From Paramacrobiotus metropolitanus (Eukaryota; Tardigrada; Eutardigrada; Parachela; Macrobiotidae), in contig NW_026570275.1 in NCBI RefSeq assembly GCF_019649055.1, positions 372,001 through 436,000 of the forward strand: 64,000 nt of DNA, written 5' to 3'. The notes beneath the pieces are model-generated. The model had not been told where the DNA came from, ran no database searches, and was given only the letters and a program-made list of their open reading frames with translations. A program made the translations under genes and the position numbers. Positions 1-64,000 of this stretch are shown here, one piece after another (position 1 is the stretch's first letter; each line of letters begins with the position of its first letter).

Positions 1-78
1 GAGGACGTGACCACCCTGCTTACGGTCGGCGGTCTGTGTCTGAGCCGGATTTTAATTCGTAATTGAACTCACCTGGAC

Positions 79-478
79 TGCAGACTGACAGTGTGTCAAT
101 TTGAAATTTTGACGTCACTAACAAAAAGGGATTTTAGAGTGCGCCAACAGGAGAACTACGCATGCGCTGTGTTTCTGGTCGCGTGCTAAAATTTAAGGCG
201 GTAGAGTAATCCTGTGACCATAGCATAGAGCTACCGCTTAATTTAAGAATACCGTATGCATTTTATCACACGTTTTTTCCTCGTTTGCAGAAGATAGTTT
301 TCTGTAAATTTTTATGTATCTACCCAGTTAACAAACAGTACAGTTTGCGAATGCGCGCTGTTTAAAAAGTACCGGGATAAGCACTAGTTTCTATGGGCCT
401 ACGACAACTTCCCGTCGCACCTGAGTCGCACGGCTCCCAACCGCCGCAGGGCGCCATCCTGGCGAGAATCATCAATTC
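79..478 (+). repeat. Dispersed 0.4 kb repeat, copy A
   Basis: This stretch aligns almost end to end with 25754-26138 in the same orientation. Shared blocks include the sequences around CCAACAGGAGAACTACGCAT, TTTAAAAAGT-CCGGGA and CCGCCGCAGGGCGCCATCCT. The two copies differ by scattered substitutions and small indels, so they are old. No open frame is conserved between them. It may be a SINE, a solo LTR or a non-autonomous DNA element; I see no clear polIII boxes or terminal repeats. Confidence 0.8.
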
Positions 479-502
479 TTGCGTCGGCATCGCGCTTATC
501 TG

Positions 503-700
503 CAGTGTTGCTTTACTTAGTAAAAGTAAATAGTAAACCTTACTTAGTAAGCTTTTTTTGTGTTTTACTAATTAAGTAAAAAGTAAGTAGACTGCAAGAC
601 AGAAAAGTTAATAGTAAGTAAAAGTAAGAGCAGCCGAGTTGGAAAAAGTAAACAGTAAGTAACAGTAAGAGATACAGAATGGAAAAAGTTTAATTAGTAA
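503..700. repeat. AGTAA-rich hAT-like end fragment (left)
   Basis: The stretch starts CAGTGTTGC and continues with many AGTAA/TTACT units, the composition of the complete hAT-type MITE at 15399-16013. Similar AGTAAGTAA sequence lies at 4370-4463, on the far side of the Harbinger element. The two may be halves of one hAT-like element split by the Harbinger insertion. No matching 8-bp target duplication was found, so the pairing is an inference. Confidence 0.45.
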
Positions 701-1453
701 ATATAGATATTTTAGTTTACTATTTGTCAGCAACAAATATAACGCGGCCAACAGTACCAAAACTCTGTCAAACTCAATTTTTCGTAAGATTTACGTTTGG
801 CACTACAGGTTTCCTTCTGTAGCGCTGAATTTTCGCTGCAGCGGAGACGCTATCGAGCACTTAATGCGCGAGTTACGTGACTGTCAGATGGGCTCTAATA
901 TAATGCTCGTATAGTAAATGCATTGGCTTATTACAGTAATGAAATGTTGCTGATTTTGTTTGCTATCGGGGTACCATGCAATATTTTACATATACACGTC
1001 GGTTTGTCAAACACGATAGAAAGTAATCTGCGCACCACGAATACGGACCCTAATACTAATCTCCGCCTCTTTTGCGTGAGTCATAGCCCCATTCGTTTCG
1101 TACGATTCCGTAAAATACGGAATTTATGCTTTGAATCGTGTGTCTGTTGCGAAATGTTGCTGTGGAAGATGTAGTGGACCAATTTCCGTTTTGTTTTTGC
1201 AGAATGATAGAAAAAAGTATTTCCTACTTTCTGATATGTTTTGTCGGGCGATAAAAGCCAAAATAAACAATGAAAATATGAATCCCAGGAGCGCACCGAA
1301 ACAGGCTGTAAAATCTAATTTGGCCGCGGTATATTGCAATAATACACATAGGTTGCCTTGTGTGCACTGGCTCGTGTCAGTCGTGCGTTTATTTTCAAAT
1401 TATACGTAGTATTTTATTTTAATTTTTAACTTGTTGCTTCACGAACGTTCATA

Positions 1454-2612
1454 ATGGAAAAAACTCTAGTTAAAAAAACTTATAATCGATTCTACGCGAA
1501 AGTTGATTTGGCCTTGCTGGGTGAGGTCCAACATTTTAATCCCTATGCGGCTGAAAACAAGGAGAAAGCTTGGATGGATGTGGTGAAAAGTCTGAACGAT
1601 GCTGCTCTGTTTTCAAAGTCTCTGGACGTCCGAGCTGTGAAAGAAAGACTTAGCGTGCTCATCACGGCATTCCAGGCGAACGACCTGCAAAAGAAATTCC
1701 GAAGTGGAATGGAGGAGGATTACAACAAGATGGAGCAGCTACTCCAGGAAATTTTGACTCTTGTAAAGAGCGCCGATGAAACGCGTCAGCAGAAATCTAA
1801 GGCCCATGCTGAGCAAATGGCCATGCGCAAGCGGACAGCGGCCTTCATGGTTTCTGCAGGAGAGCACGGGCGAAAGAAGGGCGAGCAGGAAGCTCCTGAC
1901 GATGTCTCCGTTTTATCCGGTAAGAAGCTTAACAAGCAAAATAATTTTAAAAAATTACGTAAATGGATGTTAATGTACGGTATATACAAATGCACCTTTA
2001 AGTTCTTCTTGTAGATATCCAGTATTTCTGATTTCTTGAGAAAATATCGCTGATTTAGTTTGCGTTAGATTTCGAAGATTTTCAGTTTTAAATTTTCTAT
2101 TTTTTCTGACAGTTCCTGTAAGTACGTCACGTCAAACTTGATTGCTGGATTACGTAATTTCATAGGAATTTTATTACTTTTTGGACATTAACTTGCTCGT
2201 CTTGATGCACAAAATTTCAAACTATTACCGAGGCTTTTGAATTCTAGATGATGAAGATGCCATGAACGACTGGCTCAGCGCCAACGGCGGCGACATTCAA
2301 GATTGGCAAGAGGAAGTTCGTCTTCGACGGGCAGAAAAAGCAGCCACTGTCCCACAAATGTCAGAAGAGAAGAAATTCAAATCTTCCCGAGCTATGCGAA
2401 AAGATAAGGAAGCAGAAAGTGATATTATGTGGATGAATTTTATGAAAGAGCAGGACGAGAAAAAACTAAAATTCAAAGAACAGCAAGCCGCTGACGCAAA
2501 AGAGATCGAATTAAAAAAACTGGATATTGAACGTGAGAGAATTGCAGTTGAGAAATTAAAATGGCAGGCAATTCTAGGCCGGGGGTCAAATAACAATTTT
2601 TTTGATTTGTAA
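1454..2612 (+). CDS. Harbinger Myb/SANT-like accessory protein
   Basis: Two exons, 1454-1919 and 2248-2612, join in phase through a G|GTAAGA donor and a TTCTAG acceptor to give about 276 residues with no internal stop. The unspliced frame would end at 2014. The N-terminal 100 residues are tryptophan- and charge-rich and resemble the Myb/SANT-like domains of Harbinger accessory proteins. The middle is acidic (a DDEDAMNDW region starts exon 2). The last 80 residues are a highly charged coiled coil (EIELKKLDIERERIAVEKLK), as in many host and transposon MSANTD-type proteins. The ATG at 1454 is the first in frame. The function, DNA binding that recruits the transposase, is inferred from the neighbouring gene and family knowledge. 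The Myb assignment rests on layout and composition, not an alignment. Confidence 0.7.
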
Positions 2613-2714
2613 ATCTGATCTTTTCAAATTTTTGTTTTATTTGTTGTTTTATTTTGAGATGTTTTTTATTGAAATATTTTCTCCTTGTAGATTACCGAAA
2701 TTTATTTCCGATGT

Positions 2715-3925
2715 TTAACACAGGTATTCTTCCAGTGTTGGTGGTTCAACATTAAAATACTGACTTGCTTGGTTAGGGTACAAACAGTTACAACAATTTG
2801 TCAAAAAAACAGCCACACGAAAAATTTTGTTGACGGGTTTCTCGAATAACTTCATCTGTTTTCTGAAGTCCACAAAAGCGAATTTAACAACCACTTCCTT
2901 GAACCCCCATTCCACAGATTCCCGAACAGTTTTCATGGCATCGTTCTGGTGTCTCTTCACGCGGTTGTACGCTGTCTGAAGTTTTGAGTACGGCTTCCTT
3001 AAATAATCGTTCATTCCATAACCAGAATCTCCATATAGCGCGAATTTCCGGCAAAAGGTGCTCTGCATAGTTTTCAATTGCCCGAGCATTTTACTCTCTT
3101 GAAACATGCGACTGTCATGGACACTACCAGGTTCACCGCCGTACAGGTTGCAAATTAATCCTAAAGCAAAATGTCAGAACTTTAATAAATGTAACATCCA
3201 AAAATTATTGAAATGTACTAAATCTCAGTGAAAGAAGTTTAAAAAAACAATTACAAATTTACAGTAATTTATTAATTGAGAAAAAATATGAATTTACCGT
3301 TTGGTAGTAGAATAGACTGCCACTTGGTGCAGTGGAGACGTTTATGGCCGCTGTACATGATCTTCTGGTTATATGTTGGTCGGCAAATGGGGCGCGCCGT
3401 CCCGTCGATAAAGGCAAAAACATCAGGGAAGACACCTCCTTTCTGTGAGATAGCCGACGCGTACCCCGCGAGATCTTCTTCTGACAACCAGGGATGATCC
3501 AGGCGGGAAAGATGCTTCGACCACAAGCAATCCAGTATTGACAAGACCGCGTAGAAAATTCTCGACATGGAGCCTTGGGAACGGCCAAAAAATTTACGCA
3601 GTTCCATCCATCGATTTGGATAACACAGGCGGCGCAACAAAATGCACAAGGCCTCCACAGCATTTACACAGTCTCCTTCTGCAGTCCACACCAAATCCGG
3701 AATTTTAAGCGCCGTCGCCAACATAGGAAGATCATGCTTCATAAAGCGGAAAAAATCCCAGCATTCCTTCTCGCTTAAAGCATTCAGGCTAAATGATGCT
3801 GCACGCCATTCGTCATGAAAATATGTTTTTCGTCTCCGTCGAAGTATCTTACGTCGCAAAATTAAAAACAGCCGTCGAGAGATATTTTTCCGGAGATACA
3901 ACTTCATTAACGTAGCCAGTTTCAT
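2715..3925 (-). CDS. HARBI1-type DDE transposase
   Basis: Two exons, 3925-3298 and 3160-2715, join through a GTAAAT donor and a TTTAG acceptor, giving 357 residues, the usual length for this family. The splice rebuilds a PNG-LICNLYGG motif exactly at the junction, which supports the model. The catalytic triad is visible: Asp in FAFIDGTAR, Asp in GSVHDSRMF, and Glu in the RESVEWGF helix. The YSGHKR-H-TKWQS and LYGDSGYG motifs are also typical of DDE_Tnp_4/HARBI1 enzymes. The enzyme cuts and pastes the element into TWA-type 3-bp targets. No inactivating change is seen, so the copy could be active or domesticated; the flanking inverted repeats favour a transposon. Confidence 0.9.
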
Positions 3926-4369
3926 TTTTAAATAAACTAAAGCGAATCTGAATCATAAATATTTAAAATCACAATGTCAAGCTTTTTTTGGAACTGAAAT
4001 GCGACAGATAGGTGTGGTGATTTTGACATTTGTGGCAAGTGGTAAAACTGCTTCGAGGGCAGTTACGTTGCTCGCGTCTCGCTTCCGGCGCTAGCGGCCG
4101 AATACTCAAAAGCAGGCCGAATACCAATACAAACACGATTTTAATTTTGATCGGTATCGGGGTCCGTATTCGTGGTCAGCAGATTGCTTTCTGATAACTT
4201 TAAGCAAAACAAAACCGTTTCGAGGGAAAAATGCACTAGTCGAAGTACCAAATTTTCTGCATACTAGTAAAATGGTAGTTCAAGTAATAAATTTTTTACC
4301 TGCCGCTCTGTGAAAACAAGATTGCATATGTTAAAGAAATTGCTGCGCACGCGGTCCATGTAAAAACCT

Positions 4370-4463
4370 TACACGAATAGTAAATACTATTTTACTAGTA
4401 ATTACTAAGTAAGTAAAAAGTAAGTAAGGCTATGACGAAAAAGTAAAAAGTAAGTAACTTGCA
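4370..4463. repeat. AGTAAGTAA-rich fragment (right)
   Basis: Dense AGTAAGTAA and AAAAAGTAAGTAA units resemble those at 503-700 and at the ends of the hAT MITE at 15399-16013. The segment ends near AACTTGCACAGTAG, which only loosely mirrors the CAGTGTTGC start at 503. Confidence 0.45.
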
Positions 4464-5288
4464 CAGTAGAAGGAGTTGCGGGTGTACAGATATATACTAA
4501 GTGCAGCACATCATGATGCTGAAGATGTAGATGCAGATGGAAAATTGCTTCACATTCTTACAACATCGCAAGCGACGTATCCTAGAGTACTAGACAACTG
4601 CAAATATTGGCTTCGTAGTACTGTATCCGCCCGATAGATTTGCACCACAGAGTGTGGTATACGGAAAAATGCAAGTCCAATATACGCACTGTGCTCCGCG
4701 CATGAATTCAAGCAATTTTCGCTATGTTGCACTTGCCGCGAACCTTCTACACGCTTTTGCTGTTCTAATTTCTACCCTAGTTCTCGTATCATTTTCAACG
4801 TGTGATAAGTGTAGTAACAGAACACTTTCAGAGCTCTAAAAGATTTTCAATTTATAAATCTGGTTTGTTGTGGTTTTTAGGGTGCCCCTGGCAGGGGCAG
4901 GAGTTTTGTATTTCATTTGATTGAATGGCTCTATGGATTGCTGTTATGTTAGAGCTCTTATGAAGACTATGAAAATATTGGACAATAGTTTTTTCACAAG
5001 GAAGAAAGAAATTAGTTTTTCCACAAATATTATTCTAGAGAGTAATGATATCTGAAAGACGGGTGAGAAGTAGGAAATAGCAATAACAAGAAAAAGCAAA
5101 GTGTGCGCCGCATGGTGGCGGAAGGCTCGTGCTCAATACCCGGCCAGAGGAAGGCAGCGCCCGGATCTGAAAGTGGTGCATATATCTGGACACCCGCAAC
5201 TCCCTGTAGTGTGCAAATACTATGTACAACAGCTTGCGCGTCCACAGACAATGGCCAAAGTGTTGCCATTGCTGATCAATGGATGCCG
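4464..5288. other. Intergenic, nothing recognised
   Basis: Short open frames on both strands lack splice logic and family motifs. Composition is mixed. No RNA gene or repeat was recognised. Confidence 0.5.
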
Positions 5289-6437
5289 CCGGCAGAAAGG
5301 TTTACGGATCCGGCAGAAAGGTTTAAGCTTCAAAGATGCCGCCGGCAAAAAGGTTTACGCTGTCGTTAAAAAGGTTTACGCTTTCAATCAAAAAGGTTTA
5401 CGAGCAAACGTAAACGAAAAAGGCTTACGTAGCAATAACCTTTCAGCCGGATTTCGACCGGGTTAATGGTTCACGATCAAGAGGCTGGGTAAACCTTCCT
5501 GCCGAAATCCGGCAGAAAGGTTAATTCTACGAGTACGTAAACCTTTGTAATAAGCCCGTAAACCTTTTTGATTGACAGCGTAAACCTTTTCGTCGGCGGC
5601 ACCTTTAATGTGTAAACTTTTCCGTCAAACTGCGTTAACCTTTCTGCACGACCACAGTTTCCATTTTACGATGGTACAAAGACGTTATTGTGCGCATTAA
5701 GGTCGTCACGCTTCAGAGCAGTCATAATGGTGTCCTACGACAACGAATGCGGCCACTCTGGAAACTGCCACATGCATTTCGCTCTAAAGTTGTTGCCGTT
5801 TTAGTGTTCCAGTGTTCTGCACAGAGAAGTTGAAAGTTTACACGGCGAACTTTTTTACCACACGCATTGGAAGGACATATGGCTGTTATAAGTAGGAAAC
5901 TATTATAAGTAGGAAACCGGGCAGTAGATCGCCGGTTTAAAAACTTAATTGCTGGATAAAAAAATCACTTGATTTTATTGGGTAAGAGCCATCAATAAAA
6001 CGAAAAGTGCATACACTTGACACTTCTTTAAATCCTTCACATTTGCACTTCAAAAACTGCCGGAATTGTTAGCGTAGTCCGAAGGTTTAAGGAAGGATAT
6101 TATTTTTCTCTAACACGGCAGCATTTACTTTAACGACAGCCAAGCTCAAGCACTGCTTCTAAAATGTCTCAATAGGGAGATTGCGTACGTTTTTATGGCT
6201 ACCCCGAAGGCGCACAATACCGTCCTTTACAACATCGCAGAATAAAAATGATGGCCCGGCAGAAAGGTTTACGTTGTCAATGAAAAAGGTTTACGCATCC
6301 GGCAGAAAGGATTAAGCTTCAAAGGTGCCGCCGGCAGAAAGGTTAACGGATCCGGCAGAAAGGTTTACGTGGTTCGGCAGAAAGGTTTATGCGGCTTCTT
6401 TGATCGTAAACCATTAACCCGTAAACCTTTCTGCCGG
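5289..6437. mobile_element. Foldback element of GGCAGAAAGGTTTACG units
   Basis: The element starts CCGGCAGAAAGGTTTACG and ends with its reverse complement, CGTAAACCTTTCTGCCGG form. Two unit-rich blocks (about 5289-5650 and 6249-6437) carry many degenerate copies of the motif. In the first block, forward copies on the left face reverse copies on the right, so it can fold on itself. The roughly 600 bases between the blocks hold no convincing gene. The layout fits a non-autonomous foldback or MITE-type element with subterminal transposase-binding repeats. The superfamily is unknown. Confidence 0.65.
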
Positions 6438-6439
6438 TG

Positions 6440-6700
6440 ACACATGTCAACTGGTTTGCGGCATTTTGCACAAGAGTGTGCTTCACAGATTACTGCGCCC
6501 AGCCTAAGCCCGACTGAAGTCTTTAAAGTGTCGTCATCGTTCCGGTATGTGCCGAAGGCAGCGCATTCAACCAGATGCCGGCTTCCGGTTTGGACTGGGC
6601 AAGGAGGCGGGCTCTGTTGAGCCAATCAAATCGTTCGCGGACTTTGCAACTGGTTGAAAACAGCCAGTGAAATTTGAGAGGTTGAACAGAAGTTCTGCTC
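6440..6700 (-). pseudogene. Decayed reverse-transcriptase ORF, C-terminal piece
   Basis: Two overlapping minus frames together match the region downstream of the RT domain in a retroelement ORF common in invertebrates. One frame has NRARLLAQSKPEAGIWLNAL; the other has DDDTLKTSVGLRLGAVICEA followed by a CxxC-like stretch. A frameshift separates them, and the second frame runs into the foldback element. A + strand piece of the same domain region lies at 24440-25010. The family assignment is from memory of the motif order (ARLLA...GxWLxALP, then VGLRLG...C.PH.C) and was not tested by alignment. Confidence 0.6.
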
Positions 6701-6929
6701 AATTCAGGCTCGGTGTCGGATTGCACGTCCACCCCGTGGGCCCGTATAAATAATGGAGCTTAAACGAGGAATAACTTCTTAATGCCTCATCGTCTACGAA
6801 ACCAAAAATACTCCATAAATAGAGCAAGCTCTGATTAAAGAACGGTTCGGGGGCTGCCATCTCGTCCAAGTCGACTGACTGATAGAAAGCTGTAAAACCT
6901 CTTGCAAATCTGCGGTACATCTCACCCAT
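6699..6929 (-). other. Small unassigned open frame
   Basis: ATG-initiated frame of 76 residues containing DEMAAPEPFFNQSLLYLWSI, just upstream of the RT remnant on the same strand. I recognise no domain. It could be chance, or part of the same decayed element. Confidence 0.2.
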
Positions 6930-7113
6930 CTACGTCACAGGGGCGGGTACTACGCCACCGTGAAATCAATCCATTAGTTTCGGAATTTAAGCTGCAACTT
7001 GCAAAAGTAGTAATATTACATTAAACGATCTACGTTATTGATAGCTTTAGCGTAAAGTACTTCAAGTTTAGCAATTCACTTGCGAGTGTTCAACGTATGT
7101 TATTGTTGCGCAG

Positions 7114-9049
7114 ATTTGGAAAGTGATACACTGCAACCTGAGCCCGACATCCGAATCGGTCAGCTGACGCCTTCGCTCTTGAGCGAACTTTTGGCTTATC
7201 TGGATCTGCAATCACAGGCGACGGCAAAATGGTAAGCGCTGGTTTAGGTTATGACTAACTCTGTTCATCAACTTTTATTCGGTATCAGCCAGTGCGCATG
7301 TCAGATAAGCCTACTTCTATATAGATTTACGCTACTTAAAAGGGCCAAACTGAAATTTTGGGAAACACCCATAATCGTTAGACCATTGGCGATCTCGGGG
7401 ATGCGCTAAGTGTACCTAAAACAGCCGCTACATTTTCTCTGACTCATTATCGGTAGACTTGAGCGTTGTCTTATAAACGTCCTGGATCGATGTTTTCCGG
7501 TAAGTTCACGCATACTCCGGGTGGCGAGACGGATCAGTTCCGCGGAGGCTGTTCCAAATGTCCCCCGAGTGGTTAGACTGCCAGACGATAGAAAAGGTAT
7601 CCAAGACCAAAGCTTACTTTCGGCGCTTACTGTCTTAAGCCAGTTGCGCTGCCCTTCCGGCCGCAATCGAGCTAGCATATACGTGAGACACTGCCACAGC
7701 TCCCAACAAGTCTCATCCCAAACGATCACCTTACCATCGCGCACAGAGGTCAGGTTCACAGCGCGCTGCCGTTTGCTATCCTTGTCCGACAATCCAGACG
7801 GACTAGTTTTATTGATCGATTGCGGCTGTAAGGGTCTCATAGCAGTTGCGTGTATCGCCAGCGTATATAACAGTGACAGTGTTTGCAGTAAAACCCCATG
7901 TAACATGCACCATCAAATAAAGTTCACCACTTTATTAAGTGAACGCCGCTGGGAACCGGACTGTCCGGTAAACTGTGACACGGGAACAGTTTCCAAACCA
8001 GGAGCTTACCCGACCGTGATAGCATCAGATCAGCTTGCTCTTAGTAGTTCACGGAGAATGCATTGATTGTAAATGCAGCAGCTCTTAATCGTGTCATTGT
8101 TCCGCAGAGTGTGCGCTCTGTGGCAGCTGCTGCTAAGCAGTCTGCGCATGGCGGAACACATCAGCGTCAACGTGGACGCCTGCTGGCACCTGCAGGCAGA
8201 CATCAGCAACTGCTTCAAACTGGCAACACTGCTCTCCCGCTCGATTAATTGCACCACGATTAGCCTAACCTTCTCGGGAATCTTCCTCCCGGTGTACGCG
8301 GTATTTATAGGAGAACTGCTGGAACTCATGGAGATCCGACTTCGGATAATCGTCTTCAAAGGCCAGATCGTCTGTCAGCCGGAGAGCTTAGCGGGACCAA
8401 AGGAGCACCGACTGAAGCACGCGGCCATCAGGGTGCCAACCGAGTGCAAGCACCACTGCGAACGCGTGGCGTTGTATAACTGGACAGTGTCCGAACTGTT
8501 CGGCTTGGCAATGTATGAATTGTTTAGAGGGGGTCTAAAATTTAAAGGTGTCCTTCGCTGCCTGCCAGTAAAAGAGCTGGAGTTTATGAAAGACCTCTCG
8601 TGGGAATCGCACAAACTGGCCGTCGACAAGCTGGAGGTCCGCATTCCGCGGGTCCTTTTCAGATGCAGCGACGGCCGCATGCACATGGCCAGCCACTTCA
8701 TGCATGCTGTCAACGACAACTTCCCACCAGTCACGGCGGAGATGCTAGCAAAGGTCACGGCTGTGTACGCCCGCTGGGTACAGACTCTAGCGTATCCAGA
8801 TGAGTGGCAGACCATCCGCAACTATCTTTTCGTGTACGTAGTGTTTGACCAGTGCATACCACCATCGGTCTAAATTGCATACCGATCTGTTTCTTCGTAA
8901 AATGAAATCTCCCCATGATTTGTAGGTTCAGCGGCTTCAATGCCGACGGCAGCCCGCGAATGTGGGAAGAAGTTAACTTGCGGCTTCTGGATGTATACAC
9001 ATTGAGCAAAATGGCTATCTATGGAATTAACGAAGTGTTCGCTGTGTGA
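7114..9049 (+). CDS. F-box-like protein, split F-box, possibly a pseudogene
   Basis: Proposed exons are 7114-7231, about 8095-8851 and 8926-9049; the start exon was not found. Exon 1 ends in LTPSLLSELLAYLDLQSQ, the first half of an F-box. The next exon opens with RVCALWQLLLSS, the expected second half. The rest of exon 2 is a leucine-rich, fully open stretch, and the last exon encodes LRLLDVYTLSKMAIYG and ends at TGA. F-box proteins link substrates to SCF ubiquitin ligases through Skp1. Oddities: joining exon 1 to the CGCAG acceptor in frame makes a TGA at the junction, and the last donor (GTGCAT) is weak. The copy may therefore be dead or need a different splice. Alternatively a shorter protein starts at the ATG at 8073. 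A decayed relative lies at 9567-9830. Confidence 0.5.
7406..7906 (-). CDS. Putative secreted protein, antisense inside the F-box intron
   Basis: Uninterrupted frame of 166 residues from a true ATG. The N-terminus looks like a signal peptide (MLHGVLLQTLSLLYTLAIHA, cleavage likely after ATA). The remainder is basic and Ser/Thr-rich with tryptophans (DETCWELWQCL) and few cysteines. No family is recognised. It lies wholly within the large first intron proposed for the F-box-like gene, on the opposite strand. An overlapping + frame at 7521-8066 is also long, so chance is a real alternative. Confidence 0.35.
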   Translation of the reverse strand: MLHGVLLQTLSLLYTLAIHATAMRPLQPQSINKTSPSGLSDKDSKRQRAVNLTSVRDGKVIVWDETCWELWQCLTYMLARLRPEGQRNWLKTVSAESKLWSWIPFLSSGSLTTRGTFGTASAELIRLATRSMRELTGKHRSRTFIRQRSSLPIMSQRKCSGCFRYT

Positions 9050-9566
9050 GACTCAGAAGGACCACTGCGCTTCTCTCTCGGTTACCTAAATTTGTTGACG
9101 TATTCAACGTATTCAAATTAAATCTTACCATGGTCAGCGCGGAATACTTTGATCGCGGCCAATGTTCACCTACAGAAGCACAGATATTATAACTCAACAT
9201 AACAACAACTTTGTGGGAAAATATCGTATGCAGCCGCGGCAGTCACGCAGTTACGACGGCATATAGTGAGACCCCGCATTATTCATGTGAAACTCGGATT
9301 ACCTTATTATGTTTTTTTTTCCTAGCTTTTGATTCTTTTGGTTTTCTCAAATTTTCCGACTTTTTTCTGACAACTGATCGATCACATGAAACCATTAATT
9401 TTATCAGCTTCAGAATGTTTTGACAATATTGACCTGCTGCAGAACGCTTCATGACATTTTTGCGATAATTTGTTTCTTGGGCGACAACATTTTACGGAGA
9501 ATGAGCTGTGTCCCATGATTCCCATCCGCTAAGCCTGCAAACTCCAGATGCATCTGATTTTCGGCC
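9050..9566. other. AT-rich intergenic DNA
   Basis: T-rich sequence downstream of the F-box-like stop. No gene or repeat was recognised. Confidence 0.5.
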
Positions 9567-9830
9567 TCAACAATCGCTATTAATTGCACGGTATTCTGTA
9601 TTTGTCACGTTATGTACTCCCATCGAATAGCCCTTCAATCCTTGATGATAGGCGTCAGAGCACACACGTAGGAAGCCCAGCGCCCACAAACATCCGTGGC
9701 CTTTACCAGCACCCCTAGTGACCAACAGGAAGTTGTCGTTCAGAGCATGTACAATTATAATGAGCGTGGAAATACGCATTCTGCCTTTGGTGCACATCAG
9801 AAGCAGCCTCGGAAATATTTTGGTTTTCAT
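9567..9830 (-). pseudogene. Rotted fragment of the F-box-type gene
   Basis: The minus frame contains GRMRIS...VHALNDNFLLVT, a degenerate version of GRMHMASHFMHAVNDNFPPVT from the exon at 8095-8851. Both are followed by a GKGHGCLWALG-type stretch, which in the parent is read in another frame, so the copy carries a frameshift. Opposite orientation a few hundred bases away suggests an old inverted duplication. Confidence 0.7.
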
Positions 9831-11376
9831 ATTCGTAATGAATGACGTGGGTTTTCGTTATCGTAACGAAAAGGAAAAATTCGCTTGAGTTTTCGTTTGC
9901 GTAATGAACAAAAACGTTTTAGTAACTTTTCGTATGCGCATTTTTAGAAAATAATTAAGAAAAGAAAACATCAATAAAACGCTTAATAAGAAAACATAAG
10001 AATAACCTGAATTTGCAACAAAATTTAAAATAGGATTCCAGACCATAATAATCTACTTGCGGTCTATGAGCGCGAGTTAGCGAAATCAGGAATTTATCGA
10101 TTTGTAAACCAGCACTTTAACCTTTATTATTTGTGCAATAAGAATTCCGTAGTAATACCGTGAGTAATACCGTCGTACGGTATTACTCGCGGCAGGTGTG
10201 CACCATAAGAATAAAATTAGAATTCTAATATTTTGCAAATTCTTTCTTGCATAATTCTATAATTAATTGTTGGATGCCGGTACTACAGATATTTGTATCT
10301 ACTGTACATGTCGGCATAACTGCAGTTATTACAAGCCGGCACAATTAAGCTACTTGTACCTAAACCCGACTGTATCGGTACTCGTAATCCCAATAATCAA
10401 CTTTCACGTCTTCATCGCATGAAATGCACAAAGCAGCACCGGGGCATTAGGAAATTGCGTTTGCATCACGGCAATCTGAGTAAAATCCCGGTCGACGAAA
10501 ACTGTTAGATAAAACGGTCTCCAGTTTTAAGCAGAGGCAAGTCCATTTTAAAGGAGTAAATTGTACAAAATGAAGAATTAACACGACTTTACATCAAACG
10601 CACTTGCACACTGTCACAATGCAGGCAGTTTTTATTGTAATAACACTACGGAGTAATCTGAGCTTTTGCCCAATTTACGACCGTAGCAGGCTTAAAAATC
10701 TTCATTTCGTATTTCACGAGTTTTGGAAAGAAAGTGAGGACAAAGCGATCTGCAAAATGCATACTGGCAGAGTGGCACTAGGGCACTCTTGCAGAATTTA
10801 CTCTGCAATGCAATTTTCCAATGGGTTTTTGACGTGCGTCGATCTAGCCTTCCCACATGAATTTATTTATTTAAACTATACTATGGAGATGTGTTACTAT
10901 TCTACACAAGCTTAGATTTTTCTGATTATCCTATTGTTAATAAGTGAGCAGCTTCCACTAATGCTGCACTAATAAATTGCAACAGTATGTACAATAGTAT
11001 TATGCAGTCTATTTAATTTGTTTGGCCACGTCCTTTGAGCCTCAGCAGATCAAGTTAACTGTTTTATTATACCAGGGTAGTATAATACGTTTCTGCAAAA
11101 GATAAAATTTTTTGAATTTTGACCGTGCCCTGGTAAGATCTCCAGCGGCCGTTGTTAGAAATAACACAGGTATGTGATGAATTCGAAGAAGCTTCTGCTG
11201 TTTCTCAGTATCTGTACTACTGGGTCACTTCAGAAATTTGGTTGTATAGAAGTATTTCAAATAACATTACAAGCAGGCTCATGTTGTCAAAAACATTGCC
11301 AAAAATAAGTCAAAAATTTATTCACAAAACGATTAATCCAGATAGTCCGATTAGTTCGTTAGGCCTACGTTTCTAA
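9831..11376. other. Intergenic, nothing recognised
   Basis: AT-rich DNA with one 103-codon + frame (10604-10915) that shows no motif. A short perfect palindrome around CCGTCGTACGG lies near 10170. No RNA gene was seen. Confidence 0.45.
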
Positions 11377-11660
11377 TTATACATAAAGAAGGAATGGCAA
11401 ATGCGGAACTGCAATTTTGCAACAATGCGATACACAGGTTTGGTCGCATAATGACAGAAGTGCCTCTACAACATCCAGTCCATGGTCATAAGGAATAGGA
11501 GACGGTTCCACAATGCCCCTTGACGGACCGAACGTAAGGATGCAACGGACTTGATCCGTTGCCAGATCCATTTCCTTGGCAATACGGGCCACGTTGTACT
11601 GTCCGCCGAAGAAGTCATCATAAGCATTCAGTTGCAACTCGCCGTGATTGCTGACCACTA
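11377..11660 (-). pseudogene. Homeodomain-like helix-turn-helix exon
   Basis: A TTTTTTTGTAG acceptor ends at 11661. The exon then reads a stretch whose IAKEMDLATDQVRC segment resembles helices 2 and 3 of a homeodomain (LAxxLxLxxxQVxxWF). The tryptophan and the NRR motif that should follow are replaced by ILTFGPS, and the frame then drifts to a stop. It is either a decayed homeobox exon or part of a different HTH protein. No matching exon was found nearby. Confidence 0.35.
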
Positions 11661-12365
11661 CAAAAAAAGTGTCGTTGGATGATTGGGGGATATTTTCCGA
11701 TGAAGAATTGCAACGAACTCTAAGTTGTTAGTAACTCTACAGTTATTACTCTGCAGAAAAAGCAGCAGCACCAATATTCTTAATTGATAATAATTTGTTG
11801 CACGTAAATTTATTCACTTACCGTAACATTTTACGATAATTATAAACTAACTGTCAAGTGTTATCTAAATCTAAATTTTGCCTAACATCTAAATCTAAAT
11901 TTTGCCTAACAAAACATCATCGAAACTCTTTCCCGACGGGTTCTGCACAAATGCGTACACGACGGCAAGCTTTGACACATAAAATATTTAGGAAACTATA
12001 TAGAAAACTATTTATAAAAGTAGGAAACATTTAATTACCTATTTGAAAAATATGTATCAAAATAGCCAGTAAAGCAAATGTACAGACAAGTTTAATTGCA
12101 ACTGTTGGCACTAAAATCTTGTCACACAAGATATTGACCATTGATGGTTTCTGCTGATCTTTCACGACTCTAGAGTTCATGTGGGTATTTATAATATTGT
12201 TCGGATATGCTTTCAACAAATTTGTTTTCGTATTTCATTAACGATTGGATGTCAGCAAAATCTAGCCTCTAAGCTCAAATCAGTTGGGCGGTAATAAATC
12301 ACTAACTCCTCATAATGCCGAACTCATATTTTTCAAAAAGGGCAAGAGCTGCGCTTGCCCTCTCG
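11661..12365. other. AT-rich intergenic DNA
   Basis: It holds a small direct repeat (CTAAATCTAAATTTTGCCTAA, about 11863-11910) and a minus frame of 62 codons with one hydrophobic stretch. No supported gene. If the penta-HTH gene is spliced at its 3' end, its last exon should lie here or further left. Confidence 0.45.
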
Positions 12366-13367
12366 TCATTGAAGCGCTTCCCAACAAAATAACGACTTAC
12401 CGCTGTTGCTATTCTCGGCGCTAATGTCGATGATTTTTTGAGAATCTGGGAGTGTTGCTGCAGTGTTCTCGTTCGTCAGTGAACCCACCGTGTTCTCATC
12501 CTGTAAATTCGAAATCGGCCAGTCACTTGCGGATCCTGATGAGCGTCGGCGTCGGGATGTGGAACGACGACTGGGCTTTGGTGGAGACGTCATCTGGAGC
12601 TGCGATCCATCGTCGTTCAGACTGCGCACCTGCCACAACTCCGCATCTTGACTGGCCTCCTTCAGTATCTTTTCCACAACCCAAGCACCGGCTTCGGTTT
12701 GTTTCTTTATCTCAGCATACGTACAACCACCTTCTCGGAGTCTCAACACAGTTTCGTGTAGGTGCCGGTATTTGTACTGGCCGCGCTCGCGAAAGGTCTT
12801 CCCGTTCTGTCGCAATAGCGTCTGAAATTGGTACCGGTTCAGGGTGAACTGGCGCATTATACCGGCGCCACTGTGGCCCTGCTCGAACAACTTCAGAATC
12901 TTCACCATTTGTTTCTTGCTGAGAGGCAGACTATCCCGCTTAGCGAAACTTCTGCCGGCCTGCTGTATCACACATTCCACGACGTTGTCATTCAGCTTGA
13001 CCTTGCGTATAATCTCCGTTCGCGTACATCCTTGCTCGAACAGCTCCAGGATCAGCTTCCTTTGCTCATCGCTGACTGCATCTAATCCATCGTTGGCCAA
13101 ATCGGCAGCTCGCAGTATCTTGTACACGGTAGTCAAGTCAACTTTTAACCGCTTGGCAATCTCCAACCGTGTGCACTGTTTCCCACGGTCTAAGCAGAGG
13201 ATGTCTTGCTTCTGCTCATCGGTTAGCCGCTTCTTATGCACTCTCCCTTCTTTCTTAAGGAACCGCCCCAGTGCGCTGTGGTTAATGTCGGCTCGTTCGA
13301 CAATTTCCTGACGTGTACAGCCGCGGTACAGTAACTTGAAAATCAACTTCTGTTTCTTTTCATCCAT
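12366..13367 (-). CDS. Penta-HTH protein: five tandem helix-turn-helix repeats
   Basis: ATG at 13367 opens a frame with five tandem repeats of about 40-45 residues, each of the form (S/T)-x-(E/K)-(Q/K)-x-x-x-I-L-x-L-(F/L)-x-x-G-C-T-R-x-E-I followed by a second helix. Residues run roughly 2-42, 47-90, 96-137, 145-186 and 195-233. Examples are LIFKLLYRGCTRQEI, LILELFEQGCTRTEI and VLRLREGGCTYAEI. The pattern resembles the HTH of Hin-type recombinases and Tc1/IS630-like transposases. The C-terminal third is disordered, with an RRSTSRRRRSS basic patch and a Ser/Asn-rich tail. No catalytic domain is visible. A good donor, G|GTAAGT, follows codon 322 (exon end 12401); unspliced, the frame stops at 12366. 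Upstream, an intron from 13828 to 13393 (CAG|GTAAGT donor, GCGCTAG acceptor) fits a 5' leader exon. The role is probably sequence-specific nucleic acid binding; whether host gene or domesticated transposase part is open. Confidence 0.75.
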   Translation of the reverse strand: MDEKKQKLIFKLLYRGCTRQEIVERADINHSALGRFLKKEGRVHKKRLTDEQKQDILCLDRGKQCTRLEIAKRLKVDLTTVYKILRAADLANDGLDAVSDEQRKLILELFEQGCTRTEIIRKVKLNDNVVECVIQQAGRSFAKRDSLPLSKKQMVKILKLFEQGHSGAGIMRQFTLNRYQFQTLLRQNGKTFRERGQYKYRHLHETVLRLREGGCTYAEIKKQTEAGAWVVEKILKEASQDAELWQVRSLNDDGSQLQMTSPPKPSRRSTSRRRRSSGSASDWPISNLQDENTVGSLTNENTAATLPDSQKIIDISAENSNSGKSLFCWEALQ

Positions 13368-13392
13368 TTTTCCACTTTGAATTATGGTCACC

Positions 13393-13828
13393 CTAGCGCA
13401 AGCACAATCAGTGACTGTATAAGCGTAGACAATTCAGCTAACCTGTAACGGTAATAAGTACATATTATGAACATGCGCGTCAAAATCGATCTGACAAATG
13501 CAACTATTTTTTACACGAATCATAACATTTTAGCATATGCTAGACTACACAGAAACTATTTTTCACGGCAATTTTCAACCGACTTACGGACGATTTATAA
13601 ACATGCAAACGCACCGATACTTGAAGTACCGGTCAGTATTCGGATTTATAAAGTCAGAAATACGCAGTAACCGCCATCTCCAGCCAAATGATCGACGAAA
13701 TATGCGTGCTCAACCGAGAATTCAAGTGCTTACTGGAGTAGGATTAGCGCTCCTGCCACAACGACATTTTTAGTACATTTGATGTAAGCAAAGTTAGAAA
13801 TTAGCTACTGCACCGGCACGCAACTTAC
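13393..13828 (-). other. Likely 5' intron of the penta-HTH gene
   Basis: A CAACAG|GTAAGTTG donor at 13829/13828 and a TTGCGCTAG|GG acceptor at 13393/13392 frame a 436-base intron ending 25 bases before the ATG. This makes 13829 and upstream a probable untranslated leader exon. Confidence 0.5.
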
Positions 13829-13829
13829 C

Positions 13830-14544
13830 TGTTGAAGTCACGTCACGCAACAATTTAAAGTCCGCAGTCGAACCTCAAAAACCACAAGCAGCAGCAAGGG
13901 AATGACAGTCATTTCAAAACACTACACCGGTTAAACTGGATTGCTGGACGTTTACCGAAACAGTGAATTTACTCGCGAACTTTTGCAAAAAAACTTTGAG
14001 TAAAAATTTTTTGATTGCGGATATTCGGTCGATTGTTTCAGAACAACACCTTCGGTTATGAAAAGGATCCACGACATCCGTGTTGCCTAGAACCTCAAGT
14101 GTCGCTTTCGGATATGTGACTGTTAATTTGATCAGCGGTGCAGATCGGTTGCGATAATTTTACAAAATCCGCATTCCTGTTATGGCCCAATGCCGCACAA
14201 CCATTGTCTGCAGTATTTATTGCAACTACTGTAACTTAGGTAGCTGCTAAATAAGACAGCAACCTTGAACCGGTGTTGCGGTGTTGCGTGTTCCAGAGCG
14301 CATCCACGTTCTCCTGCACCATTGTCGGCGTCGATTGTTAAATAGCGATGGCGCTTAGAGTATTTCGTTGGCAGCTTCTGAAGAACTGCGGAACCCAGTT
14401 ATCGACTGCTTCCAAATCGAGGATGACCGTTAGCGGTTAAACGTCAAACTGCGTGGACTGCGTGAAACTGCGTGAAATGCGATGAGCCTTTAGAGGGTTA
14501 TTTTAATGACGTGATGACATAGAGGCAGTTTATCGGAACTGACT
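13830..14544. other. Probable promoter side of the penta-HTH gene, nothing distinct
   Basis: No open frame of note and no TATA/initiator pair that I can place with confidence. A short doubled word (GGTGTTGCGGTGTTGCG) occurs near 14274. Confidence 0.35.
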
Positions 14545-14720
14545 ACTTGCTACTTGCTACCATTTTTGCAGGCGCGGTCTCCCGTAGCCGTTTTGGTAGC
14601 AAGTAGTTCCACAAAATGAGTTTATGCTGGCTGACTACTGCTACGTAGCTGGCTATGTAGCACCGACTACGTAGCGCAAATGTCTGCATAAACAGACGAT
14701 GCTATTGGTAGTCGTGACTA
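14545..14720. repeat. GTAGC/TAGCAAGTAG-rich inverted repeats
   Basis: The left arm GACTACTTGCTACTTGCTACCA faces TGGTAGCAAGTAGTTCC across about 35 bases. More GCTACGTAGC-type words follow. The same GTAGCAAG word flanks the hAT MITE at 15399-16013 and recurs at about 16063, so this region and 15300-16110 may be parts of one older element that the MITE entered. Confidence 0.45.
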
Positions 14721-15177
14721 GATTGCTAGCTCGTAAGGACAATGGTTAAGCAATGTAGTAACCTCTTGAGGTTGCTAATCCATATACCAACTTCGCAGAT
14801 AATGCGGAAAAATTCGATACAGTACACAATAACCATTAAAAAGTTTGAAACCAAGTTAGAATTAACAGACACGATCATGTATTGAAACTTTTTACATTTA
14901 AAATTCAATTTTTTTCACTTTTAAATTAAATTTGAAAGTTAAACTGTATTTTTTTTGAAATTCAAATTCAAATTGGAACTTTAATTTTTTTTAAAAATTT
15001 GACTTACAACTAAACTTGAAATTTTTTTTTAAATTTTCAAAGATTTCAATTTAGATTTTGAAGATGAAATCTTGAAACAAATCAAATAAATAAAAAATGT
15101 TTCACATGTACGATAAATTAAAAACTTAAAAGCGGATTAAAATAATTTCCAGAAAATAGCAATATTACGAGTACGCC

Positions 15178-15264
15178 TAATATCGGCTTGCCATAATGTA
15201 TTTAATGTCGGCTTGCCATATACCTAATGTCGGCTTGCCATAAGCTTAATATCGGCTTGCCATA
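15178..15264. repeat. Four copies of TAATGTCGGCTTGCCATA
   Basis: Four near-identical 18-mers (TAATRTCGGCTTGCCATA) are spaced by 4-6 bases. They lie in otherwise AT-rich DNA (14880-15170) and just before GC-rich (CCGCC/GGGCGG) sequence. Confidence 0.85.
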
Positions 15265-15398
15265 GTCAAGTAACCCGCCACCATAAGAGGTTGTCCGCTG
15301 CCGTAGCGGTGGGCGGGCACTGCTGTTGCTACCTGCCGTTACTGTGGGCGGTTGCCTTCTACGGTCACACCGGGCGGGTGCCGTCTAGTCGTAGCAAG

Positions 15399-16013
15399 TA
15401 GTGTTGGGTAGTAAAAGTCCTTGCCAATATACTTATTTTTACTATCTGCTTTGGAAAGTTTACTTATTTTTACTTACTATTCAAAATTTTTTCGGGACTT
15501 TTACTTACTTTTACTTTTTATTTCAATTTTCGCAGGGACATTTACTTACTAAATTAAAGTAAATTTACTAAATAAATGTAATTTAGCATTGACAGTTTCG
15601 AATTTCGCTAGTTTCAGAGCGCAACAGACTACTGAAAATAATGCAGATAAATTTCTTATGCATTAATCGAGCTATACAGGTGCATACTGAAAAGTAAATA
15701 CTGCTGCTTTTGAGGACGGCAGGCTGGCAGCCGACTACTGCGCACACCCACTTTACCTGCGAGTGGCGGCGGCTGACACGCCAATTTTCCGTAACGTTGA
15801 TAAAACAGAATTAGTAAATAATTTAGTAATTGATTTTTATTTATTCAACACTGAACCTTAATATTTACTTACTTTTTACTATTCCGGCAGCACATTTACT
15901 TACTTTTACTAACTTTGTTTCCAAAACCTTACTATTTACTAGACTTTTAATATTAGGCGGACTTTTACTAAGTAAAAGGCCGTTATTTAATTTTATTTAG
16001 TAGCACAACACTA
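15399..16013. mobile_element. hAT-type MITE with perfect 8-bp target duplication
   Basis: The element begins TAGTGTTGGGTAGTAAAA and ends with the matching inverted end TTTAGTAGCACAACACTA. It is flanked on both sides by GTAGCAAG (15391-15398 and 16014-16021), an exact 8-bp duplication as hAT transposases make. Both halves are rich in TTACTTAC/AGTAA units and it encodes nothing. It is 615 bp, a non-autonomous copy that needs a transposase from elsewhere. Confidence 0.9.
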
Positions 16014-16053
16014 GTAGCAAGCCGCTGTGAACTGGCTACTTTCTTGCTATCAT

Positions 16054-16583
16054 CTAGAAGGGTAGCAAGCTGGCGACGAGTTTATGCGGCCAGACTAGCA
16101 TTTGTGCATCGGGGGAGGGGATAGCACGTAGCCACAAAGTTGTAGCAACCGCTATAAGCTCCCTCATAGTGCGATAAAATCGGAAACCAGAAATCCGTGG
16201 TATTGGTCGATCCGTTAAATCTTTCTTTAACAGAAAAAATTCATTTTCAAGTTCAGTTTTACAGCCATAAATGATTGGTTGTACAGCTGGTCGCTCATTG
16301 CAGGCTTTTCCAAATTTCTGCCTGTAACACATGCTTTTCACCAATTTACAACATTTTCCAGCGTAGCGACAGCGTTTTCTACTGTAAGCGCACGTTGGTA
16401 AAATTTCAGATAACTGCGTTGACGAAATCTTGATCCGCAAAACGAGACAAAGATTAACAGGTGTTCACTGTTCACATTAAGAGATATTAGAAGAATTTCA
16501 AGTAAAAACATAAAATTACAGTATATTATTCTCCAGCAGAGCCACAGCAAGAAATTTCGCCACCATTTTTTCCACACTGCCAT
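16054..16583 (-). other. Unassigned minus frames
   Basis: Two overlapping frames, one cysteine-rich and one hydrophobic, without splice logic. Their 3' end lies next to the hAT target site. Probably non-coding. Confidence 0.2.
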
Positions 16584-16946
16584 TTTTGCTTTTTGTTCTT
16601 TTTTTCAGAGCCATAGCTTTTTGTTGCAAAAGAATAATTCAGTTTCAGTAAACTGTGACGATAAAATATCCTTTTTCCGATTTATGGTGTATCACTGGCC
16701 ATTTTTTATACTGTTGTTATGTGATAATGACCTTTCCGCCGCTGCAGTATCGTTGTGTGTAATCGCAGAAAACAGACAGGTAAAATGTCCACAGAACTCC
16801 CTTAATTAAAAACAATAAATTTGAAACCAGATTACTCCATCCCAGAAAAACTTACTTGCTGATTAATAATAGCTGTGAAAATAACTGTCGAAAATTCAAA
16901 ATAACTATACAAGAAACGCGTTGAAATTAGAATCGAAGGGAAAAAA

Positions 16947-19423
16947 TTAAATTCGAGGAACACGATTCTTGCGCAGCGCCGGGTGGACGGATTTCCACAG
17001 TTCCAGGTAAGTATCTCTGCCGGACGCGATGGCGTTGTCGGCGCCCTCGGAGGTAGTCGAGGCCAGGGGCGCCGCCGTGGAATTCCTCAGACCACCCGGA
17101 TCCGCGGTGGCCAGGGGAAGGGAAGCAGGGGCCGCAGTCGGCGGTACAGTGGCGGCCACCCGCCGTCGGTAGTGGGTGGCGTTGCTGTAACTGTACGGTT
17201 TACCCAGAGCGGCGATGTAGTCGGTGCGGTTGTATCCCGGATACGGGAACTTGAGGACGCCGGCAGCGTAAACCGGGGCTGGCGAGGTCAGGGTTAGATT
17301 TAGTGCGGCGTCGGTGGTGGTTTTAGTGGTGGGGGGAATGCTTGTTACCTTTGCGGTTGAGGGGGTCGCGGTGGTCGTCACCGTGTTAGGGATGGGGGTG
17401 GTGGTCGCGGTGACGGTGGCCAGTGGGGTGGTGGTGGGGTCCGTCTCGTTGTCGTAGTCAAAGTCCGCCTCCGTGGTGTTGTTGGAGGCAGAGAGAGCGG
17501 TGGTGGCTGAAGGGGCGGGGCTGGTAAGGGTGCCCATTTTGGGGAGGGGCAGGTCTAAATGGGATTCCTCTTTGCTGGAGGGGTCCACTTCGTAGCAGTG
17601 GCAGGCGCAGCACGATGGGAACTGGAACCAGTCCTGTTCGCAATGGCAGGTTAATTTAAGTGGAAATAAATAAATCATCGCAAATCACATGCTACTCTTG
17701 TTCGGCTAATAGTGTCATGTTTACTGGAAATAAACATTATGAAAACTTTATTGAAAAGGAATAACTAATGTTATCAAAAAGTAGTAAGAATGTAGTATAA
17801 TACAGAAGACAACATACATAATATAGGAATAAATATGAAATTAATATTAATTCAACATTTTATTTAAAAATGTATTCAGGAAATCAAATACTGTATTGTC
17901 TGGAATTAAATCATGGAACGGTGCTGAAATAAAATTCAAGAATTACCATAAAAATGCCGCGGCATTCGTTCCTTGGGTCAAACGCGAGGAGCCGATACCA
18001 CGAGTATTTCTGCTCACACCGACAACCGTCACGGCAGCGCCCGGAAGTGCCGGGTCTAAACAAGAAAAATAATTGTCATAACAGTCGCTTGCTTATTTTC
18101 GCTAACTCATACAGTATTCAATAAACAGACAGGTTGCGCTATATATGGCATTCCAAAAGGTCCAAGAAAGGAAAATATAAAATACATTTGGAAAAGCCGT
18201 TATAACATGTTTTTACCACCGGCGTGCCATTGAACACAATTGAATAATACAGTGCCGGTAGGTGGCAAGGTACTAACATGTTAGGTTTACTCACTATTAT
18301 TTAATATTATTATCGAACAACAGTAGCCAAACTCCATTTGGGAGACTTTTAAGGCTATTGGAAAATATTTTTGAACACTGATAAAGATGTACTAACCATA
18401 AGGTTGTCGGATTAACGTGAATGGTACGTACTTGCAGACTTCCTGTTGCACAGCTTGTTCAAAGGGATGGAAATTAACAATAGCCAGAGTAGTTCCGGCG
18501 CTGTTGTTCGCCCAGAACGGCGTCACCACAAACTGCTCCGACGGACATGCGTTCCTGTAACCCAAATTTTCATAACAAAAAATACCGGAATTTTATCACA
18601 AATATGTAATTTGCAACATAAAACTGCTGTTGCAGAAAAAATTAGCTACACGCATTCCAGCTAAATGAAAAAATATTCAAGAATTTAATATCTATATAAA
18701 CAAAGTTATTATTTTTACTATGTAAGAGCTCCTGTTATGGGGAAAATTATTTGACTGGATGCCCTCATTACAAACTGACAAGAATCTTCTAAGTGATTTG
18801 TGCAAAACGGGCCGTGCTATTAGTTTTCTTGTAAGGAAAAATACTACCGTTAAACATTTTTTTGTGAATGCTTTCATTACAAATGCTTATCTCGATTGCT
18901 TTATTTACTGTATATCTCAAATGCTGTATGCTTTATCTCCAATGCTTTATTTAACTGTAAATTGCGAACCCATGTGTCGAAAGGAAAAAAACGAAAGCAC
19001 CTACACGAAGCCGACATCGGGCTTATCCTGCTCGCGTCCCTGCCGGCTCATGGGGCCTTGCGCACGCAGCCGCGCGTGCTTGCCGGCATCACGCTCGCAC
19101 GTGTCGCCGTACATGCGCTTGAGCATGGCCTTGTTGTCCTCGATGTAGCTGTTCATGGCGAACCAGGGGTAGGATTTGCCGGGCAGGGTGCAGGGCTTGT
19201 CCGGCCGGCTGAGATCGCAGGGAATGTCGTGGAGATCAAAGTCCGGCCGGATGCGCGGGATATAGTTCGAACCGGCCGAGGACGGCAGGCCCAGCATGTC
19301 GGCCTGGGCTAGTTGTAGCAGAAAACCGCCAGTGCTGACGACGAAGATCAAGTGCAGGATCGTCCGGCTGAGCGGTGCCCGTCGAACGCTACCTACCGGC
19401 AAGAACGTCGTCTTTTGTCTAAC
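16947..19423 (-). CDS. spz-like: Spätzle-like cystine-knot ligand with mucin-like tail
   Basis: Four exons fit in phase: 19423-19005, 18554-18432, 18055-17947 and 17633-16947. At least one upstream exon with the ATG is missing; the first exon follows a TTTTCACAG acceptor and has a hydrophobic signal-like segment ([21 protein letters not shown]). The pro-region contains [13 protein letters not shown]...LKRMYGD, as in Spätzle 5/6-type proteins. The cystine-knot domain spans exons 2-4: [50 protein letters not shown]. Processed Spätzle binds Toll receptors in immunity or development. The unusual part is what follows the knot: about 215 residues of Thr/Pro/Ala-rich, mucin-like sequence with several N-glycosylation sequons. 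Typical Spätzle proteins end soon after the SCC-C motif. Exon 4 is much richer in GC than its introns. Confidence 0.85.
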
Positions 19424-22400
19424 CTGTGAAAATAAAGAATAAATTAGGAATTAGCATCCTAATGACAATTTATCACCCTTAACGCGTTACGTTATTACTT
19501 CATCCTTTTCATATGGAGTACGTTGTCAATAATATGTCATTTTTATGTGTAAAGTTGGCAGCGTAGTTTTATACATTTACTCATAATTATCTTTTTTTTG
19601 CTTATTTTTGTCCGAATTATTCTGCTTTTATTTCTTTTTCACTATGGATAATTCGAACGACTGTGGAGAGATAGCGACGCGCAGGGTCTTTTTTGGGACT
19701 TTTTATTGCATGTTTTATCGCGGCTGACTTCCCGCCAGCAAGCAAAAACCTTTAACTGAGAGCAGAATCATTTTCTGTAGTCTCAAAGAATTCCACAACA
19801 TTGCAGCAAGTTTTTACTGATTTTAGTTCGTTTGGCGAATACAGTACGTAAGCAAGCCAGATTCATATTCCCACGCAATGTTACCATGGGATTTTTTTCC
19901 TCTGGAAAACTGATATCACGTGTATAAGAGAGGCAGAAAATGAGCACGAATAAGTGCGTACGTACAAAAGTGAAATATGCCAATTACAGAGCCGGTTGCC
20001 AAATGGTCAACAGGTGAAACTGAATAACCATTAAAAACGAATGCTGTATAATGTTTTTGTCCGTATTGCTTGCTACGGTACACAGTGCACCAGTAATTTG
20101 AGTGACCCAGATTATCACGCCTGGGCCACGCAGCCGAATACAATCGACGTCAGCAATACATAAACAGCTCGGTTATTAATATTATTACTCCGCACCGGCA
20201 TTTACCAGCCGCGGAGTTTATCAAGCAAAAAAAGAAAGTTTACCGAGACGGCAACCAAGTGTTAGCTCACCGGCTGCAGCGACCAGTGAGTGGTCAGCCG
20301 TGGTAATGCAGTTGCAGAGAGAAGAAAGCAGACAGAATACACCGAAAGGGGTCACAGCACGGCGAAGCGGATGTGCGCGGCTGTCGCTCACTGATGGATG
20401 GATGGAGGCGATTGCGCCATCGCGGTTGCATAACCACGGCGTACGCCGCATCACTCGAAAAACTGTGGTGCCAGGCACACCGGCAAAATAATAGTAAAAC
20501 ATAATATTATGCATAACTGAGCCCACTAAAACTGAAAGTATTAGCTGTTAGAATTATGGCGCAATGTTGGTCTATATCACGATAAAATTTCCGGGCCAAC
20601 ACGTGGGTATTTGTTTACTTAACAGGTTTCGGACTAATTAATTTCCCGCTGTTGCCAGTAAGTACAAAATTATTTTCGGGCATTTTTCATTCTGTCGAAA
20701 CATGGACGGCCATAGCTGCAGCATCAATTTTGTCATTGCACAATATTGATTTATTGCAGGAATACTCTTTTTCATAGTAAATATTTTTTTGAAATTTTTA
20801 ATTTTTCCTGCAAAAACAGATTACTAGAGATAGGGCAAAGCGCTTTAAGGAGGCTTAATCAAATGTTTTCTGCTGAAACATATATCTGGCTGGTATCAAA
20901 ATAGCTTTAGGGTTACTAAAAAGTTAAGTTAAAGCGTTAAGACATCCGCCAGCATGATAAATAAATTTTAGTTAATATACGGTCATCGCTGTAATATGAC
21001 AATAAACGGCTCCTGGATAAATATGTAAACCACAACTACGAACTACTAGCACCTAAAGAATCTTTTCCGTATGTTTTTTTCTGATTATGACAGGCTGCAA
21101 AACCGTTCTACCGTTATTACTTTCTCAGAGAAATCAGTTAGAAATTCACGCTTGCAAGCACAGCGAAAAATTTTGGGTTTTAAGATGAATTGAGGAAATG
21201 CTATTAATAATGGTTGCATATTTTGATTGTCGGCATCGGACGAGGAAGGCGCGTCGAGTGTGGCGTTACTGCGGCATTTGTTGACGATTAGCTAATCAAT
21301 TATGCATGCGGACAGCGGAGAGGCTAGGTTAATCGGTCTAATCCGAACCGTCCGTGCACCTTGACCGGTAATCACCGATACATCCAGAAGTACCGTAATA
21401 CTGCAATGATGCATCGAACGGCAGACATCTTTAAGTGCGCCACGTGGGCATCGGCAAATCGGGAGTTCGTCGCACAATTTGCAGAATTATTCAGTGAATA
21501 AATCAATTCCAACATCCGGGAAAAGTTGTCTATCTCAAGTGAAACTCATCAACAAAATCATGGCCGATAAATTAATGAAAAGGAAAATAACGGCGCGCGG
21601 TGATGTATTCGCATATTGGGAGCACCGAAATGGGTTAGCAGGATGCGACTGCGCAAAATGATTTGTCAAAGGCTCATTTTCGCTTGCTGACTTGAATGAC
21701 TACAGCGCTGACGATTTTATTAACTTTAACAAAAATCAATAATTATCGCCGTTTTTTACACCTCTATGCAAATTTCTGACAAACATCAACAGTCGTAAAT
21801 CTCGAAAATACGTGTTTCTTGCTTGCAGAAGTTTTTGGAAGTTTATGATCCCTTAGTAGTTTTTGAAAAGTTACGCAGAGATTTTATTAAGTTATACAAA
21901 TGAACATTGACTGAACGTCAGATCGCGCAGTACAATACATTACCGTACTTAAGCAGATAATACAGAAAATGATATCAACATTAAGATGATGTATCATTAT
22001 GGTCTAGCAACATCCGCTTATTTAAGAACGCTATATTAGAAAATTCCGATAACACTGCTAGAAGAAAGGATTCAGATTTTTTGCTTACCGTTGTGTAAGT
22101 AAAGTCCATAACGAACATGTTAGTCAAACAAACAATCCCGACATCCAAACAAAACCCAGCGAACTCCGCATGGCACAAACACATATATACAATTATTACG
22201 GCGAACAGAGATCCTGTACAGGGTTAGGCTACATGGCCGTTGCTTGCATTAACTCCAGCGGATGAAAAATTAGCCCAGGAATCCGATTAGGCAATTAACG
22301 CTGACGCTAATCCGCCACGCTGACCACTGCCCAACCCGGATGTGGCTATGTTGTGCCTTCTCTGGTGGCTCCTGAAAAAGACTGGTTGGGAAAGATGGTC

Positions 22401-23269
22401 TCACCACAGGCACACGGCGGACGAAATCGCTAAGAAACTGCTTGTACAGTGAACGTCGGATGAATACTGTACTACGATGACTGTACTCGGTGTGCGTGAG
22501 ACCGCGACCTACATATGATCGGCATTACGCGACGGTTCTATTGTTGATTCAGTTTTTATGGTCAGCAACGGAGTGGGTATTTGTATGTGTGCATACAATA
22601 CACGCAACGATGCCATGTACACTAATCACCGGCTCCCCAGCTTCACAACAGACTTATGTACTTAACAAGTAAGTTTCATGTACACATACAACAGACAAGT
22701 TGTGTCTGTACATTGAACTGACCCTTTTTACCTGCAGCAACATACGACATATACCTATAAGCAATCTTATGTTTGCTGTGGCACTGAATGGCGGCACACA
22801 ACTGTAAATAGAACACAAATTAAATTAAGAGAACACAGAAGCCGGTAGCAGCCAAATACAAGCTGTTGAATTACAGGAGCGCCGTAAATTAGGAAAGTTA
22901 AATAAAGCGGACATATTATGGAGCAGCTGCCAGCTACTACGATATTACAGTCACAATACGCCCCGTCAGGAGGGAAATCGCCGGCGGTCAAGATGCCTCT
23001 CCGGCCGCGAAAGCATGCTGAAGAAACCGATCACATCATGAGATTCATGAGATTCCATGTTCGGTCGGCCATAATGTTTTGTAATGTTTTTACATGTGAT
23101 GTTTAAAACGCAGCTGATAACCAAAACAATAAAAACAACAAAGTCGGTCCATCGATGGCCTTCCAGTAAATTTCCTTAACAAAATACGCCTGCTGTGTAC
23201 ACATACACCTACATATCCTAATTTCTGATCTGTACTGCCACGAATTGGATACACCAGAGCCGGCCAACC
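19424..23269. other. Intergenic and likely 5' region of the Spätzle-like gene
   Basis: The missing start exon should lie here, but no ATG-plus-donor exon stands out. A 101-codon minus frame (20221-20526) and several frames of 60-75 codons show no motif. No RNA gene or complete element was recognised. Confidence 0.4.
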
Positions 23270-23600
23270 AGAAAACACTGGCCGGGGCCCTTTAGGCGAA
23301 CCAGTGACCAAGGTACCGGCACTGTCCAGTGTATGGGGCCCTTTACGTGAGCGTGTGACCGAGCAACCGGTACTGTCCAGCGAATGTAGCCGGGTAGGCA
23401 AACAAGCTAGCTGGTGACTGAGCTACCGGTACTGTCCATTGCACAAATGCCGTCAGGTGAAGGAGTGGCCGAGCTGACGGTACTGTCCATTGTACGGAGA
23501 CCTTTTGGTGAACGGGAGACCAAGCTGGCACTACCGTTCAATGCACAGATCCCATCAAATGTACAAATGACCGAGCTTCCACTCCCCAGATTCATCAGGT
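23270..23600 (-). repeat. 51-bp minisatellite with a 17-residue coding period
   Basis: The word ACTGTCC recurs at 23321, 23372, 23431 and 23482, and a degraded copy follows near 23530. Spacings are 51, 59 and 51. On the minus strand each unit reads about 17 residues of the form SPxGxxTMDSTxSSVT. The 59-base spacing shifts the frame between the two halves. It could be a decayed protein repeat or an ordinary minisatellite whose unit happens to be divisible by three. Confidence 0.75.
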
Positions 23601-24339
23601 TGAGGTCCACAGAATCATGAATTCAGTTGTGAGAACTTATGGTGATTTAAGAGAATCATGAACTGATTAAAAAATTATATAAGATTAAATTCCGTGTTCC
23701 ACATAAAATCCGTTTTTTTGCATTTAGTACGATGTACCGATTATTTTTCGACGAAATATGTTGTTCTAATAAATATTCATTGAAAACTAAAGTGGCCGTT
23801 GACCACAAGAAACGTGGAGGCAAAAGCAGGGCTGTTTCTTGTACTGCAGTATCTTGGCGCACCATATCACGAGGCCAGGGTCGAAAACAGGGAAGGAAAA
23901 TGAAAGGGAGAGATTTTCATTGGTCAAAAAGAGGGAGGGAATTTGCTTGGTCAAAACGAGAACTTGAGAAGTCCTTTGCGTTGTCAAGTGTTCGAAAACA
24001 AGTGTAACAGGAATCCCGGCACCAGCATTGGGAAAATGGAGTTTGTTTGTTTACAGTAAACATACTCGTACTACCATTATTCAGTTCCTACATCCTTTCT
24101 TTATTTTAAGAGAATAAGTCGAGCTTATTTTTTTATTTTTTTTTGTAAATAAATGTAATTTATTTACAGACAAATTGGCTACAAAAAAACGCCGCCTATC
24201 AAAGAATGGAACATTTCGATAACTAAGTTATGACCACCAAAACAAAAGTATCATTGGCGCACATAAGGTTTTTTTTAATCTTAGAGAGGTCATGTATTAA
24301 TTAATTAGTGCATATGCTGCTGATATCCATATAAAGCCT
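23601..24339. other. Intergenic, nothing recognised
   Basis: AT-rich sequence with a (T)n/(A)n patch near 24120 and no supported gene. Confidence 0.4.
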
Positions 24340-24439
24340 TGCATCAATTGATAGCGCAATTTGTATGTATTGCTGGCGCGCACATACGCGTAAGTACATT
24401 ATTGATACGAAAAAAAGCTTTTTGTCAAGATTCACATAC

Positions 24440-25010
24440 GGTACGCCGTAACGGCTGCCTTGGTGCACCGGTATGCACACCGCACCAGGGCGTTTGCGGC
24501 GACCAAGGCTATCATAGATCTAGCTGCAGGTTCAATGCCGGGTGGAAACCGACCCATGAAAGCCTCAAAGCAGTCATAAAGTGCGCCTTTTGTTTAGCTG
24601 AAATCGAAACTGAACGGGAATCCACGGAATCTCCCGCACAGATGGCAAAGACCAGACAGTGTGATAATTTCCCGTGGGAAAGACAACATGCGCTGGCCTG
24701 GAAAGTAACCTGCCGGAGCATCGTGGCCTTGTCGTGCATCGCAACAACAACCACTCGAGCCGGAGCAGCAGCAGCGCTAGCCAAGCGGAGCAAGGTCGAG
24801 AAATGCCGCAGCATCACCCAGGATTGCTGGTACTCGCCCCTGGGCTTCGAGGCTTACGGAACATACGGACCAGAAGCCACCCGGCTGCTTTACGTGCGAA
24901 GCAAGATTATCCAGCAGCAATCAGGCGAACCAAGAGCAGCAGACCTTTGGCGTCCACAGAATCAGCATAGAAATTCGACGAGGTAACAGGAACAGCACCA
25001 CTAGCGGTGA
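24440..25010 (+). pseudogene. Decayed reverse-transcriptase ORF, C-terminal end
   Basis: The + frame keeps a recognisable order: LGAPVCTPH, then CRFNAG...HESLKAVIKCAF, then PWERQHALAWKVTCRSIVA, then GAAAALAKRSKVEKCRSI, then PLGFEAYGTYGPEATRL and QSGEPRA. This is the terminal region of the retroelement ORF whose preceding part is seen at 6440-6700. After GEPRA a frameshift moves the final ISIEIRRGN block into another frame. No RT core is present, so the copy is truncated at its 5' side. Confidence 0.65.
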
Positions 25011-25240
25011 ATCTAGACGAAATGAGATTAGATTTATTGTCTTATGCAGCGGGACAGATGTCCCCTCTAGGCACGTGACACATTTCGTAACACAACTTAA
25101 CACTACAAAAATTAGCCCAGTGATTTACGGAAGTATCAATAACAAAACAAAATTACAGCAAAACTAAGAATAAGGTTAACAGAAATATGCTAATCATTCT
25201 ATACATAGCCTGTTGGAAACTACCGTACCGAATCAGTTTT

Positions 25241-25400
25241 TCAGTAACTTAGTACTGCAAAAAGTTTAACAAAGTTCAGCTTGCTCCAGTCGACGGTGTC
25301 CAACGCTCTCATAAACACGTTGAGCGAGGCGTAATCTTCCTTGTCTAGAGTAATTTCATTCCACAGGAGCGCCAAGCGACTTGAGAGAGAGTCCGGAGAA
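25241..25400 (-). pseudogene. LINE ORF2 tail fragment
   Basis: The minus frame contains LLWNEITLDKEDYASLNVFM and RALDTVDWSKL. This parallels the end of the LINE at 57027-60389 (RIWNDLRIPAESYQSLGRF, then ALNCVDWKSV). It is clearly diverged, so it derives from a related but different LINE lineage. Confidence 0.6.
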
Positions 25401-25753
25401 GGAGGTAGAGTCATCCCGCACAATGTTGTAGGTGCCGCCGTAATGGGGAATGGATGTGCACACAGTCGTCCCACTGATCGCGTATTACCTGAAATCTTTT
25501 CTTTTGTTCGTCCACCTGTGTTTGTAGGTGTTGCTGTGTAAAGTGGTTGTGTTTGCAGTTTCTCTCAATTGCAGTTATATAGAATGTGTGAAACATTTGT
25601 TGCCAGCCAAGCTTATTAAGATCGATGATTGTAAAGAAATGCTCTAATAAGCACATACACATACACGTGTTGCAGGAAGTAACATTGCCGATATAGGTAC
25701 TTCGGTTTCGAGTTTGTTAGGGCGGTTGACTTATTCATGATCCTCGCCGGGCT

Positions 25754-26138
25754 TGCAGACTGGCAGTGTGTCTTTCGACGTCACTAACAACATGGATTTT
25801 AGGTCCGCCAACAGGAGAACTACGCATTCGCTCTGTTTCTGTTCGTGTGCTGTAATATGGGCGATAGTGTAATATCGTGGACACAGCACTGGCGCCTGAT
25901 TAAAGAATACTGTAAATATCTTTATCACACATTTGTCGCTTCGTTTGTATAGATTAATTCGCTGTTAATTTTCATGTATCTGCCGAGTTAACACCCGGAT
26001 TAGTTTGCCGACGCGCTCGTGTTTAAAAAGTGCCGGGACAAACGCTTGTTTCTATGTGCCTACGGTGACTTCCCGTCGCACCTTAGTCGCACGGCTCCTA
26101 ACCGCCGCAGGGCGCCATCCTGGCGAGAATCGACAATT
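25754..26138 (+). repeat. Dispersed 0.4 kb repeat, copy B
   Basis: Aligns with 79-478 in the same orientation, sharing GCAGACT, CCAACAGGAGAACTACGCAT, a TTTAAAAAGT-CCGGGA block and the GCAGGGCGCCATCCTGGCGA block. Similarity stops near CAATTC at both right ends, so that is a real boundary of the repeat. Confidence 0.8.
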
Positions 26139-27283
26139 CAACTTGGTTGATCCGTAGAACTTGGTTGTATGAATTGTAGACCGTGTGGCATACGGATACG
26201 ATTTCGTCTGGTCATGATCGGGCATTGTAGTACGACGCAATTTCCAAGACATCCTCCGTATTGAAGTGGTAAGCACAATTAAATTGTGAACGCGTTTTGC
26301 AGTTTACGCATGCACCAGTTCAGTCACTTTTCAATTGCTTAAAAATTTAGCATACATTTACGTACCTCAGATAAACGTCAGCATGTGCTTGCGGTGATAC
26401 TTCAGAGTAAAAACAGTAAAAACATGTTCAGATTTGAGCAGAGCCTAAAAAGCCTGGGCTGGCGAGAACCGACAGGTTAGTACAACTTTCTGGTTTATTG
26501 TAAAATTCACTGATGACCCTAGCCTACAGACCTGTTTCAGTCTTCCCATGCCGAGGGCTAAATTGGGTTTATCTCTAATTGCGTTGCGGTTCACTTATGG
26601 TTTTCCTGGAGTCTCACGATAAGCAGTTTTTTGAATAATTTCTTTATTCCTTTATCACTTGTTTTATCACTTTTTTGGCTTTGTTTGGTTTGCTTGTACG
26701 GGGCCGAGATCTCGCAATCTCCTTGTAAGAGGGAGAACCTCAAATTACTGTCTGCCTGTTGCAGCTCTTTCAAAAAATGCTTGGCAGGCTGCGATCGACA
26801 AATGTGGGGTCACTAAAATTGTTCGAACGGGATCCAGCGGGTATTGTGAAACGCATTCGAAAAGATGTCGCTGTTGCGCAAACCGCAGCGTTTCAGTTTA
26901 TGACTGCCGAGAAAACCTAAATTAGGGATTAGATAAGAGAATAAATTGCTTGGTACTTTTAAATTTTGCAGTCGTCTAGACGGACAACTGGTACGATTTA
27001 GTCAATGGGCGAGGGTCGTATAGGTGGACCACCTAAATAGTAAATTCCACAAGCCGCTTTTCATTTGTTTTGTTTTCATGCGGTCAAATACAGAGTATTT
27101 TATTTTATTTTAACAGAGTATTGTACTCTAACTTTTCGCTTGAATGCGGCAGTGCATAGCCGAATAAATGTTCAACCGATTCGCGCTGTGCCCTGCACTA
27201 TATAGTCCACACTAGTTGCAAGCCTTGTATGTGAACAATAATGCCGTGCATGTGCACTGTAAATTTAAGTGCGCGTGGCTGCG
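26139..27283. other. Intergenic, nothing recognised
   Basis: Short frames only. The words GGCTGGCGAGAACCGACAGG near 26460 echo the right end of the dispersed repeat (GGCGAGAATCGACAATTC) and may be a further fragment. Confidence 0.4.
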
Positions 27284-27288
27284 ATGTA

Positions 27289-27433
27289 CAAGCTTGTCCG
27301 GTAATTTCCTACGTCAGGGTACCAGCGGCAGATATTTAGCGCGGAGTTTGCGCTATGACAGTTGCCACCACACTACGTCGTGAATTTGTATACTTCGCTG
27401 TATTGATTCGTCAGAAATTACCGGACAAGCTTG
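27289..27433. mobile_element. Small TA-flanked inverted-repeat element
   Basis: A perfect inverted repeat of 25 bases (27284-27308 and 27414-27438) begins CAAGCTTGTCCGG inside a TA dinucleotide on each side. That is the signature of Tc1/mariner-type insertion. The 105-base interior encodes nothing. Perfect arms suggest recent origin or ongoing correction. Confidence 0.65.
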
Positions 27434-28214
27434 TACATACTAGTTTCTATCAAGCGCAGGGTTAGCGTACAATACTCGAAATTTTTATAGAAGGTTGCGT
27501 CGTTTTCCTTCGTAAAAACTTCAGTGATGAAAGCGCTTCAGGCACGCCACGTGACCTATTGCACAACACCCTATTCCCAATCACACATGTGCAGCTGCGC
27601 GATATATTTCAGGACCCTTTATGTTTTCATTATCATTTTTTCCCGCTTCTTTCAAGATGATGGCAAAAATTCGGTAGTAGCTCAAACTTCCTTGATTTAT
27701 CTTATTTCTATTTCATAGTCTATTTTAAATAAAGTGCGTTTGAGAAAACAAACGCCTATTTAAAGACTAACTGGAACAACTACCCTCGTGTTCGTTTGGT
27801 TAGGCGCACACAATTGATAAATGATTAACCGTGTTTATCCAGATTTAACTGTGAGTGAAAATTCTGTCCATTTAATGTTCATGGCTGTTCGTCGGCTTTC
27901 ATTGATTTGCTTTGTTTCCTGATAGATCGAGGTTCTGAGCTGTTTCATCATTATCACTGTCGCTTGTAAGCCAGTTAAGACTGAAATTGTGCGATGGCCG
28001 CCAGTGCGCTTCTCACGCAAACCCGGTGCACTGAACTGATGTAAGGAGGATGAGAGAACGGCCCCTCGTGTGAGTCAGCATTGAATCTTTATGGATAGCA
28101 GCAGTCAAGATATCCGCATGAACGCGAGCAGTGAGCATGAGGAGTAAAACGAGAATGATGAGATGTAAGAAGAATATCAACATTCGCACTAAAACGAAGA
28201 ATCGCAGTAAATCG

Positions 28215-28291
28215 ATAACAAACTGCCGATCCGGGTGGCTGGTGAGGTACTTAGGGAAATCATTATGCCTTAACGGAGTCTGAGGTGTCAT
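28215..28291 (-). pseudogene. Possible retroelement fragment
   Basis: The minus frame starts TPLRHNDFPKYLTSHPDRQF and continues VIDLLR. This recalls the TPLN...L..HPD..FV..LL.G stretch that precedes RT in some invertebrate DIRS-like retroelements. It is short and the frame then turns hydrophobic, so support is weak. Confidence 0.35.
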
Positions 28292-28299
28292 CGGAATTT

Positions 28300-31200
28300 C
28301 CGGATTTCGTGGCGCGGCTATACAACTAAGTTATTACCTCCTAATTTGTAACTCGCATAAGTCATCCCTGGCATTTATGATTCGACGCTCAGTGTTCGCA
28401 CAGAACCAGACAGTAGCCGTCGCGGCCAAAAGCATTGTTCAACTGCGTTCCAAAATACAATGATTTCTGTCCCACGTTACTAAAATTTCGAAACCCGGCA
28501 GTTTGAGTTTTTGCCAATACTGTGAATGGATAGAAATTGGGAATATGTTGTTGTAATCGTTGTGTCAGTACGCTCCAGCCGTACGAGCAGGTCGATTGCG
28601 GCGGCATCACAGCGGAATTCTGTTCAAGGGACCGGCAATTTAAATGCAACTTCTGGTGCTGTGCCCAAACCGATCGGAAACACTTTGCTCGATTCTTACC
28701 AAATTTTTCGCCATTTTCGAGATAGCAGCCGGCACCCGAATTCGATAACAGTTAGCCTAGTGGCATTTCACGTTTTATCAAAACCCAATGCGAGAACACT
28801 CGCTTGATGCTTCCACGTGGCTCGTTGCGTCGTGATATTCGGCCACTGGATCTAAGCAAAAAATAGGAAAGAACCGGGTTCGGCATTGTTGTTGATTATT
28901 TTAATGGCGTATGAGAATGGATTAAAAGTGATACTCATTATAACGCGAGAATGTTGTACTTAAAATCGAGCACTGCTGCGTTTGAGAAGCTTTTCGAGGA
29001 CAATGACTGGAAAGTTCACAGCGTTACAGCAAGCCTTATGTTCAAAAGCCGGTGAGTGACACTGGCGAAAGCTTAGACAAGATGCGACCGTCGAACTAAA
29101 GACGGATAAGATGCCTATTATAACGGTATCTTAGTTCAGAGCCTGACGTAACTGTAATGGCTAAATAAAACTAAGAGGGTAAACAACCGTTGCTTTAACT
29201 GATGTACGTGACCTACTCGTGACTTCGAATCGTCGGCGGTGATTTGTCTTTCTTTTAAGGAGCAGTACATGTTTGTTCAATGCGAGCAGCTGCCCAAGCC
29301 AGGCTTCCAAATGACGTTTTTTCAAACCAAATTCCGTTTTTTTCAACCCAATGAAGTTTTTCCAACCGAATTCTGTCATCACTTGAGCGTTCCGTTTAAA
29401 ATACAGCTCTGCCGCAAAGGTTACTTTTCAAAGTACTCGCGTTGATCGATACAGAGAAACGGCAAACTGAAATGGTGAAGAGCGCCACTGTCCAGTGTAC
29501 ACACTATTTTAAATCTGCATCAGTCGCTAAAATTGGGGTGAATGTACGAAGGTTCTCCGTGAACCAAGCGACACATATTTTCATCAGCAACGAAACCAGA
29601 TAATAGTAATTGTTACAGCAGGCTCTAACCATATTTAGTGCAGCAATGAACCACAACTTGTTAAAGGGATTTGTGAATTGTAATTAACCGGGCTTGTTTT
29701 ATCGATAATTTCCATCAACTTCCGCAATATTTACCAACTGGCCTTAATCTTTTATTCGGGTGAAGCATCTCGGGAACGAGACCAGCAGAATCTTCTGGAA
29801 AGGAGAATCTTCTGGCCCAAAGCTGTACATCAGCACATCACTTCCTGCTTCCCGAAATTTCAACTTCCAAATCAACCAGTCTATACGTGTGCAATAATTC
29901 TTTGATCTTTTGAAAATCATTTTTTTCAGGAAGCATTTAAATTTGATTTTTCAGCAATGAATCTTGTTTTTTAATTCTTATAAGAAATCGTACGAATTAT
30001 AAATGAATACAATGCGACTTCTTTGATAAATAATACGTGCATACATACATTTAAATGCGCTCCGTATATGAACTACGAAGTCAGTAGAGATGTCAACGGT
30101 TCTACCGATTTGGTTTGGTTCACAAGCGAGTCGACTTCGCCTCAAAGTCACTAATTTCCAATCGGTTAAAAGTGCAAGTCACTTTAATCGGTTGGGTTGC
30201 AGCGGTAAGTCGACCGAACACTTTTAGTGTCTTTGTTAAGGCCGTACAACAAAAATTTAGCTAAAACAGAAGAGTTTTTTTGCCTTTAAATCTTTATTTA
30301 TGGCAGGCAGCTCATTATATCGGCTTAAGTTAGGTGCAACAATTTCGTATATTTAACAAAATTGCTATACGATAACACTAACGGTGGAACACTTAAACGT
30401 TTATACAAGAGGTCAACGTTCATACTTGTACAAGTGATCAATTTTATTAAACTCGTGGGGGTGCAGTTAATCTCTTCCCGATGCTACTGTCCATATGCAC
30501 ATTTTATGGCACTGACCGACGTACGCACATCATGTTTCCTATTAATTCTGAACATAAAAACATTCGCTACGCTGTAATGGACTATATATGTTTGAAACAT
30601 TTGCAGAATTAAACAGAAATAATTTAACAAAAAATTGTAGAAACTTTTTGTAGAAACTCATAAATATTTTTTCTATACAGCGTTAATAACACGATGAGAG
30701 CGGAATTCGGCAATTCAATGGTCGTCAGTTGAGCTGAATACCAACATTACCATATGTTATATTATGCGTTAGCGATATGAACTATGCGATACTCAACCTT
30801 AAATTTTATTTACCGTGCTTACGAACATCTGAAGAACGAACATACAGTGTATAGCTACAGCAACAATAAATTGTTTCTGAATCTTGGTTCCTGTTAATGC
30901 AGAATATTATGTACAAACAACATTGGTATGCCAAATGTTTGTTTCCAATACTCAAGGCACTTTTACAGTATAATGAGTTTTTTCCAGTGTAACATAGCCC
31001 GGTGACCTTAACAATCCATAACTCTGCCGACCATTAACAAAAAATTTTTATAATATAGTGCATAACATAAGCTGGGATAACTTAATTTTATGACGTTACA
31101 GGGCGAAAGTAATCACGTTAATTAAACAGAACGAGAATAAACAGCGTAACACAAGAACGCCCGAAAAGCGTAATAACACAATTTTAGTGCAACCACTTCC

Positions 31201-32500
31201 GGAGTTCACTGAGGACACTCGAGCCCCGGCTGCTGGGAGGCTGGTGCTCTCTGAGATTGGCTGGGTGTAGTGACCGTGGGTCAACGAGAAATTGGTTAAC
31301 GCGGGGACGGCAGAGGAAAGTGACCAGTGCCTTGCTCAACTGAAGGTAAAAGTAGCGCAAGTTTGCTCGAACAGCAACATCCAAGTAAACATCCAACTAC
31401 TATACAAATCGGTTTTCCGACGACTTCACCTTGGACACATTGCGAGAAAATGTTACATATATTGGAAAGGGGAAAGAATATTTCGATCGGCGGAAACCGA
31501 CCGAGCGCTCGGGCATTTCAAAAGGTCGCGGGAAATCCGAGCTGCTTTTTTTATGGACCAAAAAAGGTTAAATAACATTAATTTCGGTTAAAGCAATTTC
31601 CACAAAAAATTAAGAAAAATAAAAATTTTTTCAGATTGACAAAAAATCCAAAGCAATTTTGGAATATGGGAATCCAACAACCCAGTCTTCGTGACTCGTT
31701 CCAATTATATGACCAAAAGGAACGCTCTGGATATGGAGGCTGTTTTGAGTGATCTTATTGGCTTAGACTATTTAACCAATAAAATTAATGGTGATAGTCT
31801 CAAATCAGCGAGTTAAAGAAGACGACAGTCAATGACAGCCGATAGTCGATATTAGATTTGAGAACCGAAATTCTGAATGAATTGTTCATCGGAAATAACG
31901 TTTCATTTGTAGCTAATTACAATCGATGACGCCAAACTTTTGAGCATTTAAAGATTTTGGCACATTCAACGGTGGTACATCCGTTCCAGAGTTCTTTTGA
32001 AAATGGAGAAAAAATCGCGTATACGGCGGTATATGATATCATCCTGGTTTAGCAGATGAACGTTTCGATAGCAGTGCCACCGATAACGTTTCGATAATAG
32101 TGCACAATGTGCCGCGTTTGGGAGCATAATATACGTTTGTGTCATACCACTCATACGTGCGTGTGTACAGGAGATCGTCTACTAAATTTTTCGTAACGTT
32201 GTTGAATGTTTCCAATAAGCATGTTCTGTAATTATTGTGTTCGGCACTGCCGCTTTCTCCGTCAGTGTGTCAGCTTCTTTGTTTTGTTGATTGATCGATG
32301 GAGACGCATATAAAGCCATATGCTCATTGTGCGTATCTTCTGATGCAATATATCGTATAACATAGCGCTTATATCTGGAAGACGAGGAGCCGCTGCTAAT
32401 GGCAATGATCGTTGTTACAATTCATGACCTTTATCTAATTTGTTTTAGCTATTTTCGTTCATTACAAGCTTCTCCACTGGTTACGGTGAGAAGCGCAGCG
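28300..32500. other. Long stretch without a supported gene
   Basis: Mixed and AT-rich sequence. A small tandem of TTTTTTCAACC-A-TGAAG-like words lies at about 29315-29375. Around 31670-31820 a + frame (PVFVTRSNYMTKRNALDMEA and on) looks mildly coding, but has no splice context or family match. No RNA genes were recognised. Confidence 0.4.
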
Positions 32501-32504
32501 AATT

Positions 32505-32598
32505 GTTGCCGAATTTCGATACAAAGATCCTTGTAAATTATCTGGACGAAGAATTTTCAAGAGTTAGTCCAAAAAGACAGATGAATGATCCATTCTGA
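32505..32598 (+). pseudogene. Decayed relative of the secreted Cys protein at 63832
   Basis: It reads FRYKDPCKL in one frame and LDEEFSRVSPKRQ in another, matching FVCKDPCDLDKEFSRICPQR of the gene at the right end. A frameshift lies in the middle and two cysteines are lost (C to Y and C to S). No signal peptide remains upstream. Confidence 0.65.
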
Positions 32599-33401
32599 TT
32601 ATTGGGACTACTTCTTAAGCCAGGTCTTAGTGCACTTTCACCGCAAGGATCGTGCCCCGTGACCTCCAAATTCAGATAAATTGTATGGATGTCGATCTTT
32701 CTATCTGGCTTGATTTTATGTTGTAAATAACTCTGACGAAACGCACTCTCGCCGTGCTTAACGACAACACCTTGGGAAGTTTCCGGACTTTTGACGACCC
32801 TGCCCGCTTCAATAGAAGGAAAAGATCAAGAATCTGCAGATACTTATTCAATACTGTTTATGTCCGCCACAGAGTTGTGGAAGTTGGTAAGAACACCGTG
32901 CGGTAGATCAACGCCGGTTTAAAATTATGCTATTGAAATTTGGTTACGAAGACAATGGCTGCCATAACGGTTTTTGAGCGTTCACTGGGTGTAAATAATT
33001 CCCCCATCAAACATCGTTCCATCGGATTCACTGTGCTGTTTGTTGGGTAGTATGTTCAGCGCATAATAAGAAGACATCGATGTGCGGCGACGTAAGCGGT
33101 TGGCCAGTATTATTTGCCACAACAAGCCGATTCAGTGGAACAAATTATTGAAGCAAGCGTACAAGTATTATATTTTAGTTCTGCTAGAATTTTAGTTGAT
33201 AGGGCATTCTACAAACTAACTGAACATGAGTTACCGTATGGCATGGACTTGGTCGTCAGATCGGCCGCTAGGTTTTTTGGACTGAAGTAACGGTTTCATG
33301 CGGGCAAAAAAAGTCATTGACAGCTTTACAGCATTTACGATAGCAAGACCCTTTTGAAAATCATTGTTTTACCGTAATATTGATGGAGTTACTGGGTCGC
33401 C

Positions 33402-33711
33402 AATGGGTGAGATCACACAGACATTGTCTGCGGTCTGTGATGCATGCTCCCTCTCCGTGGCGCATGCATGGCCACGGACAGGGATATGAATCCCGGTCCC
33501 TGTTCCAGCTGGATAATGTGCGCGTGATCACTCCGTGGCACACGCATGACTCCGTAGTGAACATTGATTTTCCGGACTCCTGTTCTTAAAGGAGGATATT
33601 TATTGTCAGCCATGTGATGGTAAAAAATGGCAGTCTTGGGCAGTTCTCGTTTTCTCCGGCCTTGGCCTTGAGGATAGTATATACATAGCCAGTTCTTGCT
33701 GCTAGCCAGCA
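33402..33711 (+). repeat. 0.3 kb direct repeat with two hairpins, left copy
   Basis: Pairs with 35449-35770 in the same orientation; both contain ACAGACATTGTCTGCGGTCTG and end TTCTTGCTGCTAGCCAGCA. In this copy the two hairpins are damaged by substitutions (CCACGGACAGG, ACTCCGTAGTGAAC). It lies just upstream of the zinc-finger remnant. Confidence 0.85.
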
Positions 33712-33998
33712 AACTGGTAGCAGATCGTTGGTTTCCTGTGTGGTGACCTTTCATATTTCTACAACATCAAGGTGATAATTCCTTCGCCCAGTAAACAATA
33801 TTTCTGTCCTTGTCACTTCGCCTATTACTCTTGCCCATTGCCAAAAACGATGCTTCGCATAACTCCGCGGAATTTACCGCCCAGCTTACCACCGCCCATC
33901 GCTCTCCTGTTCACGGATGTTTCCGAGGGATATTTTCTGCACACCTGAACGGCTAATCCGAGGGAGTTTGGTCCAATCGACGCCATTTCATCGACATC

Positions 33999-35118
33999 AT
34001 GAGCCACTCTACTGGAAAAATATATACTTGCCGTTATTGTGGATTTGTCGCCCTATCACGACGTGTTGCTCGTCTTCATCGCATACAAATACAAAAGGCG
34101 CGATTTTTTTGCGCGAAAACACCAACTTTATTCCAAATACTACACTTATTTGTCCGAAACATTTCCTTAGTGCTAGTATTGTTAAAATTATCTTGCCACT
34201 CCCAGAAATGGCCTATTTCCACCACTGTACCTACTTAGCTCATGATGAAAATGACCTTAAAAACCATGTTGAACATCATCAAATTTTCAATTGTATCAAT
34301 CGACGGCCAGATTATCTCGACGCCATCCGGATTTATTACGAATATAGGGGAACTCTACCCCGTCAATCTACATCATAGTTATTATCATTTTTGCAGTAAA
34401 GGCTACTTCTGTAAGAAGTGCGGATGTTGGACAGCATTTAGGCCTCAGTCTTGTATTCACTGTATCAATCATTGTCAGGGCCTATTTTACCAGTTATACT
34501 CTGATACCCCAACTCATCATTATCATTGCCCATATTCCATGTTCGCCATGCACGGGCCTCCTCCAAAGATGTCGGTGACAACACTAACTATCATCAACCG
34601 TGCACATATCTGGCTAAAAATCTTACGGACTTTAAAAATCATAAATATTACCATCAGATTTACTTATACGTAGCTGATCGACCTGATCACAAAATCTTCA
34701 TGCGCCAATATTTCAAAAACTATCGAAACAATCGTCCGTTAAAAAATGGAAAACAGTGCGAAGGTCTTATAGGCACTATACCTGACCGTAGTTTTAAAAT
34801 TTTTGATTTCCTAGCACTTAGTTTTGACCAGTTAGGTATCATACCTGGTCAATATATTTTGCGTTTAGTTATAGATACGGAGTGTTCCCACCGTCCTGCA
34901 GTTATTGTGGATACAATTCGTCCCATACCCAGTTTGTGGCGTTTCATCTCCGACGCCATAACCTCTGCCCACGGGACTTCGACGAACACGCACACCAGTG
35001 CCGTACTACTCGTATGTGCACCTACGTTGGCGTCTCAGAAAAAGACTCCATCAATCATGAGTTCCTTCATAAAGAGTTAATCCGCCACCAGTATGGACGC
35101 CTGACACGCGCCATGTAA
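33999..35118 (+). pseudogene. Degraded poly-C2H2 zinc-finger gene
   Basis: At least three modules of about 115-120 codons can be followed across several + frames. Each starts with a C2H2-like finger (YTCRYCGFVA, FCKKCGCWTAF, CSYCGYNSSHTQF-x-FHLRRH). Each may then carry a second His-rich block (CTYLAHDENDLKNHVEHHQI, CTYLAKNLTDFKNHKYYHQI). Frameshifts and lost cysteines or histidines break the reading, so it is most likely dead. The third module is the best preserved and ends at TAA near 35118. The whole block sits between two 0.3 kb direct repeats. Confidence 0.6.
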
Positions 35119-35448
35119 CACCTGGATCTCCAGGTCCTGTCCGGCAACTGTGAGGACAAAATCATCAAGTACCTCAAAGCACTGCACCGTAGCCTCCGAC
35201 TGCGGGCTCGCCTGGAACGTCAGCGTGCCAGCCAGTCATCGTGTCGCCCAGCCATCATGCCACCATAGCCATGGTGACCTCACATCCTATGGATAGTTCA
35301 TGCATGTACTCGTAGTATTTCGCCCGATGTTTTGATTGTCCCGTACAGTGCACTTCGTGCTCAGTTATTGTAAACCAACAGGTTTTGGGCGCATAAGCCG
35401 TTTTACTGTTGGAGAAGTGCCGTGGTGTGGTTCTGAAGAAGGGTACTC

Positions 35449-35770
35449 TGTGGGAAATCTCACAGACATTGTCTGCGGTCTGCAATGCATGCTCCCTCTC
35501 CGTGGCGCATGCATGGCCACGGAGAGGGATATCGATCCCGGTCCCTGCTTCAGCAGGATGATCTGCGGGTGATCAGTGATCACTCCGTGGCACACGCACG
35601 GCCACGGAGTGATCATTGATTTTCCTGGATCCTGTTATTTAAGGGAACAGGAGAAAATATATTGTCAGACATGTGATCGTAAAAAATGGCACTCTTGGGC
35701 AGTCCTCGTTTTCTCCGGCCTTGGCCTTGATGATAGTATATACAATGCCAGTTCTTGCTGCTAGCCAGCA
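35449..35770 (+). repeat. 0.3 kb direct repeat with two hairpins, right copy
   Basis: The better preserved copy. It contains two consecutive perfect stems: CCTCTCCGTGG/CCACGGAGAGG around a GCATGCAT-type loop, and GATCACTCCGTGG/CCACGGAGTGATC around a CACACGCACGG-type loop. The stems share TCCGTGG/CCACGGA, as if one arose from the other. Confidence 0.85.
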
Positions 35771-37579
35771 CCAAGGCGCTTGGCCTAGGCTAAAACTACA
35801 CATTACCTATCGCATCACTTTGACATCCTATTCTACACGTGTTTACCTAGTTGAAGGTCCGGCAACCACACGACCTGTGTGCTGGTCAAACAACGCAGAG
35901 AAGCGTCGACGTCACCGCAGCCCCGGTGCAGCAGGCGGTATCAACCGGCCACTTTATAATAACAAAAGGCAACAGTTAATTTGCTCAAAACATGATTTGA
36001 TCCTAGAAAGTTAAATTCCTCACCGTTTTTTTAGCAGCATGACTTCTGCTGAACGACAAACTTCTTACTTCAATAATGCACTTCAATTGGCGCCTTTTGA
36101 AAGGACACTTAGACTAACGGTAACCATTTGATTGCGATAGTGTTGAAAATATTCCCTCAGGTACTGCGTGGTGCCTAGCTTCGATAAAACTTCAGGAAAG
36201 TCCATTTCGGTTTCTGTTATTTTTTGTAAAGGTCACTGATATCGAGCTACTTCAGCGTTGTCCTTTGTTGGTCAACAACCAAACCGGCCGCTTTTTCCTA
36301 ACGGAAGCAGTGGTCTCACAACGTTCGGGAGTCTGAATAAAGCCGTCTTTGGAGTGCAAACTATGGCTGCTTTTAAGGCGCAGCGATTAGTGCTCGGCAA
36401 GGGTAATCGATGGATGTAATTACCCCAACGCCCACGGCACTAGACAGGGACGTATTTCTTTCTGACACGTTACATAACCGTTACATCACTTAAGGACGTA
36501 CGCAGTAAGTACGTGCGTCCGCACTAAGCCTTTTGAATGATCGGCGAGCCTGAGTCTCTATATTAGGCGCCTGTGTCGGTTGGACAAACCGGGCAACCCG
36601 GTTTCACAGCAAGAAAGAAATCTGTCTGGCATTCTCCTGGGTTAAGTTGCCGAACGGCCTGTGTCCGCAGCTGGCGCAGCATCTCCCACGTGGATACGAT
36701 TTTTCGATCGACGTTGCGGAGCGGAAAGCAGCTCGCGGTTTGTGAAATGTATTCGATACATTGTAACCGCAACCATTCGACATATAAGTTATGGAATCTG
36801 AGCAATGCACTTAAATTTGCGTCGTTTTCGAAATGGTTTTTTTTTTCAGTTGAGATGGTTTTGAAATACGTATTTCGGTGCGTACTTCCGGAATCTGAAA
36901 CTTGCGAGCTCGTCTGTTCTTGAAGAACGCACTGGTTTGTATGCTGATATGATTTCGGGTGTTTTAGATGTGGCATTTGCATCGGGGTGCGTGAACTGCC
37001 AATGAATATGAACCGTTATTGTGTATCTTGGTTTTCAGTGTGATACGCGCCACTTTACAAAGTTAGTTTGTTCTCTCTGATTGTATTCTCCCTCTCTCTC
37101 ACATAGTCGCTAACAGCTACACGATAAAGTTTCAAATCGTACAGCCGTATTGATCGTACTCGTAAAGCCTTGGTATCCAGTACACGGGCGCTACCAATTG
37201 CAGCCTTTGATCCACTATGACAATCGCAACTCAAACACTGGCTGCAGATTGGTCTGTACGGTTTCGCGATAATAGTGTACGAAAAGCATTCATATTACTC
37301 GTATTTGGAAGAACGACGGAATAACATCGATAGGGCAGGCATATTAGCCACCAAACGAAAACGAAGAGGTTGGCCAGCTCACATAGAGTTAATTCGCAAT
37401 GTAAATGGATTTATGGCGCGCTGACTGGACACGAAGCTTTAAAGGTCCGTTTGCTAATCGATCGATCGAAAGACAATCGATCGAAAGACACTTACTGTGA
37501 ATACCTGAATTTATCTGCTGGGCTGGTTGCGACCCAAAAAATTTAACCCCCCATATGTTATCATGCATCACGGGAACAG
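35771..37579. other. Intergenic, nothing recognised
   Basis: Overlapping frames of 110-140 codons on both strands near 36563-36982 show no motif or splice logic. A doubled ATCGATCGAAAGACA word lies at about 37456-37492. Confidence 0.4.
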
Positions 37580-37691
37580 GTGACTGGGCGCTGCAGATCT
37601 CGCAGCGCGAGGGGGACGCGCATGAGGTCCTCTTCGATCTCGTCTACAGGTATCGGGGAAGCTGGGTCCACTGCAGTCTGTATTCGGTATG
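37580..37691 (+). CDS. Possible internal exon, family unknown
   Basis: A GGAACAG acceptor and a GTAGGT donor bracket an open stretch reading GDWALQISQREGDAHEV and ending FDLVYRYRGSWVHCSLYSV. It has GC and codon use unlike the AT-rich flanks. No partner exon was found and no domain is recognised. It may be a lone surviving exon of a broken gene. Confidence 0.35.
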
Positions 37692-38361
37692 GTAGGTTTG
37701 TTTTATCTTCAATTATTCAATTTTGCTTATTGGATGGAATCGTGTGGAAAATACTTACTTAGTAAAAAAAGACAAGACAGACAACATGATAGCCACACAA
37801 CCAGGAAGAAAATCAAAAAATTTAAAACCTGCACAACGATGAATGTCAGTTACGGCGTGAAATTTTTTACGGCTCTCGTTTTGGACAAAGGAGTGCACCA
37901 GGCACTCTATTGTTTCTTGTCTACAGCGATTTGTGGTGTGAGTCCAATTTATAGCTAACCAATGTATTACTTCATTTACCAACGAATCACCCACAACGTT
38001 CCGTAGTCAATTGTTTATTTCCTTTTTTACAAGACATCGGACTAATTGCTCTTCATAAACAATAAAAAATTGGCCGCCTCATGGCGGCATGCAGCACATA
38101 CACAACGAATAATTGTATGAGAGCCCTCCAGGAAGCCAACAATTTTCCCACAGTTGCAAACTGCGCGTTTGAAATTACCCACAAGGACGGGATTAACCGC
38201 AGAAACTTTGGTTATGGTCCGCGCTGCTGCCGGCGCAGCCGTCGTTGGTGCAGGCGTTGCAGATCCTTCAGTCGCACGGACCACCTTCCGCGGGTGTAAA
38301 GACTTGTGTCGTCTTTTCCCAGTTGGCGTCCCGCTGGCAATGGATTGATCGAGGCGCTTTC

Positions 38362-38527
38362 AGATGCGGCTTCCGTGGTTTCCTTTCTGGATGGCAATTG
38401 TCTCGCTGATGGCGGCGTATAAGCCCCGTCGCAGCATCTCGTTCTTACAGATCTGGCAGGTCACCCGGTTCATGTCAGTGTGAACCTCTCTGATATGACG
38501 ATGCACATAGTCCGTGCGGCAAAAAAA
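38362..38527 (-). pseudogene. C2H2 zinc-finger fragment
   Basis: The minus strand reads FCRTDYVHRHIREVHTDMNR and then VTCQICKNEMLRRG, a finger with one complete H-x3-H pair followed by the start of a second finger (C-x2-C). The frame ends at TGA soon after. A Thr/Ala/Pro-rich frame with a CxC...CxC-x2-C stretch follows at 38284-38042 and may belong to the same gene after a splice or frameshift. Confidence 0.5.
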
Positions 38528-38791
38528 TTTTCTTCAAAAGTACGAGAATAAATTTCGCCTTTCAAAATTTCCGGTCGTGGCATTTGAGCACATGCTTGCA
38601 AGAACTTGACAGAGAATGCGACATCAATGAGTCAAGATACAAGTTTGAAGTATAGATTTTCAGCAAACGTTTATGCCAGTACCAACCAATTAATGTGCCT
38701 GCCTGCATGCCATTCGCCATATTTTGGGGAATGGAAATCCCGATCAGCAACACAGATGTCGACAACCGGCTTTTTACTATGTCGGTTTTAC

Positions 38792-39051
38792 CAGTACCCA
38801 ATGGCCAATGCCCATGCAGGCTGATGCAGCAGATCATAATCATCTCCACCAGAAATACTTGCATTCATGACATTTGACGCCATATGCAAGTCATCACGAT
38901 AAACAGCATATAATGACATATTCCAGCCGTTGCGAAGTATTTTACCTAAGCCACTCATGGTCCAGTCTGGAAGAAAGGGTGTATGCGCCAACATGAGGGT
39001 CGATCTTCCGATCCCTTCCCCAGGCGGATATTGACTATAAGGATTCCAATG
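38792..39051 (-). CDS. Possible exon, family unknown
   Basis: A continuous 86-codon minus stretch reads HWNPYSQYPPGEGIGRSTLM and on through FLPDWTMSGLGKILRNGWNM to GYW, ending at a TG|GTAAAA donor. It has no stop in frame and looks protein-like (aromatic-rich, balanced). No domain is recognised. A further stretch at 38600-38720 (AGTLIGWYWHKRLLKIY) on the same strand could be a next exon. Confidence 0.35.
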
Positions 39052-39212
39052 TGCGCGGCGGATAGCTAGCGGCTACATGGGCCGACAAACACAACGACAA
39101 CCGCGGCAGGATGGGCCGAAATTGCCACGTGTTGACACGAATCGATACCGGAGGAACACCACCGCCACTCGTGGTACACCAGGCGCATGCGCACTGCTGA
39201 TGTATTGGGTGA

Positions 39213-39480
39213 GTGCAACACAGCGTTCTGCCCGGCTCGGCAGCGGCCTTGCCGGAAATTCCCCCAACCGCCGCTGTCCCAGTTGCCGCCCCCGCACCCG
39301 TCGCTAAACCATCCACTTCCGTAGCGGACGCCAAACCAATTTGCCTCGTTTGTCGCGAGCCTATTGTCGCCCTGTCCACCAGAACATCGCATTTTACCGC
39401 AAATAGTGCGATCACCTCTACTGCGCCGGCTTCGCACCTCGCCTTCCGGCATCCTTGACCTTAACACAGTACGAAGTTTC
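39213..39480 (+). pseudogene. Decayed RING-finger paralogue
   Basis: A Pro/Ala-rich stretch (EIPPTAAVPVAAPAPVAKPS) leads to PICLVCREPIVAL, the first C-x2-C of a RING. The next ligands appear in another frame (CDHLYCAGFAPRL), matching CGHVHCSACAPGL of the RING gene at 54739-55370. Frameshift and stop codons mark it as dead. It lies about 15 kb away on the opposite strand. Confidence 0.6.
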
Positions 39481-40702
39481 GTACCATCCTTTCAGAGAAC
39501 GGATCACATCAAAGTGGTTGTCGTGAAAAAGAACCATTGTTTTCTTTTCCTCCACTGGACCAGAAAAAACAATAGAATTACACTGCTCCTGTTGTATGAC
39601 GAATCATTGACGATGATAATATATTCCGAATGAAATACTTGTATTCTCCGTACCTCCGCCAAAACACCCGGAGCAAGTGGTAGTTTACCAACTTCATCAA
39701 TTCTTTGGCTAAATTGCCCCGATTACTGGCGTCAGGGTTCTCTAACTTTCTTGCTTCTGTTTTGAAAGTGTTTGGTACAGTTTTTCATCGTTATCTGCTA
39801 AATCTTTTGCAGTACAACCACTCTGGCGAGACATAAGTCTTCACTATTCTTTATTTGTAAAATAGGTGATTTTCTTAACGCTTCTGTTCAACTGCTTTGG
39901 AAACGTAGCATTTTCCTAAGAGTTTTCAGCATGTTCGACCCATATTATTAAATGTATCATCAAGTCGAAATTCTTGATTACGCTGAAGCGCTTTACTGAC
40001 TGAAATTTTCTTGATCGATGGCTACCAAAAGGTTTTTCTGAAAAAAAAACATCGTCCATCTCTAAGCATTCATGAACATCCGCTTCCTTTACTTCTACCG
40101 GCTCTTCTATGTTCGTCGGTAAAAGTATTCACTGAACAAAAAATAATGTGAATAGCGGAAGGATGGAGCACCATAAAAATATCAAGCGGTATTAAAACAA
40201 AACCCAGTGAGGTGTGCGAGAATAAAAGCGTCAAATAAAACCAAGTGTGCTTATTTATCAATACTGTTTAATTCGGCATCTCCGTGTAAAACATTTTCCT
40301 CGTTTTCCTTTCCCTGCTCATCCGATTCGTCCGACTCAGTTAAAACCCTTGACTTCATTTTCACCGACGAGACCAGTCGACTTTCAGCTATTTGAGAAGT
40401 GAGAATGGTTTCTTTCACCAGGTTGTTTGTGCATTTAAGTCCGATATGACTCAGCCTTCGTGCATAGAAATCTGAACAGTTGAATGCTATTTTTTACTAA
40501 CCGCCAAGGAAACACCTGCAAACGCACAAACTGTAGTTTTGGGCTTCGTTAGATGCCACGGACAGTCGCAGTTTACAACTCACTGCACCGCAACGTGCGG
40601 CCCCACCATCGAGCCCGAAAAATAGTAAAACCGTTGGCGTAATCCTTACGATCAAATCACCATTAACCGTGCGGATTACAGAGATCACCCAGTGCGTCCA
40701 GC

Positions 40703-40806
40703 AGTGCATCATAGAACAATCAGAGAACATAGAACATCATACATACATCATACATCATAGAACATCATAGAACATCATCACCGTCCAGCAGTACATCATA
40801 GAACTC
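40703..40806. repeat. ACATCATAGA micro-tandem
   Basis: Irregular tandem of ACATCATAGA/ACATACATCAT words, interrupted by CACCGTCCAGCAGT, which also occurs just before it as GCGTCCAGCAGT. Confidence 0.75.
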
Positions 40807-43800
40807 GACCAGAGGAGAAGAGCTACTGCATGATGGATTGGATCATTAAAAACGCTCACTTCCTTTCCAAAACTGAAGTCGGAACCATGTTGAATCTTCA
40901 TCTCACAACAACACTCAACCCGTTTGTACTGCGATTTTGTTCGACTGTGCTTTGTCGTCGCCACCCGAGTTTGTTTCAGGCTATTCAATCTAAGATCACT
41001 TTCTAACTGGATCTCCAGTTCGAAGGTGATCGTGGCGACGTTAACAGTTTCCAGTGCGGAAACGCCGCTGACCAAACAATCACTTCGAACTGATCATCTG
41101 AACGTTTCCGTGGCCTATCACTGTTTGACCGAATTTTAGAATAAATATCATATTTATTGGGTGGAGATGCGTGTTTCCGACACCTCATGCAACTCGTGGC
41201 TGCAACCAGTGACTTGCAGCCTAGTTTGTTTCCGAAGGTTATGTTCAATGCTGTTATGAGTTGCAATGAATTCCATATTTTGTTAGGTTTCGTCTTAGAA
41301 GGAATATTGGTTTTTGACTTTAATCGATCTCAGTAGCATTCTGTAAAAGAGTGCGAAAAGAATGCGTTTCTGAAGAATATGGTCTGCTAACTATAATCTG
41401 GTAATTCTCTATGCTAGTACCCACAAGACTATCATTTGTACACAAAAGGTAAGCGATTCCCCAGTGGAGAAAAGGTAAACTGCCACAACTGTGGTAACGG
41501 GCCATAAAGAGGCAGACTGCTGGTTAAATCCAAGGAGAAGGAACCGCTCAGAAGCGATATGACAAGCACAGCACACGAAGAAATCCTTGTTGGTGTCGGC
41601 ATTACAAGTGGTCGGAATAAATCCTGAATAAATTCTGCAACACGGAAAAAGTCACATCAACCAGTTTGTTTCATGTGGTCCAGAGGTTGTAGCTACCTAA
41701 CGGGCGGAGGATGATATGAACTGAAAGTGAAAGGGCTTACGCAGAGCGACTATACCGAAAATATTATGGATTCTCATCAATAACTTACCGGAGATATGTT
41801 GGACATCGGAAAGCTGGAGATGACTTTGAGCCGTGATGTCGTCCATGTAACCGTTTCGAATTTTTCAAACAGGATTTCAAAACTCAACAGATTTCTACCG
41901 TGCAAATGATTAAGCGGCTGCAGAAAGTATATTAAATTTCGTGCGCCTTTAAATGAGCCGATTTTAACGAACATACCTAAACTACGCAATCAAACCGGCA
42001 CTGTTCTTTTGAAACACGCAGAAAGTGACAGATTTAACCCACAGTTTTGCTGCAGTATATCATCCGGAAGGCTCAGTTGCTGTTACAGCTTGCAAGCGCT
42101 TGAATTTTTTCCCACTTATCGAGGTGACCCTTAATGTTCACTTTTAACAAGCTAAGAACGGGATCCGTCCGTCGGAACGTTTCTTTTCCTTGTGAATTTC
42201 CCACAGATCTAAATGAAATAACAGGCGCAAAGGTTTATAAAGGAAGGGATTATATATGGGGGGAAGCCAAATGTCAGTTTTTTACCAGCAAACGATCCTC
42301 AAGCGCCTCTCATTCGTCGGCACACTAGATTCCTGCATTACTACTGCGCAGTCTTAATAATCCCCACAATCAAGGCCCCACCGAGCTACATCGAATTTAA
42401 CAACCTTGAGTAAATCACCATGGAGCAGTTGATGCGGTACAAAGACGGATAACATACATGGCTTATTAAGACGGCCACAAGTAATATTAACGCAACCGGG
42501 AGCTCTGCGCGCTGTTTCGGTCAAGGTTACTATCACACAGGATGATATGTTTTGTACTGTATATAATAATTATGCAGCAGCTTGTCCATAAAAAGGGCGT
42601 TATTGGCTTTCTATTCCCGCGTGTAGACGATCATTTTGTCTGTAGACTTTCATATTGTCGATATTGAAAATTTTGAGGCGCTGATGACGTGCCACTTTTA
42701 TGGTTCATAGCCTCCATCAAATATTATACGGCATTTAAGCTGTGATTTAATGTCATATATCCCCATCTCATGCAGCAATACGCCGCCGTCAAAATCCAGT
42801 TTTTATTAACCAAAAGAAAAAAACCGTTGATAAAAACCACCAGTAACAGTGAAGTCGCGGAATTCGCATGGGCGAACGGAACGCTGTCCGATTGAATAAT
42901 ATCCTGTGATTTTAAATTATGGTTATACCATCTGAGAAATATATATCATGTAACACTCTTAACTGAGCTTTATGATTGCTTAATTGTGTTGTATTCTGGC
43001 AACTCTGGCAAACACTTGTCTACAACGTCGATTAGAACTGACTGTGCCACCCAAAAGTTGGCCCGCAGAGTAGCTGTGTACTGTAGCCGCTAGATGAAAT
43101 GGCACCACTTTCAGATCCGGTTGCTGCCTGCCCCCTACCAGACAGCGCACACCGTACGTAGAACGTTAACCAGCGTGTGCGCTATGTTCCGCACACCAGA
43201 CTCTGTGGGGCCATTGCATCAAGCGGCTACAGAACCGAAAGTCTTTATCCGTTAGCTCATTGGTAGTGCTATTGTTGATTTCTAGTGCCTTGAAAACTGG
43301 ACAGTTGGTGAAATCCTAGGATGCGATGAATTTATCACTCCTCGTTGAAATGTGTCGATAACTTTGTGCTGGCAATCTGTGTGTCGAAAATTGCAACATT
43401 GATGAACAGCAGGGTTCTAAAGAAAGCACTGTTTTGGTTCTTATCTCTAACATTCGCAAACTGTCCCACGGCTCCTGATTAGTGGTTTCATGGCCCAGCT
43501 AAAATGTGCCAGTCCGAGTTTCTGGAATCTGAAAATGCCAAAAATTTGGCAAATAAAATAAGTTTGGCCATACGTGCGTCATAGATCTCGCTGAGATTTA
43601 TCATAATTGGAGTTTAAAGGTCACGATCACCACATGTTAGGAGTCGGTTTGCTCAGTGGACGTCGAGACACACGCATTGTGAAGGGTACAAAACCTTGGC
43701 AGATGTGTTAGGAATTGTCTTAGACATCAGTCCATGTTAAACGAATACGGTAAAAGGTAGAAACTGTGCCGAAGTATTTCGAGCTCTTTACGTAATGAGC

Positions 43801-44207
43801 AGACCATGCCGACGCCCTACCGAACTTGTACAAAAATGTAACGACCAGAAAAAAGCAGACTTTTGCTGGTCGTAAAATTGAAACTTAAACACCGCCAAAC
43901 AGGTATTGCTGCCAAATAGTGGCATTATCACGGCTTGCAGTTACGAATGTCCTTTCATCAAGGTGTGCTGAAACTTGACTGGATGGTCTGCTGAATAGTT
44001 TGTCATTTTGCCAGTGAAAATCCTCGGTTATCATTTTGGTTTTCAAACTATTTCGTCCAACTCACTGGGATAACTTGCATTGGTATCGCCTTTCATCGAT
44101 TTACTCTAATATATTTTAATTATTATATTATTTTATTCGCGATTCATCGATTTGAATGATCGTATATAGGTGGGTATAGAGCCGTATGGCTGCTTGAGAA
44201 GAAATCT
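40807..44207. other. Long stretch without a supported gene
   Basis: Frames up to 106 codons overlap on both strands without motifs. No splice-bounded exon, RNA gene or complete element was recognised. Confidence 0.4.
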
Positions 44208-44444
44208 TTAGCTGACGATAAATGGCGAAGTACTGTCATCGTGGACATACTTCAGTGCATGTGTATATAATGATGCAGCGCTAGAACAACCGATGGTGAA
44301 TGAAACAGAACTTTCAGTGGCAGGCAAAGTTGCCGGCGATCGATCTACATGTTGGGGACAGCGTCCTGGCACGACGTCGGATAATTCAGCAATTCCTTCA
44401 AACGGACCGTGTAGTTTATGATTGAATTTGTTAGCGGTTTTCAA
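44208..44444 (-). pseudogene. Possible Ty3/gypsy integrase tail
   Basis: The minus frame reads KFNHKLHGPFEGIAELSDVV, similar in form to the KxxxKWxGPFxVxExxSDVx region at the end of gypsy-type integrases. The assignment is from motif memory only. Confidence 0.35.
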
Positions 44445-44699
44445 CTTTCCATGAGTATTGGAAGGTAATACCAGATCACCGATTTTATGTTGGTGTTTTT
44501 ATCTTCGGTTTTAGCTGACGTAAGATCTGTTGCTTCCGCGTTTTCAGACTCCTAGTACGCTAACTTGTGCAATAACATGGAATCGTGCCCTCTTGAAACT
44601 GCTTAGACGCTGATGACCATCACCGTTGTATGGATATATGAAATCGAGCCAGGATGGCAGATGTCGCTTGAAGAACTTTCAGAAGAATTTACAGCCTTT

Positions 44700-44970
44700 T
44701 AAGCAGGAAACCCTTTATTTGAAAATATTGAATCTCTTTTTCGCCTTAAAATTGGGCACTCGGCCTTTCAACGCATGATATTATGGTTTGTATCAGCAGG
44801 ACTGTTATTGGTGGATGTGACCTTATCAGCGTATATATTGATGACATCGTCATCGGTGGTCGAGCGTGTGAACAACATCCAACCGTACTGATTGAAGCCC
44901 TTCACCGTTTGCGCTCTGCTATTTTGTTTTTGAACCCGCAGACTGTCATTTCTTTAAATCAAGAGTACGT
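44700..44970 (+). pseudogene. Decayed Ty3/gypsy-like reverse transcriptase core
   Basis: FRLKIGHSAFQRMI is followed, after a frameshift, by ISVYIDDIVIGG and then ALHRLRSAILFLNP. These are the motif around FGL..AP..FQ, the catalytic YIDD box and the RLR...L.LNP helix of gypsy-type RT. The piece is short and broken. Confidence 0.6.
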
Positions 44971-46028
44971 ACACATAAACCTAATCACTTTCGCGTACTG
45001 CCGATTACAAAACAGTTGATTTCTACAGGAGACGCCCGCTGGAGAGGTGTGCGGATCAAATTCAAAAGGTGAACCGCGATTATGGCAACTTGTTGATGGC
45101 CCACACGAATCAGAATCGGTGGAAGTGCAGATACAAACCCAGTCATCTTCGTCGGCATTATCTGATTCCCGATTGGTATTCTTCTCGAAACATTGATGAC
45201 CATACAGTGCAGGAGAAACAGCTCTTTAAAAAAATGCTAATATTTTCTGCAAGTAAATAAACATGTCTTCTACTCAATACTTAAATTGTTTTATAATAAG
45301 GTGGCACACCAGAATCGACCATACTAATAATTTCTTCATCGATTTGCATTGGTTCGTGATCATCGTCGCTTGGTTTTGATATTATTAATAAAAACAGTAA
45401 TATTCCGAAGACACGAACAAACAACAACCAAAAAACCATGATGTTCATAACGTAATGGAAATACTTACTAGGCATTCCCGTTTCTATGGCACACAATTTG
45501 ATCTTTTTCTTATTACTCTTTCCAAAAGTCGATGATGGTGGAGAGCACACATTTACAGTCTGCATATCCTCGGATCTGGATCCGCTGAAATCGTGTCAAG
45601 ATCCAGCGGAAGCGGTACATCATTCATTGAAGATGGATCGTCTTTTGCCAATATGTCCTCATCTCGTCGTACATTCTTTTCAGTTAAATCTGCGAACAAA
45701 AAACATAATTCAAATAGTAGATGTACATATTAGATCGACAGACACATACCAGTTAACGGTGCATTAGCGCTAGCCAACTTTCCTTTAATTCTGCCGGTTA
45801 GATTGCTGGAATTTGCATTTAAACCGGGAGTAGGGCATAATGGACCGGCAACAAGTAATGACGAATTTCTTGCTTTATCAATCTTCGTGATGACTCCTTC
45901 GGACTAGGTATTTGGTATGATGTATTTGCGTGGGTGACCAGTAAGATACGTTGCATTTCGTCTGGCTTTTCAATTTTTCTGGACAATTAGACGTTCACGA
46001 TCCTTTTTCCCCCATTATATATGAAAAC

Positions 46029-46328
46029 CTATATTATGCCATAACATGGACTTTCATTTTGTCTCCATCGAAGACGTCTAAAAGGAAGTGTATTTGTTTC
46101 GTGCTCACTTTTGCCGTATTTCCGGCATACCGCACACGGTTGTTGCCTTTCCTTGGGATTACGATCAGCTCTCCTGAGTAAGTGATCGAATAACTGTGCA
46201 CGGCGCCAACCCAAAGGAGCATCCACACTTTTCTTACAATATGGATAATAATAACAAATATTAACCTTTCCTCGGTGCCCTCTTGATTGTCGTCTCCTCG
46301 ACCCATTTCCGATTCTAATCAGAAACAT
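46029..46328 (-). pseudogene. Possible piggyBac-type zinc-ribbon remnant
   Basis: RNPKERQQPCAVCRKYGKSE in one frame and a CDGDKM-like DVFDGDKMKVHVMA in the next frame recall the C-x2-C...ETxxxC-x2-C...PCF ribbon at the end of piggyBac transposases. Cysteines are missing and a frameshift is needed. Low support. Confidence 0.25.
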
Positions 46329-46619
46329 GACGAAACTTCATGATTGACGAATACAATTTATGAATATCAATGTTAATACATAGTAGAAAACTTGCTATTG
46401 AAACTCAAGTCATTATCAGCGCTCCGAGTATTTTGGTTGTCCATTCTGCACAAAATAAAAAAAGTAAACAACCTCAAAGAAACATATCCTCCCAGTATAT
46501 TCTCCCAAAAAACTCTATTCTCCCAGTACACTATCACATCCATTAGCAAACCAGCAACAGTCAGCTAATACCTGGTCAGCTGTGCGAAACAGGCAGAAAA
46601 GATGCCTCTACACAGACTC

Positions 46620-47372
46620 TACAAGACAAAGATAACGTAATACTGGATCCTAGCTGGATTAATAACCCGACACGGGGACTTCTCTGAAAGTTATTGCTGA
46701 ACACTTTACGGGGGAGCCTGGCGAATAAGAAGAATAAACCTAAGTTAGAGTATGGGAAAACTGTAAAACATTTCACCGAGTCATTCTATTCCAGCGGGTA
46801 CAACGTTAGCTACTTCGATGTGGTAAACGATGACGTTGTCCGAAGAGCAAAGCACTCGGACGTGCAACGCCGATGCTACTGACCTCCAAGCAAATGTCAT
46901 GATCGCAAGATTTATTACTATGCATGGCTAGAGTTTTTGCTGGTATGGCCGTTGTCAGAATCAAGCGGCTTCTTTACGTGGATACGGACTGTGTTATCGC
47001 TCTGGAAGGACTTGGTCTGACGACCTTGCCGGTCCCTGACTGTCTCGGCAAATTTAAGTACGAGGTAGGCGACGGAAAAAATATTTTTTTCATATGCGGT
47101 GGACCAAAAATGTATGCCTACCACAACGCCGGTGGCACTGCAGCTTTCATGGCAAAGTGAATTACGACTAACCGGAGAAATCTTAAATTTTTTACCTCTG
47201 AGACCTTGTCCGAGTTCGTCAGAGATCCCAAGGATCTACCTTACATTTTCAACCCTTAAAAATCAACCCGAAAGAAAAAAGTTATGCGCTTCGCCTTCGA
47301 CAAAAGAGTTATCTTTGATGGATATTGCACCGTTCCATTTGGCATCTGCGATTGTGTTGACGGTCCTGAGGA
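46620..47372 (+). pseudogene. Polinton/Maverick DNA polymerase B, C-terminal relic
   Basis: Motifs appear in the right order across three + frames: a LLLNTLRGSLANKKNKP palm motif, NVMIARFIT, the catalytic LYVDTDCVIAL box, LGKFKYEVGD, ICGGPKMYAY, and a final FAFDKRVIFDGYCTVPFG. These fit the protein-primed family B polymerase of Polinton/Maverick elements. Inactivating damage includes an in-frame stop before the first motif, at least two frameshifts around 46880-46925 and 47157, and replacement of the usual Ser by Cys after the catalytic DTD. The exonuclease and TPR parts are absent. Confidence 0.75.
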
Positions 47373-48484
47373 CACCGCCGGCGGCCCTATCTTAGGACGA
47401 GCTGGAATAAATCAAAGCTGTCCCAGTTCGGAGAAATGTACAGATTGCATTGTTTTGAACCAGCACCAGAATCAACGTAATGAATTAATCATCTCTTTGA
47501 GCACCGGAAAATAATTCCATTTCCGAAACGAATATATTTTAATCATTCCTACGAGTCTCCTATTTTTAAAGTGAATAAAAAGGATACACAAAATGTTGCC
47601 TTTTTATAAAAATGTTTCCCGGCGATATCGCCGAGAAAGTTTTACGTATAAGGTTGACCCATCTTTGACAATCCTAGACAACCAGATGCAAAATATTAAC
47701 AAAGATGTTGTTTCTCTGTTTACTTGCGGTGACCAAGAAGTCGAACAACCTGCGGTTTCCAAGGAAGCCGCTAACCTCCTCCGGAAGTTTGTTAAGCCTT
47801 ATTACTCTCCTCACTAAAAATTACCCTTGAATTTGACTCGATGGCAGAGGTTGTCGAAGTTTCTCAGGAGTTTTGTCTTCTCTGCGACGCTACCCGATCC
47901 CCGTGCCCTTCTGCCAAGAACTTTATCAGTTCTTACACTCGAAGGTCCCTTCGGATTCTGTTTTTAAAGAAGTCCAACGACGTTCTGTTGAATGCGTCCT
48001 GTAAGTTAAAACAGAAAGCAATAAAAAAATAATTAGAATGTTTTGGATTAGTGATTTTATTGCTTCTACATGCGTATACACGGCAGTTGCCGCCAACCTG
48101 CACTTCCTCCAGGCAGTGGATGGATTATTTCGTAATCCTCGGACTAGAAAAATTATTGAGCATTTATTACGAAATAATATCCAATCTTGAAAAGATATTC
48201 GCGCAGTCAATAAAAATATTCTGCCGTTTTATATTGACTTAACCTGCTGGCCGAAAGACACGTTCGACACGGTTTTTGAACCGTGTCGTCGCGTTTCACA
48301 TCCCACCTGTTAATAAACCTGAATATTACAGGCCGACCGTATACGACCGAAAAAGGAAGCTTATTTATTCATCAAACTCCCTACGCGATTTTTAAGCAGT
48401 CTAAGCATTCGGTTGTCTGCAGTCAGTGCGATTTTTAAAAATTATTGTGCAGATCTTACAATAATAAATGGCCCTGTTTTATGG
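47373..48484 (+). other. Two short + frames beside the polymerase relic
   Basis: A true ATG at 47593 opens 74 codons (MLPFYKNVSRRYRRESFTYK and on), and 47841-48032 continues with a similar composition. They are on the polymerase strand and could be small element-encoded proteins. No family is recognised. Confidence 0.3.
48265..48288. other. Perfect 10-bp hairpin
   Basis: CGACACGGTT and AACCGTGTCG face each other across TTTG. Confidence 0.8.
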
Positions 48485-48945
48485 CACAACGACAACTCGC
48501 TGACGACTATCCTGCTGACCGACGACTTGCTGGCGACTTTCTGCTGACCGACGAAATGTTGACCCGACAGTTTATTGAAACGACAAATCGCTGAACGACA
48601 TTTTGCTGAACGACTTTTTGTGAACACCGACAACTTGCTGCCGACAATTTGCTGACTAGAGAAACCCAAGAAACCTAAGAAACCTAAGAAACCTAAGAAC
48701 CCTAACAAACCTAAGAAATCTAAGAATAAACAACAATAAGTTAAGAAAACTCAAAAACTAACGTCCCGAACTTGACAACAAGTTTGTCGGTCAGCAAAAT
48801 GTTTCAACAAAACGTCGGTCAACAACTTAGCCGAAAAGCAAATTGTCGGTCAACAAGTTGTCGGTCAGCAAGTTGTGTAAGTCAGCAACATGTCGGTCAG
48901 CAAATGGTCGGTCAGCAAATTGTAGGTCGGCGAAATTGACGTGCT
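48485..48945. repeat. Foldback array of GTCGGTCAGCAA units around a 9-bp tandem
   Basis: The left arm (about 48485-48660) carries many TTGCTGACCGAC-type units. The right arm (about 48780-48940) carries the reverse complement, GTCGGTCAGCAA(A/G)TT, spaced about 15 bases. Between them (48660-48720) lies a tandem of about seven AAGAAACCT units. The array lies inside the Polinton relic, between the polymerase and capsid pieces. Confidence 0.75.
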
Positions 48946-49347
48946 ACCGCCGTTGGCAGTTAACGTAAAAAATAATTTTATGCATGACCTGTCTTACCCG
49001 AGTGGCATCCAAAAGGCAATCTTGCATTATAGATGTATGCATAGAATGTGCAGGCATTGGCTCTGCACGCGCATTTGTTGGTATCTTCGCAAACTGCGAA
49101 TGCTGGTGACCATCACGAGGTGTTTTCAGAATCAGAGTTGGAAAGTCTTTCAGAGGTTAACTAGCTTTCAGGTTCGGCTTTGCTCGAGTGTAAAGTTATA
49201 ATGATGGTGCGCTGGTATACCATGATCGTAAATAAAATTCCGGACCGTTAAATTATAGGTTGTCATGCACGGGGACACCTGTAATCAGCGACTTTGTTTG
49301 TACGAACAAATCCGTGAAACTTTTTCCCGGTAGCTAAACACCTGCAC

Positions 49348-50335
49348 TTAAAGCAAACAGCTCTTTGCTTCTCCAGTGTTTTCTGAGGCATGTTCCATCT
49401 TGCCTGGTGCGCAGAAATAGTCCTCGGAGCAAAAGTTAATCTCGATGGTCTCGATGAGACTGCGTACTAGAGGCACATAATGCAGCTTGTCGAAACGTTC
49501 CGTTGCGAGATCAAACGGTCCCCCTTCGATATACATAGAACGTAAAACTTGAGCGGTTTGATCGCCTGACGCCGAAAACTCCACAATGTCAGAAAAACAT
49601 ACATTGTTGTGTTGCCATATTGCATGCTGGCAAATTTTCCGGACGCTACTGCCATTGGAACGTCTAGCGAATCAGCATTTTATGGCTGTTTTATTTTAAG
49701 TGGGTACCAATCCGCACCATAGACAAAGTCAAGGAGTAGAAAGAGCACTGCTATTTTTTCCAAACGGTTCATCGGGGGTACCATCTTCTTCCACCACTTC
49801 TTCAACATACTGCAGAATACCGAGCAACCATTCCACTTAGTAATGGTTTTTAGAACAACGCAGCTTGCCCCGCAAGCTGTTAAACGTCACTTCCCTTTCT
49901 AAGCGTTACAGAATTAAAACGTACATTAAGCACTTTTGTGGTACTGTTACTCGAAAGAATGCGTGAAGGTGTAAAACTGCTGCCTTTCAAGTCTACAAAG
50001 TTTGGCGAACGGCAATTAACGCCGTGAGCGTATATAATCCCGGTTGAATGACAATCACATGCTGAACTGATGACAAAGAAGTAGCAGTGATGACATCGTA
50101 TTCGTTTGCGGTTAACTCTTCTTCTTTCGGTATGTTGTAGAAGGAGTTTGCGTATTGAAGTTCCACCAAACCTACTTCCCATGTGCCCGATAACGAAATT
50201 GGAACTTTTAGCTTTGTCGCGAGACTGATGCTGGGTTTCCAGTCCGGATGGTTGTCGAAGGAATAGTGTGTGCGTGCCGGCGCGATGTACACGTGTATTT
50301 AAATCTGTTAGCGATGGATTACCACGCGCGCGCAC
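49348..50335 (-). pseudogene. Polinton/Maverick penton-like (minor capsid) relic
   Basis: Near its start the minus strand reads LSGTWEVGLVELQYANSFYN, the hallmark of the Polinton minor capsid (penton-type) jelly-roll protein. Near its end it reads YVPLVRSLIETIEINF, matching the conserved Y.PV....F..IEI.I segment before the C-terminus. The middle is scattered over two or more frames with stops. The opposite strand to the polymerase is normal for these elements. Major capsid, ATPase, protease and integrase were not found. Confidence 0.7.
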
Positions 50336-53300
50336 AATCTACAATCTGCCACGCGCATCTATGGGGAAAGTGGTAAAGGATCAAAAGCCCTTGCCATGCC
50401 AGACAGCCATGCTGCGAAAATGTTTTTGTGGTATCCTGTTATTGTGGTTTTCTACATAAAAAGTGTCTGCAAAAGTTCAAAACAAGTGCTAAATTACGAT
50501 GTATAAAGCCTGAAAGTTCGACATCGGCTCCGATCGTTGCGTTTTCAGTCCTCTAACTGCCAGCAGCGGTGCTGCCAGCCGGTTAGATCAGCAGATGTTC
50601 CTATGTTTTTAGCTATTTTTTAGTATTCATTTGGAATTTTGTTTGAATTTTTTAACATACTTTTTGGAAACGGGACGTCATCCTGGGCCGCTCTTATCAG
50701 CGTCCCGTATCTAAAAGCTGGCCAAAAGCCGTGTATTAACGCTGTCACATGATAGAAAACATAGCGACCTTGAATGAAATATATATTTCGTTCCGTTTTG
50801 GTAGCATGTGCAGTGAAATGAATAGTGGACGCTTCCATGTCACGCTTTCAGAAGCCAAGTTTTACTCGCCAAGTATACTTCAGCAGCCACTTCACTTATT
50901 ATATACTTCAGCAGCCACTGCGGGTATACTTCATTTATTTTCCGATCAATCGTGAATACTGTCGTCACTGCCGTAAAACCCTGCAGGGTCTTGATTCGGA
51001 ATCAACACCCAGCCGGGTTTTTTGGCCGGACTTTGCCCTAATCTGGATTCCAGTTAGTTCTTATTGGGATTTTCTGCAGCAAGCAGCACGAATCAAATGA
51101 CCCGTATTCGCGCTTGGTACAGACCGGTACCTGTTTCGATAATGCCAAGCAAAAGTCGGGCAACGTATGGGAATTTAAATACACTTCGACCGCAGAATCA
51201 AGGTATTTCAGAAGGGTGACTCATGAAGTGGTTAACTGTGGACATGAACGAATCACTCTTGAAGAAATTAACGGAACGTTGTGGTCAGTTGCCGGTAAAA
51301 TTCGCTCGGTCGAAAAATACGGGATACGCATATTCACATGCTAACAAACTATGTTTGGCAAACTATGTTTCGCAAAGTGATAAATTAGATCAGAAATCTG
51401 ATTGTGGTGTCACACAATTGTATCAAGGGCCATCTATTCTGTCAACAAAGCAGGTCGTAGCCGGCATTAGGATAATAAAAGATATGTGCAGAACCAGGTG
51501 GATCGATTAATTAATACTACGAAGACTAGTTTATAATGAGACCTATTGCGCAATCGTGAACGACCTTCATTTATTACTTCGTTTTACAACGACGAATCAG
51601 AACCGAAAATGGACAGTGGTACACAAAGCTGTTAACTGGACACTTCACCACAGTACCTACTTCAAAGGAAAGGTATTTGGCGATCCGGACAGTTTGTGCT
51701 TCATAAATTTACAAAAAAGACGTCCACAGCAAGCATCATTATTCCGTTCTTGTTAATAGCTGCTATCAGAGGTGCCAAACAAAAACAGCCTGCTGCAAGC
51801 AGTTGCCTTTAACATTAATGTAAGCCATGCCCAGAACAGAGCAAGCAAGGCAGTATTTCAACCTTCAGATTCATAATCCTTGGTTTCTTGTTCACCATAA
51901 CAGCGAGCTTCATATAACCTTGCAGTGTCACCCTTTCACCCTAAGTGCACTGCTTTCATGCGTGAAACAAGCATTTTGCACCATTCCATTATGTGAATTG
52001 CGCAGAACACAAATCTTTGTGTGGTATAATACCAAATCTTAACTTTGATCTTATTATGATAGCAATTTAGCAGACCGTGCGCTCAGTATTCTCACGATCA
52101 GTTGATCAGCATATTTTCTCCGTTGAATTTTTAAGGTGTCTCAGTTTTTGGCCATCGATGAGGGTTTGCTTAGTGAAATTGTTTTGCAGTTCGTGCGACT
52201 CAAACGGCAAGAAGTCGAACTTTAAAGGGTTCGTGAATGATTTGTAACTAAACGGGATCAGTCCCCCTGAAGTGGTACTTTAACACTTATCGTAACTGTT
52301 TGTGTAGAAATTGAAAGAACAATTCACCACGTGCAGGACAGACATAACAAAAATCCTTATTCTGAACAGCCACAGGTTCAGACAGGTTCGCTTCATTGCG
52401 GAAAAAAAGTCTTTCTTTCGTCGGAACAGTAGGGGGAATAACTGCAAAAATCTCCAGTAATCTCTGAAATTTAAGACACAAAAAAAGCAGAACGGATTTG
52501 AAGTCTATGTGATTGTGGAAGGTAAAGTGGAAGGTAAATCTCTTCTGTTGAATTTGCCGAAATTTTCTCCAAGCTTCCAGTCAGGCATGTATTCATACGT
52601 ATGTTAAAATTGGTCGGAACCTGAGAAGACATAAAAGATCCAACTTCGCACCGACACGGATGTCTGATGCGTCAGCTTTAAGCTGCGTATCTAACTTGTA
52701 GTCAAGGGGTTTCTTCACTCTGGGTAAAGTGGAATTGCAGCACACTCTGGAATTGCAGCACAATTCTAGGAAAAGAATTGATCTGACGGCATTAGGATTG
52801 CGTGCCACTTGGACAAAGGCGAGAGCAATTGTGTTCCTTCTTATTATGATAAAGTGTCTGGTCACAGAGATAAAAATATTTAATGGAAATGGCATGGAAA
52901 CCAATTGTTTCTGGCTGCTCTGGAAGAAAGGCAATCGTGCCCCAGTTGCGAATATGTTAATTATGGGCACTCATGTTCTAATTTGTTAAATCAGGAGCAC
53001 CGGAAAAAGCCAACATCAGGCGCTCGTTCGAAGCGTAGTGGAAGATTTTGCCGGCGCTGTAACTGCGATACTGGATTCGCCATCAAATGAAACCTCAAAT
53101 TTATTAGTGTATGTTCGTCCAAAAGTGCTTCGTTGCCCTTGAGTAGTTTCTTTACCGGGCAATTAAATGCCTTCGGATCTTGTAATAAAAAAACGATTAC
53201 AGACATAAAGCCCATATTTTGTGTATTGACTAAAAATCCTTCAGTAAATGCCAATAGGATAGAAATCGTACGGGCTTTTTCTTGGACATTATCTTTAACT

Positions 53301-54738
53301 GGTTCCAATTTTCCACTGTTGGAGGTGAATTTGGAAGAAATTTTTGTAAGGAAACGAGTCCAAAAATAAAAATGACGGGGAATCCAATTAAAGAAATAAA
53401 AAAAAGAAAACTGTGATAGAGTGTAGTACACTATCGACGTAGTCTTTGTTCTAGTGGTGAAATCCTCGATGGCGCAAGTATTTTTTGTGTGATGCTTAGT
53501 GGTGGATTAGGTTGAATTGCCAACTGTGGTTGCTGTACTACACGTGGTGCAATCGCTAATTGTCTAGTCGGAGGTGTCGGAGGAATCGTTTCGATGGCTT
53601 TTTCTTAAGGTTCCCATTTCCTTTTTTTCCGCCGGAAACCGGAAAGAATTATCCTGACAATTAGCTCAGGACTTTTCCCGTAGGGGAAAACAACAGAAGC
53701 GTTGTCAATGTTATATTATATCAGTGCTGAGGCGCTGGTGTTGCTTGCACACAACAATCGAATTATGCAGAAACTGGGATAAACTTTAGGGAGAAACATC
53801 CAATCAATAGGGAGAAATAACAGCAGGCAAGTCGAAAATTATCTCGGCAGTATCCCACAAAAAATTACATAATGCGTTTACATAATGCAAAGTTACATAA
53901 TGCGTTTTCCCTGCGTAAGGCGCGCTTTGGTGCACTTTTGTGAATGGTTTATATTGCTCCATCTGTTAGTTGCAACTAAAAGGTCTAACCGGGGGAAAGT
54001 TTTTCGATTCCATCGAACCAGTAACCATCCGCTTTAACTGGGCTTGCGAATTCAGCAACGTTTTGATAATTTGCTACAGACTACAGTATTTAAGTGCTTA
54101 CATATCCAGTTGCATTTGCCTTGATTCGGCTTACATCCTCAAGAGATAAAAGATATTCCAGCACCACGCCTTAGGTGATGCAATAAAGCTGAGCAGCGCC
54201 ACATGGCTAAAATCCCGCAGCCTTCTGCCATTTGGCAAAATTCCTGACCAAAACACGACAGATTTAATGAACCAAAATAGCTTTGATATGTTTATTCATA
54301 TCCGTCCTGCTGGAATTAAAAATGTGAATTTATCGACTGGAATCAAAAATAACAATATTTTCATGATCATGAGGGCAAAAGCGTCTTTCAAACAACCTAA
54401 AAAACTTTGTAAAGACTAACCAATGGTTTTCGCTCAACGTTCAACGCAGCAGAATAGTTTTTTCTTGTTTCATGCGCCTCGTGCACACAACCTTTAAAGC
54501 AGGGTAAACAGATTAACTGTCCTGCTTTAAAAAAGCGAAAATTCCAGTACCAAAGAAGGGTCTCAAACCAGACGTATTTACGTTGAAGTAAGTGACCCCT
54601 TGAGCCACCCGATTACAGTGATGACTGCGCAGAAAAGGTGCGCCTGCAGTGGTGGCGGAGGTCTTCGAAGGAGTGCGTGCCTTATTTAGGCAGCGTGCAT
54701 AGCTCGCGATTGTGGCTATACCTAATGCTCAATTTTCG
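50336..54738. other. Long stretch without a supported gene
   Basis: Several frames of 65-146 codons on both strands (for example minus 52991-53431 and + 51223-51510) show no motif I can name. If the Polinton extends rightward, its missing genes would have to be here, too decayed to read. A CTTCAGCAGCCACT word repeats at 50878 and 50907, and TACATAATGCG repeats near 53870-53905. Confidence 0.35.
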
Positions 54739-55370
54739 TTACCATATATATGCAAATGATTTCAACGGGACTCGACAAACGGAGCATTTATATTTGATGA
54801 AAAGTCCGGGTGCACAAGCAGAACAGTGCACATGGCCACAGGCGGGGACAAAAAAGGTGATACCTTGAGTATGCAGGACGGCGACGCTTGCGAGGCAAAT
54901 AGGGCAAATGAGAGTCGGCATTGCAGGAGGGTCAACGGAAGAAACGGCGGGTATAGCGAGGATTTCAGGTGATGGAGCGTACGCGGGTACAATAGCGATT
55001 GCTGGTGAGGGTGGTAACGCAGAGTTAAGCACGGGAATGGCTTGGGATGTCGTCGCGGCTTTGAAAACGGGAATAGCAGGCGGCGGCGGGATACCTTCCG
55101 GCATCGGGATAACTTCCAGTGCCATAAAAATAGGGTAAGAGGTGCGGGAAGGTGTGGGTGAATCCTGGATCAAGATGATAGGGATTTCCGGTAGGACGGA
55201 GACTCCCGGCGGGGAGAAGTAGTGATCCAAGTTGGGCGATCCAATAGCGCTATACGTCAGGTACCGAATGGCAGCTTGTCCGTCGAAGCGACACACCAAG
55301 TCTTTTGAGGATCGGAAATGGGTTGGGAAGGTTTGGCGCAATGCGGCGAAGAAAATCCTAAGACGACGCT
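54739..55370 (-). CDS. Pro/Ala-rich RING-finger protein (partial at 5' end)
   Basis: The last exon encodes about 200 residues. A C-terminal C3HC4 RING has all eight ligands: CPIC, then C-x-H (PACGH), C-x2-C (HCSAC), and a final CSVC, ending at SFAYIW. Such fingers act in E3 ubiquitin ligases. The N-terminal two thirds is Pro/Ala/Ile-rich and low in complexity, preceded by a better-ordered FRSSKDLVCRFDGQAAIRYL block. No ATG opens the frame; a TAG-ending acceptor (TCTTAG at about 55371, or CTTAG at about 55358) implies an upstream exon that I could not place. A decayed paralogue is at 39213-39480. Confidence 0.7.
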
Positions 55371-55401
55371 AAGATGAGTTGATATTTCTTTGTTTTTAGA
55401 A

Positions 55402-56047
55402 TCTTATGATGTGAATGAACATGTCGATATGTTTTGTAAAGCGGACAAACGCATAATGGCCAGGAAAAAACGATCTCATCATGATAAGCAAATGTATCGC
55501 TGCCCTTGGCGCATGTTTTATGATGTACACCCACGTTTCCGGGAAACGGGTGTGAAGCATATGCATGGGGTTAATACCGAGACAACAAAAACTCGACCGG
55601 CATTTCACTCGAGCATCAATTTTTATCATTTTCTGTTATCCAGATACAATTTTAAAATGATTTTATTTCAAGAAACACAGAATTTAAAAGGTTTTGTTCG
55701 TCGACGACAGGACTGGTTGGAACCGAAGAGCACAGTCCCAGTGCTGATTTCGTTCTGCATTCAGATGATGGCCAAAGATTCCCAGTTTATAAATACCTTT
55801 TAATACGTAGCTTGTTCCCGGTCTTTGCAGCATTGCTCACCCATGATACCAAAGAAAAGCCAGACCAAAATGCAACCTATTGGATACCCATGGTGAATCT
55901 ATACAAATCCTCCTCAATTTTCTTTATGCTTCTGGCAATTTGGCAAAAATCAATATGCAAAATGTCGAAAAGCACTGATCAATGCAGACAAGTGTCGAAC
56001 TCATGCGAGTTTGTTCTTACTCAAAGTGTATCACCAGAAAAAGCACT
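55402..56047 (+). pseudogene. Zinc-finger-like gene fragment cut by an insertion
   Basis: A TTTGTTTTTAG acceptor precedes an open stretch with a finger-like KQMYRCPWRMFYDVHPRF...H-x-H. A second finger-like piece in another frame (FGKNQYAKCRKALINADKCR, then H) runs up to the left end of the inverted-repeat unit at 56048. The two pieces need a frameshift. The break coincides with the insertion, so the gene was probably disrupted by it or was already decaying. Confidence 0.4.
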
Positions 56048-56115
56048 ACCCGTATGGTAGATTAAGTGAAACAGTATGATAAGTGATTTGGTGATGGTCG
56101 TTTAAGTGAAACAGT

Positions 56116-56462
56116 CGAAACATCCTTTTCCACGAACCGATTTTCTTTCGGATTTTTTCTTCATCCCATTTACCAAGGCGCATCCTTTACAGAGTACTTG
56201 AAATTTTTAGAAAAGCTTGAACCGTTTTCTTGCAAATGCATCGTAAAGAAATCAGTGGCGAAAGCACTTTAGCCTCGCCACGAGTGCCACTGCACTACGC
56301 TCAAAGCATTCGTGGCGTGGCTAAAGTGCTTTCGTCACTGATTTCTTTACGACGCATTTGCAAGAAAATGGTGCAAGCTTTTTTTAAAATTTCAAGTACT
56401 CTGTAAAGGGTACATCCTGTCAAACCGGAAGATGAAAAAATCCGAAAGAAAATCAGTCTGTG
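56116..56462. repeat. 350-bp near-perfect palindrome
   Basis: The left arm from ACCGATTTTCTTTCGGATTTTT to GGCGAAAGCACTTTAGCC is mirrored by the right arm from GGCTAAAGTGCTTTCG to AAAAAATCCGAAAGAAAATC. The central loop is about 50 bases near 56290 and is itself partly palindromic (CGCCACGAGTGCC facing GCATTCGTGGCG). It would extrude as a very long hairpin. Confidence 0.9.
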
Positions 56463-56702
56463 GAAAATGTTATTTTGGGTGTTTCATTTCATTTCATTGT
56501 TTCATTTCATTTTTTTTTGCTTCGATCGATTCAAAATTCTTGCTTCGATCGATTCGAAGACGGATCGTATTTTTGAATATTTTCCAAGTGTGCGTTAACT
56601 GTATCCGGGTTATTGTGTATATGTAGTAAAACTGACCTTTCCAATATTTTTGCGTATGAGTTTATCTGCTGAAAATACTCGCGAGTAATTTCTGGTCGTG
56701 GA

Positions 56703-57020
56703 TGAGATGGAGGAACTACGGAAGCTCGTAGCGGAGCTGGAGACTGACGCAAAGCTACGAAGGGGACGAAACTCATCGCGCCCATACTGTACAAACTCAT
56801 CGATGAAAATCAACAACTGCGTAAAAAAGTGGAAGCGTTCGAAGGGCAGCAGCTACGTCGGAGTGTGGATCAACTGAAAGATGATGTCACAACACTTGGG
56901 AATACCATGCAGCGAATTGTGGAAGAAGAACTGCCGGCGCTGGAAAACCGAGTTCATGAGACCGAATCCAACATGGCGGCGAACCGTGCCGAACCGGATC
57001 AGCCTGCAGCACATCACTAG
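56703..57020 (+). pseudogene. LINE ORF1-like coiled coil, frameshifted
   Basis: An ATG frame starts MEELRKLVAELE. After one shift, the next frame carries YKLIDENQQLRKKVEAFEGQ and VEEELPALENRVHETES, a clear heptad coiled coil, to a TAG just 6 bases before the ORF2 ATG. Short coiled-coil ORF1 proteins of this type are common in CR1/jockey-like LINEs and bind the RNA. Confidence 0.55.
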
Positions 57021-57026
57021 CCAACA

Positions 57027-60000
57027 ATGCCTAAAGCAAACAAGCCTGTGCGTTCAACAGCCAACCCGTCTAATGATCCTGAAATCGTCGAAGTCAAGAC
57101 TGATTGGGCTACTGTAACTCGTCGAAAGATCATCAAAGGAAATCATCGAACTGGAGGAAACGACGATGCAAACCCACGACACAACCTGGCCAAAAAGCTA
57201 AGTCTGCAACGTAAAGCTCATTTAGATGTATGCGTAATGGGTATTCCGCTACATAATAATGCGGGATTCGAATCTACAGAAGAATATGCGAACGATCTAA
57301 AGTCATCACTGGGGGATTTGGGTGTAAATGTACGCTTTGTTAAAGTCTTTGAGCGTAAAGAAGGTGACAAGCGTAGTACTACTTGCGCGCGTATTGGTAC
57401 CTTCGCCGATTGTGAAGATGCCCTGATGTCAGCAGATATATGGCCTACGAATGTATGTGAGAAATTTAGATTGGTCAAACCTGCAGTAAAATCTAAGCTA
57501 TCGGCGTTCACAAATGTGAAATTCAAACTTTGTAATATTAACGGTATACTTTCCAAGTCCGCTTCCGTAAAACAGTTTTGTAGTGGTTCTGACATAGTCG
57601 GATTTACAGAAACTTGGGATAGATCTGAATACCCAGATTCGTTATTCGCTGATTTGAGAAGCTTCAACGTTTTTAGGCGACCTAGAAGTACTGATCCCCA
57701 TGGTGGCGTGTGCTGTGTCGTTCGAAAAAATTTAGACGCTGTAAGACGAACAGACCTGGAAAATAACGATCTTGAGTTGCTGTTTATTGAAATAACAAAA
57801 ATTAATATTTTAGCTGCGGCATTTTATTCGGCGCCTTCTCGAGTTTCTATAGATCTTCCAATTTTGATCGAACATCTGAGAAATATCCCGCATGCCAATT
57901 TTTCAAAACTGCTACTTATTGGTGATTTTAATCTCCCCGATGTTGATTGGAGTAAAAATTGTGCGAGTAGCAAACATAGTCGTGAATTTTTAAGGTGTTT
58001 GAAAGAGTTTAATTTAAAGCAAATAATTTTTTGCCCTACGCGTAAACACAATATTCTTGACCTTTGCATTATTCCTACAATGTGGTCAGCAAGTGTCCCT
58101 GAAAATATTTGCCCTCCGTCAACAACTAACGATCACAATGGGGTATTCATTGAATTTCCTAGGCAGAAACGAAAAGATACTAAAGTACTAAAAAAGCGTT
58201 GGGTAATTACGGATGAAGCTAGTTTACAGTTTCGTAACCATTTGTATGAAATTGATTGGAATGCATTGCTACTAAACCTTAGTCCGGATGAGCAAGCGGT
58301 TTTTATTGAAAACACGGTTCTCGAAGCAGCTAAGGCATTCTTTCAGCAAAAAGAGGTCAGGTACAGGATGGCTGAATTCGAGTATCCTGCAAGCTTGCGT
58401 AATGCAATTCGAAGCCGGAACTCTGCATTTGACCGTTTTAAGCGTGAGCTGAACACTTTGCGTAAAGAAAGATTGCGACATGAATGGTTGAAAAAGTCTC
58501 GGTTAGCAGAGAGGCAGGTTAATGCATATTACCGTATGCAAACAATGAAGATTGCGGCTATATCTCGGCATGATAGCAAAAAATTCTGGCGCTTCGTAAA
58601 AGCTGCGGTAGATCGCCCAAATATGCCTCTACTGAAACGACCTAACGGTCTTCATGCTGTGGACGATGAAGAAAAGGCTGAGTGTTTGAATGAACAATAC
58701 GCGAGTGTGTTTGGCCAATGTCCAGTGCATTGTATGGCTGCTGCTCATGTCACTGAAGATGTAACAGAAGAAAGCTTATTTGCTAGCGATATCGACATTT
58801 GGGACGTTCTGCGAGCAATTAATTGTAATAAATCTAGCGGACCGTATGATCTATCTTCAAACCTTCTTAAAGCTTATAGTGCTTCACTGATCCATCCCCT
58901 GAAAATTTTGTTCAATAATTGTTTAAAGAAAAGCGTATTTCCCATGTCATGGAAAACCTTTTTCGTAACTCCTGTCGTCAAACAAGCTGCTGATCAGACC
59001 AACCCTGCAAACTGGCGCCCAGTGGCAATGTTACATCCTCTGTCGAAATTATTTGAAAAATTTATTTGTAAAATTTTGAAAATGCAAATTGGTGATTTTA
59101 CAGATAAACAATTTGCTTACCGTTAAAAACATTCTACCGAACTTTTGTTAACTTTGTTCTGTCAAAAATTAGCCGATGCTAAAGGTCGTGGTAAACGTGT
59201 CGACATTATTCTGTTGGATTATAGCAAGGCTTTCGATAAAGTTGATCACTCTATTTTACTTGCAAAATTATCGAAAATGAATGTTTCGTGTAAAGTTGTA
59301 AACCTTATCAGTAGCTACTTATCAAACCGAGTGCAGTCGGTTATTGTAAATGGCAAGAAATCGGTGTTTTTACCGGCTACAAGCGGAGTCCCTCAAGGGT
59401 CGCTTGTCGGTCCCAAATTGTTTAACTGTCTCCTTAGTGATTTCCCTACTGTTTGTGTCCATGGCAGTGAAATGTTGTTGTTTGCTGATGACGTGATGAT
59501 GTACAAAATAATCGAATCAGATGTGGATGCGCTAGATTTCCAAAAAGATCTGGATGCCGTCACTAAATGGGCGCGCAAGCATAACTTGATTTTCAATGCG
59601 AAAAAGTCCGCCTGTGTTCAGTTCTCGTTCAGAAAGAAAATATCTCAGCCCTATAAAGTAAACGGAGAAAGTGTCCCCATAGTTGATTCGGCTAAGTATT
59701 TAGGAATTTACATAGAGCGCAGCTGCAAATGGAAATTGCAGTCTGAAAATATTTCGAGTCGAATGTTAAAGCGTCTGCGTTACCTTAACACGCTATTTCG
59801 TTCCCGAGACTTGTCAGCACGTTGTATGCTGTATACGAGCCTCGTTCTGTCCATCTCTGATTACTGTGCGTCTGTCACCTTTTCAACTCAAAAAGGACTA
59901 ATCGATAATGTGGAAAACGTTCAAAAAAGATTCATTCAACCACTTCACCTTAAAACTGACCGGAAAGACTATATTGGCAGATTAAAGGAGCTACAATGGG

Positions 60001-60389
60001 AGCCCATTGTACGGCGCAATCTGAACCGCAGTCTTCAGCTTACGTACAAATTTATATACAACCTAATCCCTTATGGCGACAAGTTATTTTGTAAGGGTAC
60101 TGCGGTGCGCTCTGGTGTTGCAGGTGCTACGCGTCATCAGCAGATGATGGCTGGACATCCGTGCCCGATTTTCCCTACTGGATCAACGTTTGGCGGTCAC
60201 ATGCTCCCAACATCGGACCGATCGTTCGCTTATCGGATGGCGAGGATCTGGAATGACTTGCGGATTCCTGCGGAATCGTACCAGAGTCTTGGCAGATTTA
60301 CTGCCGCTTTAAATTGTGTCGATTGGAAGTCTGTAGTGTCTTTGAAGAAGTTTTACCACGCTGAGCACGTGTTGTTATTGAAAATGTAA
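57027..60389 (+). pseudogene. Nearly intact CR1/jockey-like LINE ORF2 with one in-frame stop
   Basis: One frame of 1,120 codons from ATG 57027 to TAA 60389 is interrupted only by a TAA at 59124-59126, between FAYR and KHSTELL. The frame resumes exactly. Residues about 165-380 are an apurinic-type endonuclease (LLIGDFNLPDVDW, TTNDHNGVF). Residues about 590-870 are the reverse transcriptase (NWRPVAMLHPLSKLFEK, LLDYSKAFDKVDH, GVPQGSLVGPKLF, catalytic FADDVMMY, AKYLGIYI). The C-terminus ends ARIWNDLRIP...CVDWKSV. The two enzymes nick target DNA and copy the element RNA there. The single nonsense change suggests a young insertion, or stop read-through. The element's 3' end follows at 60519. Confidence 0.9.
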
Positions 60390-60519
60390 ATGTCTGTAAA
60401 TTTGTTTAATTATGACCAATTATTGTTTCTTGTCTTCCGTTTTTTTTTTATGACGTGTCTACTGCCTCGGATTGGGCCTTAGCCCAGATTGTGTGTGGAC
60501 GTTAAACCATTAAACTTTG
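60390..60519 (+). other. LINE 3' UTR and 3' end
   Basis: T-rich sequence leads to a GGGCCTTAGCCC hairpin and GTGTGGACGTTAAACCATTAAA, a tail like those of CR1-type LINEs, which end in short repeats rather than long poly(A). The inverted-repeat end resumes right after. Confidence 0.7.
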
Positions 60520-60576
60520 AACGACCATCGCCCATTCACTTACCATAGTGTTTCATTTAAGCGACCATACGGGCAG

Positions 60577-63500
60577 CATATTTATTACTGAAAACCCGAT
60601 ACCATCTGTGTTCATCGAAAAAAGCCGTTTCGGATTTTATTCCTAAAAGCTTATCCCACCTACTTGATCGATAAGAACCCAAAAACACTTGATCCAACTA
60701 ACTGAAATCATACTGCTTTTTGCTTTTGCACAATCAGGGAAGTTTTTTCTCCTTTTTGGTGGTATCGTCAGTCGTCAGAACTACTTTTTATCGCCGACAC
60801 GCCGTCAGTGTTTATGTAAGGCATGGGAGTACGTCTTCAGATCAACAATTTATACAAGTAACGGATAGAAATTCCAAAACTGCTATTTATCAGTGCAGAA
60901 AACAGTTCCAGAAACATTGGGTGGCGCAAAAGAGAACGCCGGGAGTGGTGAACCGATGCAAAGAAATTGAATAAAACGTTTTATGATTCACAATGCAGTA
61001 ATAGCATGGTTAAAAAAGGAGACATTGTTATGCTCCGGGAAAACATTCGGTTTTCCGTAAACTAAAGAGTTTTGTGGCTTGTGGCTCACGGGATACGAAG
61101 TGATCGAAAAACCAGGTAATTGTTTATATAGCCCAATCACTTCGATCCAGGTGGGTTGTTCGGCTGTGCGTCCACCCTCACCGCGGCTGTTAGTTGCACC
61201 ACGACAGTTTTCATCGCCGAGTCACAGGTAAGTTCGATTCGGGAAAACGTCTCCAGTCTGGTGTCTTTTGCGGATTTTTTTCCCACTTTATTCGGAACCT
61301 TCTTAAAACGCACTATAATCCGTGGTTCCTTAAACGGATTTCCGGTAAGGCGTCCCTTTAAGCACTGCGTGGCTTGTCGTCTTGTCCGTCTATATCGTTT
61401 GAAGGCAAAATATTTACTGGTAAACTATATCAGAAAAATCTTCATCAGGCTGTGATTCCTCAACTGATTTCTGATGTGATAGGTCGGTGTGTTCAGTGTC
61501 GACTTTTAAAGGAACGGTACGAGGGAAGAGTAACCGCATACCCTTTCTGGTGCGTGCAATAACCGTCAACTTTCCTGTTTTCTCGTCATTAGCATAATTT
61601 GAGGAATCGTGCTGTAAGCCAAGTTCCGACTCAAGCGAAGAAAAAAGTTGCGTTTAACCAAAGCTTTTCACTGCATCCTTGATACCTGGTAGTAGCGACA
61701 TTCGCCGATTTTGTTCAGGTAATTAGTTCCGCTCAAACCAGAAAAAAGTGCCGATATGACAATATTCCCGATTTAAGAGGCTCTTCGGTATCCTTGACTG
61801 CCGCAATTGGGAAAAATAGTCCAAAACCGGTATCGTGACCATTGTTTTTCTACAATGTTTAAATATTTCAAGCTGCTCGTCTCCTCATGTCGCTATAAAT
61901 GATTTTGTGCTATACGAGTTTCATGTGCACTAGAATCTAATTTAAATCACCGCGTACGGACGGCAATTATTCGTCGTATACACCGACCATTTCTACTTAG
62001 AGGTCCTCCGGGAAACCTTGAAATGAATGCAGTATAGATTCCTCTTGAGAAATATTTGGATTGCGCGTTGTTACGATTCGAGTGATCCGGGTGACATAGG
62101 GTAGAGCGTCATAGAAAGATAACAGTTTTATCCTACAATCTTCAAGAACAAAGTCAATCGGATTCTTCCCAAGGGTTTCTTTAAGCATTTTTAAGGTCAT
62201 CCTAATTAGCATCGGTCGGACGGTTCACGAAGCAGTGAAAGGCATTGCCTATGAGGCGGGCTTGCAGACTGAGAAAGAGCTTGTCTGACTTCTGAATACA
62301 AAAGGTCCCTGAGATTCAGTCACACGTAATACGTACAGATCACATGTAACACGTAATCCGCTTCTCGTGCCCTGTCCAACAACATACGGTCAAGCAATGG
62401 TTCTGCTTTCAAAGATTTCGTTCTCCCGAACTACGCATTACGATCAGGCATCTCGGTTTTTCCCGTCAGTAATTTTATTACTTATCCTCCACCATAGGAT
62501 TGCGACGCTCCGATTCACCGAAACTAGCCAGTCGTGACCAGCAGAAACCTTGAGATAATTATTAGTTAATGATCTCGTCATACTGTCTACGCAATCATTT
62601 TCTGTTGTAAGTAAAAAAAAGTAGGCCACCGTAAGGCGCTAATGGACTTCCGGTGATAGTTTAAATGGATCACAAAGTTGATATGCCTGGCACAGTCACA
62701 ACAGATAATGTAAAAACAAAATGTAGTTTAACTGATGATGTGGACCTCGAGACGGTTTTGCCATAAAATATCCGCATGGAACAAGGTATTATTGTCAGTC
62801 GGGGAATAAGTCAGGTATTTGGGTGTATTATTTCCGCTATCCTCCATTCTTCTTGTGTTGCAAATTATGCATGTTTTTTTTAGTCTATCTGTACACTACT
62901 AGCATGACTAATCTGCTTTGCAGTGGGTATTCTCGAGCGTTTCGGTCGGATAAATTGCTTCGACCTTAGACAATCATCCCGGCGGTAGCTCTGCAAAAGA
63001 AATTGCTGCCAATGTAAAGAAAATTGCTATAATTGCGCTCTTACTATGGAAAGCCCGATGACAGGCTCCCGATTTGCATTTGGCATAGAATTCTTCAAAT
63101 CACGAGTTGCAAGTGCTCATGAATGAACCTAACAGTTTTTCCTTATTTGTTTTGTTCTCTCGGCGAGGGGCAATCCAGATAAAAACAGCGCGCAATCAGG
63201 AGTTTCTGACAGCTGTAGGAGTGTAGTGTTGTAGACGAGTGTCGACAATGTATGTTGTTTCGTAAAGTTTTTCGCAGCTATCATAACGGCTCAGGTTTCT
63301 ACCACCAGTTACTGAACGACTTGCAGCTACAAATTGCAGCGAATTGTTTAAACGGTAATAATTGCTAACAGTATTTTGCAACCGTGTTGGCGAGTTCATT
63401 TTGAGGTACTAAACGGCATTACTTATAAAACAGCCAATTCCTAAGCCAAGCCAAAGAACAAGTCATTTTATAGGCGTTAAGATACCAATGAAACTGCAAC

Positions 63501-63640
63501 GCAGGGTATTTCTCATTACTTGCTACGCTTCAGGAACATGATTTTGAAAGGTACCGCCCTACATATACGTGTGTGTCGTACGTACGAGAGTATTGGTTGT
63601 TTTTGGGAGCATTCCATGTACCCCACTTGTGTGTTTGGTG
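60577..63640. other. Intergenic, nothing recognised
   Basis: Frames of 60-100 codons show no family motif. A + frame at 61156-61562 has CVACRL and CVQCRLL pairs 45 residues apart, but no further zinc-binding pattern. Confidence 0.4.
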
Positions 63641-63643
63641 CGG

Positions 63644-63681
63644 TATATAAAGGTGTGCGGCCAAGCCGCACCTTCGTCAGT
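63644..63681 (+). promoter_or_regulatory. TATA box and TCAGT initiator
   Basis: TATATAA at 63644-63650 is followed 33 bases later by TCAGT at 63677-63681, the arthropod-type initiator, putting +1 near 63679. A stable GTGCGGC-CAA-GCCGCAC hairpin lies between them. The first in-frame ATG of the secreted protein is about 150 bases downstream. Confidence 0.65.
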
Positions 63682-63831
63682 ATACCCGCTTTAGTGCTAT
63701 GGTCGGTCGATCGAGAGATGTGTACAAAGTTTTCATGCTATGTGCGCTTTCGGATGTGGTATAGCATAGGGTATGTGGCAGCAGGGCGGAGAGCCAGCCT
63801 GCAAGTGGTATCAGATTGTGGTAAAAAATCC

Positions 63832-64000
63832 ATGACTTTGATGAAAAATTTTTTTCCTGTGTGTTTACTTTTTTGCTTCTTCATAGCTTATAATAAGAAG
63901 CTTACTTACTCGACGAAGAATTTCGTATGCAAGGATCCTTGTGACTTGGATAAAGAGTTTTCAAGAATTTGCCCACAAAGATTTTCCGGATTAGATATGG
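63832..64000 (+). CDS. Small cysteine-containing secreted protein, first exon (runs off window)
   Basis: ATG at 63832 (and again at 63841) opens a frame that stays open to the window edge. The second ATG gives a textbook signal peptide, MKNFFPVCLLFCFFIA, followed by a basic spacer and a cysteine-bearing region: FVCKDPCDLDKEFSRICPQR. No known domain is assigned; the spacing C-x3-C-x9-C could belong to a small disulfide-rich fold. A TATA/initiator promoter lies about 150 bases upstream. A frameshifted relative at 32505-32598 shows that this is a small gene family. The function is unknown. Confidence 0.6.
   Translation, partial: MTLMKNFFPVCLLFCFFIAYNKKLTYSTKNFVCKDPCDLDKEFSRICPQRFSGLDM

Follow-up and report, generated by a model that had tools for sequence, protein, structure and literature searches.

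Families of proteins that read DNA with a modular array of units are known mainly from the C2H2 zinc fingers. For example, the KRAB and ZAD zinc-finger clusters are large clustered families with variable tandem DNA-reading units, fast-changing contacts and a conserved module that takes no part in the reading. Tandem helix-turn-helix (HTH) units are known in pairs and, in Pipsqueak (Psq), as four tandem Psq motifs; we know of no HTH family with the copy-number range, the clustering and the contact-site variability described here. The Psq motif is characterized, in the accessible part of one study, as a DNA-binding motif of 50 residues (PMC5127561).

The stretch of DNA analysed here (the window) comprises 64,000 nucleotides from the tardigrade Paramacrobiotus metropolitanus and holds a gene on its minus strand whose first exon encodes five HTH units. 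On the explanation that we consider probable on balance, the gene belongs to a large tardigrade family of multi-HTH proteins that bind DNA, which has grown by tandem duplication; its variable arrays would read different composite sites and share a common tail, most likely for the control of repeats or transposons. The array, its exons, the cluster of paralogs, the change in copy number, the variability of contacts and the purifying selection are all read from the genome sequence. As in the KRAB and ZAD clusters, the genes are clustered, the number of units changes and the contact residues are variable. In contrast to them, the reading units are HTHs, and a C2H2 pair is found in the tail of many paralogs; neither KRAB nor ZAD was among the Pfam families listed for exon 1, exon 2 and two zinc-finger exons.

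The likeness to Pipsqueak is that of animal nuclear proteins with HTHs related to those of transposases and recombinases, which in Psq stand in tandem copies, whereas the tardigrade family is large and clustered and has 1 to 10 units. Membership in the Pipsqueak group was considered and rejected, as HTH_psq (which we take to be PF05225) was not among the 22 Pfam families matching the window protein at E<=10; it was likewise not among the best 25 of the 72 Pfam families for 31 members. Tc3, Mos1, Hsmar1, CENP-B and Pax carry two HTHs in series, and Foldseek matches the window model to their structures (1u78, 3hot, 7s03, 1hlv and 6pax); however, these proteins have no more than two units, the TM scores are low and all Foldseek matches have E above 0.001. 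The Hin-type resolvase HTH (PF02796) matches at the level of the unit (6.8e-9, and in 31 of 31 members), but the window protein has five HTH copies and no recombinase catalytic domain. The best PDB profile match is the CAP repeat protein 8vd6 (7.1e-13), with five matched stretches in tandem. Judged from its molecule name and the title of PMC12339374, 8vd6 is an artificial design, and its similarity says nothing about the descent of the tardigrade family. The single window protein gave nothing significant against PDB sequences (best E 0.3).

The family appears to be undescribed, and a large one to be added to a phylum studied mostly for its stress proteins. No description of it was found among the matches listed from titles and abstract openings of the open PMC literature, a search with preprints and subscription journals outside its scope. 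The term 'HTH' does not occur in the accessible part of a paper on tardigrade zinc fingers (PMC12941274), and TDR1 is, in the accessible part of its report, another tardigrade DNA-binding protein (PMC11233135). A family built from HTHs would, if true, show that evolution can build an expandable reader from another fold, and with its natural arrays of 1 to 10 units one could study how HTHs act together on long sites. More tentatively, and somewhat short of an even chance in our judgement, the cluster may be a second, tardigrade solution to the poly-zinc-finger problem, that is, an evolvable HTH cluster with a modular code and a common effector tail which recognises invading or repeated DNA.

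The five-unit array and the gene model

The open reading frame begins with an ATG at 13367 on the minus strand and runs intact for 333 codons to a stop at 12366-12368. Exon 1 (12401-13367) encodes the five HTH units and a tail and ends in AACAGCG directly before a GTAAGT splice donor (12395-12400, phase 1); similar conserved ends of the HTH exon are found in several of eight paralog loci. AlphaFold2, run with no alignment, folds the protein into five three-helix units in series (mean pLDDT 71, pTM 0.31). The predicted fold of the single units is believable; their relative placement is not confident, because pTM is 0.31.

Unit R1 (residues 3-41; 13245-13361) has predicted helices at 3-14, 19-25 and 30-41 and scores 28 bits with the R1 profile. 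R2 (residues 50-96; 13080-13220) has helices at 50-63, 67-74 and 78-96, with Pfam HTH_7 at 50-87. R3 (residues 100-136; 12960-13070) has helices at 100-111, 116-123 and 127-136, and R4 (residues 151-187; 12807-12917) at 151-162, 167-173 and 178-187, both units scoring 46 bits with their profiles. R5 (residues 198-248; 12624-12776) has helices at 192-212, 217-224 and 228-248 and a profile score of 17.7 bits.

The presence of five consecutive HTH units, proposed in an earlier sequence-only reading, is borne out by several lines of evidence. The best self-match of the protein over 36 residues has a score of 71, whereas 300 shuffles reached 45 at most (mean 20.8, sd 5.4). Profiles built from one repeat position of the paralogs, and trained without the window protein and its two closest paralogs, also match other repeats of the window protein. 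Pfam finds HTH_7 (6.8e-9) and HTH_23 (5.6e-7). With three-helix units and profile support, the protein thus qualifies as an HTH protein of the homeodomain-like or resolvase type. The recurring GCTRxEI core holds in part: it is exact in R1 and R3 and nearly so in R2 (QCTRLEI) and R5 (GCTYAEI), and it is weak in R4 (GHSGAGI). As had been noticed, no catalytic domain is present among the 22 Pfam families that match at E<=10. The tail after R5 (12401-12623), which had been called basic and Ser-rich, does contain an Arg/Ser-rich patch, but its net charge is -1 overall.

The gene model differs from the open frame first reported. The frame had been taken as coding down to 12366; its last 11 or so codons (12366-12400), with the stop, are probably intronic, because they lie behind the GTAAGT donor. 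Exon 2 (11377-11657, minus strand) begins at the acceptor TTTTTTTGTAG, in frame (phase 1), and runs to the next stop. It was recovered in a whole-genome search with exon 2 of a paralog on contig C60 (E 1.7e-8). The motif YDDFFGGQY..IAK..L..V..IL is conserved in exon 2, the version in the window being YDDFFGGQYNVARIAKEMDLATDQVRCIL, and many arrays of the family are followed by this conserved motif. In the window gene, as judged by sequence, the five-HTH exon is followed in frame by the motif; 11377-11657 is presumably the last exon, and the two exons would be joined in vivo. Exon 2 of the window gene may itself encode a sixth HTH: it has an HTH-like profile match (89% probability, uncalibrated), and its predicted fold has pLDDT 52.

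Family size, cluster and number of units

The earlier reading had seen a single protein; it is in fact one member of a family counting 79 loci or more, and its gene has a second exon. The genome (169.8 Mb, 533 contigs) is that of a tardigrade by its CAHS genes, a CAHS fragment giving 18 matches with identities of up to 78%. An insect host, suggested at first by a mosquito-like look of the window, was rejected: the arthropod cuticle family PF00379 had no match, nor had the nematode cuticle collagens PF01484 (weak evidence, as control genomes gave no match to either), and antistasin had 14. A search of the genome with the window protein gave 116 matches at E<=10, 91 of them with E<=1e-3. Matches within 2.5 kb on one strand were joined, which merges the 91 into at least 79 loci, and the counts are lower bounds. 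Contig C51 holds 47 of the 79 loci between 11.7 and 558.3 kb (547 kb), with a median spacing of 8.9 kb, and 41 of these 47 are on one strand. Among 35 members on C51, the distance between sequences rises with that along the contig (r=0.46, with 0 of 2000 permutations as high). The trend is r=0.49 on R4-R5 alone and r=0.32 within 20 members of the five-unit type (1 of 2000). Nearer genes on C51 are more alike, as tandem duplication would give.

The window gene lies on a contig other than C51, and its closest paralogs are on C143 (70%) and C158 (61%). In these paralogs (L002/L011 on C143, L003/L012 on C158), R4 and R5 are in separate frames. Between these two units they apparently carry an intron that is missing in the window gene, which would be a gain or loss within a small clade.

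The number of HTH units per open frame ranges from 1 to 10. Four to six units are found in 40 of 54 aligned open frames, three in 5 and two in 9; the 54 were picked from 73 matching frames, leaving out fragments and three double arrays, and the profiles used for counting were trained on the same paralogs, several units scoring low. At the extremes, locus L065 has one unit, and L020 (C204), L027 (C44) and L031 (C151) have ten in frames of 674-907 codons. In L020 and L027 the whole array is duplicated, the two five-unit halves being 53% identical in L020 and 49% in L027. L065 and its neighbour L066 (C55, 295-307 kb) lie about 65-76 kb from the window and consist of one or two weak HTH units with a two-finger zinc-finger frame; they may represent the family in its simplest or oldest form.

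Contact positions, selection and tail modules

The predicted contact residues of R1 to R5 are HSGR, LTYK, DNEC, RYQT and AWEK. The array had been likened to tandem zinc fingers reading a long, repetitive DNA site. The first half of this idea survives, as a nuclease-free tandem HTH array is a likely DNA binder; the repetitive site is not supported, as each of the five units has its own set of four main predicted contact residues. For the same reason, the target is expected to be long, non-repetitive and composite. The third helix of each three-helix unit is expected to enter the major groove, one unit following the other along the DNA, and the array as a whole would read one such site. Across the family, gene duplication, gain and loss of HTH units and rapid change of the recognition-helix contacts would then give each paralog a different site. 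The four-residue contact set is distinct in 50 of 51 aligned members for R4 and in 48 of 50 for R5.

Nonsynonymous divergence between paralogs is highest at positions 15, 14 and 18 of the unit, where the third helix starts and makes its first turn, followed by 3, 4, 22, 19 and 16, and is lowest at position 6, a buried Ile. The contact set 14, 15, 18 and 19 was named after this position-by-position profile had been seen, and its nonsynonymous change is 0.325 against 0.209 at other exposed positions and 0.129 in the core (16 pairs); of 17550 possible sets of four positions outside the core, 3 do as well. Without two pairs of the short type, the values are 0.345 against 0.208, and in 13 of the 14 pairs left the contact set is the higher. 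Seven further pairs gave 0.309 against 0.200 (Fisher p=4e-4, a test which treats sites as independent), with one of the seven running in the opposite direction; one of them has a member in common with the first set. Within that first set, there is little excess in R3 (0.220 against 0.204) and between the window gene and its C143 paralog (0.284 against 0.262). We take the fast-changing positions to agree with Ser174 and Arg178 of Hin. The accessible part of a survey of HTH-DNA structures gives interface positions 10, 11, 14 and 15 as the most important (PMC4653904); the fastest positions here share their i, i+1, i+4, i+5 spacing, the register not being matched residue by residue. The pN/pS ratio at the contact positions is 0.81 (0.61-1.09), or 0.89 (0.69-1.22) without the short-type pairs, and the fast change could be relaxed constraint, because the contact positions do not exceed neutrality.

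The units could also act mainly as a scaffold on which proteins or RNAs assemble, rather than as a DNA reader. Some units of the window protein are near neutral, and R3 (DNEC) and R5 (AWEK) have acidic contact residues, so that these two may not bind DNA or may contribute little; the geometry between units is not confident at the pTM given above. The zinc-finger exon of the C60 paralog also has as its best match zf-C2H2_jaz, a family to which Pfam ascribes binding of double-stranded RNA, although the match stays under the cut-off. Against this, the most variable positions are spaced like the base contacts of HTHs, and R1 and R4 have net charges of +6 and +8. We rate a scaffold as quite improbable.

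As regards selection, 45 pairs of paralogs with more than 50% identity have dN/dS values between 0.17 and 0.68. Neutral evolution, which would have spoken against a functional protein, was not found for the window gene: its dN/dS against the C143 paralog is 0.18 (interval 0.11-0.28), a rough value because dS in the window clade is near saturation (1.5-1.8). A functionless open frame of decaying or neutral tandem repeats could account for the internal stops in 10 of the 79 loci, for the low score of several units and for the 3 of 45 pairs with an upper bound of dN/dS at 1 or above. It is contradicted in the main by the other 42 pairs, whose upper bootstrap bound is below 1 (0.28 for the window gene and its closest paralog), by the splice sites of the window and C60 genes and by the conserved exon 2, and we regard it as barely credible.

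The same purifying selection would suit an ordinary lineage-specific family of transcription factors, regulating host genes (e.g. those for sex, the germline or stress) and unconnected with transposon control. The strong constraint in the window clade (dN/dS 0.17-0.18, dS near saturation) is as for a stable regulator, and the window gene lies outside the C51 cluster. However, the size of the family, its clustering and the turnover at contact positions are more like arms-race families than stable regulators, and this alternative seems unlikely to us. In the preferred reading of a multi-HTH family with variable arrays, the most likely use would be the control of repeated or transposon DNA, a role suggested by analogy with the KRAB or ZAD zinc-finger clusters.

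The family proteins are presumably expressed, and presumably bind DNA and read their sites with the array. The conserved tail, made up of exon 2 and, in many paralogs, of a two-finger C2H2 exon, would supply the common action, most likely the recruitment of chromatin or transcription factors. In the C60 paralog, the zinc-finger exon is the third (phase 1) and encodes C-x2-C-x12-H-x5-H followed by a second finger-like stretch; besides zf-C2H2_jaz, its best family, it matches zf-met, and both are below the curated cut-offs. Using the first 49 of 73 zinc-finger matches, such an exon lies downstream on the same strand, with no HTH locus between, at 38 of the 79 loci, so the C2H2 tail is not universal in the family. 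From the same 49 matches, a zinc finger stands within 3 kb of a locus downstream in 28 cases and upstream in 7, an intervening HTH locus being barred in the downstream count and not in the upstream control. For the window gene, no zinc-finger exon was found in the window, near the gene in the genome search, or in the DNA fetched downstream of the two closest paralogs, and the common tail is therefore incomplete there.

Both modules are more conserved than the array. Identity is 0.52 in exon 2 against 0.35 in the array of the same genes (higher in 42 of 45 gene pairs), and 0.59 in the zinc-finger exon against 0.28 in the array (higher in 66 of 66); the comparison favours modules that can be found by similarity search. 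On R4-R5 alone, the array reaches 0.33 in the zinc-finger comparison, with the module ahead in every one of the 66 pairs, and exon 2 likewise remains more conserved than the array. Some array identities were lowered by 14 short-type members without true units in the R1-R3 columns; when the module comparison and the contact-position tests were repeated without this distortion, the results held.

The transposase question and the neighbours of the gene

A transposase origin of the window protein is possible. Stated in full, the family would go back to a DNA transposon of the Tc1/mariner, pogo/CENP-B or a similar type, whose DNA-binding part was multiplied and domesticated, or it would still be part of a non-autonomous element. 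Several profile matches point this way: HTH_23 matches 31 of 31 members scanned, as HTH_7 does, CENP-B_N matches 30 of 31 and HTH_SB (Sleeping Beauty) 14 of 31, and in the PDB the Sleeping Beauty DNA-binding domain matches at 1.7e-4. However, HTH models of bacterial resolvases, sigma factors and LuxR match too, and short HTHs match many models. Transposases carry a DDE domain, but none was found among the Pfam families listed for the window protein, nine paralog parts and exon 2 of the window gene, four of these lists giving the best 25 families. The in-phase splice sites of the two genes checked and the clustering mostly on one strand are also gene-like. We consider such a descent somewhat unlikely; it concerns origin and is compatible with the main reading.

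A full-length transposase with a DDE domain in a missed exon, the hit which would have undone the first reading, was not found as far as tested. The candidate for such an exon, at 2718-3952 (minus strand), consists of PIF/Harbinger DDE transposase ORFs (PF13359, 2.4e-13) and was rejected within the same limits, as it belongs to a separate, dispersed Harbinger family. The genome contains 68 matches to this ORF, itself counted, and two of the other copies show 97 and 99% identity, which suggests a recently mobile family. In a paralog at locus L013, about 570 bases lie between the HTH frame and the frame with exon 2 and the zinc finger.

Other elements were observed in the window. At 33863-35115 (plus strand), there are ORFs with repeated finger-like Cys/His stretches, two scanned parts of which gave no match in Pfam. 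A RING-like zinc finger ends a Pro-rich ORF at 54742-55368 (minus strand; PF14634 at 1.5e-5, below the curated cut-off). At 57021-60386 (plus strand) lies a non-LTR retrotransposon that encodes an endonuclease and a reverse transcriptase (PF14529; PF00078 at 2.6e-21); a stop at 59124-59126 breaks its frame. Likewise, ORFs at 49351-50338 (minus strand) contain a GTWEVGLVELQYANSFYNIP stretch, which presumably recalls the minor capsid proteins of Polinton/adintovirus elements.
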